Below are positions 1-64,000 of a DNA stretch of 64,000 nt, piece after piece. The notes beneath the pieces were generated by a model. It saw nothing but the letters and a program-made list of their open reading frames with translations. It was not told where the DNA came from and did no database searches. Location: the NCBI GenBank assembly GCA_020736575.1, contig JAGPYM010000002.1, positions 2,666,001 through 2,730,000 on the forward strand, written 5' to 3'. Within the stretch, counting starts at the first letter, position 1. Each line of letters starts with the position of its first letter. This stretch comes from Thelonectria olida (Eukaryota > Ascomycota > Sordariomycetes > Hypocreales > Nectriaceae). Made by a program: the position numbers and the translations under genes.

Positions 1-2202
1 GTCGCGAGTCGCCATGTTGCAACTCGTCGACCAATTCGGGAGCTATGGGCGAATAGCAGACGGCCAAAGGAGATGCGGGTTTGTGGATTTTTCGTCGTTA
101 GGGGCGCAAGCTTGCAGCCGAAATGTCTTGAAGTCGAAGGTTAGCTTGAGCTGTCGCAGCCGACACGACAACAGCTATACTGTACAGACAATGAAAGCAA
201 TACGTACAAGGGGAGACGCCCGAAGAGGGAAGATGGAGGAGGGATACGGGAAAAGAGAATGAAAAGGAGACGTCGGGTGAAGACGAAAGAATGGGCGGAA
301 GAGGGAGGCGGAAAGGGTTGGGATATGAGAGTACCTAGATACCTAGGTAGTCGGGGAGGTACCTACCGAGAGACACCAGCAACAAAACAGATGACGCAGG
401 TGCTAACGAGGGAGACTCGATTCGCGCGCACCAACTCGAGATCCAGCTTTTTAGAGCGTCGGACAGGGATCACAAGGGAACCAAATCCGCTATGGGCATG
501 AGCTACGCACTAGCGACAACGCCTGCGAATGCGAATGCACCAAAACTAATAATGCGAATTTATTGCAGCTGGCGTGGGGAGCTGTGAACTGTCACCATGG
601 TTTTCTAGCTGTTTTGGTTCCCTCCTGTCCAATACGGGGTCCAACTGTCGTGCTGACAGCATCACCTCCCGTCTCGATCACGCCGGGCTGTCCCTAAAGT
701 CCCTTCTTATTTATAAGCTTACCTCCTAGACTGGTGATAATGTCTTTGCGTGGCTTGGAATATCAGGCCATTGCCAGCTGAAACAGTCTTGTTCTTTCTC
801 GTCTTCTGTCAAGGCAACAAAGGTCCCGAAAAGAGTGCGGCCTCCAACTTGCTCCAGCTTTCACAGGCACGAGACACAGGTGACAGACCTGCACGACAAG
901 ATTGATGTGGGTGATGATGCCAAGGGAAATTATTCCACTCGCATGCCATTGGCCCATTGTTGAAACTAGCAAGCGCACCTCCAAATCAGCTCTCACGATG
1001 CGACACACTGGGTACTTTTACCACCGCACAGATAAGCCTGCTGTGCTTCGTACTTTTGTTCCATGACAATTGTCCTATCCGGGCTGACGTTGTCCTTTTC
1101 TCTATCAGCTGACAACCTCTTCGTCAACGACGTTTCCTCAGCCACGCGGCACATGCAGCTCCCCGGCAAAGGATTGGCCTGCTTTGCGCAAAGTACCATG
1201 GCCGGGCCTGTCCGTAATCAATCTCTCTCTTCCACGTTCTTTGCTTGGTCTCGGCCCGAACGCCAAGAAGCCAAGAGCTAATTCTCATGCTGTGAAAACA
1301 CAATCGCCCAACCACCATCAACTAAAAGCCGGTTTCTCTCCACGAGTCTGGGAATCATCTTGAAACGCGAGAGACTCCACACTTTGATGCTGCTCAATCT
1401 TAGTCGCGAGAACACCTCTTGGTTCTTGCCTGTCGAGAGCCTCGCTTTGCGTGTAGGGTTGCTGATCCTCATGCTGCTGTGGCTTGATTGACCCACGACC
1501 GAGTTCAGATAGACCGAAGATCAATCTATTTGCGCCGGCCATGTCCGTATCTTCTGCATGTGCGATTCGACGCCAACGCACCGATTCGATGCCTTTCAAC
1601 TATCTGCATGGTGTGTTATGGTTCTTTATGGCGATCCATGTGTCTTGCACAACCTAGCTACCTACATAGCATCGGGCCAATACAACAGCTTCAGGCTGCT
1701 GCTCCAATGTCCATCTTCGTGTGACGTCATTAAGCTCCTGGCGGCACTTGTTTCCAGGTGTCCTACCCTACAGCTTGCGTCCGATGAGGATGATGGCTTG
1801 TGTCTGCATCGCTATTATGCTACTTGGTGACTTCTCGGCCTCGTTATTTGGTCTGATTCTCTTGTCTCTGTGTCTGGTGAGGGCCTTCTTTGGTGAGTAA
1901 TTGTTACATGGAGACTGCTTAGGTGTCTCGTAGGACTGGGGAGTACTTGGCTTTGAAGTAGAAAAAACGAGTTTCAAGATGTGAACACACACATCTGAAG
2001 CTCACTAGTTCTATGGTCAGCCTTCGTGGGCTTAATCCACAACGCCCCAGGAAGAATATGGTTGTGCGTGCCATTCGTCAAATTGCCTAACCGTCAGGCT
2101 CGCCTCCTCCTAGTTGACAAGACGGTACACATCTACATGCCCAGAAATACAATCCCTAGGAATGCACCAGTGCTCATGTGTGCACACTCCTCCGTTTCGA
2201 GC
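1..2202. other. Gene-poor stretch, no gene recognised
   Basis: No open frame here has protein-like composition or a recognisable domain, and the short frames on both strands mostly lack an ATG. Near 340-349 there is a palindromic TACCTAGGTA motif of the kind found repeatedly between genes in this window. The base composition is balanced, so there is no sign of an AT-rich, repeat-mutated block. Confidence 0.5.
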
Positions 2203-2321
2203 ACATACGACCATAGCTCTTAGAAAACACTGGGTCCCGTCTGCTCCCCGCACGTTAAGCTGAGAAGCGGCGAACTAGTACTCGGGTCGGTGACGACCGG
2301 GGAATCCTCGCTGTTGTATGT
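2203..2321 (+). rRNA. 5S ribosomal RNA gene (divergent type)
   Basis: The 119-nt segment starts ACATACGAC and ends GTTGTATGT, and these ends pair over nine positions (one G-T) to form helix I. Inside are the landmarks of fungal 5S rRNA: GAAAACAC after the first strand of helix II, GGGTCCCGTCTGCTC, TTAAGC, and the internal-promoter block GGTCGGTGACGACC followed by GGAATCC. The first strand of helix II (GCTCTTAG) pairs with CTGAGAAGC with one bulged A, so the stem is kept. The helix II sequence differs from the usual ascomycete 5S as I know it, suggesting a variant 5S type or a young pseudogene. A TTTTT run follows at 2330-2334. A single copy among unrelated DNA fits the dispersed 5S genes of Pezizomycotina. 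Confidence 0.88.
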
Positions 2322-3796
2322 TGGTATTCTTTTTATTTTAAATTTATTTTTGGACATTTTCATGCTCATGTTGAACACTTTTTCGTCGCCATCTGCTCTT
2401 GTGGGGGATGAGTATTGCATCCCCACATTTAGGAAGGAGTGGACAAGGATCCAAGTGAGCAATATTCCTATTGGATGCATGTATATCCCAACCAATGAGG
2501 GCTCGGGCAGGGGCATTATATAATCAGCCACGACCTTATCCCCATCCATCTTCAGACTTGAAAATTTCATCTCTCTAAAAACTCGGATCACTTCAAACGA
2601 GGTTGCCCTGAATCTGATGCCGGCATTGAAACGCCTCAGCTCTACCAAAAATCTGACGCGGCTTTATCAGCGCTCCTTGCTTCAAGTCAATCTCAATCTC
2701 GCAACCAGCATTGGCCGACCCTCCATTCGTCGTCCAGACCGAGCGGATTCCCTCCGGGCCATGATGAGAGAGGAGAGGCGACACCATCGATCAAGCGCAA
2801 CGGATGATCTGATCTGATCTCTGCCGTCAGGACTGTCGCACAAACGGTAGGTTCCCACGTGAAGTGTCATGCCCATGCAAAACTCTCAAACAAACACGGC
2901 ATTAGTGTGTACAGCAATGGGTTCTCTCCGTGCTCTAATTGCTGAAGGAATATTTTCATCGTGCCAAGATCGAAAAGCCCTATCATTACCAAACACCTAT
3001 GTTCTTGCTTTCCCAAAGACTGCGGTGCATGAAGATAGGGCGACATTACATGCTTCCAACTTCCCTTTATTCTATATGTCTTATCCGTTCGGCCATATGA
3101 TGTTGCGCCAGGCCAGCTCTGCTGTGATGGCGTTGTCATTTCTCGCATCTTCTCATGGATGGGGTGGTTCCGGTAGGCCAAGTCGTCGCGTGTCCGGTTC
3201 TTGGGCCACTTGGTCCCCTCCTGGTCAAACGGCCGTGGCCGAGGACGTGGCCCAATCGCTTCAACTCGTTTGTCGAGGCTTTTCAGCTGGCATGGCCCGT
3301 TCCATCCCTTCAACAGCCTTGGCCTTCTAGAAGGCCGGCCGAGTGAAGTGGCTTCCACCTGCGCGTTTCGGATCTTTGCAGCGAGCCATGGACGAGAGTC
3401 TGGAGTACGTAGTGGCTTTACTTATGCCCTTGTTCCACATCACCCAATAAAACGTGGTCATGAGAGGTTCATGTCGCCTTTGTCAGGGTTGAAGGCCGAG
3501 GCTTTGAGTCAGGGATAGGGATGCATTCCTGAGGATGCATAGTTTGGGCGTAGGAATAGATCACGGAGTCAGTGTTAACATGGGTGAGCTTTATATCTTT
3601 GCAGACCAAAGAAGTAGTCGTCTAAATTTGGGATGGTAGCTTCACTCGAAGGGGACACTCGAGGAGGGCTCTGACTCCCGAAGTTTAGAATAGGAAGAGT
3701 TGATTCCTCGGGGCGTATCGCGGCCTCGAGGTCAAACCCGAAGTGAAAAGGAAACGGTTCTAAGGGTAGCGCTTGCGTGGAATAGTCCTTCATCAG
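2322..3796. other. Intergenic, nothing convincing
   Basis: Several frames of 100-160 codons exist on both strands, but none has recognisable domains and they overlap one another. A small GATCT repeat lies at about 2805-2819. Confidence 0.4.
2330..2334 (+). terminator. RNA polymerase III terminator of the 5S gene
   Basis: A run of five T begins nine bases after the 5S 3' end, the usual pol III stop. More T-rich sequence follows to about 2350. Confidence 0.6.
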
Positions 3797-4754
3797 TTAA
3801 CTGCCTTTACCCTTGAACCGAAACGTTAAACCATCCACGGGCTTCCCTTCCTTCATTTCGACATGACACTGAACCACCTCGTACGCGTCTGTCTCATACA
3901 CCTGTAATGCGTCCTCATGCTTCTTGTCATTCGCTAAGAATGCTTTGCCATCGAAAATACTGTTCCCTCTTGGATCGTCGACGAGTCCTTGCATCTTCCA
4001 CAGTCCCGAGAAGTCCGCCGCCAATTTTGGTCGGGGTGCACTTGGGTCACTTTTAAGCAGACCAGTGAAGACCATTAGCAAGTATACCATACAAAAAGTA
4101 CCATACTGGGTACTCTACTTGCGCTGGGCGAGGAACGCAGTTGGAACCTTGAAGAATATGCTGAGGTAGTGTCGAGTACACCCCTAGGGATGGATAGAAA
4201 TAGGATGAGTACAGGTCCTTTTGGGCTTTCGAATACCGTATGAATGTTGACCTAAGTTGAATTGTGACTCTGACAAAAAGCCCTTAATGGCAACCGTGGC
4301 CTTGCTATTTACCTGACAGAAAGAGCTGCCGTTATGCTGGGCGGCGGCATCTGTCGCGTTGATGATGCTGTGCGCTGACAAGGGCCCAAAGTTTCCCGCT
4401 CTGGCTCTGGCTCTGGCCACAGCCTCGATGCTGCTCAGTGGGCCGTCCAGCTTTATCAAGTAGGTCGAAGACTGAAGCTGGCGTCGTTGTCTTTCAGCCA
4501 GCGCCACTTGGCGATGTACCTAGGCTGCGTTTCTTGATGCTGCATGATCACACACACTCCGATTCCCTTTGGCCTCGCACCATATTCCAGTAGGAATCTG
4601 AGATTGTAAACCCACGATTGAGGTTCGTGCGGAATTCCTCAATTTTCGGAATCGTCTCCGAGGAAGACAAGCCAATGGTTGTGTCTTCGATGTTGTCCGA
4701 AGCTGTCAGAAACGTTGCCTTAGCAATGGCCTCCAGTTCATCCCAAAGGCCCAT
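3797..4754 (-). CDS. Possible multi-exon hypothetical protein gene
   Basis: Three open stretches on the minus strand look protein-like and sit in order. The first (4754-4548) opens with an ATG and MGLWDELEAIAKATF. The second (about 4460-4240) contains LIKLDGPLSSIEAVARAR and AHSIINATDAAAQHNGSSF. The third (about 4040-3797) contains DFSGLWKMQGLVDDPRGN and YEVVQCHVEMKEGKPVDG and ends in TAG. Plausible introns are a GTGTGT...CCAG segment of about 80 nt between the first two, and a GTAGAG...AAAAG segment with TTGCTAATG before the last. The join between the second and third blocks could not be settled, so the exact exons are uncertain. I do not recognise the family and give no function. It could also be a decayed gene. 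Confidence 0.4.
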
Positions 4755-7700
4755 TTAGACTGTGCTTTGAGGCTCAGCGCTGATTTTAAGGGGATGGGAT
4801 TTTGGCAGTGTTGAAGTGTTTGAGATGCTCGAGTGGGTTTCATGAATGTATCAAGCAATATTGAAGGGAGCCACAGCAGACCTGGCCTGTTGGCATCGAC
4901 TTTATGAGTAAGGGTTTCAGTGCCTGGAGACAACCTGATAGTGGTTTCCTGTGACCCGCCAGACCATCAGCACCTTTCGTTTCCAAGAGCTTGTGAGAAG
5001 AGGCCGGATAATGCAACTTTTACGAACACCAACCTTGGAGTCGCTCTTCACATACCTACGTACTTGGGTACCTATGCATGCAACTTAGGGAACTAATGAC
5101 CTTGAGTAGTCACTTATTGTAGGTATGATGGATATATTCTCTCGGGTTACTTATTCCAAACACAGCCATCTTCTGTTCGTTTCACACTGGCCCGAGGGGA
5201 CGAATGTGCCGGGGAACTTTGGGTGTACACACTCAATTTTCGACTCATAAGGGTTTTTCATTCTAAACGGAAAGCGGACCTTCGACCGACAGGTAAATTC
5301 TGTATGGGGAGGGGTGGGCAGAGAGAGAAATTGATTTGGCGGTGGGACCAGCGGCGTCAGATAATGACGGATGGGCGGTTGGCGCATCATGGGGGAAGAT
5401 AGGACCCATCAGCCTGGAACTCTTGCCTCGCCGCATCGGCGCCTTTCAGCCGAGCAAGGGACAGCAGGGGGCTCGGGAAGGGAGCTAGAACATCACGAAT
5501 AGACATGCCAATATTTCGAGGGCCAATGGCGCCGCCATGGTTGAGCTAAAAGATGGGCTTGTGGCCGCCTGTTTCACGTCGTCTTTGACAGACAAGAGTG
5601 TAGGGCATTGGTAAGCGGTGGCTTTGTAGTTTAAACCGAGTCCTAGACAAGATTCAGGTTAACTGACGCCGCACATGTTTCGCTGTTGGAACCCAAAGAG
5701 CGGAATGACCAGAGGCCCTTCGCGGCCTAGGCTGGCCCGTTGTCGACCAGACCGACCGTCAACCAGTGGAGTTGAGACCCATGTCGAGCTGAGAGACACG
5801 GCTCTTGGCGAAGCAGAACCCCTCCTCAACCATCAGGAAAGGAAGCCGTAAACAGCGACGAGCAGACGGGAGGAGAGAAGCACGTGCGGAAGCAGATGCA
5901 GCCAGATGCGGATGCGGATGCAGACGGTATGTAGATGCAGTATATATGTATGGAAATCAGAACGCATACGAGGGCGACGTGCTTCCTTCCATTCGTACGC
6001 AGATCTGCGAGAGATCGTCGCGTGCGAGACCCTCCTGGAGACAATTAGCCAATGACGGCAACTCGTGAGGTTTCGCAACATTCTGAGGTGACTGTGCCTC
6101 ACACGGGTTGTAACATCAACATGTGGATAGCGGCTGTTCCGTCCGCGGAATTTAGGCCTTGGTCTTTTCGCACGAGACATCCTACGTTAGAGTCAAGATG
6201 TCGGGAAGACTAGATCTGAGTTGGACGGGACGATGACAGATGTTTCAAACTGTCGTCAGACAAAGACTAACAAGTGGGAATCGGGGGGCTTCAGGGCGCG
6301 TGAGGCCATTGCGTTCCCGGCGGATTCCATCATTCGAACTTTTCGAAGCCTGTAAGATTAGACGGGATCGTTCTCTGGGCATCCTGCGATCTGTCGGGAA
6401 GAGGGGAGTCACTAGGAGTGTCTCATCATCTCTCTTGTGGCACCGCGACGGAGACTCGGGCAAGACCAGGCACAAAAGAGAGCAACGGCGGCGCGAACAG
6501 TTCTTGGTACATAGTGTCCACCCCGATGAAATGAGCTGGATGTGATGAGCTGTGCTCTGCAGCCGCATGTGCGTGCATCGTCATGCGTCCTACCCAGAGT
6601 CGTAAAAACCCGTTCCCCCTTTCCCTCCGGCTAGAACAGTTTGTTTCTTATAAGTGGTCTGTTCTTGTCATCTGAGCTGAGCTGTCAACATCGAGGCTTA
6701 AAGTGCTCAACCTGAAATCGAGCATGGGCGGGCTCACGGTCCTCCGTCTCGGGGAAATAGACCGAACGAGAAGATGAGATGAAACTTTGTTATTGTTGTT
6801 GGCATGAAGTGTGAAATGCGATACTTTCCTGTAGTTAAACCGTATCCTGTATGCAATCGTATGCACCCGCAGCTCGTCATGGATGAACGAGAGAGAGGCG
6901 TTTGTCCGTCTCTCCCGTCCGTCGTTTTGGACATCCGAACTCCGCGGCCGAACGACGTCCACCAACTCTATTGTGCTTGTGCGTGCAGCAGAAGCGTGTG
7001 CCCGTGGCGACTGGATGTGAGGGCTTCTCCTGATATTCTGCATGCATCCCCACTGTCCGGCTGTTGGGCACCCCTCGTTCCAACGCAGAAGCGAGCGACG
7101 GCTCGTAGCACCAGCCGTTCAAGCTGCTCCACGATGATGGGGCCATCTCCAAGACTAAAACTTTTCGAGATTCACTGGTCGTGATTGCGACCGAGTTGTG
7201 ATGGGCCAGGGGGGTCAGGGGCGGCCCTACGGCCAGCCAGGGCCTTGATGGGGATGGGAACAGGCGCAATGCGGTAGAGAGAGGATCAGCTACAGGAATT
7301 GACGATGCCCATTCATCAATCATCACCACCACCAGTGCGCGAGGGTTCGGCGGCAACGTGAGAACGCCTCGTTCCGCTAGAAGAGCCAGGGGGGCTGGAA
7401 TGGAATTCCCACAGGGCCATGTCATAGTGGATGGAGGGAAGTTGCTCCCAGCTAATTAATTAACTGAAAGTAATCTCAGATCATGGAATCATCATGTTGA
7501 TGGCGGCCCGTGAATATCGATGATGTAGATAAACATTGACACGCCATGTGCATATGTCACGGCTAAATCCTCTTTGGCTGAAACTTTAGGGGACGAGACA
7601 GAATTAGCACCTTCCATCTCTTAGTGCAGAGGTTCTGCCTTGTTCAACAGCGATCCCGAGACAATCGTTGTGCGTGGGTGTGAGCCATCCTTCGGGAAGT

Positions 7701-9819
7701 TTTGGGAGACAAGACGAGACAAAACCGAGACTTCGTGAACAGCGGTGTGTACCTCTGTGTGCAAGGAGCACGTGTAGGAGCGGTAGGGAGAGAGATGATC
7801 AGTGAATTGTACCTATTCACATGTACCTAATAAAGGGGTGTGCAACTTCCATCCCATGGAGGAATAATTTAGGTTCTAAACTGGCCCAACTTTCCCTTAT
7901 TGCTACGCACATGGCTCCTCTCAGCCGCGAGATGAATCGATGATAGGAGATGGGAGATGCCCCCCCGCTGCTGTGCTTCACAGCCTTTCCACGAGGCAAC
8001 TCTCGCTGACCAACCCATTCAGAGTTTTTGTCGGGCGCACCGGGTCCGACTGCTGCTGCGAGTCTTCGTATATGAACTTGGCAAAGCTGTAAATGCATTT
8101 ACACTCTCACAGTCACAGAGAAGCGACGCGGACAAGACAGACAGACATACAGACGGATACTACACAAGTTCCGGGAGTATCCCGGTAGGTATTCGTGCTG
8201 TATGTGCGACGTGATATAGCGCGTTCGTCCGTCCCGTCGAGGTTGATGACGTGCAGTCTTATTACGATTTTCTTATTCCTCCTGATTTCGTTTTGCCGTG
8301 ATCTGACTGATCTGTTGCTTTCGGCCGACTGCTCAGGATGCTAACTACCATCTGTGTAGGTACGTACGGATTACGCCGTAGGTACTTACTTGGTGCGCAA
8401 GCAAATAACTAATATGCATGTTGCTTGACCGGGAGAGACCTGCCGCATGCTTCCTGGGATCAGGCATGTGTGATGATTCGTGTTTCCGGCGCAGTACAGG
8501 CTTGACCGGGCACGACATGCTCAGCCCTGTGTTGCGTTTCGGCTCTTGTTTTGGTGGGATGAAGGCATCACAGCCAGTGGGTGAGTGAGTGATTGAGTGA
8601 GTGAGTCGCCTGCCTACGCAATTACTCGGAGCAAGTGCGGGCGGGCGCTCTGACTAGGTACCTATGCCCAAAGTACTAGACGCCTTGCCCAAGACGTCGA
8701 CAACTTCATTTCCCCTTTGGCGCCAGCGTCCGTCTTGTGTCGTCAGTTTTCTGCCGTTGGCGGTGGCTGGCCGGCCGCAGCCCACAAGACCTCCCTCAAG
8801 AGTCAGGTCGGTTCAGTGGTTGGATTTAGTGAGGTGGACAGACAGGTTTTAGCGGACGGCCAGCTGGACAGCCTTGTGCGGCGGGCGGCCCACACCCCCT
8901 GTCGCTAACCTGAGCGACCCGACCTAACTCGAGGTACCTACCTACCCTGGCCCGCCTCACCTCCGCCGCCTCCGGCTCCTCCACTTCGACCTGGGCTCCC
9001 ATTCCGTCCATGGATGTCTTTATTTGCGCCTCTCTGTGGTTAGCTCTGTTGCTTTTTCGTGGGCCGCTACCCGCTGTTCGAAGTAATAATTTGGCATTTT
9101 ATTACTTTTCTCTGTCAACAATAACTAACTACTGCCTTCGCGCCGAGTCCTCCAAGAGACGACGGCCTGCTGCAAGCCCCTGGCCCCCTTGTCCATCACG
9201 ATTCACCACCACCGCTCTGCCCACCCCCCGGCAAGTCCGTGGCGATCTCCAGTGTGTGGGCTGTGGAGTTTGCGAGTGCCAGTAGCAGCGCCATTGCCAG
9301 CGCCAGCAAACAGCCAACGGGACGGGAATCAGTCTGCGTACCTTGCTTGCTTCCATTTCTTTGGACAATTTATCGCAGGCAAGTCCCTACCCGTGTCTAG
9401 TTACTGCCTTGTTGCTTGTGCTGTGCTGCACTGCTAGCCTAGGGACGCAAGGACACAAGACGGGATCCATTCACCTCCATACTTTTGTTCCTCTGCGCTG
9501 ATCCAACACAACTTCTTCTTCTCCTTGATCCTACCAATTCTTTACCCAATTACGCCCCACACCCATCAGTTCCTGTTCATCTTTATCTCTGCCGGCCAGA
9601 GCACGTCGGAGTGATGTTGATTTAGCACAAAGGCTCCTTCCTGTGACACGGCCGGCTTTCCCTTCTCACCTTTGAGGCGAGGAGAGCCTCCCGAAGAACA
9701 CCCCCCGCGAAAGCGGAAGGAACACCGTCAAGGAGCCCTTGGAGGAGTACTTGCGCAGCTCTCGTCTTGGAAGCTTTTTGCGTGCTGTCTATCGCCTTCA
9801 GTCAACATCGGGTCATGAA
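4755..9819. other. Long intergenic region and leader of the DUF1765 gene
   Basis: About 5 kb without a convincing gene on either strand. The open frames are short, overlapping and low in protein character. It contains a GTGA-type repeat (about 8581-8607), a GATGCG repeat (about 5895-5925) and the palindrome TAGGTACCTA at 8655-8664. The pyrimidine-rich stretch from about 9480 is probably promoter and 5' leader of the next gene. Confidence 0.45.
8581..8607. repeat. GTGA/GAGT microsatellite
   Basis: Tandem imperfect GTGA units in intergenic DNA. Confidence 0.7.
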
Positions 9820-9823
9820 ATGA
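9815..9823 (+). promoter_or_regulatory. Minimal upstream ORF overlapping the DUF1765 start
   Basis: ATG AAA TGA encodes only Met-Lys. Its stop codon overlaps the first in-frame ATG of the main frame (9820-9822). A ribosome starting here would terminate on top of the main start. The arrangement is seen directly; a role in translational control is inference. Confidence 0.5.
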
Positions 9824-12800
9824 GAGGCCCTACTGTAATTATGGCTCCGGCCGTGGAAACCTCTTCTTCTTTCTCTCGCTCTCGTTCTACCCCGGACCTG
9901 CTCTCCTTGTCCGGCCTCGATACTCCTCCTCCGTCCTTGTCCCTAAACCTCCCAGACTTCGATGTCCCTTCTTTCAATTCCGACTTTACCCTCGACACCT
10001 CCGTCTTCCTTTCCACGACGAAACCAGACCCGAACGTCCCGGCCTCCGTCGTTCGCACTCAAGAGGTCACCGACGAAAATGCCCAGACCAAGTCGCAGTC
10101 CAAGAATAGGCCCAAACATGCACGAAACAGGACCGGCTCCCTCGTCGAACGCCCTCGATGGCTCCCCAACACCGTCAACGGGGACCCCGTGAAAGAGGAC
10201 CTTCCCCGTCCAACAACATCTGCAGGCGACATGAGGTTTGCTGGTGCTTCGCCCGGCAAAGACGAGTTGAAGCCGCTGCCCAAGAATTTGTCTACGGGCT
10301 CATTTGCGAGTTTCGCACGCTCATGGAAAACGTCCCGATCGCCCTCTCCAATGGGAAAGCCCGATGCGCCCAAAGAAAACAAAGAAGACAAAGCTGGGCG
10401 TACGCGCGCTGACAGCTCCACCTCATCCGTCAAGCTCACCAAGACCCGCAAACGGCCTGGTTTGACAGTCGAGCAAGCAGACACCAATAAATCGACTGAG
10501 TCACTAAAGCCGGCCTCGAAAGGGTTTCGCGCAAGCAATTTTCTGACCAAGAAGAAGCAGAAGCCCGCCGTTTTGGCCAAGCTGAACACAAACACAGTTC
10601 AGGTTGTCGTCGGTGGCTCGGACAACAGCTGCGCTTCTTCAGCCACTAGTCTCGTACCACCAGCCTCCATCAGCACCGACGGCCGCAACTCTCAATCAAC
10701 GCCCATCGACACCACAACAACAAAATCAATCACCGATGAGTCGTCGATCGAGATGCCGCAGCCTCAGACCCGCGACGCCCTGTGGTCGTCGTTCAAGACG
10801 CTCGACTTGGACTTTAAAGGATTCCTCGCCAAGAGCACAGCCCAACGAATGTCCCAGATCTCCTCCCAGGTCTTCCCTTTCCTGCGCAGTACCATGAACC
10901 ACGAGTCGATCAAGAAGCTATATCCCGAAGACGTGGACCGGAGAGCCACAATCCTCAATAAATGGTGGATCGCCATCCTGGAAATGCTAGAGGGCCAGAC
11001 CCCCCAACCTCTGCCAGGTGTTGACCGCCAGATCCTGTATGATGCTGCGACTTGGATGATGATGCGACCCGAGTGGCGCCAGAACACGTCGTACTTTCAA
11101 CCTTTGGCGAGTCGATCCCCTGGCGAACGGGTGCGTGCCCGATCCAATTCGACCGGCTCTTCCATGACATCTAGCCAGGCTGCATTCCTGGAGGAGTCGT
11201 CCGAACATAATGTGAGGACTATGTTTGTGTCGAACCTGGTCAGACAAATGGCCTTTGTGGTAGAGAAGATGTCCCTGCGTCATGCACCGATGGGCCTGGT
11301 CAATTTTGCTGGAAGAGCCTGCGCCTACGCGTTTTTCTTTGCACCTGGAGTGTCGGACATTTTGATCCGACTTTGGGGCCTTTCACCGGAGCTTATTCGC
11401 CGTGTTGCAGATGAGATGGGACTTCCCCGGAAGAACAGGGGTGAAAGTGAAGACATCGTGGCACTGTTCCCTCCAAGTCTCAGCACGTTCGGTTGGTCCA
11501 CCCCCAAGAGTATGTGGGACAATCTGAAGAGGGTCCCGAAGCTTCCCATGCTCGTGTCTCGGATACCTTGGACGGGTCCTTGGGTGTCTAGGTGGAAGGG
11601 CCGAGATACCGATCTCTTCTTCATTTTCTGCAAATATTTCCACATTCTTTCTGAGCAATTCATGCCCGCTAGTCTGCCATTGATTGAGAAGGCGAGGAGC
11701 CCTGCCTTTGCTCTCGTCCATGCCCAGCTGCTCTTCGTTCTGGACACGACTATTCACAGGCAAACCGCCATTGATGGATATGCCCAGCCGCTGGTAGACT
11801 CGATAAATGGCCCGGATACCGCCTTGACGTTGGCTCTGCCGCCGAGCAACGTGATGAAAGGAATGTCGGAGAACAGACTTGTCATGCTCTTGAAAGACTT
11901 CTTGTCTGATGATACTGAGGAGGTGGCTGGAGCTCGTCACACGTTTGCGGAGTCCTTCGCTGCTCTCATGAAAGCATCAACACGCAAGACATCGCAATTC
12001 AACCATTCTGCCTGTTTCACCCTCTGCGACTTCCTTGAAGAGGTTTTGGTTCTGTACAGCGAATTTGAGGACCCGGCTAGGACGAAGACTTACTTGGACT
12101 GGACTTTCTGGATTGATGTGTGCAGGAAAGTCATGGGCACGTACAATACCATGTCAGAGGTTCGTATGATGTCCCTCGTTTTTGGTATCTGGGATGCCAT
12201 TGCAAAGGATCCTCAACGAAAATGGACGCTGTGCAAGGACTGGCTCCTAACGGAGGAGACGTTTAATGAGTTCTTTAACCACTGGTGTCCTATGGTCCGG
12301 GCTTACTACCACCGCCTGATTTGTTGGCGAATGTGCCGAGATACCGGGAGACACGAGGAGGTGGACCAGAGAATTTTCCTTCTCGTAGCCAGGAGGCTGA
12401 AAACCAACTGGGCTCATTATCTCTACCTGAAGCACACCGCAGAAGAGGAAGAACGGCCTCCCCCTTCAACCGCACCGGTTCTACCCGCTCCTGGGAAGCG
12501 GTTCATGATCATTCGACAAGAAGTGAACACTTCTCAGACTGGACTCTTCATGGGATTCGATGGAACCAAGTCCCCAAGCACTGAGTCTCCTCCTGGCAAC
12601 ACAAATGGCGACCTCCCCAAGACAGATGCCAAGAAGCGGTGGTCCTTGTTGGGCAAGGTTCTGTCCCTTAGTGGTGGTACGAACAACCCGGACGATTGGG
12701 AAGACGACCTCCAAGTTGCACGCCGTGAGACTGCCGAAGGACGAAAGACCATTGTCGTTAAGGGTGGTCGGTTTTCCGAAGAAAGCGATAACCCTGTTTA

Positions 12801-13440
12801 CGATGAGCCCAAGTTCGTCTTCAAGTTTATCCTGGCCTGGCAAAATCAAGCAGCTCCTTTCCGCGATCGCTTCTTGACCCGTCCTCGTCTGCCTGCTCCA
12901 GCTCAAGCACGAATCGCTCCGCCCTCCAGCAAGAATAGCCCGCAAGTTCCTTCCGAAGGCTTCACCCCCCCGACACGCAAGTTTTCTGGTAGCCCACAGC
13001 TTGCTGGCTTGATTAATGGAGCGAGGAACGCCAGCCCTATGAGCTCACCTGTCGACGAACTCCCCCGCCGCCTTTCCCTAGGCTTGCACCAGGCCAATTC
13101 TAGGCCTGAGCTCTCAGCCTCTGAGCTCTCTCTCTCGGATCTAGCCGAAGGACGAAGCAACCCAGCCAGCAGAAAGCCAAGCCCAGCCCCGTCCACGCCT
13201 GTTGGCGAGATGTCCTGGGGCGCGGATCGATGGGATGATGGCGTCACTGAGCCCATCAAGCCTGCTGGCCTGTACGTCAAGAACGTCGTCTACGCGGGAC
13301 GTGCCTTGGCCGAATGGGCTCAGGTTATTTTTGAGTGCAACAACTTTGTTGAACGCCGTCGGGACGAGGGCGTGACAAATCTGTGGGACATGGAAATCCC
13401 AATTCTTGGTGTTGAGGGATTCCGAAAGATCGGAGGGTAA
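9820..13440 (+). CDS. DUF1765 (UPF0592) family protein
   Basis: A single uninterrupted frame gives about 1206 residues from the first ATG (9820), or 1199 from the ATG at 9841, which has the better context (ATTATGGC). The first third is Ser/Thr/Pro/Lys-rich and probably disordered. The central half carries the conserved fungal DUF1765 region, including DRRATILNKWW, FNEFFNHWCPMVRAYYHRL and a cysteine in RLICWRMCRD. The C-terminal part returns to low-complexity Ser/Pro before a conserved-looking tail (YVKNVVYAGRALAEWAQVIFEC). The family is found in ascomycetes and its molecular role is not established. The frame also extends upstream of 9820 without an ATG. The family call rests on recognised motifs. 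Confidence 0.85.
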   Translation: MRGPTVIMAPAVETSSSFSRSRSTPDLLSLSGLDTPPPSLSLNLPDFDVPSFNSDFTLDTSVFLSTTKPDPNVPASVVRTQEVTDENAQTKSQSKNRPKHARNRTGSLVERPRWLPNTVNGDPVKEDLPRPTTSAGDMRFAGASPGKDELKPLPKNLSTGSFASFARSWKTSRSPSPMGKPDAPKENKEDKAGRTRADSSTSSVKLTKTRKRPGLTVEQADTNKSTESLKPASKGFRASNFLTKKKQKPAVLAKLNTNTVQVVVGGSDNSCASSATSLVPPASISTDGRNSQSTPIDTTTTKSITDESSIEMPQPQTRDALWSSFKTLDLDFKGFLAKSTAQRMSQISSQVFPFLRSTMNHESIKKLYPEDVDRRATILNKWWIAILEMLEGQTPQPLPGVDRQILYDAATWMMMRPEWRQNTSYFQPLASRSPGERVRARSNSTGSSMTSSQAAFLEESSEHNVRTMFVSNLVRQMAFVVEKMSLRHAPMGLVNFAGRACAYAFFFAPGVSDILIRLWGLSPELIRRVADEMGLPRKNRGESEDIVALFPPSLSTFGWSTPKSMWDNLKRVPKLPMLVSRIPWTGPWVSRWKGRDTDLFFIFCKYFHILSEQFMPASLPLIEKARSPAFALVHAQLLFVLDTTIHRQTAIDGYAQPLVDSINGPDTALTLALPPSNVMKGMSENRLVMLLKDFLSDDTEEVAGARHTFAESFAALMKASTRKTSQFNHSACFTLCDFLEEVLVLYSEFEDPARTKTYLDWTFWIDVCRKVMGTYNTMSEVRMMSLVFGIWDAIAKDPQRKWTLCKDWLLTEETFNEFFNHWCPMVRAYYHRLICWRMCRDTGRHEEVDQRIFLLVARRLKTNWAHYLYLKHTAEEEERPPPSTAPVLPAPGKRFMIIRQEVNTSQTGLFMGFDGTKSPSTESPPGNTNGDLPKTDAKKRWSLLGKVLSLSGGTNNPDDWEDDLQVARRETAEGRKTIVVKGGRFSEESDNPVYDEPKFVFKFILAWQNQAAPFRDRFLTRPRLPAPAQARIAPPSSKNSPQVPSEGFTPPTRKFSGSPQLAGLINGARNASPMSSPVDELPRRLSLGLHQANSRPELSASELSLSDLAEGRSNPASRKPSPAPSTPVGEMSWGADRWDDGVTEPIKPAGLYVKNVVYAGRALAEWAQVIFECNNFVERRRDEGVTNLWDMEIPILGVEGFRKIGG

Positions 13441-14185
13441 TGTCTCAGAAGTCTGGCGCTGTGCTACGAGCTAACCACACATGTCGACACACATCATCTC
13501 CTCACCCGTCACATTTACAGACACAACCACACACGCACACATTCCCAATGGACATACATAGCGCACGGCCACTGAATATATATCCCCTGGTGGCGTTGGC
13601 AACACTTGCATTTGCTTCTCTACATAAAGAAACCATCAACCACGTCCCTGGATGATTTCTCCCCTTCCCCATGCACACATTTTGCATTTAACGAAAATTT
13701 GGGGCCAACACTCTTACAGTCATCATCTGACGTACCACTTGGCGTGGGTCGGTGATGTGCTCGATATGCTCGATACTTTGTTTTACATATTCTGCCGGTC
13801 ATTTTCACGCGATATCGGCGGCGTTTGAGAGGAGGCAGTTGGCGACCCTCCTGTTATGGTTTCTTGCGCGCTTCTTCATTTCATGACTCACCCTAGTCAT
13901 CTGGGAGGGAGGATTATGGTTGGGCTTCTTTGGATTCCCAGGTGTGCGGTGGACGGAAATTACGTATACATTGCCGGAATGGCATACATATTCAGGTGTT
14001 TGGTTAGCGGCGGCGGTCCGTTATGTACATATATCTAGATTGGACGGGGCGTGGACATTTGTGAAATACAGAAGATGTTCCTTCTGAGGAGATCTCGTTT
14101 GTGCAGTGTCAAGGCGGCAATGACTGCTCGCTTTGGCTTGATGGTTGAGATACAAAACACACGTACTCATGTGAGGCGTTTGAAA
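13441..14185. other. Convergent 3' region between DUF1765 and GFA genes
   Basis: Contains only the presumed 3' untranslated regions of the two converging genes. No other gene was seen. Confidence 0.5.
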
Positions 14186-14830
14186 TCATTTGCCTTGCTC
14201 CTTGGCTTGGGCAGCTCTCAGCTCTATTCGCCATTGTGCGATGGTTGGCTTCAAAAGCTCCCACCTCTTCAAAGCATCTTCACTCAGCAGCGCCTCCCGG
14301 CTGGGGTAGTACTCGGTGAACTGGGGCTTGCCGTCGGCGATGTCCACGAAGGCTCTGCGACTGCGGGTGTAGATGTGCACGTCCGGTTCGACCTCCCACG
14401 GCTTGTCGAGGGTGCCAACGCGGACGTACGACACATGCGGCCCGCCGTCGCCGTAGTAGTTCCACAAACTCGTGAAACAAGTTGGACAATGCACGACGGT
14501 GGTGCCGAAGCCGGACTCGCTGGGCAGGCAGACACTCACGGGCTGGGGGATCTCGGGGGTGGCGGGGACTGAAGCATCGGTGGTGGAAGCAAAGGCGGGC
14601 TCGAGGCCGGTGGGCACGGGACCAGGACTCGTCTTGGAGCCGGCGATGGATGAGCTCTCCGGGGCCAGGAGTACGACTTCGTAGGACTCGATGGTGGCGT
14701 TGATGGCAAAGGCGGAGCCGGTCTGGCGCTGGCAGGCGGTGCAGTGGCAGCAGTGGACGATGAGGGGCGGTTTGGTGAGGGTGTAACGGATGAGGCCGCA
14801 GGCGCAGCCACCTGTACGCGGGAAGGGCAT
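14186..14830 (-). CDS. GFA / CENP-V domain zinc protein
   Basis: A 214-residue intronless frame with an ATG at 14830. It shows the zinc-binding layout of the glutathione-dependent formaldehyde-activating (GFA/CENP-V) fold: GGCACG (Cys9, Cys11), CCHCTACQ (Cys28, Cys30, Cys33) and HCPTC (Cys115, Cys118), followed by a typical YVRVGTLD motif. Between the second and third cysteine groups is an insertion of about 45 residues rich in Pro/Ser/Thr, longer than in bacterial members. The family binds zinc and often glutathione; most fungal members have no known substrate. It lies tail-to-tail with DUF1765 and divergent from the Zn2Cys6 regulator at 15706, so a shared promoter region is possible. Confidence 0.9.
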   Translation of the reverse strand: MPFPRTGGCACGLIRYTLTKPPLIVHCCHCTACQRQTGSAFAINATIESYEVVLLAPESSSIAGSKTSPGPVPTGLEPAFASTTDASVPATPEIPQPVSVCLPSESGFGTTVVHCPTCFTSLWNYYGDGGPHVSYVRVGTLDKPWEVEPDVHIYTRSRRAFVDIADGKPQFTEYYPSREALLSEDALKRWELLKPTIAQWRIELRAAQAKEQGK

Positions 14831-15705
14831 AGTTGCGGGGGTGAGCTGTTGTAGGACGGTTGTTTGAGAGTGTTTTGGAGCGCAAGAGGGATGATGTTCA
14901 CGATGTGTATGTAAAAAGTCAGAAATAGGGCGTGAATAACTACAAGGTGAGGGGATTCGTATTATTAGTGGCGACTGGTGGGGTTACCGCCAACGGACCA
15001 GTGAGCTCCATGGGCATGGCCGAATTAGGAAGGACAAGAATGGGCACGCCTTGAAAGGAGTTGGAATAAGACCAAAAACACGGTTGAGGCCCAAGTTGAT
15101 GGATGAGTTTTATTTTAGCATGTGTATTGCGTCTGAGTTGGAACCAAACTGTGATACATGTCAGCAGGTGCTTGATGAAGATGATGAAGTTACAGTTTGG
15201 TGGGTGGATAAACACTAGAATTCTCTGTGATGGAAGCAGGAAGAAAAAGGAAGAGAACGGACGAATGAGCTTATATGGTATGAAAGATGCGTGCATGAGA
15301 CTCTGGCCTTGTAGAGCAAAGCCCGGGGATGATGAAAGGGAGACCTTGGATACCGTTCTAGGAGGGAGCCAACTAGGGAATAGGTGATGACGAGGCATGC
15401 ATACGAATGAATGAACAAGAGGAAAGATATTAACCTTATACAAGAACGCTTGAATTTTCCATTTCATTCCTCATTCTCTCTGTGAATATCGTGAGCGACA
15501 CGAAATACGAGTGAGTTGTTTGATCGGATATCGGCACTTGCACCGTCAGCCTGAAGGGAACTAATCCCAAAAGGGCATAAACCGTTGCGTTGAGTCCCAC
15601 CACGTCATGGCAGGAGCGACCTCGAATGGGTTTCCTCTTTGACTCTTCAATCCTCCTCAATCTCCCCCATGACAGGAATTGCCTTACGCACGACTACAGA
15701 TCACT
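14831..15705. other. Divergent promoter region of GFA gene and Zn2Cys6 gene
   Basis: No convincing coding sequence. A 175-codon minus-strand frame (14940-15467) lacks recognisable motifs and is judged a chance frame. Confidence 0.45.
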
Positions 15706-17522
15706 ATGCCCAATACTGGAAAGCCCAGCAAAGACTGCCATCTCTGTCGGTCCAGGCGTGTCAAGGTTAGTCGATCTCTTGTCCCTAGTCCTGGTAGAAG
15801 CCGTTATCAATCGCCCGCCCCACCACCCTCGGCGCGTGCTTATTCATATTCTGACTTGGACCTCAGTGTGATCTCGCCAAACCAGCTTGTCAAAGATGCA
15901 TCAAGTACGGCGCTGAATGCCCTGGTTACCGCAACGAACAGGAGCTCGTCTTTCGCAACGCGAACCCAGCCAACATCAAGAAGCGCAAGAAGCGGTCTCA
16001 GAAGGGGTCTACCAAGGGATCCGATACGTCTTCCTCGACACAATCGACTCCCTCCCCATCAGAAGTCGACTATACAACCCCGTCAGACTTCCTGCATGAT
16101 CCCGAATGGGCCAACGCCTTGACAGCAGGTTCCTCTCATATTGTTCCAATAAGTAGAGGCGACGTGCCCTTCTTGCCCCAGTCACTCAACCAACATTGGA
16201 CAACTCACTCAATCCCTATTCTGCTCAATGTGTACTCTACTCTGGAGTTCCTCCATGACATATATCGTGAAAATGACAATGACGGGCCATTGGTTTGGGC
16301 TGCTCATCTCTTCTCACGAACCTATGTGACCAATCTCAAGCACTCGACGGCCATGCACAAAGACTCGGGCCTTGAGGCCGAACAAGAGATTGGCAAGTAT
16401 CTCGGAAAGACTTTGAGCGCCGTACACTTTGCATTAAAATCGCCCGAAGGAGCCCTGAGAGATGATGTGCTTGCGACAGTATGGATTCTCGCAAACTACG
16501 AGGTACCCGCCGACCATCTGCCGTTTGATCTAATGTCTCCATTGCTAACAATCACGTAGCTTCTTATGGGCTCTATCAACCGAATGGAGCCCCTGAGCCC
16601 ATGGCATCTACACACGCGCGGCCTCTATAGCATTCTCAAGGAAAGAGGGACAAAATGGCTGATAAAGGACGGTGGCCGGGCCGGGTTTTGGCCAGCGTAT
16701 AACATGGTAGTACGTTCTAGACTTGTGTTTTCCTCAATTATTCCCACTAACAAATATCAGCAAGTGCAATGTCTCCTCACAAACATCGAATGCCCTCCAG
16801 AGTCGGACGAATGGCTTGGCATCATTAGAGATAACTCGCACCCCATGGAGTCTGTGGCGCTCCATGTGTCCGTCTTCATTACTAAGGTCGCCCATGTCCA
16901 AGCCCGAATCCAGACCATCCTCAGCAATGCGGACTATGCGACTGCTTCTACCGAGTACCATGACTTGGTCGGGTGCATGTCCACGGCCGAGGATGACCTC
17001 AAAAAGTTCTTTGAGTCTGGGAGTTTCCTTAGCCACGACCTCGATCCGTACATGCTGAACATGTATTATTCAACACGGGTCAAGGGCTACCATCTCTTGA
17101 TGATTTTCGTCACTTTCTTAACTCACCACATTGCTGCTCCGGTCCCCCTTCTTGTTCTCCAGGCGCTGCGTACGCACTGCATTGAGATCGTGCACAGTTC
17201 TGCCCAGAAAATCGTCGACGGCTTACCGCAAACTCTCGACCCAACGGCTTTTAGGCGCAACCCGGCCCCAAAAACGCTGTTTGATGCGTTGAAACTGATC
17301 TGGCCGCTCACGGCCGTCTATGTTTTCTCCTCAACACTCGAGTCCCAGAAAGAAGTTGCGAGGAAGGCACTGGCAATCATCGGCCGCGAACTCGGGGTCA
17401 GGCAGGCATTGAAGGTGTACAAATTTGAAGACCGATTCCCGCCTGAGTGTAGACGGCCAGTGGACCTCGTAGAGGATGGGTTGGCTTGCAAACCTTTCTC
17501 CGTCCCTCGGCCGGGACTGTGA
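15706..17522 (+). CDS. Zn2Cys6 fungal transcription factor
   Basis: Four exons (15706-15765, 15867-16502, 16560-16706, 16761-17522) give 534 residues. The ATG at 15706 opens MPNTGKPSKDCHLCRSRRVK and the zinc cluster continues across intron 1, with Cys 11, 14, 21, 28, 31 and 38 (C-x2-C-x6-C-x6-C-x2-C-x6-C). A basic segment KKRKKR follows, a likely nuclear signal and linker. The rest resembles the fungal-specific regulatory half, with helices such as LLNVYSTLEFLHDIY and LLMIFVTFLTHHI. All three introns are GT-AG, 54-101 nt, with branch sites CTGAC, GCTAACA and CACTAACA. It should bind CGG-type sites in the nucleus as a regulator; the target genes cannot be told. The neighbouring divergent GFA gene is one candidate target. 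Confidence 0.92.
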
Positions 17523-19099
17523 ATGGGACCAAAGATGATAGGGGATCTATCTTGCATCTCAACATGTCACGAGTTGGGACACCAACGACAGCCTAGCTTT
17601 TTCGGTTCGAAATAGTTCCGACGAAAGCAGGGCGCCATCGACTCGCGGAAACTTTGGTTGCTTGGCTCTCAAGATAGCATCGTGGCAAAATGTGCAAAAC
17701 AAAGACAAATTGCCGAGTCAAGTACAGCCTTTTGGCTAATGCCGGGAAACAATGGCACCGAACCTCCTAAAATAGAGAGATACGAAGCGATCGCCGGGTG
17801 CCGAGCTCGAGCTGTGGCGGAATGGATATTGTTTAAGCTGTGGCGGTGCTCTTCTCACCTCACCTGATCACGAAGCGAGAAGGCTGTCGATCAATCGCGA
17901 TGCGGAGAAAGGATTTTAACCTAAAGATTGCAACGTTTCACAGGGCCGTGGTGACGGTTGATCAGCATGGTTTTGGCGCAGAGTGACTTGGTGAGAGGCT
18001 GTTCTCAGTGGATGGAGGCTCGTGTTGGAAGGAGACACGAACGGATGGATACGCGTCCGGAGGCTTCGAGCATGTATCTTTTGAATGGAATTGTTTGATT
18101 ATCACAGGCATTCGAGGCATTGTTGTAGGTAGTTAGATTTCGCACTGTCCTTTGTTGGAAGCGGACAGGTTAGCACAGTGCGAATACCATGGAGCCAAAT
18201 CTGACGTCAAGACCAAATTAGAAACCTGGTTTCGCTGGAATAAAGCAACTTGGCCTGAAGCCTCTATCATTGCTTCATCTTCACCTTCACAGTATCGACT
18301 CGAACTGTCGCAGCACAACGAACGGCACTCATCGTTCAATCAATCGATATCGCCGACCCCGGATTATATTAGGGAAACAAGCAAATGAAAAAGCGGCCTT
18401 CACTCTCTGCGCCATGTCCAAGGTGAGGTCATCGCCACACGCGTCGATCCAATCACGTCCGTGTCGCCGCCGGGGTCATGGATGAAAACGGTAGCGATCC
18501 GTCGTTGGAGCGATGCTACTTTACTGCGATTGGAATGCTTGGATGCGAAGTCAGTAAGCTTGTCTCATCCTTGTTCCTCTCTCACAAGCCCTTCCGTTCT
18601 CCCTGGCGCAGGGCGTGGTGGGAGTCGATGATGTCGTGGGCCAGGGGGTTGAAACCGACCGTCTGGCTGCTTGCTCGGTGTCACTCCCTTGGCCAGCTTG
18701 TGCGTTGTCAACCTTTGTTTCTTGTTGGCCGTCTTCAATTGACTTGCTTGTTCCCGTCTGGAAGTGGGGGGAGCCGAGGGATCGAGGGATCCTTTGCCTT
18801 CGGCTGAGTGGTGCTTATGGCGATGATCTCTGAAGGAGGAATTACTACTTCTATCCCCCCCTCTTCTCGCTCCTCTGCAGACATATTCCATGACTTTGCC
18901 CAGTGTGGCCTCTAGGTTCCAGCCTTCTTCTTATCACCCACCACCCTGTTCGCTTCTGCCAGGTGATGATATCGTTCCGCTGCCCAGGATTGCTCAAAAG
19001 GTGGGCTACATCATAGTACCTTGACGATCGACCATTGATATCCTTCCATTGGTCTGCGCTGTTTCATTGCCACTCGTCATCGACTCTGCACTGGCAGCC
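17523..19099. other. Intergenic, no gene seen
   Basis: Short overlapping frames only. It should hold the 3' end of the Zn2Cys6 gene and the promoter of the Kelch gene. Confidence 0.45.
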
Positions 19100-21765
19100 A
19101 TGGGCTTTGTTAAAGCGCCCCGCGACCCTGCAAAGTCGAGCCTCGCGGTGCCGACTGTGCGACCTCAGTTCAACTCCCAACTGACTTCGGATCGACTGCG
19201 AGAAGGTTTCGGCATGGCACCACCGCCGTTTAAAATGGGAGGCTGCATTAGGAAAGGAAGAAGATCCGTCTTTACTGAGGTCGGCCTAGACGACCACGAT
19301 GCCGTCTGCTACCCCCCGTCCCTCACGTTGGACAAGCAGCGCCATGTATCCTTCAAGACGCCGGACAAGGAAACGGATATTTTTGCATTTACGAGTGGCG
19401 ACGTGGAGCCCCAATCCCGGGACCAGAGTGACCGAGAGCAAGACGAGGATCATGACGAGGGACGGCGCACAAATACTCATCAGTCGCCCGAATCACACCA
19501 TCAACAACATCAACATGAGCGTTCTCATACCCTCCCGCCCAAGCCCAAGCCGTGGTACACCAAGCTCGCCAACAGAAAAGGCCGTCCAATGATCAGGACT
19601 GCACCTGCTGCACCGCCTGCTGCCATGTCTAGCTTCCAGCGCTTCACTATGCTGGCCATGCTCATTGCCGTCGTGCTGCCGGCATTCAGCTGGCGCAGCG
19701 GTGATACTACCGTTGAGCTGAATGGCGCCGGCGCTGGAGCCGTGACACGGCGAGAGGATAGCCCAACAAATGTTTGCACGAGATGGGCGCTTCAGTCTGC
19801 TGTCTTGAACGGGACTGTCTACATGTACGGTGGCCGAGCAAAGATGGACGGGGACCAGGAGAACAACACGTGGAACAACTACTTCCTGACCTTGGATCTC
19901 GACAAGAACTGGAATACCGACTCTCCTCCTCTCAAGGGCCTAGAAAGACCAGATGGCCCCCCCGAGTTGTCCATGGGCTATCTCTGGAATGACTACAATA
20001 ATCTCTATCTTTACGGCGGCCAGTTCTCCGACTCTCCCTTTGTTGACCCTGGCCCCGAGTCCGTCTGGAAGTACTCCATCAAAGATTCCAAATGGACCGA
20101 GTTCGCGAACCCGAAGACGTCGGCTGGCAACTACTCAGAAGCCGCTAACTTTGCCGTCCACCGCGCCGCCGAGGGCGCAGGCCTCTCCGTCCCCGAACTC
20201 GGCCTGAGCTGGTACTTTGGTGGCCACCTGGACTGGTCTACCACCCCCGGCTGGTCCAAGGACATCGATCGCGTCTACCTCAAGAGCCTGCTCGAGTTCA
20301 CACACCCGGGATACGTCAACTCGGGCGTCACCAAGCTGTCCACTGGTACGGGGGCCGGCCAGGAAGGTGCCTTTCGGAACATCACCAAGGGCGGCGTCCA
20401 GCAGGCAGGCAAGTTCCCTGAGAGGGCCGACGGCGTGCTGGTCTTCATACCCGGCTGGGGAGATATGGGTGTTTTGATTGGCTTGGCGGGCGGCACGGCG
20501 GACAACTTCACCGACGACCTGCAGACGCTTGATGTCTACGATATCGCCCACTCAGAGTGGTTTCACCAAGAGACGTCCGGGAACGCTCCTGGTGTGCGCG
20601 TAAACCCCTGCGCCGTCGTGGCCAGTGCTCCTGATGCGTCGAGCTTCCAGATATATGTCTTTGGAGGTCAGAACTTGCCATATGTATGTCTCAAGCCCCC
20701 CTTTCTCTTCCTCATCCAACTGACCCTCTGTGACTATAGGGAAATCAGACCCAGTACGATGACATGTACATCCTCAGCATCCCCTCCTTCACATGGATCA
20801 AAGTCGACCAGAGTGACCAAGACGTTCCATCCCCTCGCGCCGGCCACTCGTGCGCCATGCGCGACGGCCAACTCGTCGTCATAGGCGGCTACGTCGGCGA
20901 CAAGATCCCTTGCGACGAGCCGGGCATATATGTCTTCGACGCATCCACGCTCAAGTGGAAGACCAAATTCCACGCCGGCGACCACGACGCCGACTGGCAC
21001 CCGGACAACCTCGTCCTCGCCGGCTCGTACGGCTACAAGGTGCCCAAGGCCGTTCAGCAGGTTGTAGGCGGCGACTCGGACGGCGGAGCCACCCAGAGCA
21101 CTCCGGCCGCGGGCCCCGCGACAGACGGGCCTTTTGCGACAGGCAAGCCCCCCGTCTACACCATAACGCAGTCTGGGCCCACGGCGACCATCACGCACAG
21201 CTCCGACCCAACGGGCGCCAGCGACGATGATCCAAGCTCCGGCCCTCAACCAGGCCTCGTCGCAGCCGGCATCGTCGCGGGCATCGCCGGCCTCCTCGCG
21301 CTGTACCTTGGCTTCTGCGCCTGGCTCTACCGTCGCCAGGTCCGCGCGTACCGCCAACACCTCGCCGTCACGAACCGCTACTCGGGCGCCTCCATGTCCG
21401 ACACCAACTCGCTCAACCCGTCCATGGCGCAGCAGCAGAATCGCTGGTCCTCGCGCGAGAGCTTCTTTGGCTGGATTGGCAGCACTGACCGCGATGTGGG
21501 CACCTCGTCTATCATCGAACCCAAGTTCCGCCCCGGCGAGTTTGACGACCCCAGCCCGGGTATGTCGAGCGGCACCACTGCTGCTACTGCCACTGCTGGC
21601 GCCGTGACTGCAGTTTCTTCCGCGAGCAAGCAGAGTGGCGAGTCGAGGCTGGGTGGGAGTGCCAACGGGTCGACGGAGAGGTTGCTGGAGGGTCAAGAAC
21701 CGAGTTTCTTCAACGTTGTCATGGGACCGCGGCGAGCCCTGAGAGTAGTGAATGGGGTCGAGTAA
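19100..21765 (+). CDS. Kelch-repeat membrane protein
   Basis: Two exons (19100-20683, 20740-21765; a 56-nt GTATGT...CTATAG intron) give 869 residues. Residues 1-183 are polar with a His/Gln-rich stretch. A hydrophobic segment follows (about 184-198, MLAMLIAVVLPAFSW), then a Kelch-type beta-propeller region (about 215-640) with blades ending in YMYGGR, LYLYGGQ, YVFGGQ and VVIGGY. A second membrane span lies at about 701-726 (AAGIVAGIAGLLALYLGF), with a Ser/Thr-rich, probably cytoplasmic tail. The propeller would face the lumen or outside. The start is uncertain: an internal ATG at 19625 (MSSFQRFTMLAML) would turn the first hydrophobic segment into a normal signal peptide and give a type I protein. 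Kelch membrane proteins of this layout are common in filamentous fungi, but their role is unknown. Confidence 0.85.
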
Positions 21766-22221
21766 AGCTGTCATGAGGTAAACGACTAATACGGTATTCA
21801 TGCAGAGACAAAGGACTGGCATATTTTATTTCATTCGGAGTTAATGGATGGTTTGGCAGTTGGAATGGGACGAGATGATGTATCCGTCCGTCTTTACCAT
21901 CTGAGGGATTCACGGCAACAGGACCAAGTGCTTCACAATACCCCTTCTTTTGAGGTTGATAAAGCCGAAACGAATTGCCATATGTTATCATAATGCAAAT
22001 AGAAACGATTTAATGTACAGTATATGTTGTTCATTTGTCATGACATCGTGTGTCTGTGTCCAAGTGTAAATAAAACCCCATCTACCTAGTATTGCAAGTC
22101 CGCTAAGAGTAATTGTTGCAATGCTCCAGAAACGCCCATCTACCCAAGTATAAACGGTTACCTACCCAATTCTCTATGTCTAAAGACGTGTCGTCTTTAC
22201 CGACCAAATTTCATGACTTCG
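21766..22221. other. Convergent 3' region, Kelch and PPN1 genes
   Basis: AT-richer spacer with no coding signal; presumed 3' untranslated regions. Confidence 0.5.
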
Positions 22222-24541
22222 TCACTCGGTCAACTTCTTCAGCTCCTTTTTGGAAATGGTGCTGACAAAAGCTCGCATGAGGAACTCTCGCCAAACCTTG
22301 TTGAGCTTCTCCTTGGGCTTCTTCTTCTTCTTCTTCTTTTTCTTTCCCTGGCTGTCGACGTGGTCGTCCTGGTCTTCGGCATCGTCTTCAACGTCGTCCT
22401 CCGTGACATCATCCTCCTTCTCGAGAAGATACAGCTCGTTCTCATATTCGCTGACATCCTCCGTCAGCGGGATCTTCAATTCTTGCTTTCCAATTCTATA
22501 CGCCAGCTTCAGATAGCTTCTGACTGTCAAATCGCGTAGCTTGTAGACCTTGTCGGTGAAAGTGCTGTACTCAATCTCAAACTTGAACTCTCTGGGCTGT
22601 GGTTTGTCGTGTTTCGGATCCCTGTCACTAAAATCTCCATCTCGCCACCGATTCTTATCTGCACCGTCCTCCATGTCGTTGTTGAGGTAAGTAAGATTCG
22701 CAAAGTACTGGGTGTAACCAGTCAAGGTGAATGGCTGAGGGAAGTAAGCCGGGCCAGGCGTTGAACCCTTGGGTGGATCATCAGGCATGACGAGGTTAGG
22801 ATCAGTGGGCTTCTTCTTTTTGCCTTTCTTTCCCTTCTTTCCCTTCTTCTTCTTCCTCCTTTCAGCCTCCAGGTCTCGCTTGAGTTCCAGATGGATCTGC
22901 TGCTCATCTTCATCATCCTCCCAAATTTCGGGAATGACAGGGGCTGTTTCGGGGTTGAAGCGATCAGTCCAAATAGGTGAGTCTTCGAGGCCCGTAATGT
23001 TGTACTCGATGACACGAATGCTGGGAAAGAAATTGGGGACAATGCTGGGGCTAACCAACGACAGCTGGTATCGCTCACCATACTTGCCGCCAATCTTCTT
23101 AAGGGGGTTCTTCTTCTTCCCCTTTTTGCCCTTCTTCCTTAGCCCGTCGGTGTCACCATCGTCGGTATCATCTTCTTCTTCATTTTCAACAGAGTTAGTG
23201 ACAACGCCCGGTAGGCCAGCCCAAGACTCCCTGAGTTCTTGAAGGTAGTCGCTCTTTGACTGCATGTCGAAGCTCTTTCCTTTTGAAGCCTTCTTCTTCT
23301 TCGTTGAACTTTGAGCAAGCAAGGTCTGCTCATTGGCGCCGAGGAGAGTGAGGTCAATGTCCTTGGTGTCTTGAAGCAGGAAATGGTCAATATTCATGTG
23401 GCCATAAAAGGCACCAGTGACGACATCCCGGTATTGCCTGAGCCATAAAGTGTACTTCTGCCAGCAAGTCTCGTCCCAATTCTGTTTGCTCTCGGTTCGG
23501 GCGGGAGGAACGTGGCCGATGAGGATGGCCTTCATACCACGCTCGCGAAGGCGCTGCAACTGAATGCTCAACCATTCGAGATGCTTAAAGCCAGGTTCGA
23601 GAGGGTCGGCGCAGCCATCAACGCCAGCGTTACGGTCGAAGAAGTACATGGTGTTGAGGCTGAATACGGACAGCTTGTCGGGGATCACCTCAACCTCGAA
23701 CCAGCCACCAAAGCCGAACGAGTGGCGTTGCTCTTCGGGGATGAAGCGGTACCAGATGTCGCTGTAGGCCTGAAGCCACTTGTTGGGCCCCGGGTAGAAG
23801 ATATTGTGAGGGAGAAAGTCATTGTTGCCAAAGGTAGGGATAATGGGAATGGTGAGCTGCTGGCCCTCATGGGAGAAGGCATCGACGATCTTTTGGGAGA
23901 GGAGCTTGTTGGTACCGAGTACGTCGCTTTTGTTTCGGGGAATCTTCTCGTCGCTATCGTGGCGGGCACTGTCGCCAGTCCAAATGACAAAGTCGACTTG
24001 GTCTTTCAGATTCGCGCGGATCCAATCGAGCGTCGAGTCGATGAGGGACAAGGGCGAGTCGCAATCGGTGGTCTCGGCGCCGTAGTGGCCGGCAGGGCCC
24101 TTTTTGCGATGGCAGGCGATGCCTTCTGCGGTGGAAGTGTGAGGCTTGTAGAAGGCGTCGGGATGGAAATCTAGAGTTCAAGATAGTGTTAGATTGAGTT
24201 TTTCCAGAGGCGACGTTGACAATGCTGTTTGTGGTGGGTAGCCCACGCGGCGAATTGGAGGGACTCAACGGCGACATCACACCACTCGTCGTTAAGCCCT
24301 ACCATGTGCTCATTCAATGCGCAAACATGGCGCACACAAACATACCTGTGATATGCAGGAACCTCCCTTGCAGCTTCCGAGGCTGATTCTGGTCGTGTAT
24401 CGGTGTTGTTCTGAAACTTGGTCCGTCTTGTTGTGGCGCGGCATCGAGCACGACCTGGCTGGTATCGGAAATTGGTGACGAGAAGACGCCAGGGAGCAAC
24501 AGGACGGCCGCGGCCAGCAGCCGGGCGCCTGAATTGGGCAT
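22222..24541 (-). CDS. PPN1: Endopolyphosphatase (vacuolar, Ppn1 family)
   Basis: Two exons (24541-24346, 24170-22222) give 714 residues. The 175-nt intron starts GTATGT and has TCTAACAC before TAG. The N-terminus has a hydrophobic segment (RLLAAAVLLLPGVFSS), a signal or membrane anchor as in yeast Ppn1. The calcineurin-type metallophosphatase motifs appear in order: DFH at 66-68, TGDSARHD at 130-137, GNNDF, GHVPP and GHMNIDHF. These are the metal ligands that let the enzyme cut inside inorganic polyphosphate chains in the vacuole. The C-terminal half has three lysine-rich blocks, each preceded by an acidic stretch, the last being nine or more consecutive Lys after EDDAEDQDD. A CACGTGGG site lies about 0.8 kb upstream. 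Confidence 0.95.
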
Positions 24542-24993
24542 TCTGGAGGAACGCAGCGGTGTCGAAGAGGAGGTGGTGCGGTGGTAGAGGCAGTTGGTGG
24601 GAGAGAAACAGCTTCAAGCTGAAATGGTTGAAGGTGGTGAGTGCCGAAAAGGAGTTTGGTGTGGGTGGAAGAGCTAAGTACTTGATAGGCGCTCTGTAAT
24701 CTGGAAAGTGGAAGAGAATTGATGGGTTGTCGGGAAAGCGCGAGTCACTTAGAGGAATAGCCTCAAATAGCACGAACAGCGAGAGGCAAATGTGCAGGCG
24801 CGATAGTGGAGAGTGAGGTCATTCCTTTGTTGGTCAGAGGAAAAAGACCAGGGTCCTTTGTTGCTGCAAGATGGAAAGACAGGGCGGATGCAACAACGAC
24901 TGCGTGGCAGGCAGCTATAACAAGGCTCTGGTCCAGCCAATGAAGAAAAAGAGTTCCTCTGTGTACGGTAGGTACAGTAGTAGGTAAGGTACC

Positions 24994-25011
24994 TACCTAG
25001 GTACCTAGGTA
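24994..25011. repeat. Overlapping TACCTAGGTA palindromes
   Basis: Two copies of the perfect 10-bp palindrome TACCTAGGTA (24994-25003 and 25002-25011). The same or the inverted core TAGGTACCTA recurs at 340-349, 8655-8664 and 58729-58738, always between genes. Confidence 0.7.
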
Positions 25012-25103
25012 GGGAGAAGAAGGTCAGGCAGGCTCCACCAAAGTAAAGTAGAGTTGGCAATGGCGGACTCTCCCTTGAAGTTTGAATTCGTCAATACCTA
25101 ATA

Positions 25104-25150
25104 AATGAAAAAGAAAAGGACAAAAAGAAAAGAAGAGAAAAGAAAAGAGG
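25104..25150. repeat. Purine-rich AAAAG/AAGAG tract
   Basis: Low-complexity A/G sequence in intergenic DNA. Confidence 0.6.
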
Positions 25151-25347
25151 TTCTTTCTCTTGAAAACTCCACGATAGAAGAGGAACACGGCCGAGTCAAT
25201 TTATATTTATGACAACAACCCCCAACCCCTCCATCGTCATCCTGTCAAGTCGGGCCTGCACAGTTAGTGTCCCTCTGCTGGCACGCGCCTCTGTCCAAAA
25301 CACCACTCGGACAGACTCTGACAACCAATCTTGGGGTGTAGCGGCTA

Positions 25348-25355
25348 CACGTGGG
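25348..25355 (-). promoter_or_regulatory. CACGTGGG motif, possible phosphate-response site
   Basis: CACGTGGG matches the high-affinity Pho4-type core known from yeast; NUC-1/PalcA factors bind similar sites in filamentous fungi. It is about 0.8 kb upstream of the endopolyphosphatase start, and a GATAAG follows it. A link to phosphate control of PPN1 is inference from sequence and position. Confidence 0.35.
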
Positions 25356-26241
25356 ATAAGGATTTGGGGTGATGGATGAGACGGGGTAAAAGGCCTGACA
25401 AAGGAGCCAGGACACTTGAGCACACGACACGCCTCGGATGACATGTGTTATTAATATGAACACTGGTTCAAGTAGTCAGGCAGTGTACGAACGGCGAATA
25501 TCGTTTACCCAAGTGCGTGTCTACTTTTATGTCGTCTCTTCAACAGCACCCGAATAAAAAGCAACGACAAGGCCTCCCGCAACAGGTGCAGAAAAGGGGC
25601 AACGAACTGCATGCAGTTTCATCGACATGGAGAGTTCCTCAGAGCCATCAAGACCATCAAGGTGCCATTTCCGCCCCCATCTTTCGGCCCCAGTCAGATA
25701 CAACTGTGCGTCATGCTCCTGGCCCCGTGCCGCTCCCTCTTGACTGGAGTTGACAGTAAATATTCAACTCCCCGCCACTTTGCTCGTTTTGGACAAGGCA
25801 GCCACTCGCCAGCGTGATCAAACAACGCAACCGAGTCACCTGCCAGAACCATGAGAATAGCCTGTGAGAAACGTCCGGTGTATTTTCATCCGTACAATTA
25901 CTACCCGCCTCTTGTAATACGTAAGTGCTGGCAGACGCTGACCTCTAAGGGAGCCTAAGCTTCATCGGGTTATCGAGCCCCACTAAAGAAAAAAATTCCC
26001 CGCCAGTACAAAGTATTTTCGCGCCTCCTCCAACCTCAATTTCTTCTTTTTTCCTCTTCACCAACGCAACTCTTGTCCCTCACGGCGCGACTCTTCCAAG
26101 TCGGCGTCTCGGTCGCCCTCTGCTCTTCCACAGGCGGCCACTACATGAGGGACTCACGTTGCTAGACCAATTCTTGCCGCTCGTTTGAGGGAGGTTGTAC
26201 GCTTTTGTGTGATGGCTTCCCATGGTTTTTTTGTGGCTACA

Positions 26242-26262
26242 TGCTTGCTTGCTTGCTTGCTT
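26242..26262. repeat. GCTT tetranucleotide repeat
   Basis: About five tandem GCTT units just downstream of the stop codon of the minus-strand secreted-protein gene. Confidence 0.7.
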
Positions 26263-26268
26263 ACTAAC

Positions 26269-27097
26269 CTAACCGTATGGTCGTGATTTTGATCGTGGTT
26301 TCGATGACCACCTGTTGTCCCATTTGCGGTCTGGATAAACCCAAGTCTTCTCCTTGGTTTCCTCGTAGAGTCTGTCCGCCGCCTCGTCAGCGTTGCCCTC
26401 GATATCCGCTGGTTGGTCCGACTCTTCCTCGTTGGTCGCCTCGTTTGCCTTGTGCTTGGCCTCCATCTTGCCATCGAGCTCGGCGAGAAACTCTTCTTTC
26501 TTGTTTGCCGTCCCCGTCCAGTTCTTCGTCCACACCTCTGTTGGTCCCAGGCCAAAGTCCTGATTGTGTAGATTCTTCTTGCAGGCCTTTGGGCTCCATA
26601 TGTGGTAGCTTTTCACGGGTTCCCCCCAATCCAAGCACATTCCCGTCTGGGGTTCGTACTTCTCGTAGTCGTACCACACCTCTGTGCCCGTGCAATCGCC
26701 GTCCGCGTAGCCGCGTATCTGCACGTGTGGCCAACGTTGCAAGTATGCACTGAGATGGCTGTCGGCCGGGTTGCACATGTTGTCACAGCCGCCGAAGTCT
26801 TTGATATACGGGTGCATCAGCGCTCCCGTCGCCTCGGCGCAGCCTGTTCCGTGATAGAGCGTGGCCATGCCATATTCTAGGACAAAAGTCATCAGTAACG
26901 CTCCGCATTGACGGCCAGTCGAGATGCCTCGAATCTCTTTCCATACCTCCTTCTGAACTGGCGATCGGCGGGTAAACCCTCACGTCGTACCCGGAGGCTG
27001 GGCTTTTATAGACGCCAGGTAGAACATCCGCGGCCCAGACATGAGGGGTGGGCAGGAGGGCCAATGCCACACTCCCAACCACGGCAAAATGCTTCAT
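26269..27097 (-). CDS. Small secreted cysteine-containing protein (orphan)
   Basis: Two exons (27097-26947, 26876-26269; a 70-nt intron GTATGG...CCTAG with TTACTGATG) give 252 residues. The first 22 residues form a clear signal peptide (MKHFAVVGSVALALLPTP, then HVWA before AD). The mature part has eight or so cysteines, e.g. CAEATG, GGCDNMCNPAD, GDCTGTEVWYD, TGMCLDWG and ACKKN, suggesting disulfides. A charged Glu/Lys-rich, probably disordered tail starts near residue 165. I do not recognise the family; size, secretion and cysteines are those of effector-like or surface proteins. The stop codon TAG is directly followed by GTTAGTAAG, which resembles a splice donor, so an alternative 3' exon is possible. 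Confidence 0.75.
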
Positions 27098-28109
27098 CCT
27101 GCCTTGGCAGGGAGCAGGATGGTAGTTGTCGAAATAAAGAGTCAGGAGAACAAAGATTCGTGTAAATGAGAACGGAAACGCTGGGGATGATGTTAGAGTG
27201 TAAAAGGCAGAGCAAATTCGCTAAGTTGGAAGAAGGTCAAGCCAAAAGAGGACGAACGACGCCTTATTATAGGACATCCAGAAAGAGTTCTCACGATGCC
27301 TTCCGTCTCCCGGCTCTTGGACAAACTATCCATATCAAGCGGAAGTTGCCTCAGAGTTACAGATATGACCTTGGGTAACGTGAATAAGCCAAACGCCTGG
27401 CACTATTACTCCTAACCTCATATTTGAATACTGTATGCAGGGTGTTTCCAGACCTTTAAACCGTCATAATAGGTACTTACGACCGCCAGAACACCATCGA
27501 TCTTACCAAGCGCGGCTATACAACCTCCCCCTGCATACCTAGGTGGCTGCACCATTACGGTCGAGACATGCCTTCTTATTCTTAGCCGTCATTAGCCCCG
27601 AGGAGAATTGCGCGTCTCGGCGTTTATACGTTGTTCTTCCAAGACACGGGCTGAGAGTATCACACTGTGAGGCGTTGTCGACTTACATAGTCCGGTCGCG
27701 CCACAACAGTATATACCGCAACGCTCAATAGTTTCGACCAATTGTCTTTGTCTCGCTGGGGCAAATTGCATCCCTCCCTTGTCTGTTTCCCCGTAATCTA
27801 CTGCCTCGTAATTTCCATCAACGTTCAGCTCTGGCGGCGACTAACATACAGAGTATCCCCGGCGCTTCTTTCCCTTTGTTTCCCATAAGAGTCAATCTCC
27901 ACCATTTTCAGCTATGGCGGCTCTTTGCATATTCGTGGGAATCTCCCGCTCGAACAAAGAATACGACCAGAGCGAGGCAGATTCCATGGAATTGGGAGGT
28001 CGAGGCTGGAGGAAGGAGAAAAGATACCCAGAGATAAAAGGCCGCTGAGTTCTCCTCGGCCGTCATAGGCGTAGTCCAGTTCGTCCACTTCACACTCATT
28101 CGTTTTAAG
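27098..28109. other. Promoter region between two secreted-protein genes
   Basis: The two flanking secreted-protein genes are divergent and share this spacer of about 1 kb. No coding sequence recognised. Confidence 0.5.
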
Positions 28110-29512
28110 ATGGGCTTCAAGCCATTCTTTTGTCTCGTCCTTCTCTCGGCCCCTCTCACCCAGGCCATACCCGAGGGCGGCGGTAGCAGCAAGTGCAAAC
28201 CCAGGGATCCTCCATTGCTGCTCAAGGGAGTCTCGTCCGTTGCTACAGCCGACCCGGACCCTGCCACCTGATATCATCCCCCAGTGCCTATCGGCTCGCT
28301 CCACGAAGTTGACTTGTCCGAGTTGAGCCCCGGCCTGGAAGGGTCCATCTTCATCGACGACAATGGCCAGCCCATCTATCTCACCGTCACGGTGGATGGC
28401 GCCGAGTATCTAGTCGATATTTCTGGCCCCGACAAGGTCGCCATTGTCGACCCCGATGGCACTTCGATGGTCGTCGACAACAACGGCCTCCATTTCGAGA
28501 CAGGCTGTGCTGTCAGAGTTGACATTGCTGTTAAGGACTTGCTCAAGCAGCTCGAAGACTTGAGAGACAAGACGCAACCTCCCGCTCGCCGCAGTGTCGA
28601 TCTCGTTCCTCGAGCCCCCCAACAGTCCTTCGCCGTGCAGGCTTCCGTCAAAGACCAGTGCGACAACCCCATCGAGAACCTCATCAGTCTCTCTCTAGGC
28701 AGCACGCCTTGTCTTGAAGATGCAGCCCAGAGCCAAGGCGGAAGCTTCTTCTGGAGCTGCGACTTCCCTGGCGCAAACAGCAAATTGGCCAAGTGCATCG
28801 ACGACGCCAACATCTGGCAGTCCACCTTTCCTCCGTCCTCTCTGCCATTTCGCTCCTGGGGGAGGCTGGCCTTGGCGCGATCGTCATCCGGCGCTTCATC
28901 CTCTCGGCGCTTCTGGCTGCCGAGATCTCAAGCGGTGGCCTTGCTTCGCCCATCGTTCTCGGTATCCTCGGCTTCCTCGCTGTCCTGGATCTCGTCAACA
29001 GGATCCGAGACGCCATCAACACGGGAGATCCCGACCGAGTCGCCAAGTTTCTCTGCAACCTCGCGAAGCCGTTCCTCGGCGAGTTCCCCATGCCGCTCAC
29101 CCTCTCCTACAGCAAGACGGGCGACAGCAAGGCCATCGAGTCGCTCAACGACGTCCCCACCTCGCTCATTTCCGCAGCCGTCACGTTTACCAACCCCGAC
29201 TCAACATGCAGCCAGTGCGAAAATGCCGGCACCTGCAACGGGTACTCGAACTGCGCTGCTGGTGGAGAGTGTTACTGCGGTGCTGATGCGGGCGGAGATG
29301 CAAAGTGCTTCTTGGATGCTTCCTGCGCGTCTTTGACCTCGTGCACGACGAGTTTGGAGTGTGGTGCGAGCCAGATGTGTCTTGTTGGAAGCTGCTGCGG
29401 TGCAGGTGTTTGCATCGAGAGCAGCTCTTGTGCGGTTCAACGAAGGGGGCTGTTGGCTCCGGGCCGTCGGGATGGCGATGCACCTGTTCTCTTTGCTTCA
29501 GGCTGGCAGTAA
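28110..29512 (+). pseudogene. Secreted Cys-rich protein gene with apparent frameshift
   Basis: The ATG at 28110 opens a signal peptide (MGFKPFFCLVLLSAPLTQA). An in-frame TGA at 28269 is removed if a 102-nt intron (28183-28284, GTAGCA...CCCCAG with CCTGATA) is spliced, joining EGG to VPIGSLHEVD. The frame runs to CIDDANIWQ near 28820, where protein character jumps to another frame (HLSSVLSAISLLGEAG onward) and continues to TAA at 29512. No convincing intron sits at the jump; a weak-donor intron 28711-28820 would fit the phase but removes good coding sequence. The second half has a hydrophobic segment (LGAIVIRRFILSALLAAE...GILGFLAVLDLV) and a Cys-rich tail (about 18 Cys, e.g. CENAGTCNGYSNC, ECYCGAD, CCGAGVC). 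It is therefore either a recently broken gene or one with a sequencing indel. Family not recognised. Confidence 0.6.
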
Positions 29513-30588
29513 GATGCCATGGTAAATAACCTGGTGCCGGGGTTACCCTTCGTTCTTAGGGTATCAAGTAAGTTACCCGTCAAATTTATAGTTCTCACCT
29601 TGTGATTATAAAACTGTTTATTCCTTTCCAACCCAAACATACAGTACGCTCCGGTGTTGGTGGCGCCTTTTTTTGCATGCGTGCTGAATTGGTTAATGAG
29701 TTCGGTTTTATTCATTATTTTTGTAAGCCTAAACCTCTGCTTCTTTGTTGAATCCAGTATCAAGGTAGCCTTTTATTATTAATGAATTGGAGGCTTGTAA
29801 GGAGAGCATCTTGACCAGGATTGAGAACATTCTGAAGAGCCGAAATAGCCGGCGTAGATGGCATGAGCTTCAGCTGAGTATTTTTGTTTAGTTGGCCAAT
29901 CTTCAGCAAGTGGACAAGCCTCGGCAGAGGTGGTTGACAAGCCATTTGAGCACAATGAGGCGCACACTGAAGGCAGCATGGAGCTGAGAGCGCGCAAACC
30001 GCAGCACAGCCGCCGATTGCCGCCAAGGCCGCAGCGACCAAGCCCAAGGCGTTTCAGCTCTCTCTAAAATGCTCATCACACTAACTATCACACTTATCAC
30101 AGTAGCATCATGGTGGAAAGAGTTCCTCGCAGCGTGACTGCCGTCGGGTCGCCAAGACGCACACCCGCGGGTACTCCCGCCCTTCTCGCGGCAATGTCGC
30201 ATGCGCATCAGAACACACTCGAATGATTGGCTTCGCGGGGAACTGTTCATTTCCCAAGCCCCACTATTTGTTATACATCGACCCCTCCTGCTTGCGGCAG
30301 GAGCGCTTCCTTGAAGTCTAAATTCCTACAAATGCTCAGCACGCGCGATGGAACCAGGTAAGTTAATTAATCACACTCAATGTCTTACGTGTGATAGTGA
30401 TAGTTTTTCCCGCGCTAAAAGTCTGGCGCTGATCGCGCTGAATCCTTCGATGCGTGGCGTTAAGGCGTCAGTTCCTTCCCTCGTTGAATAGTCTCTCATG
30501 TCGCATTCCTCTTTTCGCAATTCATCTCTTCCCCCTCCCCCAACATTCATTTCCCTTTATTCCTCCTTAGTACAGGCCCACGATATTA
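29513..30588. other. Intergenic; possible short Cys-rich frame only
   Basis: Contains the promoter of the GT32 gene. A minus-strand frame (about 30040-29760) has a curious GGCAAVCALSAPCCLQC stretch but no ATG, and it is not called. Confidence 0.4.
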
Positions 30589-31607
30589 ATGTTTCCATCA
30601 AAGACCCCCAAAACCCACGTGTATGTGCTGCTGGCAGCCATCACGCTGACTCTGTTCTTACTAGCAAACTACACCTACGCACCATCAGACTGTGAGTGGC
30701 GCATGTAGATATGCCATCCGCCCCGATGGACGTACCGGAAGCTGACCAGGCACATCGCATAGCAACCCCCTTCGACCAAACATCGCCCTCCCCGCCAGAG
30801 TCCGCGTTGCAGTCCCTCTCCAAGAAACCCTTCCCCCACAAGATCTGGCAGAGTTGGAAAGACGATTCAGAAGACCCGACAGACCGAACAGTCGGCTTCC
30901 CCCATCAATGGCGCGTCGTCAATCCCGACTGGCGGTACGAGCGCATTATCGATGCCAACATCGATGCATACGTGGTAGACCAATTCGATAACAAGACCTC
31001 GTCCGTCTTTACTAGCATACACGATCCCATCTTAAAGGCAGACTTCCTCAGATATCTGATTCTGCTCAAGGAAGGCGGCGTGTGGGCCGACATTGACGTC
31101 TTACCGAAACAGCCCGTGTCAAAATGGATTCCAGATAAATATCGAGATTCAGGCGTGAACCTGGTCATTGGCATTGAGAACGACCATCACCACCAGCCCA
31201 TTTGGCCAGGCTCCAACTACTCGGTCCAGCTGTGCCAGTATACCGTCCTGGCCAAGCCGGGACACCCAGCCATACAGGCCGTCGTCGATGAAACGACAAA
31301 GGGCGTGCAAGAGCTCCTCGAGAGGAAGCCCAAGGGTCCGATCACGTTTGAGGATGTCATGGGTACCACCGGGCCCTTCACTTTTACGAAAGGCTTAATG
31401 GATTACTTCACGAGTGTAACGGGCGAGGTGCATAACGGCGATGAGTTAGATTCGCTGAAAGAACCCCGACTAATTGGCGACGTTCTAGTATTGCCAAAGG
31501 ATAGCTTTGGCTGGTTATCATTTGAGAACACGCATGAGGAGGGCGATCCCACCATCCTCGTCCAGCATTTGTTTATTGGATCTTGGCGGGAAGGCCACCC
31601 GGGTTAG
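30589..31607 (+). CDS. GT32 alpha-1,6-mannosyltransferase-like (Och1 family)
   Basis: Two exons (30589-30691, 30763-31607) give 315 residues. The 71-nt intron starts GTGAGT, has AGCTGACC and ends CATAG. Residues 12-27 (YVLLAAITLTLFLLAN) form a single N-terminal membrane anchor typical of Golgi type II glycosyltransferases. The GT32 region starts at PHKIWQSWK (59-67), continues through WRVVNPDWRYERI, and has the DXD metal-nucleotide motif in GGVWADIDVLP (Asp144, Asp146). The family transfers mannose from GDP-mannose to N-glycans in the Golgi. It is on the short side for Och1 itself, so it is more likely a fungal paralogue. The gene is convergent with the Ecm33-like wall protein. Confidence 0.9.
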
Positions 31608-31882
31608 ATGAGATGATGCGGCGATTTAAAACGACCAATTTCCTAGAACTATTAAAATGCGAGCGTCTGTTATAGACAAGCAGTTAGCAATGGCTCGGTC
31701 GCGTTATTGTTGGACAATTTTTCTGCTCCCCCAATGCGAGGCTCGCTTGTGGAGCAGTCGCACAAACTGATGCAGAGATGATATGAAAGTATTCCCAGTT
31801 TCCTTTTCCTATCCGATATTTAACTCTAATGAAATAAAAGCAAGTAGTTGGTATCACGCAGTGTTACCGCCTCTTGAATCTA

Positions 31883-33360
31883 TTAAATCAAGTAAAAAGC
31901 AATTGCTGCCGATGCAGCCCCATAGTGCCACAGCCCATGAAGACCAATAGGACTAGCGGCCGACTCGGTGACATTGTCGCACTTATAGTCACTGGGTAAC
32001 ACTCCTCGGCTCTTCAAATCGTCAAATGGTGTGCAGTTAAATGACGTTTCTTGGTTCTGGTTGGGCGATATCGTGAACTCTTTCAGGACCTTGAGACTGT
32101 TGTTGCCATTGGCGTGATAGTCGAGAAACGAGTCACTACAGGTAAGTTAGCCAGAAGATATTCCATGGGCGGTTCGAGCGATGAGACTTACAAGAAACCG
32201 TTAGTGACGTTGACTCCAGTAATTGAGATCTTGGACATGTTCTTCTCGGGCCAGTACCACAACTGCTCGTCGCCATCATACTGAGAAGCCAAGTTTAAGC
32301 TGTCGCACGAGGAAATGCTCAAGTCAAAGTCCTCCCAGCTAAGCGCAGCTCTCGGGAGCTTGATGCTCTGCAAGCTGTCACTCGTAGCCACACTCAAGCC
32401 CGAACAGTGGTCAAAGGGAAGCTCAAGCTCCTCTATGTAGTCATCAGCCTCGACGGTGAGGCCCCCCACCGTCAGGTTCTTGACTGCTGAGTGGCGGTTC
32501 AGCGCGGTAATGTTGCCTTTAAGTACCAGGCTGTCAATCTCCATGGCCGATGCGCGCGAGTTGCCCAGCGTCACGTTGATATTGTTCCCCGACACCCACA
32601 GGCGCGGCACCTTGGCCCAGGCAAAGTTGAGGCGGTCCAGGTTGGGCAGGTACTCGCCCGAGATGGTGACGCCGGACTGGTCCGCGCTGCCGTTGGCCTC
32701 GATGGGGTGGTTGAAGAAGCTGTCAACGTTTGTGACGGCGGCGGCCCAGAAGGCGACGGCGCCGTACTTGTTCTCACCCGTGAAGCCCTCAAGCCCCTCA
32801 TGCTCCAGCTTGGTAAGGTTTTGGGCCTCGAGGATGAAGTAGCCCAGGCGAGCGAGCTTGGTGATGTCAAGCGTCTTGAGCTGGTGCAGGCGCTTCAGCG
32901 ATACGGAGCCCTGGACCTCTGTGAGGGCTGGGAATGACAGCTCCTGGAGGCCCTGAAAGTACCAGAAGTCAATGGCGCCGCCGACCTTTGTGAGGGTGGT
33001 GCTGGAGATGGTGAAGGCATCAGGGATGGTGCAGTCGTCCCAGGCCTCCTCGCAGCCCGAGTGGGTGATGTCGCCCTGGATCTCGGTGACACCGTCGAGA
33101 TTGATATCTTCGCTCAGCGTCTTTGAGAAGCCCAAGTTGCCGGTGATGACGGTGCAGCTGCCGCGGACGTCTGCGGCATCGTCTGCGTCTGCAATGGTGA
33201 CATTTGTGCAGTCTACTGCTTGAGCAACGCCTATGCGATGGTTAGTAAGAAGGATTTTTTGGGTCTTGTGCTGGATCAAATCATGGAAACACTTGCCTGC
33301 GAATAATAATAGTTGAAGTAGTAGCAACAGCCACCGACCAGCGACGCCTCGTACCTGCAT
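31883..33360 (-). CDS. GPI-anchored Ecm33/Sps2-like cell wall protein
   Basis: Three exons (33360-33297, 33230-32192, 32135-31883) give 451 residues. Intron 1 (33296-33231) has a GC donor, GCAAGT, with ACTAACC before CATAG; phase allows only this join. Splicing makes a perfect signal peptide ending LLLFAGVAQA before VDCTN. The body shows leucine-rich Ecm33-type repeats, e.g. LTEVQGSVSLKRLHQL, NLTKLEHEGL and YLPNLDRLNFAW, with several N-glycosylation sites. Intron 2 (32191-32136, GTAAGT...TGTAG) leads to a last exon ending in a GPI signal: ESAASP spacer then a hydrophobic tail ending AAIAFYLI. Ecm33 proteins sit at the plasma membrane and wall and are needed for wall integrity. Start codon: the ATG at 33360. 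Confidence 0.9.
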
Positions 33361-34454
33361 CACGACGAACGAGTGTTTGTTGAGGTACGAATACGTGTGA
33401 GCTGATCAGGAAGCAGCGGTGGTGTGGGTTGATAACAACAACAAAAGACGGCAGGTGCGAATAGGCGGATGGCTAGTCGAAAAATACAGGTGGCTCAAAG
33501 AGTATTTAGGTAATTATCGAATCAAGCCACAAAGCAAATAAAAGAAAATAATAAATGAGCTTTGCATGCTGCTGCAGGTACTTGGTCCAAGAATTGCGGC
33601 ACGGGGTTTGTGTGATTCCTTGGCATGCTCGTGCCTTGCCTTTCGCTTGAGATTGCATGCATTATGATAATACTACATGAGGTAGAGCTAGCCAACGAAT
33701 GGCCACATGTCGGTAGATGGGAGGGATGGAGATGTTGCTTTGAACGAACCCCCCGAGACTTGGGGCCGCTGTCTTCAGTTCGTCAGCCTATGACTACTTC
33801 GTGAATAGGATTTACAGCATCTTCACAATCTATGCCCCTCACACTGACATGAACTCCAACAATCCTTTCGTCGTTGCCGTAGTATTCGCTGTCGCCCTCA
33901 CCTGATACTCTCCAGGGGCCATCCCGTCCTAATGCATCTCTCGGCTCCGACCAGCTGCGTCCGAGCCATTCAAAATGAAACCTCTGAGTCTTGTGTGACA
34001 ACAAAGAGCACGACCTTCGGGCCGCTAACCTGTACAGCAGCCTGCTTTTCGTCGACAACGCAGACAACTCACTGCCCCTCAAATGTGGGATTCGTGCCAA
34101 ACAGGGCTTAGGACGGTCTTGGCCGAATGGACGGTCGTCTCTAAGCATCCTTGTTCGAGGTTGTGTCATGGGTGGTGGAAAACATGGAACCTGGAGGAGT
34201 AAACACAACCTAAACGAGGCCTGGGACGGGACATGGTGGGTGACACCAATTAACGCCTTCTGTTGTGTCGTTACCGCACATTACCGCACAGACAGTTACC
34301 TCAGTCATTTCTCGGTTTATTGAACAGAGATGCAACTCCTAATTACGTAGAACAGCTTTGACACCCTACTTACCCTAAACCATCTCCCAATCATCTCATC
34401 TCACGTCTTGGCAAAGCTACAAAACTCCTCGCCCAGAGGCCAGCGAACCACCCA
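33361..34454. other. Intergenic between wall protein and tRNA gene
   Basis: Promoter of the Ecm33-like gene. A minus-strand frame (34208-33783) ends with protein-like sequence (QRFHFEWLGRSWSEPRDALG) but has no ATG or recognisable domain, so it is left uncalled. Confidence 0.4.
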
Positions 34455-34584
34455 GCCCCTGTGGCCTAATGGTTAAGGCGTGAGAGTAAGCAAGCCTCCT
34501 TCCCATGCTTGACCCTCTATCATGCAATACTGACGACAACAGCTTCTAATCTCAAGATTGCCGGTTCGAGTCCGGCCAGGGGTT
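34455..34584 (+). tRNA. tRNA-Arg (anticodon TCT) with a non-canonical intron
   Basis: Removing 34486-34542 leaves a 73-nt cloverleaf. The acceptor stem is GCCCCTG/CAGGGGT (one G-T). The D arm is GCCT-AATGGTTA-AGGC. The anticodon arm is TGAGA-CTTCTAA-TCTCA, with T33, anticodon TCT (34-36) and A37. The variable loop is AGATT and the T arm is GCCGG-TTCGAGT-CCGGC. The A box (TGGCCTAATGG) and B box (GGTTCGAGTCC) fit pol III consensus. A T14 run (34608-34621) terminates it. The general sequence resembles eukaryotic tRNA-Arg of the UCU/CCU type. Without removal of the 57 nt the anticodon stem cannot close around a normal loop. The alternative reading, a canonical 37/38 intron with anticodon AAG (Leu), fails because the long variable arm of tRNA-Leu is absent. 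Confidence 0.88.
34486..34542 (+). other. 57-nt spliceosomal-type intron inside tRNA-Arg
   Basis: The insertion lies between tRNA positions 31 and 32. It starts GTAAGC, has ATACTGACG 9 nt before its end and ends ACAACAG. Its length, donor, branch and acceptor match the mRNA introns of this window (49-58 nt is the commonest size). Eukaryotic tRNA introns normally lie between 37 and 38 and lack these signals. Confidence 0.7.
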
Positions 34585-34911
34585 AACTATAATAGTCATT
34601 GTGCGACTTTTTTTTTTTTTTGCCCATGTGCCACATGAAGCTAGTGACAAGTCTTCAAGCTGAAACCAAGAGCGCCTCACAAAGCGAACGCCACGCCTGA
34701 CGAGCATATGGACTCTAATAAGAAAACATGGACCCAACCACTGCTCAAGTGAGTATTGTATTGACTCCAATCATATCGAGAACAAAATATTCTCCCTTTC
34801 CAAATGTTTTTCCCAATGTACCTATGTTGAATATCCCCAGATTCCGCTCCCTAACAATCCAAAACCTGACGCATATAAAAGCCACCTGATTAAGCCCCTT
34901 CATAACTCTTC
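34585..34911. other. tRNA trailer and GCV1 3' region
   Basis: Apart from the T14 terminator nothing else is seen. Confidence 0.5.
34608..34621 (+). terminator. RNA polymerase III terminator (T14)
   Basis: Fourteen consecutive T, 24 nt after the tRNA 3' end. Confidence 0.8.
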
Positions 34912-36243
34912 CTAAGAAGTAGGTGCCTTGTGGTACTTGGCTGGCAAGAAAGGCATCTTGGTCACGATACCATTGCGCTTCTTGCCTCGCACTAAAATGT
35001 CCACCTTCGTGCCAGCCTTTTGCAGCCCGTCCTTTATATATCCCATGCCAATGTTTTTGCTCAGAGACGGGCTGGGCACGCCGCTGGTGAGGATGCCGAC
35101 CTTCTCACCGTCAACCTCAATCTCAGCACCCTCACGAGCAGGGGCGCCCTCCACAACGAATCCGACACGGCGGCGTGACACACCCGCGCCTCCCTTGCCC
35201 TTGGGCGTCAGCTGAGGAACGATAACCTCGGCGCCGTGGAAGCCACCGGCCTGGCGGCGGGCAGGGGGGATGATCCAGCTAAGACCAGCCTCGACGGGGG
35301 TAGTGGTGTCGTCGAGATCGTGCCCGTATAGACACATGCCAGCCTCGAGACGCAGAGAATCACGAGCACCTAGGCCAGCAAGCTGGAGACGTTCAGGGCC
35401 AGCCTTGGCGAGAAGGGCTTCGATGGCGGGCGTCGTGGTCTCAAAAGCAGGATACAGCTTGCCGTTGAAGGACAGCTCGAAGCCGTCCTCACCCGTGTAG
35501 CCACCTCGGCTGACGAGAATAGGGTGCGTCTTGCCTCCGTCGGGAAGCTTCAGCTCAACGTAGGCGGCGTTGCCAAAGTAGAGCTCGTTCAGGTTGATGT
35601 CCGAGGCGAGGAGCTCACTGAGAATCTCGGCAGCCTGGGGACCCTGAAGTGCAACCAGACCCGAGTTCTCGAGCACCGTCCACTCGACGTTTCCACCAAA
35701 CTTGCCCAGCTCTTCGTCGAAATACTTGACGTCCTTGTCGAGGCAAGCACCGTTGGTGACGACGTAGTACTCATCCTCACCCAACCTTGTCACGACTGAA
35801 TCGTCGACAATGCCGCCGGTGCCAGGCCACAGGAAAGTGGTCAACTTGCTCTGCATGAAGCCCTGGTTCTTCCAGTCCGAAGGCGTGACCTTCTCGAGGA
35901 AGGCGGCAGCATCAGGGCCCTTGAAGATGTGTTGAACCATGTGGCTCACGTCAAACAGCGAGGCATTGGAACGGGTGAACTTGTGAGACTTTGCAATGGA
36001 CAAGCTGTCGTACTGCACAGGCAGCTTGAAGCCAGCAAAGGGAACCAGCTTGCCGCCGTTGGCAACATGGAAGTCGTACAGAGGCGTCTTCTTGAGGTCT
36101 CCGGTCGACGCACCCGACGCCCGTCGGAGCTGCTGAGAGACGCTCACGGCCGAAGCGGCGGAGAATGACGTAGGGCGAGCAGAAGCAGCCAGGGCCGCCT
36201 GCATCCTGGGACCTGCCCTCGTAGCCATGTTGATGCCCTTCAT
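34912..36243 (-). CDS. GCV1: Aminomethyltransferase, glycine cleavage T protein (mitochondrial)
   Basis: An intronless 443-residue frame with an ATG at 36243. The first 45 or so residues are rich in Arg/Ala/Ser with no acidic residues until GASTGDLKKT, a mitochondrial presequence. The mature part follows T-protein order: KTPLYDFHVANGGKLVPFAGF, LPVQYDSLSIAKSHKFTR, SLFDVSHMVQ, GIVDDSVV, YYVVTNGACLDKD, GLVALQGPQAA, LVSRGGYTGEDGFEL and GLGARDSLRLEAGMCLYGHDL. The C-terminal barrel ends GIVTKMPFLPAKYH. The enzyme takes the aminomethyl group from H protein, releases ammonia and makes 5,10-methylenetetrahydrofolate in the mitochondrial glycine cleavage complex. Length matches other fungal T proteins. 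Confidence 0.97.
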   Translation of the reverse strand: MKGINMATRAGPRMQAALAASARPTSFSAASAVSVSQQLRRASGASTGDLKKTPLYDFHVANGGKLVPFAGFKLPVQYDSLSIAKSHKFTRSNASLFDVSHMVQHIFKGPDAAAFLEKVTPSDWKNQGFMQSKLTTFLWPGTGGIVDDSVVTRLGEDEYYVVTNGACLDKDVKYFDEELGKFGGNVEWTVLENSGLVALQGPQAAEILSELLASDINLNELYFGNAAYVELKLPDGGKTHPILVSRGGYTGEDGFELSFNGKLYPAFETTTPAIEALLAKAGPERLQLAGLGARDSLRLEAGMCLYGHDLDDTTTPVEAGLSWIIPPARRQAGGFHGAEVIVPQLTPKGKGGAGVSRRRVGFVVEGAPAREGAEIEVDGEKVGILTSGVPSPSLSKNIGMGYIKDGLQKAGTKVDILVRGKKRNGIVTKMPFLPAKYHKAPTS

Positions 36244-36889
36244 GATGATTCAATTGACGAGAAAGAAGCTGAGCGCGGCCAATTGATCGAGCGGTGCAAG
36301 GGATTGAGGAGTTGTAAGAGGATAAACTGGTCAAGAGGCACGACGAGGGCTACCGCTTACTCGCTAGTGAGTGACCCAAGGTTGCGGCACACTTTAACTG
36401 ATAAGGCAAGTACATCCTCAGAGTTCGGAGGGGGTTGGGGCACGTCGTCGGCGGATAGCCGCGGTTTCGGCATTTTACGCCGCGTCTCCGGACTCCGGAG
36501 CGCGGTCCGAAGAGAAGAACATGGAGAAGAGAGAAGAGAGCGTACCGAAGAACCGTTTGGTTCAAGTCGAGAAGACATCATGGCTACGTCAACAACAATA
36601 GCCTTCTCTCCTTCACAACAAGACACCGAGGAGCATCTGCCGTGAGCATTGCCGTTGGTTAAAATTCCATTCTTACGCAGTCATGTAGTCAAGAGCCCTC
36701 ACAGAGACTCTCCGATACCAAGTAACTATGCCAATTACAGCCTGCTGATACCACTGGCGCGGCTCATTCTACCAAAATGAACTCTACGAGCTCGCGCGCC
36801 TGACTCGAAAGCGGCAACCTCGACGACGCCCACCAAAACAAATCAAGACTCCGCAGTAGTGACAATTCCCAACAATCCCTTCTAGGTCC
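36244..36889. other. GCV1 promoter and VMA13 3' region
   Basis: Nothing coding recognised. GCV1 and the V-ATPase gene are tandem on the minus strand. Confidence 0.5.
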
Positions 36890-38522
36890 TTATTTCTCCT
36901 CGAAACTGTACTTGAGCCACCCGCCCAATGCACGAAGACTCTCCCATCGGACATTTTCGTCGTCCGACTGCATGAGCTCCATGATCCGTGTCTTCAACCC
37001 AATCTTCTCCAGCTGGTATCGCTTCTCAGGCACCTCCTTCACCAGCGCACCAACATCGTTGCATGCAATGGCTAGCACCTGCTTGTCGTTCTCCCAGGGC
37101 TGACGCATGATTTCAACCAACTTTCGGGGGATCTCGCCGTTCTCAAACTCGAGGATCTTGCGGGCATTCTCGGCCCAAAAGACTGTGTTTCGGTGGGGAG
37201 GTGACCACCGCAGGTGACCCGACTGGACCTCAGCAACATATTCGTCAAACGTCGTCTTCGTCTTGGTGTACTCCTCCAGCATCTCCTTGAGTCCCGAGAG
37301 ATCCTCCAACAGGTCGGGATCCGTAAGATGGCGGCTGCCAATGTTGTCGAGAAGGGAGGGGAGACGGGCTAGAACTGCAGTAGGGAGTAGAGACTTGGGA
37401 TTCTTCTCGAGGAGGTTGTAGAGAGTGGAAAGGATTAATCGGGTCGTCTTCTCCTTGGGCGACAAACGTAAAAGCTGAGTATACAAAAGAACAATGTCGT
37501 ATTCGCTTCAAGGGTCGTGTTAGCAGCCATCGGTACCCATAAGCGTTATAGTGTACTCACTCGTTCAAGTCATCGCCAATGTCGTCCGCCTCAAAACTCA
37601 TCTGCCATATGACAAGTAGGGCGTGATACAAAAGCTGCAACCCAACGCCGCCACCCAATGAACCCTCAAAGCCGGTGCTGCGATTCCCGGTATTGCCACT
37701 CCAGAGACTGGCAGACGACGTACCATTTTCAAGACCGCAGGCAGCCTGGAGGATCTTGACAAGGGGCTCAATAGTTTCGCTGCGTTGGTTCCAGAATTGC
37801 TCTCTGGGAACATGACCGTAGAGGAGCGAGGAGTACTCCTGCACGGCAATGTCTTGTAGACCAGCATCAGAGCTCTTAGCCAGGCCGGAAAGGTAGGTGA
37901 AAATGATGGGTAGGGCCTGGAGGGTGGCCTGGGATTCATCTCGGGCAAAACACATTAGAGTGGTGAGCGCGTGCGCAGTAAGCAATGGGATATGATCTTC
38001 AGCGTTGGTCGAGTTTAACAGTGGTAAGAAATGTCGGTATGGATCTTGTGTCTTGAAGAGGGCTTTGGCAAGGGACGGGGAGCCTAGGAGAAGAGATATC
38101 TGTTAGGACGATGATCTTGAATATACCTGAGAGGGAAGCTGCTATAGGTAGAGTAGAGTCGAGATAACCATCGCAGTGAAGGTTTTCCGCGTACTACAAA
38201 TGGAAGAAGTCGTATCGAACTTACCCTCGAGTAGGTCGCCCAGCAAAACAAGGATGTACTGGACCACATTTGGATGCTTTCCTGCTGCCTCGAGGACGCT
38301 CGACTGTCCAGAGCCACCGACAAAGAGCAGCCGGTATCCATCAAGATCGCCAGTGACAATCTCCTTCCTTTGTTCAGGCTTCTTGGCCTTGTCGACGGCG
38401 CGGATCTTGGACAGCTGCTCCTCGGTCAGTGTGCCCGCTCTGACAGCGCCGTCCCAAGGAATCGGCCTCTGGCGGATGTTGCTCTGCAGGGAGGCGAGGT
38501 AGGTGGGAGGGTCTGGCGACAT
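36890..38522 (-). CDS. VMA13: V-type proton ATPase subunit H
   Basis: Three exons (38522-38225, 38083-37561, 37505-36890) give 478 residues, the same length as yeast Vma13. Start MSPDPPTYLASLQSNIRQRPIPWDG. Recognised family segments are YILVLLGDLLEG joined to SPSLAKALFKTQDPYRHFLPLL, the C-terminal LRWSPPHRNTVFWAENARKILEFE, and VLAIACNDVGALVKEVPEKRY ending ALGGWLKYSFEEK. Subunit H is a HEAT/armadillo-type regulator bound to the V1 sector; it is needed for ATP-driven proton pumping of assembled V-ATPase and silences free V1. Intron 1 is GTAAGT...CCTAG, 141 nt, with CCTAACAG; intron 2 is GTGAGT...GAAG, 55 nt, with GCTAACAC. Intron 1 is longer than most here and contains an open exon-like stretch (see findings). 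Confidence 0.96.
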
Positions 38523-40281
38523 GGTGACGGCGTCGCGGCTGCGAAATAAGGCGTCGTACGATGCGTCGGGGAGGAGCTCTGGCCGGGGAGGAGCGAAGGG
38601 AGAAGATAGAGATGGCCGATGGGGGTAAGATGAAGGAACAGATGAAATGAAGCTGCTGGTGATGCAACCAAGCAGCAGCGTCACAGCTCCCTCTAACCTG
38701 GAACTGGTTCTGGAGCTTATTGGGACCAAGCCACGCAACCTTGGAAGTTAAGCCACAAAGGTCGATGGAAGTGGGGTCCGTTCTCTTGATGTGGCTTGAT
38801 CGAGAGCAGGAGAGACAATGTGGCTAGAGATGGTCCGGGCTCACACCGAGGTTCTGGCCCCGTACTCGCACGGACCACATCTTCTCTTGGGCCCTGTGCT
38901 CTCTTGTGCCACGTCTTGGAGACTTCCGCTGCACACACTTTAATTTGCCTCCCAACCACCCATTTTCGAGTTGGCGATGACCTCGTTTCGCCTCAGAAGC
39001 GGAAGTTGTCAGAGTACCCATCCCCCCAATTGGAAATCCCCAGAATCCTGCCACTTGCAGGGAGAGCTACCCCTGATTTTAGATTAAACGCTGGAAGTTT
39101 ATGGATCAACGGGGGGTGTTCGTCCCTTTGCCTGCAGAAGCCCGCCGTTGTATCCCTGCCTCTGACTGTCACCCAGAGTCAAGCTTCCCGTCCTGATCAG
39201 TGAAGGGATTTACAGGTACAAGCGCCGGAGAATGGACGGGACGGGATTCGGGAGCGTCGGCCTCCAGCGCAAGGGAGAGATGGCCAAGGCAGTCCGGTCG
39301 CCAAGACCACGGACCACAAGGGGCTGTGTCGCTGTCATGGGCCGTCGTGCACCCAATCCGGGCCCTGATGGCCGCCAATTCTGGCCTGTCTTGCAGAATG
39401 TAGCGCTATCGATAGTTGTCCCGTAAACCGCGCTCGAGGGTGCCTTTTAGGTGTCATGAGCTGGCAGCCCACACTGCGTCTGCACCTTTCTTCCCCCGCC
39501 AAGTAATTGTCGTCATCATACGAAGAGCTGCTACGGTAGCAGTAAGCCCAACACCATCGTGAGAAGTGACGCTGCGTTGGGGGAAAACAAAGGACTGAGA
39601 CCCCCTCAAAATTCCCCCGTCTATCTGTGACAATTTTTACTGATTTTATCCCTCGTGGTCTAGATCGATCCCCTAATTCTTGTCAAGCCCCGATTTCCCC
39701 TGTCCCGTCCGCCCGTGCCCGCATTGGTGGTGGGTTGACTTGACACTTACACCCAACCTCGCGGATTTTAGGTGTCAGTGGTAAGTAAGTAGGAGGTTGG
39801 TTGCAAAAGCCCTCCACCACCCTTCAACCAGCCGCATAATAAAGACTCACTGCAGCTGCCGGAAGTCTTTTCTCTGCATTTCCTTGGTTTTTTTCTTTCG
39901 TGTCTCTAGAAAAATAATCATCCTCCTCTTCTTCCCTCTCTCCCAAACTCTAACAATTCCCATCCTCGGAATCCTCCAAACCTTGGCCCTCATCCCACCA
40001 TCACCACCTCACCTCTCAACAGCCCAAGAAACCTAAACCCCGCTAAGTTAACACACAGCTTTGGGTACCAACACACCTCGTATTTGCTGGCGAACTACCT
40101 ACACCGCATTCCTCAGCCGCCCACGAAAACCGGCTTATCCCGCATTTCTCTGCAGCTTCCAAGTAACGGGGGAAAAACGCAACGCCCTCCGCCCAGGAAT
40201 TTGACTCCAACTGGAACCACCTCCCGCCTCTTCCTCCAACCCCCTCCTCGTTGCGATTGAGAGCGAGGCGTGTCTCCCACA
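38523..40281. other. Divergent promoter region, VMA13 and Cys-rich membrane protein
   Basis: About 1.8 kb of non-coding sequence, pyrimidine-rich on the plus strand from about 39880, which looks like the leader of the gene at 40282. No other gene recognised. Confidence 0.45.
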
Positions 40282-41525
40282 ATGCGCTTCTCCTCAAGGA
40301 CGCTGCTGCTCCTCGCCGCGGCGGGCCTGACTGCAGCTGGGCCTTTTCCCCGAGACAACCTTCACGATGCCGGCTTCTCATACCTCATGCCCCGAGGATG
40401 CAATTCCTACTGCGGCGCCGACAACCAATATTGTTGCTCCAGCGGTGAGACGTGCACCACCATCAACGACGTAGCCAGCTGCGTCGGGGAAGGATCTTAC
40501 TATGGCGAATACACCACCACCTGGACCGTCACACAAACCTACACCAGCACCATAGCCACGCTCTGGGACGCCGCGCCCGAGGCCACTGAGGGCGTCGATT
40601 GCATCCCCAAGAATTCCCAGCAAGAAGCTTGCGGCACAATCTGCTGCGCCGGCTGGCAGACATGCGCCTACGACGGCCAGTGCTCTGCGAAGCCTGGCAT
40701 GGAAGACGGCACGACTGTTGTCATCACCTCCAACGGAAAGGTCACCACCCAATACTCGGCTCCCTACCGAGTCACCGGCACCACCACCATCACCAGTGAG
40801 GGCGTGCGATCCGACACGGCAACCGAGACGGGCACTTCTGAGACTTCCACCGCCACCAGTGATAGCGACACGGTTGGCGCTGGCGGTTCTGGCGGCACCG
40901 GTGGTGACCTCAGCGCTGGTGCAATTGCTGGTATTGTTATTGGCACTCTTGCTGGCGTCGCTCTGCTCCTGCTCCTCTGCTTCTGCTGCATTGCCCGTGG
41001 CCTCTGGGTCGCCCTCTTTGGCAAGAAGGACAAGGAAGAGAGTCGCGAGCGAGTCGATATCGTCGAGGAGCGCTACTCTCGCCACGGAAGCCGTCCTCCC
41101 ACCGCCCACTCCAAGAGATCTACGCACAAGGGCTGGTTCGGCGGCAAGAAGGGTCCCGCTTCTGCCTCTTCCCGTCGCGAGGAGAAGAAGTCGAGCGGTG
41201 CCAAGTGGCTGGGCCTTGCCGGCCTGGCTGCCACCCTGCTCGCTCTGCTCAACATGAAGAAGGACAAGCGACCCGCCAGCAAGCCCTCTCGCGGCTCGCG
41301 ATCATCCCGAGGTTCATCGCGGTACAGCGATTCTTACTACTCGTACAGTGATTACGACGACCCGAGTAAGTCAGCTCACTGAGCGCTCATCATATGCAAG
41401 TAAGATCAAATGACTGACCAATCCAAACAGGCAGCGTGAGCTCACGAAGCCGGCGCACTCGCCACACAGCCCGCACCCGAGACAGTCGGGGAACATACTA
41501 CTCTCGCTCTGCCAGCCGGCGATAA
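40282..41525 (+). CDS. Cys-rich single-pass membrane protein (orphan)
   Basis: Two exons (40282-41365, 41431-41525; 65-nt intron GTAAGT...AACAG with GACTGACC) give 392 residues. A signal peptide (MRFSSRTLLLLAAAGLTAAG) precedes a Cys-rich region with CNSYCGADNQYCCSSGETC and ACGTICCAGWQTCAYDGQC, resembling small chitin-binding-like or knottin-like modules. A Thr/Ser-rich stalk follows, then a membrane span at about 214-238 (AIAGIVIGTLAGVALLLLLC). The inner tail is basic and Ser/Arg/Tyr-rich, with a second hydrophobic stretch (WLGLAGLAATLLALLNM, about 307-324). The layout recalls fungal wall-stress sensors, but it is not a recognised family, so no function is assigned. Retaining the intron ends the protein at PSKSAH. 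The frame extends upstream to 40270 without an ATG; 40282 is the first ATG. Confidence 0.82.
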
Positions 41526-42389
41526 TATGAGCCCCAACTTCACCTCACAACACCCTATTCATCTCATCCTGTACATGTCTCTCTATTCGACATAGGATTT
41601 CGAACCTGACTGGATATAAGCTCGATCTGGTATTCCGCACATAATCAAGCTGTGCTGGCGTTTTTCGGTCTGCGATATATATTTGCCTTTCACTCCCCCG
41701 GATTGATTTCTCCCCCGCTATTAATTCACACCTCACCCTTCTTCCTTGTTCATCTTTGAGAATTTCTTCCGGTTTTTTGTCAAAAAATTTTTTTGGCAGC
41801 ATATTTGTTTAAAAGGGGGATCACACATCGTCATGATGGAAAGGATGGAAATGACGCTATGAAGAAAGGAAAGGAAAGGAAGTTAAAGATTACACGAGAG
41901 TTTGATAAAGATCAGTGAATGCATCGCACGCTCTCACTGGGCAAGGCCTGGGAGAATTCGTTTTCACAAAGAGTACAAGACTGCGTTTCCATCTGATCGT
42001 ACATCCCAGTTGAATTGTTCCGCCTTTGAAGTCAGTCTCGACGAAGGGATTGAGATGTTTTGCATTCTCTTTGCACGATATAGACAGAAGGGCTTGGGAT
42101 AGCTTTTCAATAGCTCATAATCATTGTAAATGATAAAGAAAATGTTTTTTTTTTTTTTTGCGCCGCCGCCAAAAAACCCCCCCGCGCACTTGTTTAAAAT
42201 CGTTCCCTCGTACTCCGCAAGTCACGCACAATTTGTGAAGATTAGGTGTGTTGGCACCAGAGAGGCATCATCTCGTTGCTTTTAGTATTTGTTTTGTAGC
42301 CCCTTTTTTTGCTACTTGACAGGCAATGATGAACCCTTCGCCACTCCTGAGACCCAGAAACGCAAAAGAAACAAGATCCATGTCCACAT
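41526..42389. other. Convergent 3' region with homopolymer tracts
   Basis: Presumed 3' untranslated regions. It contains a GGAAA repeat (about 41866-41881) and a block with T15 (42145-42159), a GCCGCC run, A6 and C7. No gene seen. Confidence 0.5.
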
Positions 42390-43321
42390 CTATTCGTCCT
42401 GAACAATGTTGCCCTTCTCGGAGACGTAGAGACCGTCCAAGAACTACAGAGGATTAGCATCGTGCGCTGAGAAAAGATCATTATGACCGGGCGTGGTTCG
42501 GCAATCTCTACCTTTCGGATATCCTTGTTTCGCACTCGGCAGATCTGCTGGATGTCGGCAGCACTTTGCGACACGTTCTCGAGCGAGTTGCCAGAGAGGA
42601 CGAGCTCATCCTTCTGGGAAGCGGAAACCTCGACATCGACACCCTCGGCCATGATGACACGGCGGACGATCTTCTCTCCAATAAAGTTTCGGATCTCGAC
42701 CTCGAATAGGCCAGTCTCGGCGTTCTTGTTCAAGTTGACGTTGATGGGGAAATGGGCGTAGACGTAACGCATCTTGTACTTGTAGCCCTTCGTCACGCCG
42801 ACGATCAAGTTGTTGATGAGGGTACGGACGGTGCGGAGGGTAGCGACATTCTTTCGGTTGCCGTGGTGGATCTCGATGGAGATGGTGTTGGGCTTGGGGA
42901 CGGCGAAGTTGACAGCCAAGTGGCTGAGATCCTTGACCAGCTTGCCTATTCCCTCGAGTCAGATAATTTGTTCCCGCGTTTTCTGCAACCGGGATCTAGA
43001 GCTTGAAGCTCCCACGATCTGTTCTGGCTTGCTCATGGTGTTTCGTACCTCGGGGACCCTCAACGGTGACAATTCGGGACTTGATGGCGACCTTGACTAA
43101 ATGCGCAGACGAGTCAGCGATGCGTGTTCCAATTGCGTGCAAAGACATTCCCAATCATCGACAGCCCGTTTCGAGAATTCGACATCTTTGTGTGCGACGC
43201 TCGGGCGCCGACAACTCTCGAAGACGTGCGAATCGAATCTTTCGGGAAAAAAGAAAACGGGTAGACGCAACGTACCCCCCTCGGGGATCTCAAGGAGCTC
43301 CTGAGAATGAATGTACTTCAT
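42390..43321 (-). CDS. RPL9: 60S ribosomal protein L9 (uL6)
   Basis: Four exons (43321-43276, 43096-43049, 42945-42512, 42443-42390) give 193 residues. The protein reads [117 protein letters not shown] and [17 protein letters not shown]. This is collinear with eukaryotic L9 at every exon join. It is a structural protein of the large ribosomal subunit near the GTPase centre. Introns are 179, 103 and 68 nt, all GT-AG, the first two early in the gene as is common for ribosomal protein genes. Two GCACGTG sites lie upstream. Confidence 0.97.
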
Positions 43322-44102
43322 CCTGCCGGTTGTGAGGTATTGATGTCGGGGGTTGAGGGTATCTGGAGTCGTCGGCGGCGGATCACGAATGGATGGTTTG
43401 GCGAATTTCGTGTGGGCGAGAAAAGTTCTAGGGCACACTGCACGTGAGGGAAATGTTGGTGGTGAACCAGATGGGGTAGTGCGCCAGCCCAGGGTGGAGG
43501 CCGAGGAACGTGACCTTGCACGTGGTCTGAACGAGGTCTAAATTTTGGGATTGGGTCTTGGTGTAGCGGGACATGACCAATGGGGGCGGCGGTATCAGGC
43601 AGGATGCAGATATGGGTTGGTGAAGGTGAAACTCCCAAACACAGCGATTGAGACTTTCAAAATGTGATCTTATAAGGCAACATTGCTATTTATCGTGCTT
43701 AACACAACATGCCTATTTTTCTTTTCTTTTTCTTCTTTTTAGTATTACTCGAACATACGCGGCAGCTCTAGGCATCAAAAATAAACCATTCCTCTCCCAT
43801 CAGCTCACCTTATTGGCTCGCCGCACCAACCGTTCTGGCTTGTTCACCTCACCTCACGGCTGCGGACAGCTCAGGTGGGTCCCTCCTGGTCCCCTGCCTC
43901 CTCCGGCCGGTACGTCAGCGAAGGCCAACAACACTAACGTCCAAGAGACCATAGCCATCCCTGCTGCTGCTACTGCTGCTGCGCCAGCCTCTCAAACCTC
44001 ACGATAGAACCAGTCTTGCCTTTCAATCTCGACATTTGATACGCGCGCACGTCTCCGTCGTCCTCGCCTTGCCCTTCCGTCTCTCCCCACTCGACCATCA
44101 CC
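43322..44102. other. Divergent promoter of RPL9 and VPS26
   Basis: A 781-bp shared upstream region with no coding sequence recognised. Confidence 0.55.
43441..43524 (-). promoter_or_regulatory. Paired CACGTG sites upstream of RPL9
   Basis: CACGTG occurs at 43441-43446 and 43519-43524, each preceded by G, 120 and 198 bp upstream of the RPL9 ATG. They may serve bHLH factors. They lie in the divergent RPL9/VPS26 promoter, so the target gene is uncertain. Confidence 0.35.
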
Positions 44103-45278
44103 ATGTCCTACTTCTTCGCGACCCCCGTCGATATCGACATCGTGCTCGACGATGCCGACGACCGCTCCATGGTCGATGTCAAGCTTGACAAGAACCGCCG
44201 CGAAAAGGCGCCCCTCTTCATGGATGGCGAATCTGTCAAGGGCGCCGTCACCATTCGTCCCAAGGACGGCAAGAGACTCGAGCACACGGGCATCAAGGTC
44301 CAGTTCATTGGCACCATAGGTATGCTTCGATAATCCCATGCGACCATTCCCCCCAAGATCCGATGCTTCCCCCCTGAGGCCATCTACATCCAACCCCGCC
44401 ACCCCATTGACCATGCTCAACGAGGCTCTCGCATTCGATGCTAACCTCCTCGCCAGAGATGTTCTTCGACCGCGGCAACCACTACGAATTCCTTTCCCTC
44501 AACCAAGAACTCGCCGCCCCCGGCGAGCTGCAACACCCCCAGACCTTTGACTTCAACTTCAAGAACGTCGAGAAGCAGTACGAGTCCTACAACGGCATCA
44601 ATGTCAAGCTGCGCTACTTTGTACGCGTCACCGTCTCGCGCCGCATGGCCGACGTCATCCGCGAAAAGGATATCTGGGTATACAGCTACCGCATCCCCCC
44701 CGAGATGAACAGCAGCATCAAGATGGACGTCGGCATCGAGGACTGCCTGCACATCGAGTTCGAATATAGCAAGAGCAAGTACCACCTAAAAGATGTTATA
44801 GTCGGCCGCATCTACTTCCTGCTCGTCCGCCTGAAGATCAAACACATGGAGCTGTCCATCATCAGGAGGGAGACTACAGGCGCAGCCCCGAATCAGTACA
44901 ACGAGAGCGAGACGCTCGTGCGCTTCGAGATTATGGATGGTTCACCGTCGCGAGGCGAGACGATCCCCATCCGACTCTTCCTAGGAGGCTTCGACTTGAC
45001 GCCTACGTTCCGCGACGTCAACAAGAAATTCTCCACTCGTTACTATCTCAGCCTTGTTCTCATCGATGAAGGTGAGCTTCCCCCCTCAACACACCATCCA
45101 TCCCCTCCCTGTGCCAACATACTAACCTTCATTCACAGATGCCCGCCGATACTTCAAGCAGTCTGAAATCATCCTCTTCCGCCAGGCCCCTGATGCCGTG
45201 GGCACCGTCTCAGGCACCTCGGCCCTGCCCACGCCCCCTGAGAATAAGCTAGCCGCCATCCAAGCAGCCCAAGCCTGA
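44103..45278 (+). CDS. VPS26: Retromer subunit Vps26 (Pep8)
   Basis: Three exons (44103-44319, 44457-45071, 45139-45278) give 323 residues. The protein begins MSYFFATPVDIDIVLDD and shows the arrestin-like Vps26 fold motifs GIKVQFIG, EMFFDRGNHYEFLSLNQELA, NVEKQYESYNGINVKLRYFVRV, VGIEDCLHIEFEYSKSKYHL and VGRIYFLLVRLKIKHMELSIIRRE. It ends with SEIILFRQAPD and a short Pro-containing tail. Vps26 joins Vps35 and Vps29 in the cargo-selective retromer that returns receptors from endosomes to the Golgi. Length is close to human VPS26 and shorter than the yeast protein. Introns are 137 nt (GTATGC, GCTAACC, CCAG) and 67 nt (GTGAGC, ACTAACC, ACAG). Confidence 0.97.
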
Positions 45279-45560
45279 TGCAAAAGGTCGGGGGGGTGCT
45301 GCGTGATTTTCTACGGTGTACGAAGTACCTTGTTATACAACTATTTGCAAGTTTCTAGCATCGGTCCTGGCGTTTAAGGTCTAAATACAGGGAGAACCAG
45401 GCGATCTGAAGTTGGTACTCTCAAGTTTCGTAATAAAAAACAATGAAATGATTAATCCCTATGAATCCCAAATGACATGTCCGAGGTATCTCGCCCTGTG
45501 AGAGATTTTTTTCAAAGCAACACCCTTTAAGTCTACAGAATTTCCTCCCTTCCAGGCTCT

Positions 45561-48500
45561 TTATACAATTTCCATGACGTCGTCCACCTCGAACCCAAAC
45601 TGATTGTTGTGAATGGCTGCGATCCGGTCTAATTCATCCTGGTATTGCTTCCGGATATCCGCCAATGACACCACCTTTCGCTTTCCAACCGCATCTGTCG
45701 GCTCATCGTAGATCCAGGCTTGTTTGAGTTCCACACAGCTGAGAGCGTTGATGAGTAGTAGGTACTGTCTAGTGATGGGGGTGTCGAGGATATCGTCGCC
45801 CATGACCTCGTCTCCCTCGCCCGCAGACCGCAGCTTCTTGATGCGGTCTAGGAGCACGGTCGCGGCACCGCGGTAGTTGTTGTGCTTAATTCTCCATGAG
45901 TAGAGGACCTGGTGATAGGGGAATCCATCAACGATATCCATGGTCGCCTTAGACCTCTGGGAAAGAAGATTGTCCACGTCTTGCTGCATGCCGGGGAATG
46001 GCAGAGCTACAAGCTCGAGATTGTGATATGTCTCGCACATCTTGTCGACAAGCTTTCGGAGGCTTGAATGTCTTAAGGCCGAATCTTTGATAGACAGCAA
46101 GGTTGTGTGAGCAAGGTCAAACTGAGATGTTGCCACAGCGGCATTAAACAACCGACTCTGCATCTCTGTCTTGGTCAGGGCGGCATCCTGCTTGAAGCCG
46201 AGGAACTGCATAGCCAGTCTAGCAAACTCAACCACAAAGGAGTAGGCTTTTTGTTTTTCGTACAGCGCGACGATATGAGAGTAATACTTGGCGAGGCCGC
46301 TGTTGAGCAGATTCCATTCTGTGTCGTCGAGGAGACCACTGCTATGGCGATCGATCTCGACATTCTCAGTGCCTGACAGATTATTAGTGATGATCTCAAA
46401 AATGTGTCTCGTTGTACTTACTCATTCCTATGGCGGCCTTTCTGAAATGAATCGCAGCGGTGCTGAAATCTTTAAGGGCCAATGACACACGACCCTGAAC
46501 GTAAACTGAAAAGGGGTTCTGGTCACAGAAAGGAGCAAGATCGAGGGCCAGGTCAGCCCGCTCTCGCTTGATTAGAGAGCACTGAATAAGGGCTGGTGAG
46601 ACCTCGATGTCGCTATCTGGTGCACACAGATTGGCAATGAGGTCAGTGATGCTGCTTGCGAGTGGCTCGTTCTTAACTGCAACACCGAGGAGGTGACCAA
46701 GGTTTGCCTCAAGCGCTGTCACCACCTGGACATCATCAGGTCCCTTCTTAGAGATCCCAGTCGTTTCGCCCTTCTCTCGGACAACCACACCCGAAATCTC
46801 CGTCTTGCCGAGCCATTTTAGGAGCTCCAGTCTTCGCAGAGCAGTGATGAGCTGTCTGTAGACTGTGCCAATCTCCAATCGATTGTGCAGGGCATCTGCC
46901 TCCTGGTCGAACTCGAACTCCATATGAACAAGCAGTATCAATTGGCTGAAGCAAACCTTCCATTGCACAGCGAGAGTCTCTTGGACTGCCTGGACGACAA
47001 GCTTTCGTCCAAACTCGGTCAGAGGGCGAAGGTTTCGGCTTTTGGCGCACACTGGCGCAGCAACCAATCCAAAAATGTCAGCATATAGATCGTCGGTCAC
47101 CAAGCTGAAGTTCTGGCCCAGAGCATCGACGACTTGGTTACAGTCCTCGTCTGTGATCCCCCGCCAGAAGCCAGACTTGTCCGAGAAGTACTGTATCCGC
47201 TCCAACTCCGTCTTTGCCGAATCTTGGAACAACTCTGATCGCAGCGCAGCTTGGCAGAGCTGCACCAAGTTGTCGGGAAACCCTTCCACAAAGACCAGTG
47301 CTGAGTTCACCAGGGTGGCTTCTCTAATCCGATCCGTTTCTGGGACGGCCAGGTTGTGGTACAGTCGCTCGATGCTGCTGCAATCTCGAATTGCCGAGAG
47401 GGAATCAGCACAAACAACCCACGTCATCTCCGAGGATCCGTCCAAGACGAGACCAATGGCCTCTCCTCGCTGCTTATCCAATTCCATCAGTAGTCGATAG
47501 AATCGCTTCCATTGAGTCTCGCTCGAAGCACGGAATTGTTCGTAGTCCATAGCTCCAGCAGCACCACGGTCAAGAGTAGCGGTAGATCCCAAAACCGAGC
47601 ATATCGATTCAGCCAACCCCCGACCCTTGCTACTTTCCTTTGTAGTTCCAAGTCCTCGCTCGTAGATTGATAGTGCCGTCTCTAATGTCGCCCTGGTAAA
47701 TCGTCCGGGCTTCAGGATCAGTTGTAGCCACTTCTCCGTGACATCAGTTGGGTCGCATGGTCCAGACGTCTCAGCGGCCAATGATGGGCTATCCACGTGG
47801 ACACCCGTCCAGTTGTAGTCCCAGGAGTTCGTAATGTCTTTCCTATCCACCTCTAGCCTCTGAACTCGGTAGGTCATGTTATTCTTCCACAAAGTCCAAA
47901 GCTGTAGGCCACTCTCGAGAGGCGAAGACAAGACGAAATCAGCCAGAGTCCATACGTCGGACGACGAGGGAGTCACGGGGACTAGGGCATTCTGGGGGAA
48001 AACGTCCTCCACGATGAGAGTATGAGCATCCTTAGCCGTCATCTTCCAAAACTTGAACTCTCCAGCGCCGATAGGGGAGAAAGTGGCGCAGATCCTCTGT
48101 CCTGGGCTTCTTCCAACGACTCGGACGAGATTACTGTGAGAAGGGTCAATCGCCCACTTGCCAATCTCTTGAGGATTCCTTTCGGCATTCAGAATGTCGC
48201 CCGTGTACACAATCCGACCATCTTGTATGTTCCAGATTCGCATTCGGTGGTCGAGACAGACGGTAATGGCAAAAAGGGCGTCCGGAAGCCCGAAAGACGT
48301 GATTTCCACCGCAGTGGCTGCGCTGTATTCCATGTTGACCCTGCCATATTTAATCGTGTGTTTTCCTTGGAAAGGAAGCAAGCTGCGAAGATTCTGCGCC
48401 CATCCCTGGACGTTGAAGAAGGATTCATTCCAAATGCGACTATCGGCTAAATGACTCGTTAGTAAGTAGGACGGACCAGCCTCATATTTGACTTACTCTG

Positions 48501-49130
48501 ATGCTCTTTGTTCTTGTCCAAACGGATCATGCCGCCATCATTAACAGTCACCAGCAGCGTCTCAGCCGTCACAGCCACCATTCTATGTGCGGTCTTGAAG
48601 CCGAGTCCTGCAGGAGACTGAACCTTTGCGAGTTCCAAAAGCCCGGTGTCGATAGCAGACCGCTTTCTGAAGAACTCGGGCCGCAGTGTAAACTGGTACA
48701 GCTGGTTGGCCTGGTCAAGGACAAAGACCAGTAGAGAATCGTGCTCCTCGGGGTCAGAGAAGGCAACGCAGCCAGGCTGTATGGGTACGCTGAAGACAAA
48801 GTTCAGGACCAGAGGCGCATCGGCTGCCTGTGCCTTTTTGCAAACATCCACGGCTCGAATGCTCAGGATAGTGCCCTCCTCCAAGACCCGCCAGAGGAAG
48901 CTGCGCGGCGAGCTGTTCCATTGTCGATGGTATATAGACGACGCAGTCGCCAAGTTCTTTAGTCGAAAGGTCGTCTCATCCTCGACAGAGTCGTCACGAG
49001 TGATCTTGTGATGGCTGCGACCGAGGTGGGAAGCTGCAGGGACCCGAATGGTGACGAGGGACGACGAAGCTGGAGGCTCCAGGTTCAAGCGGGTCTCTTT
49101 GTAGAGATACTGGGTCTCGCCTGAATCCAT
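45561..49130 (-). CDS. NUP120: Nucleoporin Nup120 (Nup160 family)
   Basis: Three exons (49130-48497, 48446-46422, 46372-45561) give 1156 residues; the introns are only 50 and 49 nt, with TTACTAACG and ACTAATAAT branch-like sites. The N-terminal half reads as the Nup120/Nup160 beta-propeller (YKETRLNLEPP, ASSIYHRQWNSSPRSFLWRVLEEG and DHRMRIWNIQDGRIVYTGDIL). The second half is helical, with WNLLNSGLAKYYSHIVALYEKQKAYSFVVEFARLAMQF and FPYHQVLYSWRIKHNNYRGAA typical of the C-terminal solenoid. Nup120 is part of the Y-shaped Nup84/Nup107 scaffold of the nuclear pore. The chosen ATG (49130) begins MDSGETQYLYKETRL. It converges on VPS26 with a spacer of only 282 bp. Confidence 0.93.
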
Positions 49131-49653
49131 ATCGCCTCCATAAAGCGAATCGATGGCGAGATGTTGAGTCGTGGGTTTCTTTGAGGTTGGTCGGCTGCGA
49201 TGGGCGCAAGTCGGTTGCTGTGTAGATGCGGTCGCGTTGCATGGCAGAATTTCAGAGTGGAAACTTCAATGTCGCGCTCACGCTAACCGAATATGGAAAT
49301 CAGCTCTGCCTCAGACCCAACCAGGCGTCCTCCCACCCTGTTCACACCAGGCAATCATGCGATTAGGCAGTGAATATAGTGTCAAGAAATAGGCAAATTG
49401 ATCGCCATTTCTTGGCTTCATTTCTATCGCGTTCAGTCGTTCTTCATTTCTTTAAATCTACTTCGACTACCAGAATACGCTGGCTAAATCAACATATTCC
49501 CCGAAACAGTCCGAGCACCTCTAGGCAGTAACCTCGCGATAATAAGGCAACGACAAAAACTCCATGCTACACCAACCCGGGCACCCATGCAAAGAAACAT
49601 CATCATATACGCCATTAATGTCACATTATACAAGTCCCCTTTGGAAGCGGCAA
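49131..49653. other. NUP120 promoter and RAD51 3' region
   Basis: Nothing coding recognised; RAD51 and NUP120 are tandem on the minus strand. Confidence 0.5.
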
Positions 49654-50813
49654 TCAGTCCTTCTCCATGTCCTTAGGGGCTGGGTCACCAATGCCCTCCT
49701 CAGTAATGGCAAACAGAGTATCGCTCTCTGGAAGACAGGGGCTGTCGTAGATCTTCGCAATCCTGGTCTCTGCACGTCCCTTCTTCAAACTGATTCTTGT
49801 AGTGCTGGCATGAGCAATGATGTTGCCACCGATGGGCTTCTTTGGATCTGGATTGAACATGGCGCTAGGACCGCCGTCCACTTGGGCAACAACCTGGTTT
49901 GTGATGACAACAGCTATACCAAACTCATCGGCAAGCCGTTGCAGTGTTCGCATGAATTTTGCAAGATGAGTCTGTCGGTTGGAGAGCTCACCACGACCGC
50001 AAAAGTCGGTACGGTAAAGCGATGTCGCGCTGTCCACGATGAGGAGAGAGAATCTCGTCTCGCACATCATGGCGGCAGCTTGGTTCAAAAGCTGAAGCTG
50101 GTGGTCTGAGTTGTAGGCTCGCGCATATGCCACATTGTCGAGTACTTCTTCGCCGGAAAGGCCAAATCGGTTGGCGACTCCGAGCAACCGTACTGGACGA
50201 AATGTGCCCTCCGTATCAATATACATACACTTGCCTTCTCCGCCACCCATGTCAAAGGGCAGTTGACATGTGACAGCAAGGGTATGGCAAATCTGACTTT
50301 TTCCAGTTCTGAACTCTCCAAACAGCTCAGTTACCGAGCCGGTCTCGACACCACCGGCAAGGAGGGTGTCCAGATTCTTCGATCCGGTCGTGATGGAGAT
50401 GAGTTCGCTTCGACGCTGGTGCATTTCGGTAGCCGTAGTGAAGCCCATTGGCACAAGCTTGGACGCTTCGCGAGGTCAGTCAGAAGTTCCAAATCGCGCC
50501 GAAAAGATTATATGACGAACCTTCACCCAGGATCTTGGCAGCCTTCTGCTCAGAAATACCCTTCACCTGCTCCAGCACCCGACGTGGCGTGTACGCCACT
50601 GACTCTACTGTGTTGTAACCTCCGTCGACCACCAGCTGGATATCACGCTTCGTCAAACCAGCGACGCCCTAATGAGACAAAACTTAAGCATCAATTGCAG
50701 ACCCAAATCAATAAGAGCTGCCTTACCTCGAGTGCAGAAAGAGGGGTGGGAGCGCCAGGGCCCGTCATGCCGCCATCGTCGCCCATCTGGGCCTCGTCAT
50801 ACTCCTCAGCCAT
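49654..50813 (-). CDS. RAD51: DNA repair recombinase Rad51
   Basis: Three exons (50813-50727, 50668-50521, 50465-49654) give 348 residues. An acidic N-terminus ([15 protein letters not shown]) precedes the helix-hairpin-helix domain ([20 protein letters not shown] to [14 protein letters not shown]). Then comes the RecA core with Walker A GEFRTGKS (128-135) and Walker B LLIVD (219-223). [43 protein letters not shown] and the ending [11 protein letters not shown] mark Rad51 rather than Dmc1. Rad51 forms ATP-bound filaments on single-stranded DNA and drives strand exchange in homologous recombination in the nucleus. Introns are 58 and 55 nt. An ACGCGT box lies 153 bp upstream of the start. Confidence 0.97.
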
Positions 50814-51717
50814 GGTGGCAGCTTGAGGCGCACCGATGAAAAAAAGGGTTGAACAGTCCGGACTGAAGAACGGAGGAACGGATATTGGAGAAATCAGGAG
50901 GAAAGATTGGTAATCAGGAGAGGGTTGTGGATGGAGGGGATGACATTTATGGAAGTCGCGGTGCGACGCGTTCGAGCGGAAGGCAACAGCACCAACTAGG
51001 ATACGCCAGATCACGTGACTCGGCTCAATTAATCTTACAGTTAGTTAAGGCAAGTGCCAGCTGCCTGGAACGCGGCGTGGTTACCACTACGCTCACTTTA
51101 TTGCAGCCACTTCAGAGGAGTTGTATAAAAATAACCATAGCAAAAGTCTACAAGATCTCATCTTCGGCTTTCAGTTTTTTTCTTACTGAGGAGGCCAAAA
51201 ACCAAAGCATTTTTTTCTTTTTCGGCAGCTTAGATCCCATTTCTTAACGGCCCCGTCACCTTGGGAGTAACTCCACTACCTACCTATATAAAGGTAGCGG
51301 TGGCCTCGACCTACACGGCGTCCAAACCCTGAAGTGAATTGCTCATCGCTGATGAGATTCCATGAGCAACGCTAAGCGATTTCAAGGGATCTAAGAATTG
51401 TAGCGCTTATAAAACGTCACATTTCATCCATTCAGGTGTAGAAACAAGTTTATGCAATGAAAGTAGGTTATTTGTCATTTATTAGTGTAGTGTATGACTA
51501 CTGTACAAGAGAGCGTGTGAAAAAGACCAAACGATGAAAGTAGAGTGATGAAATCGTGCATGCTCGCATTCCGGAAAACACCCTATCCATGCAACTCCTC
51601 CAACTCATGAAAGCGAATCATTGAACAATGCTGTGATCTGATGACCTGTCGAGAGGAAGTGGCGAATGCAGACCTAGCCGAAGCGATGCGTGGGCTGTTG
51701 TTGGGAGCAGGTTTGCT
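50814..51717. other. RAD51 promoter and Hsp20 3' region
   Basis: No coding sequence recognised beyond short chance frames. Confidence 0.5.
50966..50971 (-). promoter_or_regulatory. MluI cell-cycle box (ACGCGT) upstream of RAD51
   Basis: A perfect ACGCGT about 153 bp before the RAD51 ATG. In yeasts such boxes bind MBF and give G1/S expression of DNA synthesis and repair genes including RAD51. Function here is inference. Confidence 0.45.
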
Positions 51718-52377
51718 TTAGTTGACAGCGATGCGTCGGGCCTCGTGCTTTTTGGCCTTGGGAACGACAACGGTCAAGATGCCGTCCTTGAAGCTGGCAG
51801 AGACGAGATCCTGCTCAACCCGGGTAGGGAAGTTGAAGCTGCGGGAGAACTCGCCAACGGAGCGCTCAGTGAGCCAGTACTTGGCAGTGTCGACGGGCTT
51901 CTTCTGGACGGGCTGCTCAACCTCGGGCTCGGGTGCAACTTCTTCTGGGTCGGCGTGCTCGGGCTCTTCGGTTTCGTGCGAGACTGATTCATACTCATCC
52001 TCGACAGTGGCTTGGTGGGAAGAGGCCTTGTCGCTGTCCTTGTCACTGTCCTCAGCGATGGCACCGCGAACAGTGGTGTCCTGGACAAGAGCAGCAGGCG
52101 GGGTGCCGGAGGTGTAGGAGCGCTCAGTCTTGCCGCGGATGAGCATAGTCTGAGGCTCAGTGAACTCGATGTGGACGTCCTCCTTGTTCACACCAGGGAA
52201 CTCGCCGTGGAGTTCATAGCCCTGCTCGGTCTCGCGGACATCGAACTTGGGCTGCCAGGTAGGGACTTGCGGCGCACTCTGACGAGAGTAGGATTCAAAG
52301 TCGTCAAGGAGGCGGAAGAGGGGAGTGAAGGAAGCGTCGGAGTTGGTGTTGTAGAAGTGTCGGGGGAAGAAAGCCAT
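51718..52377 (-). CDS. hsp30: Small heat shock protein (Hsp30-type Hsp20)
   Basis: An intronless frame of 219 residues from the ATG at 52377 (context AAAATGG). It starts MAFFPRHFYNTNSDASFTPLFRLLDDFESY, then the alpha-crystallin domain begins (WQPKFDVRETEQGYELHGEFPGV, MLIRGKTER). That domain is split by an acidic insert of about 75 residues (DSDKDSDK, EPEHADPEE) before resuming at YWLTERSVGEFSRSFNFPTRV, DLVSASFKDGILTVVVPK. This split layout is typical of filamentous-fungus Hsp30. It should act as an ATP-independent holdase in the cytosol. Heat-shock elements and a TATAAA are present upstream. An earlier in-frame ATG (52470) adds 31 basic residues (see findings). Confidence 0.93.
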   Translation of the reverse strand: MAFFPRHFYNTNSDASFTPLFRLLDDFESYSRQSAPQVPTWQPKFDVRETEQGYELHGEFPGVNKEDVHIEFTEPQTMLIRGKTERSYTSGTPPAALVQDTTVRGAIAEDSDKDSDKASSHQATVEDEYESVSHETEEPEHADPEEVAPEPEVEQPVQKKPVDTAKYWLTERSVGEFSRSFNFPTRVEQDLVSASFKDGILTVVVPKAKKHEARRIAVN

Positions 52378-52550
52378 TTTGCGTGTTTGGGTGTTGTTGG
52401 TGGGCTTGAGGGTGTAGTACTTCAGGTTGGAAGAAGATCGTTGAGGAAGAGAGGATTTGCAAGAATGCATAGAAGAGATTGCTGTATTGGTTGTTGTGTG
52501 TGTGTTCTGATGAGAAGGAAGATTGAGCTTTGGAGGAAGTGAGACGTTGC

Positions 52551-52556
52551 TTTATA
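52551..52556 (-). promoter_or_regulatory. TATA box of the Hsp20 gene
   Basis: TATAAA on the minus strand, 174 bp upstream of the chosen ATG and just downstream of the heat-shock elements. Confidence 0.6.
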
Positions 52557-52601
52557 CTTGGATGAAGGAGGCAAGAGACATCAATAGTAGTTTCCCCCAG
52601 A

Positions 52602-52643
52602 TTCGCGAATTCTAAGGAACGTGCCATTTCTAATCTTCTAGAA
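52602..52643 (-). promoter_or_regulatory. Heat-shock elements of the Hsp20 gene
   Basis: TTCGCGAATTC (52602-52612) and TTCTAGAA (52636-52643) are inverted TTC/GAA units of the kind bound by Hsf1, placed 46-90 bp upstream of the TATA box. They fit heat induction of the adjacent small heat shock gene. Confidence 0.6.
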
Positions 52644-54186
52644 CACACTTGAATGTCCAAGCGCAGGCAGAAATCAGTCTGACAAACAGTGATGTGATTA
52701 TGTGGTTTGCTTGCGGTTTGCCTGTGGTTTGTGGTTGTAAAGGACTAGGTAGTTCCAGCGCCTCCCAGAATCTTCTACTCACTTCCATCATGCAATCACC
52801 GACAACAGCCAGCACCGACAACAGCCAGCACCATGGAAGAGCGCTTCATTCCATTCGTTCCCTTGCTTCATCCCATCTTCCTTTAGCAAGGAGAAGGCAC
52901 ATTTGTCATGGCTTTGGGGAAATTCCGTTCTTCAAGCGTTCAGGTGCATCGCATCAGTCTTCGGGCTGGTTATTTGACACGCCACAGTTGGTAGCTATCC
53001 ATAGTGGAGGCATTTAACATCCATCCCAAAAGAGGGGCCTGAGCCACATCTGATAGTGGCTCATGCTGCACTTTCTACTCAGAATTAGAGTCCATTTTTG
53101 CGCTTAATAATGCCAACCCTACATAATTGCAGGCTGGTAAGCTGAACGGATTTCGAGGCTCAGATTTGCCTCAAGGGCATGATTTCAATTGCTCTTATCC
53201 TGAATTTCTCCCCATTTGCAACCGATCGCTCCAAGTGCTACTGTGGCGGGAGGCTTTGGCGTTCCCAAAAGTCCCCGGCTTACCTAATGAGGGGTGCACC
53301 CCTTGACTGGTAGATATGACGTCACCAGAAAATCCCCAACAATCCCACATGTTTCTTCACTCACACTCCCCCCTCCCCCCCCCCATTGTTGCATCCAAAT
53401 AGGACAAGGATTCACAGCGGCTACTGCAAGCTGCACTCTTGCCAAAGTGCATCAACGCGTCAACACTGATGGAAACATCAAGTGGTTCAGGCCTTATCCT
53501 TGGCGAAGCCCCTCTTCTTACGAACGCCCGGTTTGTCTTTCAAGCAAAGGCCAGCCCAAAACTTGCTCTTCGTACGATGGACCTCATCATTGCAAGCAAG
53601 CCACAGCGTCGTCCCACTGCCTGGTATCCATAGTTTCATCCGTCCCAAGCTGATTCTTGGTCGAACTAGGTACGTAGTGCAAACAACTAGTGCTTCCCGA
53701 CAACAGCGTGCAGCTGTGGTTGAGAGCACGTGTGTCCGGATAGGCGCCTCTCCGGCACTTGGCATTGGATCCTTTGGGCGCCCTGTCAGTCTCCCGCAAC
53801 CTTTCGGGACCCTAACTTTCCATCTAGTTCTTCGTGCCGCGATTAGTGACTCGGGGAGTCGGGAGTCTCCAGGTCTTGGCGGAGAACCAACGTCGGAAGA
53901 CAACCGACGTCCCAAACCCATTCCACCTGAGCCCAACAACTCAAGATGAAACACACAAATGAACAATACAAGTCAGGTCATTTTGTAAGGCGAAACATAG
54001 TTGTTAAATGTACACATTAGAACTCTTCAATGGGTCCATTTCCCCTCGTCATGAATACACCACATCTTCAGAGAACCCTACCCAAGGGTTCGAACTCTTT
54101 GAATTAGGAAGTGGCATCCAGTACAATCCCCCAAGTCCATCAGTCGTGACAAGTCCTGTAAAGTACAACATGCGTCTAAAACCCCA

Positions 54187-56188
54187 TCACTGTCCGTAAG
54201 GCCTCATTGGAGGAAACCCTGGCCCAGCAGCCACTGGAACCGATACGTTCCCCGTGGCTGAAGCAGTGGGTTGAATTCGGTTGAATAGTCCGATGAGCCT
54301 GCGACCAGCCGCTGGCTCCATCTCTGTACCATCTCTAGCAATCTTGACCTCTCTGTTAGAGTTCCAAGGATTTCGGAGGCCTCTGGTCCGGTAAAATGGC
54401 AGTCGGGATGTTGACAGCCACTCAAGCTTGAATGGCTTGCCCCATGTCCTGACAGCCTCATCTTCAGCACCTGCACTCCTATCGCTCGTAACGCTCTCAG
54501 AATCAGACGTGTTATCGGCTTCATCACGTTCCGCCTCCCAAAATATCGTGCCCCTTGCGGAATCATCAATGATTCTTCCCTTGGGTGCGTCTTCCGTCGC
54601 TTCGGTAGGTATTGCTTTCGGTAGATCGAGTTCGCTCGCTGCCGGCATCTTGGGTGCAAATTCGATGGCTGCTTCAGGGTCGTCGTTGATTTCCGATGTC
54701 ATCCGTGCATATCCAAAATACTCCCCTGACTTGTTGGCAGAAAAGACGAGGTAAACGTTGTCAGAGGCCTGTAGACGACATATGTTAGTTGTGAATTCTT
54801 TGATCCAAAGATGTGTTACTCGCTTTAAAAGCCTTGTTTAGCGTCTCCTCATTATGAGACTGAGTTGCCCAGATGCCCGTCTTGACGCTGAGATCGAGAT
54901 CCTCCACTGTCAGGCTCTTCAGAATAAAGAACTTGTCCCTGTTTGACGCTATTTCGCCTTCTCTAGGCACCTTCTTGGATGAGGTATCCTCACTGGCGGG
55001 GTTGGCACTTGAACCATCCACTACCAGATGCACTTCAGCCAGTTCGCTCTTCCCGACCTGGTTGCTTTTCGCAGGGCCCGTGGGTGGTGTCAAACCGACA
55101 ACTTCAACGGTACTCTTACGAAGGCGGCTCACAAGGCGGACAGTCTGAAACTTGGAGTCATGGAGCTTCTGCTGTGCGGCTGTACATGTCTCTTCATCCT
55201 TGAAGTTCGCAAATGCACAATTGCTTTTAGAGATGAGAAACAGAGACTCGAGTCCCGCTGCTTCCTTGCAGACGTGCTGAACCAGAGCCATGAGGTCGGT
55301 TTGTGGGGGAAGGTTACCAATCCAAATCGCATGGCCTATGCTAGTCAGCCAAATCACCCACCAAGTTTAAAGCTCATGCTTCTCACCGCTTTGGCGTGGC
55401 TTCCGTGGAGGCCCTCGAACTGTGTTTTGTCGCCCCTCGGTCCCATCTGGGTCGGGACTTAGTTTGCTCTTGGTGGGCGTTTGCTTTTGGGGCCTACCTT
55501 GCCACTGTTTCTGGGGTGCAGGGTGCGTTTCACTGTTCACGGCAGACTGATGCAGGACTCGGGGGTCGTTATTGGCAGTGGTCCCGTTCATGTACTGGCC
55601 AGGCACCATGGTGTTCGGCATCGCATGAGTAGAAGGAGGGTACTGGGGAGGTTGCGGATAGTAGTAAGTTGACTGTTGCTGGTTCATCATCATCTGGTCA
55701 GGGTAGTAGGCCATATTTTGCCGAGGGCCTGCTGAACCAGGCTGCGAATGCGGATATGGTCCTCCATAGTATTGGCCCATCTGTGGTTGCTGAACGTAGT
55801 ATCCTTGACCGGGCATCTGAACCGGTTGGTGTCCGACGTACTGTGGTATCTGCTGCATCATGGAGGGAGAATTCGACATGGGGTACCGTTGCTGGTTTCC
55901 AGACGCATATTGACTCTGGCGATAGGGAACTTGCGGGAGAGAGCTCGCCATGGCGTTCATGTTGTAGCCACCTTGACGGGCACCTGACGACTGAGACATG
56001 TCCAACTGACCGGCGAAAGCGTGGTGAGGCGTCATGGAGTAGTGCTGAGAATGAGATATCCCATGCTGCGGTGGTATTTGCTGTTCCTCACTGCGAGCTG
56101 GCGTTGCGGCTGCCACATCACCCATGGTTGCAGGGTTCTGCTCGATGTTTCGGGGATCCGAAGGCAAGGTGACCGGAAGATCTCCCAT
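54187..56188 (-). CDS. RRM + YTH domain RNA-binding protein
   Basis: Three exons (56188-55387, 55335-54824, 54768-54187) give 631 residues. Residues 1-250 are Gln/Tyr/Pro/Met-rich and prion-like (YYVQQPQMGQYYGGPYP). An RRM-like segment follows (HAIWIGNLPPQTDL to CAFANFKDEETC, about 269-340). The YTH domain spans about 396-600: FFILKSLTVEDLDLSVKTGIW, AFKASDNVYLVFSANKSGEYFGYARM, TWGKPFKLEWLSTSRLPFYRTRGLRNPWN. Trp423 and Trp547 match two aromatic-cage positions that hold N6-methyladenosine, although Mmi1-type YTH proteins bind RNA differently. An insert of about 75 acidic residues separates the two YTH halves. Intron 2 (54823-54769) has a GC donor, the only join that keeps the conserved frame. 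The protein likely controls mRNA fate. Confidence 0.9.
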
Positions 56189-59100
56189 TTGTGTTGCGCG
56201 GATGGAGAATAAAGGGTAAACGGCGGGAAATGAAAGAAGCTATCTCTTGCTGTAGGATCAAAGTCGAGCACAGTCAGCACTGAGGTCTCTAATATGGAAG
56301 TAAAGGGTAGGGTAGTTGGGCAAGTTATGCTTCGGAAGAAATGTGGGGGACAAGCCGTACCGTTTTTCTCTAGTCGGCCCAAAACTGTAAAGATGGAATC
56401 CTAGCCATGCAAGGTCTCAACTTATCCAGACCGATGACGTTTGTTTCTGATGTGGGAAACTCCGACTGCTCTAGTCGAGAAGACACAAGCGAACCAAGTA
56501 CTGTTAGACCAGCAACTACCTAGCCCCGTTCACTAACAGTGACTAGTTGAGGTCAACTCAAGGGAAGCGTTAAGTAATCCAGCAAGTTGGGGAGAGGCAG
56601 GAGGAAGATTGCAGGGATTCGAGAGCTGCAGGGTGAAGTATGTATTCTCGCGAGTCCAAACGACAAGGAACGGATGGCGAGTCGAAAAAAGACCAAGGCA
56701 GAGTGAGAAGATGAAGTCGGGCGCCTAAATTGCCCCACGGGGGCTTGAAAAGAATCGAGGGGTAAACCGGTGAAGCAGGGCGCAGAGAAACAAAACGGCG
56801 AGAGCAAGGAGGGGCGGGAGGGGAGGCCCAGGTTGGTAATGGTACTTCGTACAGTAGAGGCGTTCTGCGTACTCTGTACTGCTTTAGTGCAACAAGGATG
56901 GCGGACCGTCCTTGTTAGATGGGAGCTTTGGACAAGGGTTCAAACGAGATCTTGAGCCACAAACGACAGTCCATAAAAGGAATAAAACCTGACCTCGGTC
57001 TTGGACCGCGAACACCAGGAGGAAACAGAGAGATTGACCCCCAGCAAACGAAACGGAAGAACAAAACACGAATTGGCCAAGGGACGGGACTGATAAGTCA
57101 GGACAGAAGTCTTGAGACAATCTAGCAAAGCAAAAGAAAAAGAGGAGTGAAGTATGCAGCTAACAACAGCGAGCCAGTGAAGTAGGCACTAGGAATAAGG
57201 CCCTTGGTGATTGACTCCATGTCTTGCAGGAGAGCCCTGTGAGGAGTGAAGACATGCGGCCTGGCCAAAGCAACAGATGGCGAGGCAGAGGCCTAAAGAG
57301 CTGGGCAAGAGACAAGTGGCTAGTAGAGGAACCAGGAGAATGGAAAAGGCGGAGGGAAGTGTGGCTTATTAGGGCTCACGGCGGAGGCAGAAGGGGCGAG
57401 AAGTAAACCAGAGAGCAGAAGGCTAGGTAACTTCGAGGGGACAGGGCAGACGACACGATACCGAGAGGGGGGCGTGTGAATCTGGTCTGGGGGACGGACC
57501 GCCAGTATTCATAGGTAGGCAATGGGGAAAGACGGTGGACGATCACAAGCGAGCAGGCATGGATGGGATGGGAATGGATGGGATTTAGGGCGGCGTGCTA
57601 CTGGACTGTTGACGTGGTAAATGTAGTGGAGGAGAGCGGAGGTGGTAGGTGGTGGTCGGTGGTGGTCGGTGGAGAGAGGGAGAGGAGAGGGGATGCTGAA
57701 GACAGAGGATGATGAGGAGGAGGAGGACGACGACGACGACGACGACGATGAGGGACCGCGTAGTTACAGGACGGTTCAGAATCAAGACAATGGGCAACGG
57801 CAAGAAACACCAACAGCTACCTAACAACACACAGACGCAGGTGGTAGTTACTCGGCAGGTAAGACAGGTTTTGGTCATGACCACAACAGTTTTATTTCAG
57901 CCCAACAACAATGTCTTGCTTATGAGCGAAGTGGCTGCTTGGCTGCTCCCGTGCCCCAGTTGTCATGTCCCGCCACGGATCATCACATCAGGAACCGGGG
58001 GGTTTTGGAAAGAGACAAGAGAGATTGACAGAAGTGCTTGAAGGGCCGGCGCAGAACGACAGGACAGCCACGCATCGTGAGGGAGGGAGGGGTGGCTCGA
58101 GTAACACGGTCAGGGTCTGCGAGGGTGGAGTCGCATGGAGCGCCAGGGCTGGGGATTGCTGTGGACTACAGGTGAGGAATTGTGGGATGAATGGTGTCAG
58201 TTGCTGGATGGCCGATGCTGAACAGCAATTAGAATGAGCCAAGCCTGCTTGCTGCGTGGCGTTGACATCGGCGTCGACGTTACCGGCACTTCCGTCCTTG
58301 CTTTTCTTGCCCATTGTTTGCCTGAGGTCACGCAGCGCGCACGAAACAAACAGGTCAACTCGAACGACTCGGGACTATTTGGCATGGGGGGAATCACAGT
58401 GCCTTGCTGCGGCTATAATTAGCAGGTTAGCAAGTTTGATGCTCCCTACTCAGTTAGTCAACTGCTTCTTTCTTTGGGAATTGCCATGGATGGTTCATTG
58501 CCTAAGGTGCGGCTCACGGCCAAGTCAGGTGTTGTCCATGGAGTGCTGCTTCGACTATGCTTTGCCAAATATGAAACGATGTCTTCCTTTCTCGACACCA
58601 TTGCGTCCGGTGCGCAAAGACGCGATACCAAGGTAAACAAGCAAGCAGGGGTTGATATTGAGGTAATGCTGTAAGGGACGCAAAGAGCAAAACGAAAGAC
58701 GAATGAGGTTCATGCATGACGTGGTACGTAGGTACCTAGAATTAAGGTCCGAAGCACGATCCGCACAATGTCCGAAGTATGGATTCGCACTTGTCCAGCA
58801 TCAACTGGAAAGGATTGGGAAGGAGGTATCGCCACTGCAAATTCCTTGCTTCTGTCGGGAATTCGCCACGCTAAGTTTGGGAAAGAATCCCGAATTTAGA
58901 TTCGCTCACCCTTCTCTCATACTCTCACCAGCCACAGAATTGCTCCCAACGGTCCCTTGTCGCTTGGCATTCTGCATCTCAGCGCTGGGCCATGCCAACT
59001 TTGGCTCCCCTGATGCAATCATTACGGAGCATCTGGTTGGCAAGCTGCATCTTATCCACCAATTCACAGTTCTCCGTACCTTGTCTGCTGCGCCACGCAT

Positions 59101-62100
59101 GCTGTTCTGTGCTTTGCTTTTGTCTGAGGCGCTCAATGGCATTGGTTTCTCGTTTCTGGTTCGCATCAGAGTCGTTCCTCCTGTCTTTGGGTGAGCGGCA
59201 GGAAAGCAAGCACAATGACCCGGGGCCCTCGCGCAAAGAGAAGGGAGGGTGGATCAAAAGTGCCTAGTACCGAGGTACCTCCGCGAGACTTGAGTGGCCA
59301 GGCGCGTACCCAACTTAACAGTCTACCAGCAGTAATCGCCAATCTTAAACTCAACCTCCCTCCGCCTCATTCCAAATCAACCGTCGACCTCAATAATCTC
59401 CGACTCGCCTTAACCTTCGTGCCATTCAGTCGGGTCTAACTATGTCAAACGCAGCGCGCAGCCGCATGTTCGGATCCCATTGCACTTATCCGTCGCCACC
59501 GAATGGTTCGAGTTGATGGCTTCTCTCATCAGCGACACCAAACATGGCCAACAGGGATCCGGCGAAGACAGGGTAGCCGAGGCGGGATGGTGGTGGGTTT
59601 GAAAGGTGGAGGGTGGAGGTCCCTGAGATCTGATCGACACGAGACAAGCCCGCCATTATGCGTACGGGACGAAAGTCAATTCGCCGGTCCGAAGCTTCAA
59701 TGAAGACGGTACCAAATTCACCAATTGTGTCGATCCTCGTCCGGTCTACTCGGTGTCCCCAGGTGAGAGTGGCGGCTTCAGCGTCGTCTCCTGTGGTTCT
59801 CTTACGGTTCGCCGTGAACATCGGCAGAGCTTCGAACCACTACAGATGGTCCAGGCTGGTCCATGGATTTCTAGTTCGGGCCCGATATTGATCGGGCCAT
59901 CGTTCGCTACCACACACCATCCGTGTTCAATCAAACATTACCCTGAAAGCTCCAGCCACCAGGATGTGCAGAACGAGACCGACCCCCCACTTGCTGTAAG
60001 CTGAGAAATTCAGCGATCAACACACTGCCTCGAATCACGCTGTCGTCTCTACGACTGTGAGGCGTCAAGCCGCGACTGGCTGATCCAGGTCTCGGAAACC
60101 CCCCGCTCCACGACACTTCAAGGGATCAAGCACGTACTCCATACCATCTCTCGTACCGACGGACAAAGAAGCCTCAGGGGAGGCGTCTCGTTAATCCCGA
60201 CGATCCCTCCGCTTTTTTTGCTCGCGCAACTCCCCACCAATCCACCTTCAGGTCCCAGCTAAAGGCACCCGGGCCCTAAGCCTCCCGCGACACTAAGATT
60301 CCATTGGGAGAGGGGTTTTGCAGCAGGTGATTCGTCAGCTGCGTTTGGGCTGCGGTTTTACAGCATCGTGAGCTTGCTAGCGGCGGATGGGATTTGTCAC
60401 ATCCAAGCTGCCCGTCAACCGCATTCCCCTTGCGTCTCCATCTACAAACCAGACTGCTTCAAGATCGGATACGGGTGGTTGTGCCTCCCTTTCCGGTACG
60501 CACTACCCGTTGTCCACCGCCATCTGCGTCATCTTCTGTCGGCAACCCTCGCTTTTCTTCCACTTTCATGAGAGTCGCAATTGCCTCCTTCGGCTGCCTC
60601 TCCGAGGTCCTTGTCATACGACAGCTACTTTTGGCCCAAGTAGCGTCGCACAAGAGATGTGCCATGGAGTAGACCCTTGGACCCTGGAAAAACAGGTCCC
60701 GTTTGGCAACATCGGACCAATCAAAACCCCAGAGCGCGGCTGGGGGTTTGGTTCGAAGGCGGATTGAAAGCTCCGGATCTAATTAACAAATCTACGTACA
60801 AGCTGAACGGTGCGGGCTGCCTTTCGACTGACGACTCTTCCGATTGAGATGCTCAAAGTCTGTCAAACACATGATAAAAACAATGGTCATATTTGGTGTC
60901 AGCTCCACGTGTGGGAAAGCGAAAGTCGTAGCACAAGCCATGTCCCTGAAAACAAGGGTTTGGGCACCTCGTTAGAGAAGCCGTAAGGACGCCCATGATT
61001 GGCTTTTGTTGCCACTCACACCAGCATCTCGCCAACAAGGGTCCTGACGCCCCCCGCCGATCGTGGCCCAATTGGGAGCCGTCACGCCCGCTTGTTCCTC
61101 CATCCAACATTCCGCAATGACGACATATCGACGTCGGCTGCTGACGACAACGTGCCTCTATGGTTCCAAGACAGAGCAATTGAGGCTTTCTACTACGACC
61201 TAAAGCCAGATGGCAGCGGGTTTGTGGCTTGAAAACGTGACGGGAACTCTTCAGGATCGTCGTGTCATCAGCGCAAGGCCCAACAATCTCATGTGTAACG
61301 GCGTGAGCTCCTCACATCAAGGCCCGGACAAAACCCAGAACCATGCTCGAGTTGACCTTCGTTTGCCGCCACCTGATCGGCGTCGAAGATGCCTCAGCCA
61401 CCTTGTGGGCGAATTGGTTGGTCTTTCACCAAGATGCAGCGCCAAATTCGGCCTGGAACCAAGCACATCCGAGTGCCGTGGCCCCTGCCTCACCAAATCT
61501 ACCTCGATGGCCTGCCCGACTCGGCATACTGTCCAAAACGCACCCGCAACAAACATATCCATTCTGGGATTCATCCTATGCTCTTTTCTTAACCACGTAG
61601 TAGCTCTCTTCGTGGCGAATTTCATATCAAAATCGATAACAGGGCCAGATTCCCCTTCATGTCCTGATTAGCGTTCGGGGATTGACGACAGCTATTTTCC
61701 CGTCCTTGGCCCATCCATCGGCCCGCACCATTGCCTACAGCTCAGGGAGAGAATTTCATGTTTACAGACTGCCTAAGAGATGTGATGATACCTTGTGAAG
61801 CGGCCTCCCCATGCTCAACGTCGATGTATTTGAATTTCCACGTCAGTGCACCTGGCCACTCTCGAGCCGAGCTGATTGATGCCCTCGAGTCAACATCATA
61901 AGTTGTCAAGGCGAAGCAAAGACGCAATCCTTGTGCATTGCTCAACTTTTATTCCCAATGGCGGTTCTGGTAGTTCTCATCTCTATCCAAACCACTGTTC
62001 TGGAGCTAGGCTCGACGCGAGCCTAGTAAGGCTGGATGTCAACGGTTTCATTGTGACGAGTTAGTCCCAAATGTGTATGGAGAACCAGTAAGCGCACAGC

Positions 62101-62528
62101 CGCTGCTACACGACTGTTCGATGGGTCCAACAACATTTTTTCAATCATGAGTGGCGAATCGTGTCTGGTGCTTTGGAGAGGTCTCGACCGGTGCCAACGG
62201 TCTAGACCCCATGTGAGGAGCTGACATCAGCTGGGTTGATCGTATAAGTGAATGGGGTGTTCCCATTCGCTACGGGTGTCTGCCCGCAGCATTGGGAGAT
62301 GATCTACATCCCGGCCAGGTTGCGTCAGAAAACCTGGGGAAAGAGGTCCAATGAAGATATCTACGTCATATACTCAGGTTTGCATGCACGAAATATTGTC
62401 AACAAGGAGGTGCCATGCAGAAATTTGGAGTAAGGGACCACTTGCTTCATGACTAAGACTGGACCCTGAGGGCAAACCAAACCACAAACATTTCGGAACA
62501 ACTCGCTATAGCACCAAAACAGGTGTCA
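56189..62528. other. Long gene-poor region (6.3 kb)
   Basis: No frame on either strand carries a recognised domain, and the frames are short and overlapping. The proximal part should be promoter and leader of the YTH gene. It contains GGATG-type repeats (about 57556-57585), a GGTGGTCGG repeat (57640-57670), a GAG/GAC trinucleotide tract (57712-57750) and the palindrome TAGGTACCTA (58729-58738). The composition is not AT-rich. Confidence 0.4.
57712..57750. repeat. GAG/GAC trinucleotide microsatellite
   Basis: Tandem GAG then GAC units. They give artefactual acidic or threonine-rich frames in several reading frames. Confidence 0.75.
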
Positions 62529-63324
62529 TTAGTCGGACTTTTTCTTGCTCTCCGCCTGTCTGCTCACTGCCGGAAACTTTCCGATCCATTTGTCAGCGTT
62601 TCCCTCTACTGCATCGACGCAGCCATTTCGCCATGGCGCCTCGCCTCTGCTAGATACTCCATCCGTCATCTCCCACCCAACCGACGAAAGTATCTCGCTC
62701 ATCTCGATCCCTTCGCCAGCTTGCTTCATCAGCTCCTCCCAGTATGCCAGCAATCCGAAACACTGTCCAATCAAGTCCTTGCGCATCGGTTCGAAATGCC
62801 TGCCCGACGTTGAGGATGTTTACATAGGCAATCGAGGCTAGTAGTCTTACAACCAAGACCACAAACCATCGAATCAAGGAAGGCTTGTCTTCTGGTTCAT
62901 AAATAGATATGGTGCCCATGGCGAGGATCCGCTTCACGGAGCGCTCTCTCATCAGCGGGAATACGCTCTTGGAGTATATGTCCGCGAAAAGTTGCGGATC
63001 ACTGATCCGTAGGGAGTTTGGACCAAGCAATAAAACGATGGTACTGGACTGGGCAATGGCTAACGAATGTTTAGGTAGATCGCTCATCTCACCTTTGATG
63101 ATCTTGAAGCTGCATCATCAGCATTTTACATCCCTACACAGCTTAAGACCCCCCAATCGATCGGCACATACCTGAAGGAGAGGACTGGATGACAGGTCAT
63201 GGGGGATCTTGGAGGGATTTCTCACATAGGCGATGGTTGGGTGCTCGCGGTAAAGAAGCTCCCGTATGAGACATGTCCCCGCAGGACCAGTACCGCCAAG
63301 TACGAGAATGTGAGATCCGCTCAT
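62529..63324 (-). pseudogene. NAD(P)-binding (NmrA/SDR-like) gene, apparently decayed
   Basis: The ATG at 63324 opens a Rossmann start, MSGSHILVLGGTGPAGTCLIREL (GxxGxxG motif). A GTATGT intron ending TTCAAG joins LLQ to IIKGEMSDLPKHSLAIAQ, continuing through IVLLLGPN, GLDWTVFRIAGILGG and DTFVGWVGDDGWSI, where TAG stops it at about 62,650. The family's expected C-terminus is still present downstream but scattered over two other frames: MAKWL in one, then VDAVEGNADKWIGKFPAVS in another, ending at TAA (62529). At least two small indels are needed to link them. It is either a decaying pseudogene or a region with sequence errors. Such proteins are atypical SDRs of unknown substrate. Confidence 0.65.
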
Positions 63325-64000
63325 TCTGTTTAGGACTGCGAGGTTCTGGACGCCTCGAATCGTTTGAGTCTTGTCGAAGACAGCACTGACAATGACGAGG
63401 TTTATCTATCAGTTGGCAAACTCCGCAACGCCGCAGGAATCTCATGTCTGCGGAACGAATATAGTCCGTGCTTACAATACTCGGCCATTCCATCAGATAT
63501 CTACGTTGTAGCGAGATACTGACGGAAACAGCGATACCATATGATTGAAGAGATGAGATGGGCGCAAGTCGACCATGACTAGGGTGCCCATGTGGCTACT
63601 CAAAGTATAGCTTCCTCGGCCACCACCAAGTGGTTATGGTGTAAGTCTCTATCAGCAGTCACCATTACATGGCGCTATCAACTGGCAGCGTGCAAGTTCG
63701 GGGCCGAGAAGGCGTTGCAATCAGAGATTTGCTGCACATAGAATGTTCCAGTAGACCAGCCCAGAAGAGCAAGTGGCTTGCTTGGACCAAGCACTTCATA
63801 CGCCTCCTTCTTACTAAGCTCTGCCAGACAAGGGTTTTCATCCGTGAATAACGGTGGCCTTTGATAAGAAGCATGCCCACGGTTGGTAATACTATGTAGA
63901 GCTTGAGGATGGTTATCCAACTATCGACTGGAAGCTTAATAGAGGACCTCATACCATTGGCTAGAAGGTTGACATCATTCACAGGCCCATGTCCCCCATT
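63325..64000. other. Window edge, unresolved
   Basis: Minus-strand frames at 63982-63665 have some protein character (e.g. KPLALLGWSTGTFYVQQI) but shift between frames and could be a fragment of a gene lying beyond the window. No call is made. Confidence 0.3.

Follow-up and report, generated by a model that had tools for sequence, protein, structure and literature searches.

Introns in nuclear tRNA genes are considered the domain of the Sen endonuclease, at a single site in the tRNA. Spliceosomal introns are also known outside the protein-coding genes, in the rRNA genes of lichen-forming ascomycetes, which resemble the genes described here in combining an mRNA-type intron with an ascomycete gene that is not transcribed by Pol II, but differ from them in that the host is a Pol I-transcribed rRNA and not a tRNA.

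The U6 snRNA gene of Schizosaccharomyces pombe contains an mRNA-type intron (Tani and Ohshima 1989, 1991, as cited in PMC8917221). In that case the host is a component of the spliceosome, whereas here the host is a tRNA, and in two genes the insert stands beside an ordinary tRNA intron. The tRNA introns of eukaryotes are mostly canonical, with exceptions in nucleomorphs and in Cyanidioschyzon, according to the main text of a review (PMC4090602). As described there, these exceptions are similar to the present inserts in being eukaryotic, in lying off 37/38, with the D and T arms included, and in that some genes have at least two introns; however, the introns of Guillardia theta are 3-24 nt long and those of C. 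merolae are BHB-dependent (PMC4090602), while the inserts reported here are 54-67 nt long and follow the order GT...CTRAC...YAG. The word stem 'spliceosom' is absent from the main text of this review and of a second one (PMC4033280), and no precedent for an mRNA-type intron in a tRNA gene was found among titles and the beginnings of abstracts, in a literature from which subscription papers and bioRxiv are mostly missing. The intron class is a known one, and nuclear tRNA genes appear to be a new home for it.

In this study, we analyze a tRNA-Arg(UCU) gene located within a 64,000-nt stretch of DNA from Thelonectria olida (hereafter, the window), together with two tRNA-Arg(TCG) genes from other contigs of the same genome. 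Judged by their sequences, the inserts in these three genes are best read as introns of the mRNA type that interrupt nuclear Pol III genes for tRNAs in a member of the Nectriaceae. The ordinary 37/38 (Sen) introns, which are present in the second TCT gene of the genome and in the TCG genes, are likewise introns of nuclear tRNA genes; the inserts differ from them in their location at 31/32 or 52/53, in their mRNA splice signals, and in the AAG product that would result if the window gene were cut at 37/38. The coordinates of the main features are collected in Table 1.

Table 1. Features of the window gene and of three insert-bearing tRNA genes on other contigs (window positions unless a contig is given)
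Feature	Location	Strand	Basis or remark
tRNA-Arg(TCT) gene	34455-34584	+	130 nt, read from sequence
5' exon, tRNA positions 1-31	34455..34485	+	identical to the C75 TCT gene throughout these 31 positions
A box TGGCCTAATGG, internal Pol III promoter by its consensus	34462..34472	+	sequence and pattern match
Putative mRNA-type intron, 57 nt, between tRNA positions 31 and 32	34486..34542	+	sequence, ARAGORN, motif counts
Candidate 5' splice site GTAAGC	34486..34491	+	sequence
Candidate branch-site motif CTGAC	34530..34534	+	candidate branch A at 34533, nine bases from the insert end
Candidate 3' splice site CAG	34540..34542	+	sequence
3' exon, tRNA positions 32-73	34543..34584	+	anticodon TCT at 34545-34547; positions 51, 59 and 63 differ from C75
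B box GGTTCGAGTCC	34563..34573	+	sequence and pattern match
T14 run, probable Pol III terminator (predicted)	34608..34621	+	sequence; starts 23 nt after the gene
tRNA-Arg(TCG) gene	C79:32059-32214	-	found by A-box...B-box pattern over a wide gap
tRNA-Arg(TCG) gene	C100:244596-244751	-	found by A-box...B-box pattern over a wide gap
tRNA-Ile copy	C78:1627399-1627564	-	41-nt insert, by reading between 43 and 44, adjoining the variable loop

The tRNA-Arg(UCU) gene and its 57-nt insert

Once the 57-nt insert is taken out of the window gene, the remaining 73 nt form a full cloverleaf with a 7-bp acceptor stem, a 4-bp D stem, a TGAGA/TCTCA anticodon stem, the anticodon loop CTTCTAA, and a GCCGG/CCGGC T stem. 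This structure, with its perfect anticodon stem, had been proposed in a sequence-only reading of the locus, and our recomputation reproduced it exactly. With introns allowed, ARAGORN called a tRNA-Arg(tct) whose 57-nt intron lies at 31/32, six positions 5' of where it places the ordinary C75 intron, in agreement with both the earlier Arg(UCU) identity and the earlier location of the insert at 31/32 rather than 37/38. The exon/insert border is fixed, no sliding being possible (A/G...G/C, where slashes mark the border). Without introns, ARAGORN reported zero tRNAs within the window, and Rfam above its cut-offs yielded only a 5S rRNA and missed the tRNA gene; when Rfam was relaxed to E <=10, a tRNA fragment appeared at 34555-34576 (E 8.2). 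Promoter elements and a T run, as expected of a Pol III gene, are all seen in the sequence, namely the A box, the B box, and T14.

The insert reads GTAAGC...ATACTGACGACAACAG and contains, in the order and at the spacing of an mRNA intron, GTAAGC, CTGAC with nine bases past the branch A, and CAG, its GT and AG ends lying on the exact exon border. For comparison, we collected six protein-gene introns of the window: two in RAD51, which were placed from gaps in a tblastn search with two homologues, and four in genes that we take to encode NUP120 (two introns), RPL9, and a kelch protein, which were placed by reading frame and by eye. These six introns are 49-68 nt long; half of them start with GTAAG, in five the A of a CTRAY motif is separated from the intron end by 10-16 bases, and five end in YAG. 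The size and signals of the tRNA insert fall within the range of this set, which confirms the earlier claim that its splice signals are of the mRNA type and like those of the mRNA introns in the same window. The exon border of the window gene is A/C and not of the AG/GT type, which counts against an intron.

A strict motif, defined as GTAAG at the start, YAG at the end, and CTRAC at a distance of 6-35 nt from the latter, fits only 2 of the 127,886 possible placements of a 57-nt segment on both strands of the window. One is the tRNA insert itself; the other has its first base at the 5' splice site of the first NUP120-like intron and overruns the end of that intron by seven bases. Multiplication of the frequencies of the strict motif gives about 6.5e-7. 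Under a looser 5' rule (GTNNG or GTA), the counts for the window are 4/127,886 at 57 nt, 1/127,892 at 54 nt, and 4/127,866 at 67 nt. The insert is probably a spliceosomal (mRNA-type) intron residing in a nuclear Pol III-transcribed tRNA-Arg(UCU) gene. No separate copies of it, as an introner-like repeat would have, were found in the genome search with the whole gene (E <=0.001).

That search, which covered 52.5 Mb in 165 contigs, found a sole other TCT gene at the same threshold, C75:895646-895754, which is also recovered by an Rfam tRNA search of the genome with 63 of 1484 candidates scored. Its exons are as in the window gene, but its intron, of 36 nt, is an ordinary one at 37/38. Three of 73 positions distinguish the mature tRNAs, the window gene having C51, G59, and G63, and two of these, 51 and 63, are T-stem partners that change jointly between C-G and G-C and are thus compensatory. 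Nine matches (14 in the reversed control) were obtained with a pattern for additional TCT genes lacking a 37/38 intron; inspection of each match by eye, together with its 15 flanking bases on either side, left the window gene as the sole tRNA gene among them. A count of other TCT genes had been proposed in the sequence-only reading as a check; it shows that one intact copy exists, although this copy is not intronless. At its start the C75 intron repeats the sequence TCTCA, and the predicted precursor fold accordingly allows the 5' half of the anticodon stem to find its partner within the intron.

The window gene adjoins a gene for the glycine-cleavage T protein (34912-36243, minus strand), the product of which has 90% identity to Mariannaea sp. 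PMI_226, 87% to Ilyonectria robusta, and 85% to Dactylonectria estremocensis. For the RAD51 of the window, the identity to entries from Dactylonectria, Ilyonectria, and Fusarium is 98%. The fungus is a filamentous ascomycete close to these genera. A single 5S rRNA gene is located at window positions 2203-2322 (90.4 bits, full model length), and no other Rfam rRNA match in the window adjoins it.

Inserts in other tRNA genes of the genome

Each of the C79 and C100 tRNA-Arg(TCG) genes contains an ordinary 16-nt intron at 37/38 and, in addition, a second insert at 52/53, in the T stem. This second insert reads CCAG/GTCAGT...CCTAACATGAAATAG/GTTCG in C79 (54 nt) and CCAG/GTCGGT...TACTAACTTTGAACTTAG/GTTCG in C100 (67 nt), with the consensus GTCRGT...CTAAC...TAG, and the genes are followed by runs of 5 and 7 T's, respectively. 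Their mature parts differ at one of 73 positions, namely position 47. The interiors of the inserts, from which six bases at the 5' end, CTAAC, and three bases at the 3' end were excluded, are no more alike than shuffled sequences (110 of 500 shuffles reach their score), while the score of the whole inserts is reached by 0 of 500 shuffles. Retention of the signals while the interior diverges, as expected of a U2-type intron, is seen in these two TCG inserts only. The mRNA-type intron proposed for the window gene by the sequence-only reading thereby gains independent support from two TCG genes whose inserts are alike only at the splice signals.

A genome search with the C79 gene found five TCG copies in total, two of which have the T-stem insert, and no separate copies of the C79 insert (E <=1). 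Taken with the search using the whole window gene, this led us to reject an introner-like repeat. The three other copies are called TCG by similarity alone (91-96% over the 5' part), and in them the exon pieces of the query meet with a 4-base overlap, exactly as if a 54-nt insert were missing. By the letters of the query, this overlap is AGGT, which is the classic proto-splice site. Since the exon's own AGGT can partly supply the GT and AG ends, these ends weigh little at the TCG sites, and it is the branch site, along with the remainder of the 5' splice site, that counts there. The pattern CTAACN{3,24}AGGTTCRANTCC has three matches in the genome and 0 in the reversed control: the two TCG genes and one match on contig C24, which by eye is not a tRNA.

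The genome survey consisted of six A-box...B-box patterns with 40, 8, 30, 12, 18, and 26 matches; the reversed control patterns gave 24, 35, 30, 26, 43, and 33, and most of the survey matches are therefore chance. Assessment of the matches was by eye and used loci or no more than 80 letters each, the letters being read for 11 of the 18 matches of the fifth pattern and for 0 of the 26 of the sixth, one of which is the window gene by its place. The survey reaches inserts within the A-to-B interval whose lengths and T loops fit the patterns. Two matches contain the start of a tRNA-Leu (C2:661085 and C79:379097). Beyond this genome, three scans of viral contigs returned 0 matches each, and a scan of prokaryote contigs returned three, in bacterial assemblies by their titles.

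Two other insert-bearing genes were not counted as further cases. In the tRNA-Ile copy on C78, the insert reads GTAAAC...TTACC, so that its last two bases are CC, directly followed by AG, and CTRAY is absent; a GT-AG cut would leave a variable loop of three bases. Its flanks abut in the paralogues at C100:680919, C155:1077203, C100:596186, and C75:350116 (the last at E 0.167). This copy shows that not every insert in the tRNA genes of this genome is a clean intron. A tRNA-Lys(TTT) gene at C144:1736880-1736989 (minus strand) has a long insert, which by eye occupies the ordinary 37/38 site; this intron of more than 50 nt starts with GTAAC, and its end is not AG.

Alternative explanations of the inserts

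The main rival to spliceosomal introns is that the three genes are pseudogenes, i.e., spare tRNA-Arg copies broken by intron-like or once-intron DNA and never spliced into tRNA. It holds this rank because intact copies of both isoacceptors exist. The sequence-only reading had named as marks of a pseudogene the lack of a spliced product together with several intact intronless TCT genes, and this condition is borne out by half: intact copies do exist, namely one other TCT gene, with a 37/38 intron, and three TCG copies without the T-stem insert. As a consequence, the three insert-bearing genes may be dispensable, and none of them need be essential. The tRNA-Ile copy adds an example of a 41-nt insert without clean splice signals in a gene whose flanks abut in paralogues, and insertions in the D and T arms of eukaryotic tRNA genes are described in review text as residing mostly in one of many synonymous genes and as presumed pseudogenes (PMC4090602). 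However, the exons of the three genes are undecayed. The window gene retains a full cloverleaf and intact A and B boxes, two of the three differences between the TCT genes compensate each other, and the C79 and C100 genes are nearly identical in their mature parts. Moreover, the two TCG inserts keep their splice signals despite diverged interiors, and the strict intron motif is rare in the window. With these points against it, we consider it rather unlikely that the inserts merely mark broken copies.

Far less probable is a non-canonical tRNA intron that is excised by the tRNA endonuclease cutting at 31/32 (and at 52/53), as in nucleomorphs and red algae. Such introns have been reported in the nucleomorph of Guillardia theta and in Cyanidioschyzon merolae, as stated in the review text (PMC4090602), and the C100 insert, in one of five registers, can form a bulge-helix-bulge with 3 of 4 pairs in the centre and 3 of 3 on the outside, a fit in which the 3/4 central pairs are reached by 13% of random placements. 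Against this, the window site at 31/32 has only 1 of 4 central pairs and the C79 insert no more than 2 of 4 in any of five registers; the check is to be read with the ordinary 37/38 introns used as positive controls, which scored just 3, 0, and 1 of 4, two of the three thus failing it. An endonuclease would also leave the order GT...CTRAC...YAG unexplained. At the T-stem sites this route is unlikely because they are far from 37/38, where the enzyme is established to act.

Hardly credible, finally, is an ordinary 37/38 (Sen) intron in the window gene producing a tRNA with the anticodon AAG (Leu): removal of 57 nt at 37/38 also yields a cloverleaf, which ARAGORN calls Leu(aag), but we rejected it, as AAG would then sit on an Arg body of the C75 tRNA-Arg(TCT) type without the long variable arm of tRNA-Leu, in a loop GTAAGCA with C at position 37, and the intact CTTCTAA loop right after CAG would be a coincidence.

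Proposed maturation pathway and implications

If the inserts are mRNA-type introns, Pol III would make an intron-bearing tRNA precursor. The spliceosome would recognize the intron of this precursor in the manner known from S. pombe U6 and join positions 31 and 32 via a lariat, to be followed by end trimming, CCA addition, and modification. The tRNA-Arg(UCG) precursors would undergo two splicing events, one at 37/38 carried out by tRNA endonuclease and ligase and one at 52/53 carried out by the spliceosome. With less assurance than for the window insert taken by itself, we lean towards the broader view that the spliceosome serves as a tRNA-maturation enzyme in this lineage, where at least three tRNA-Arg genes (UCU at 31/32 and UCG at 52/53 twice) would have working mRNA-type introns, the UCG precursors would pass through two unrelated splicing systems, and the tRNA supply would be set in part by spliceosome capacity.

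Such a function would have consequences for gene finding, since both default ARAGORN and the Rfam tRNA model failed to report the window gene, and tRNA finders would therefore overlook working genes. In the pertinent text of the tRNAscan-SE 2.0 paper, the search for non-canonical introns is described for its archaeal model (PMC8450103). The TCG genes, with introns of both kinds, would provide a direct test bed for the order and the independence of the two splicing systems. If true, the spliceosome would act on Pol III precursors beyond U6, and the tRNA supply would be tied to splicing. The presence of candidate mRNA-type introns in the window tRNA-Arg gene and in two more tRNA-Arg genes suggests that in this fungus the mRNA-splicing machinery may also help make tRNAs.
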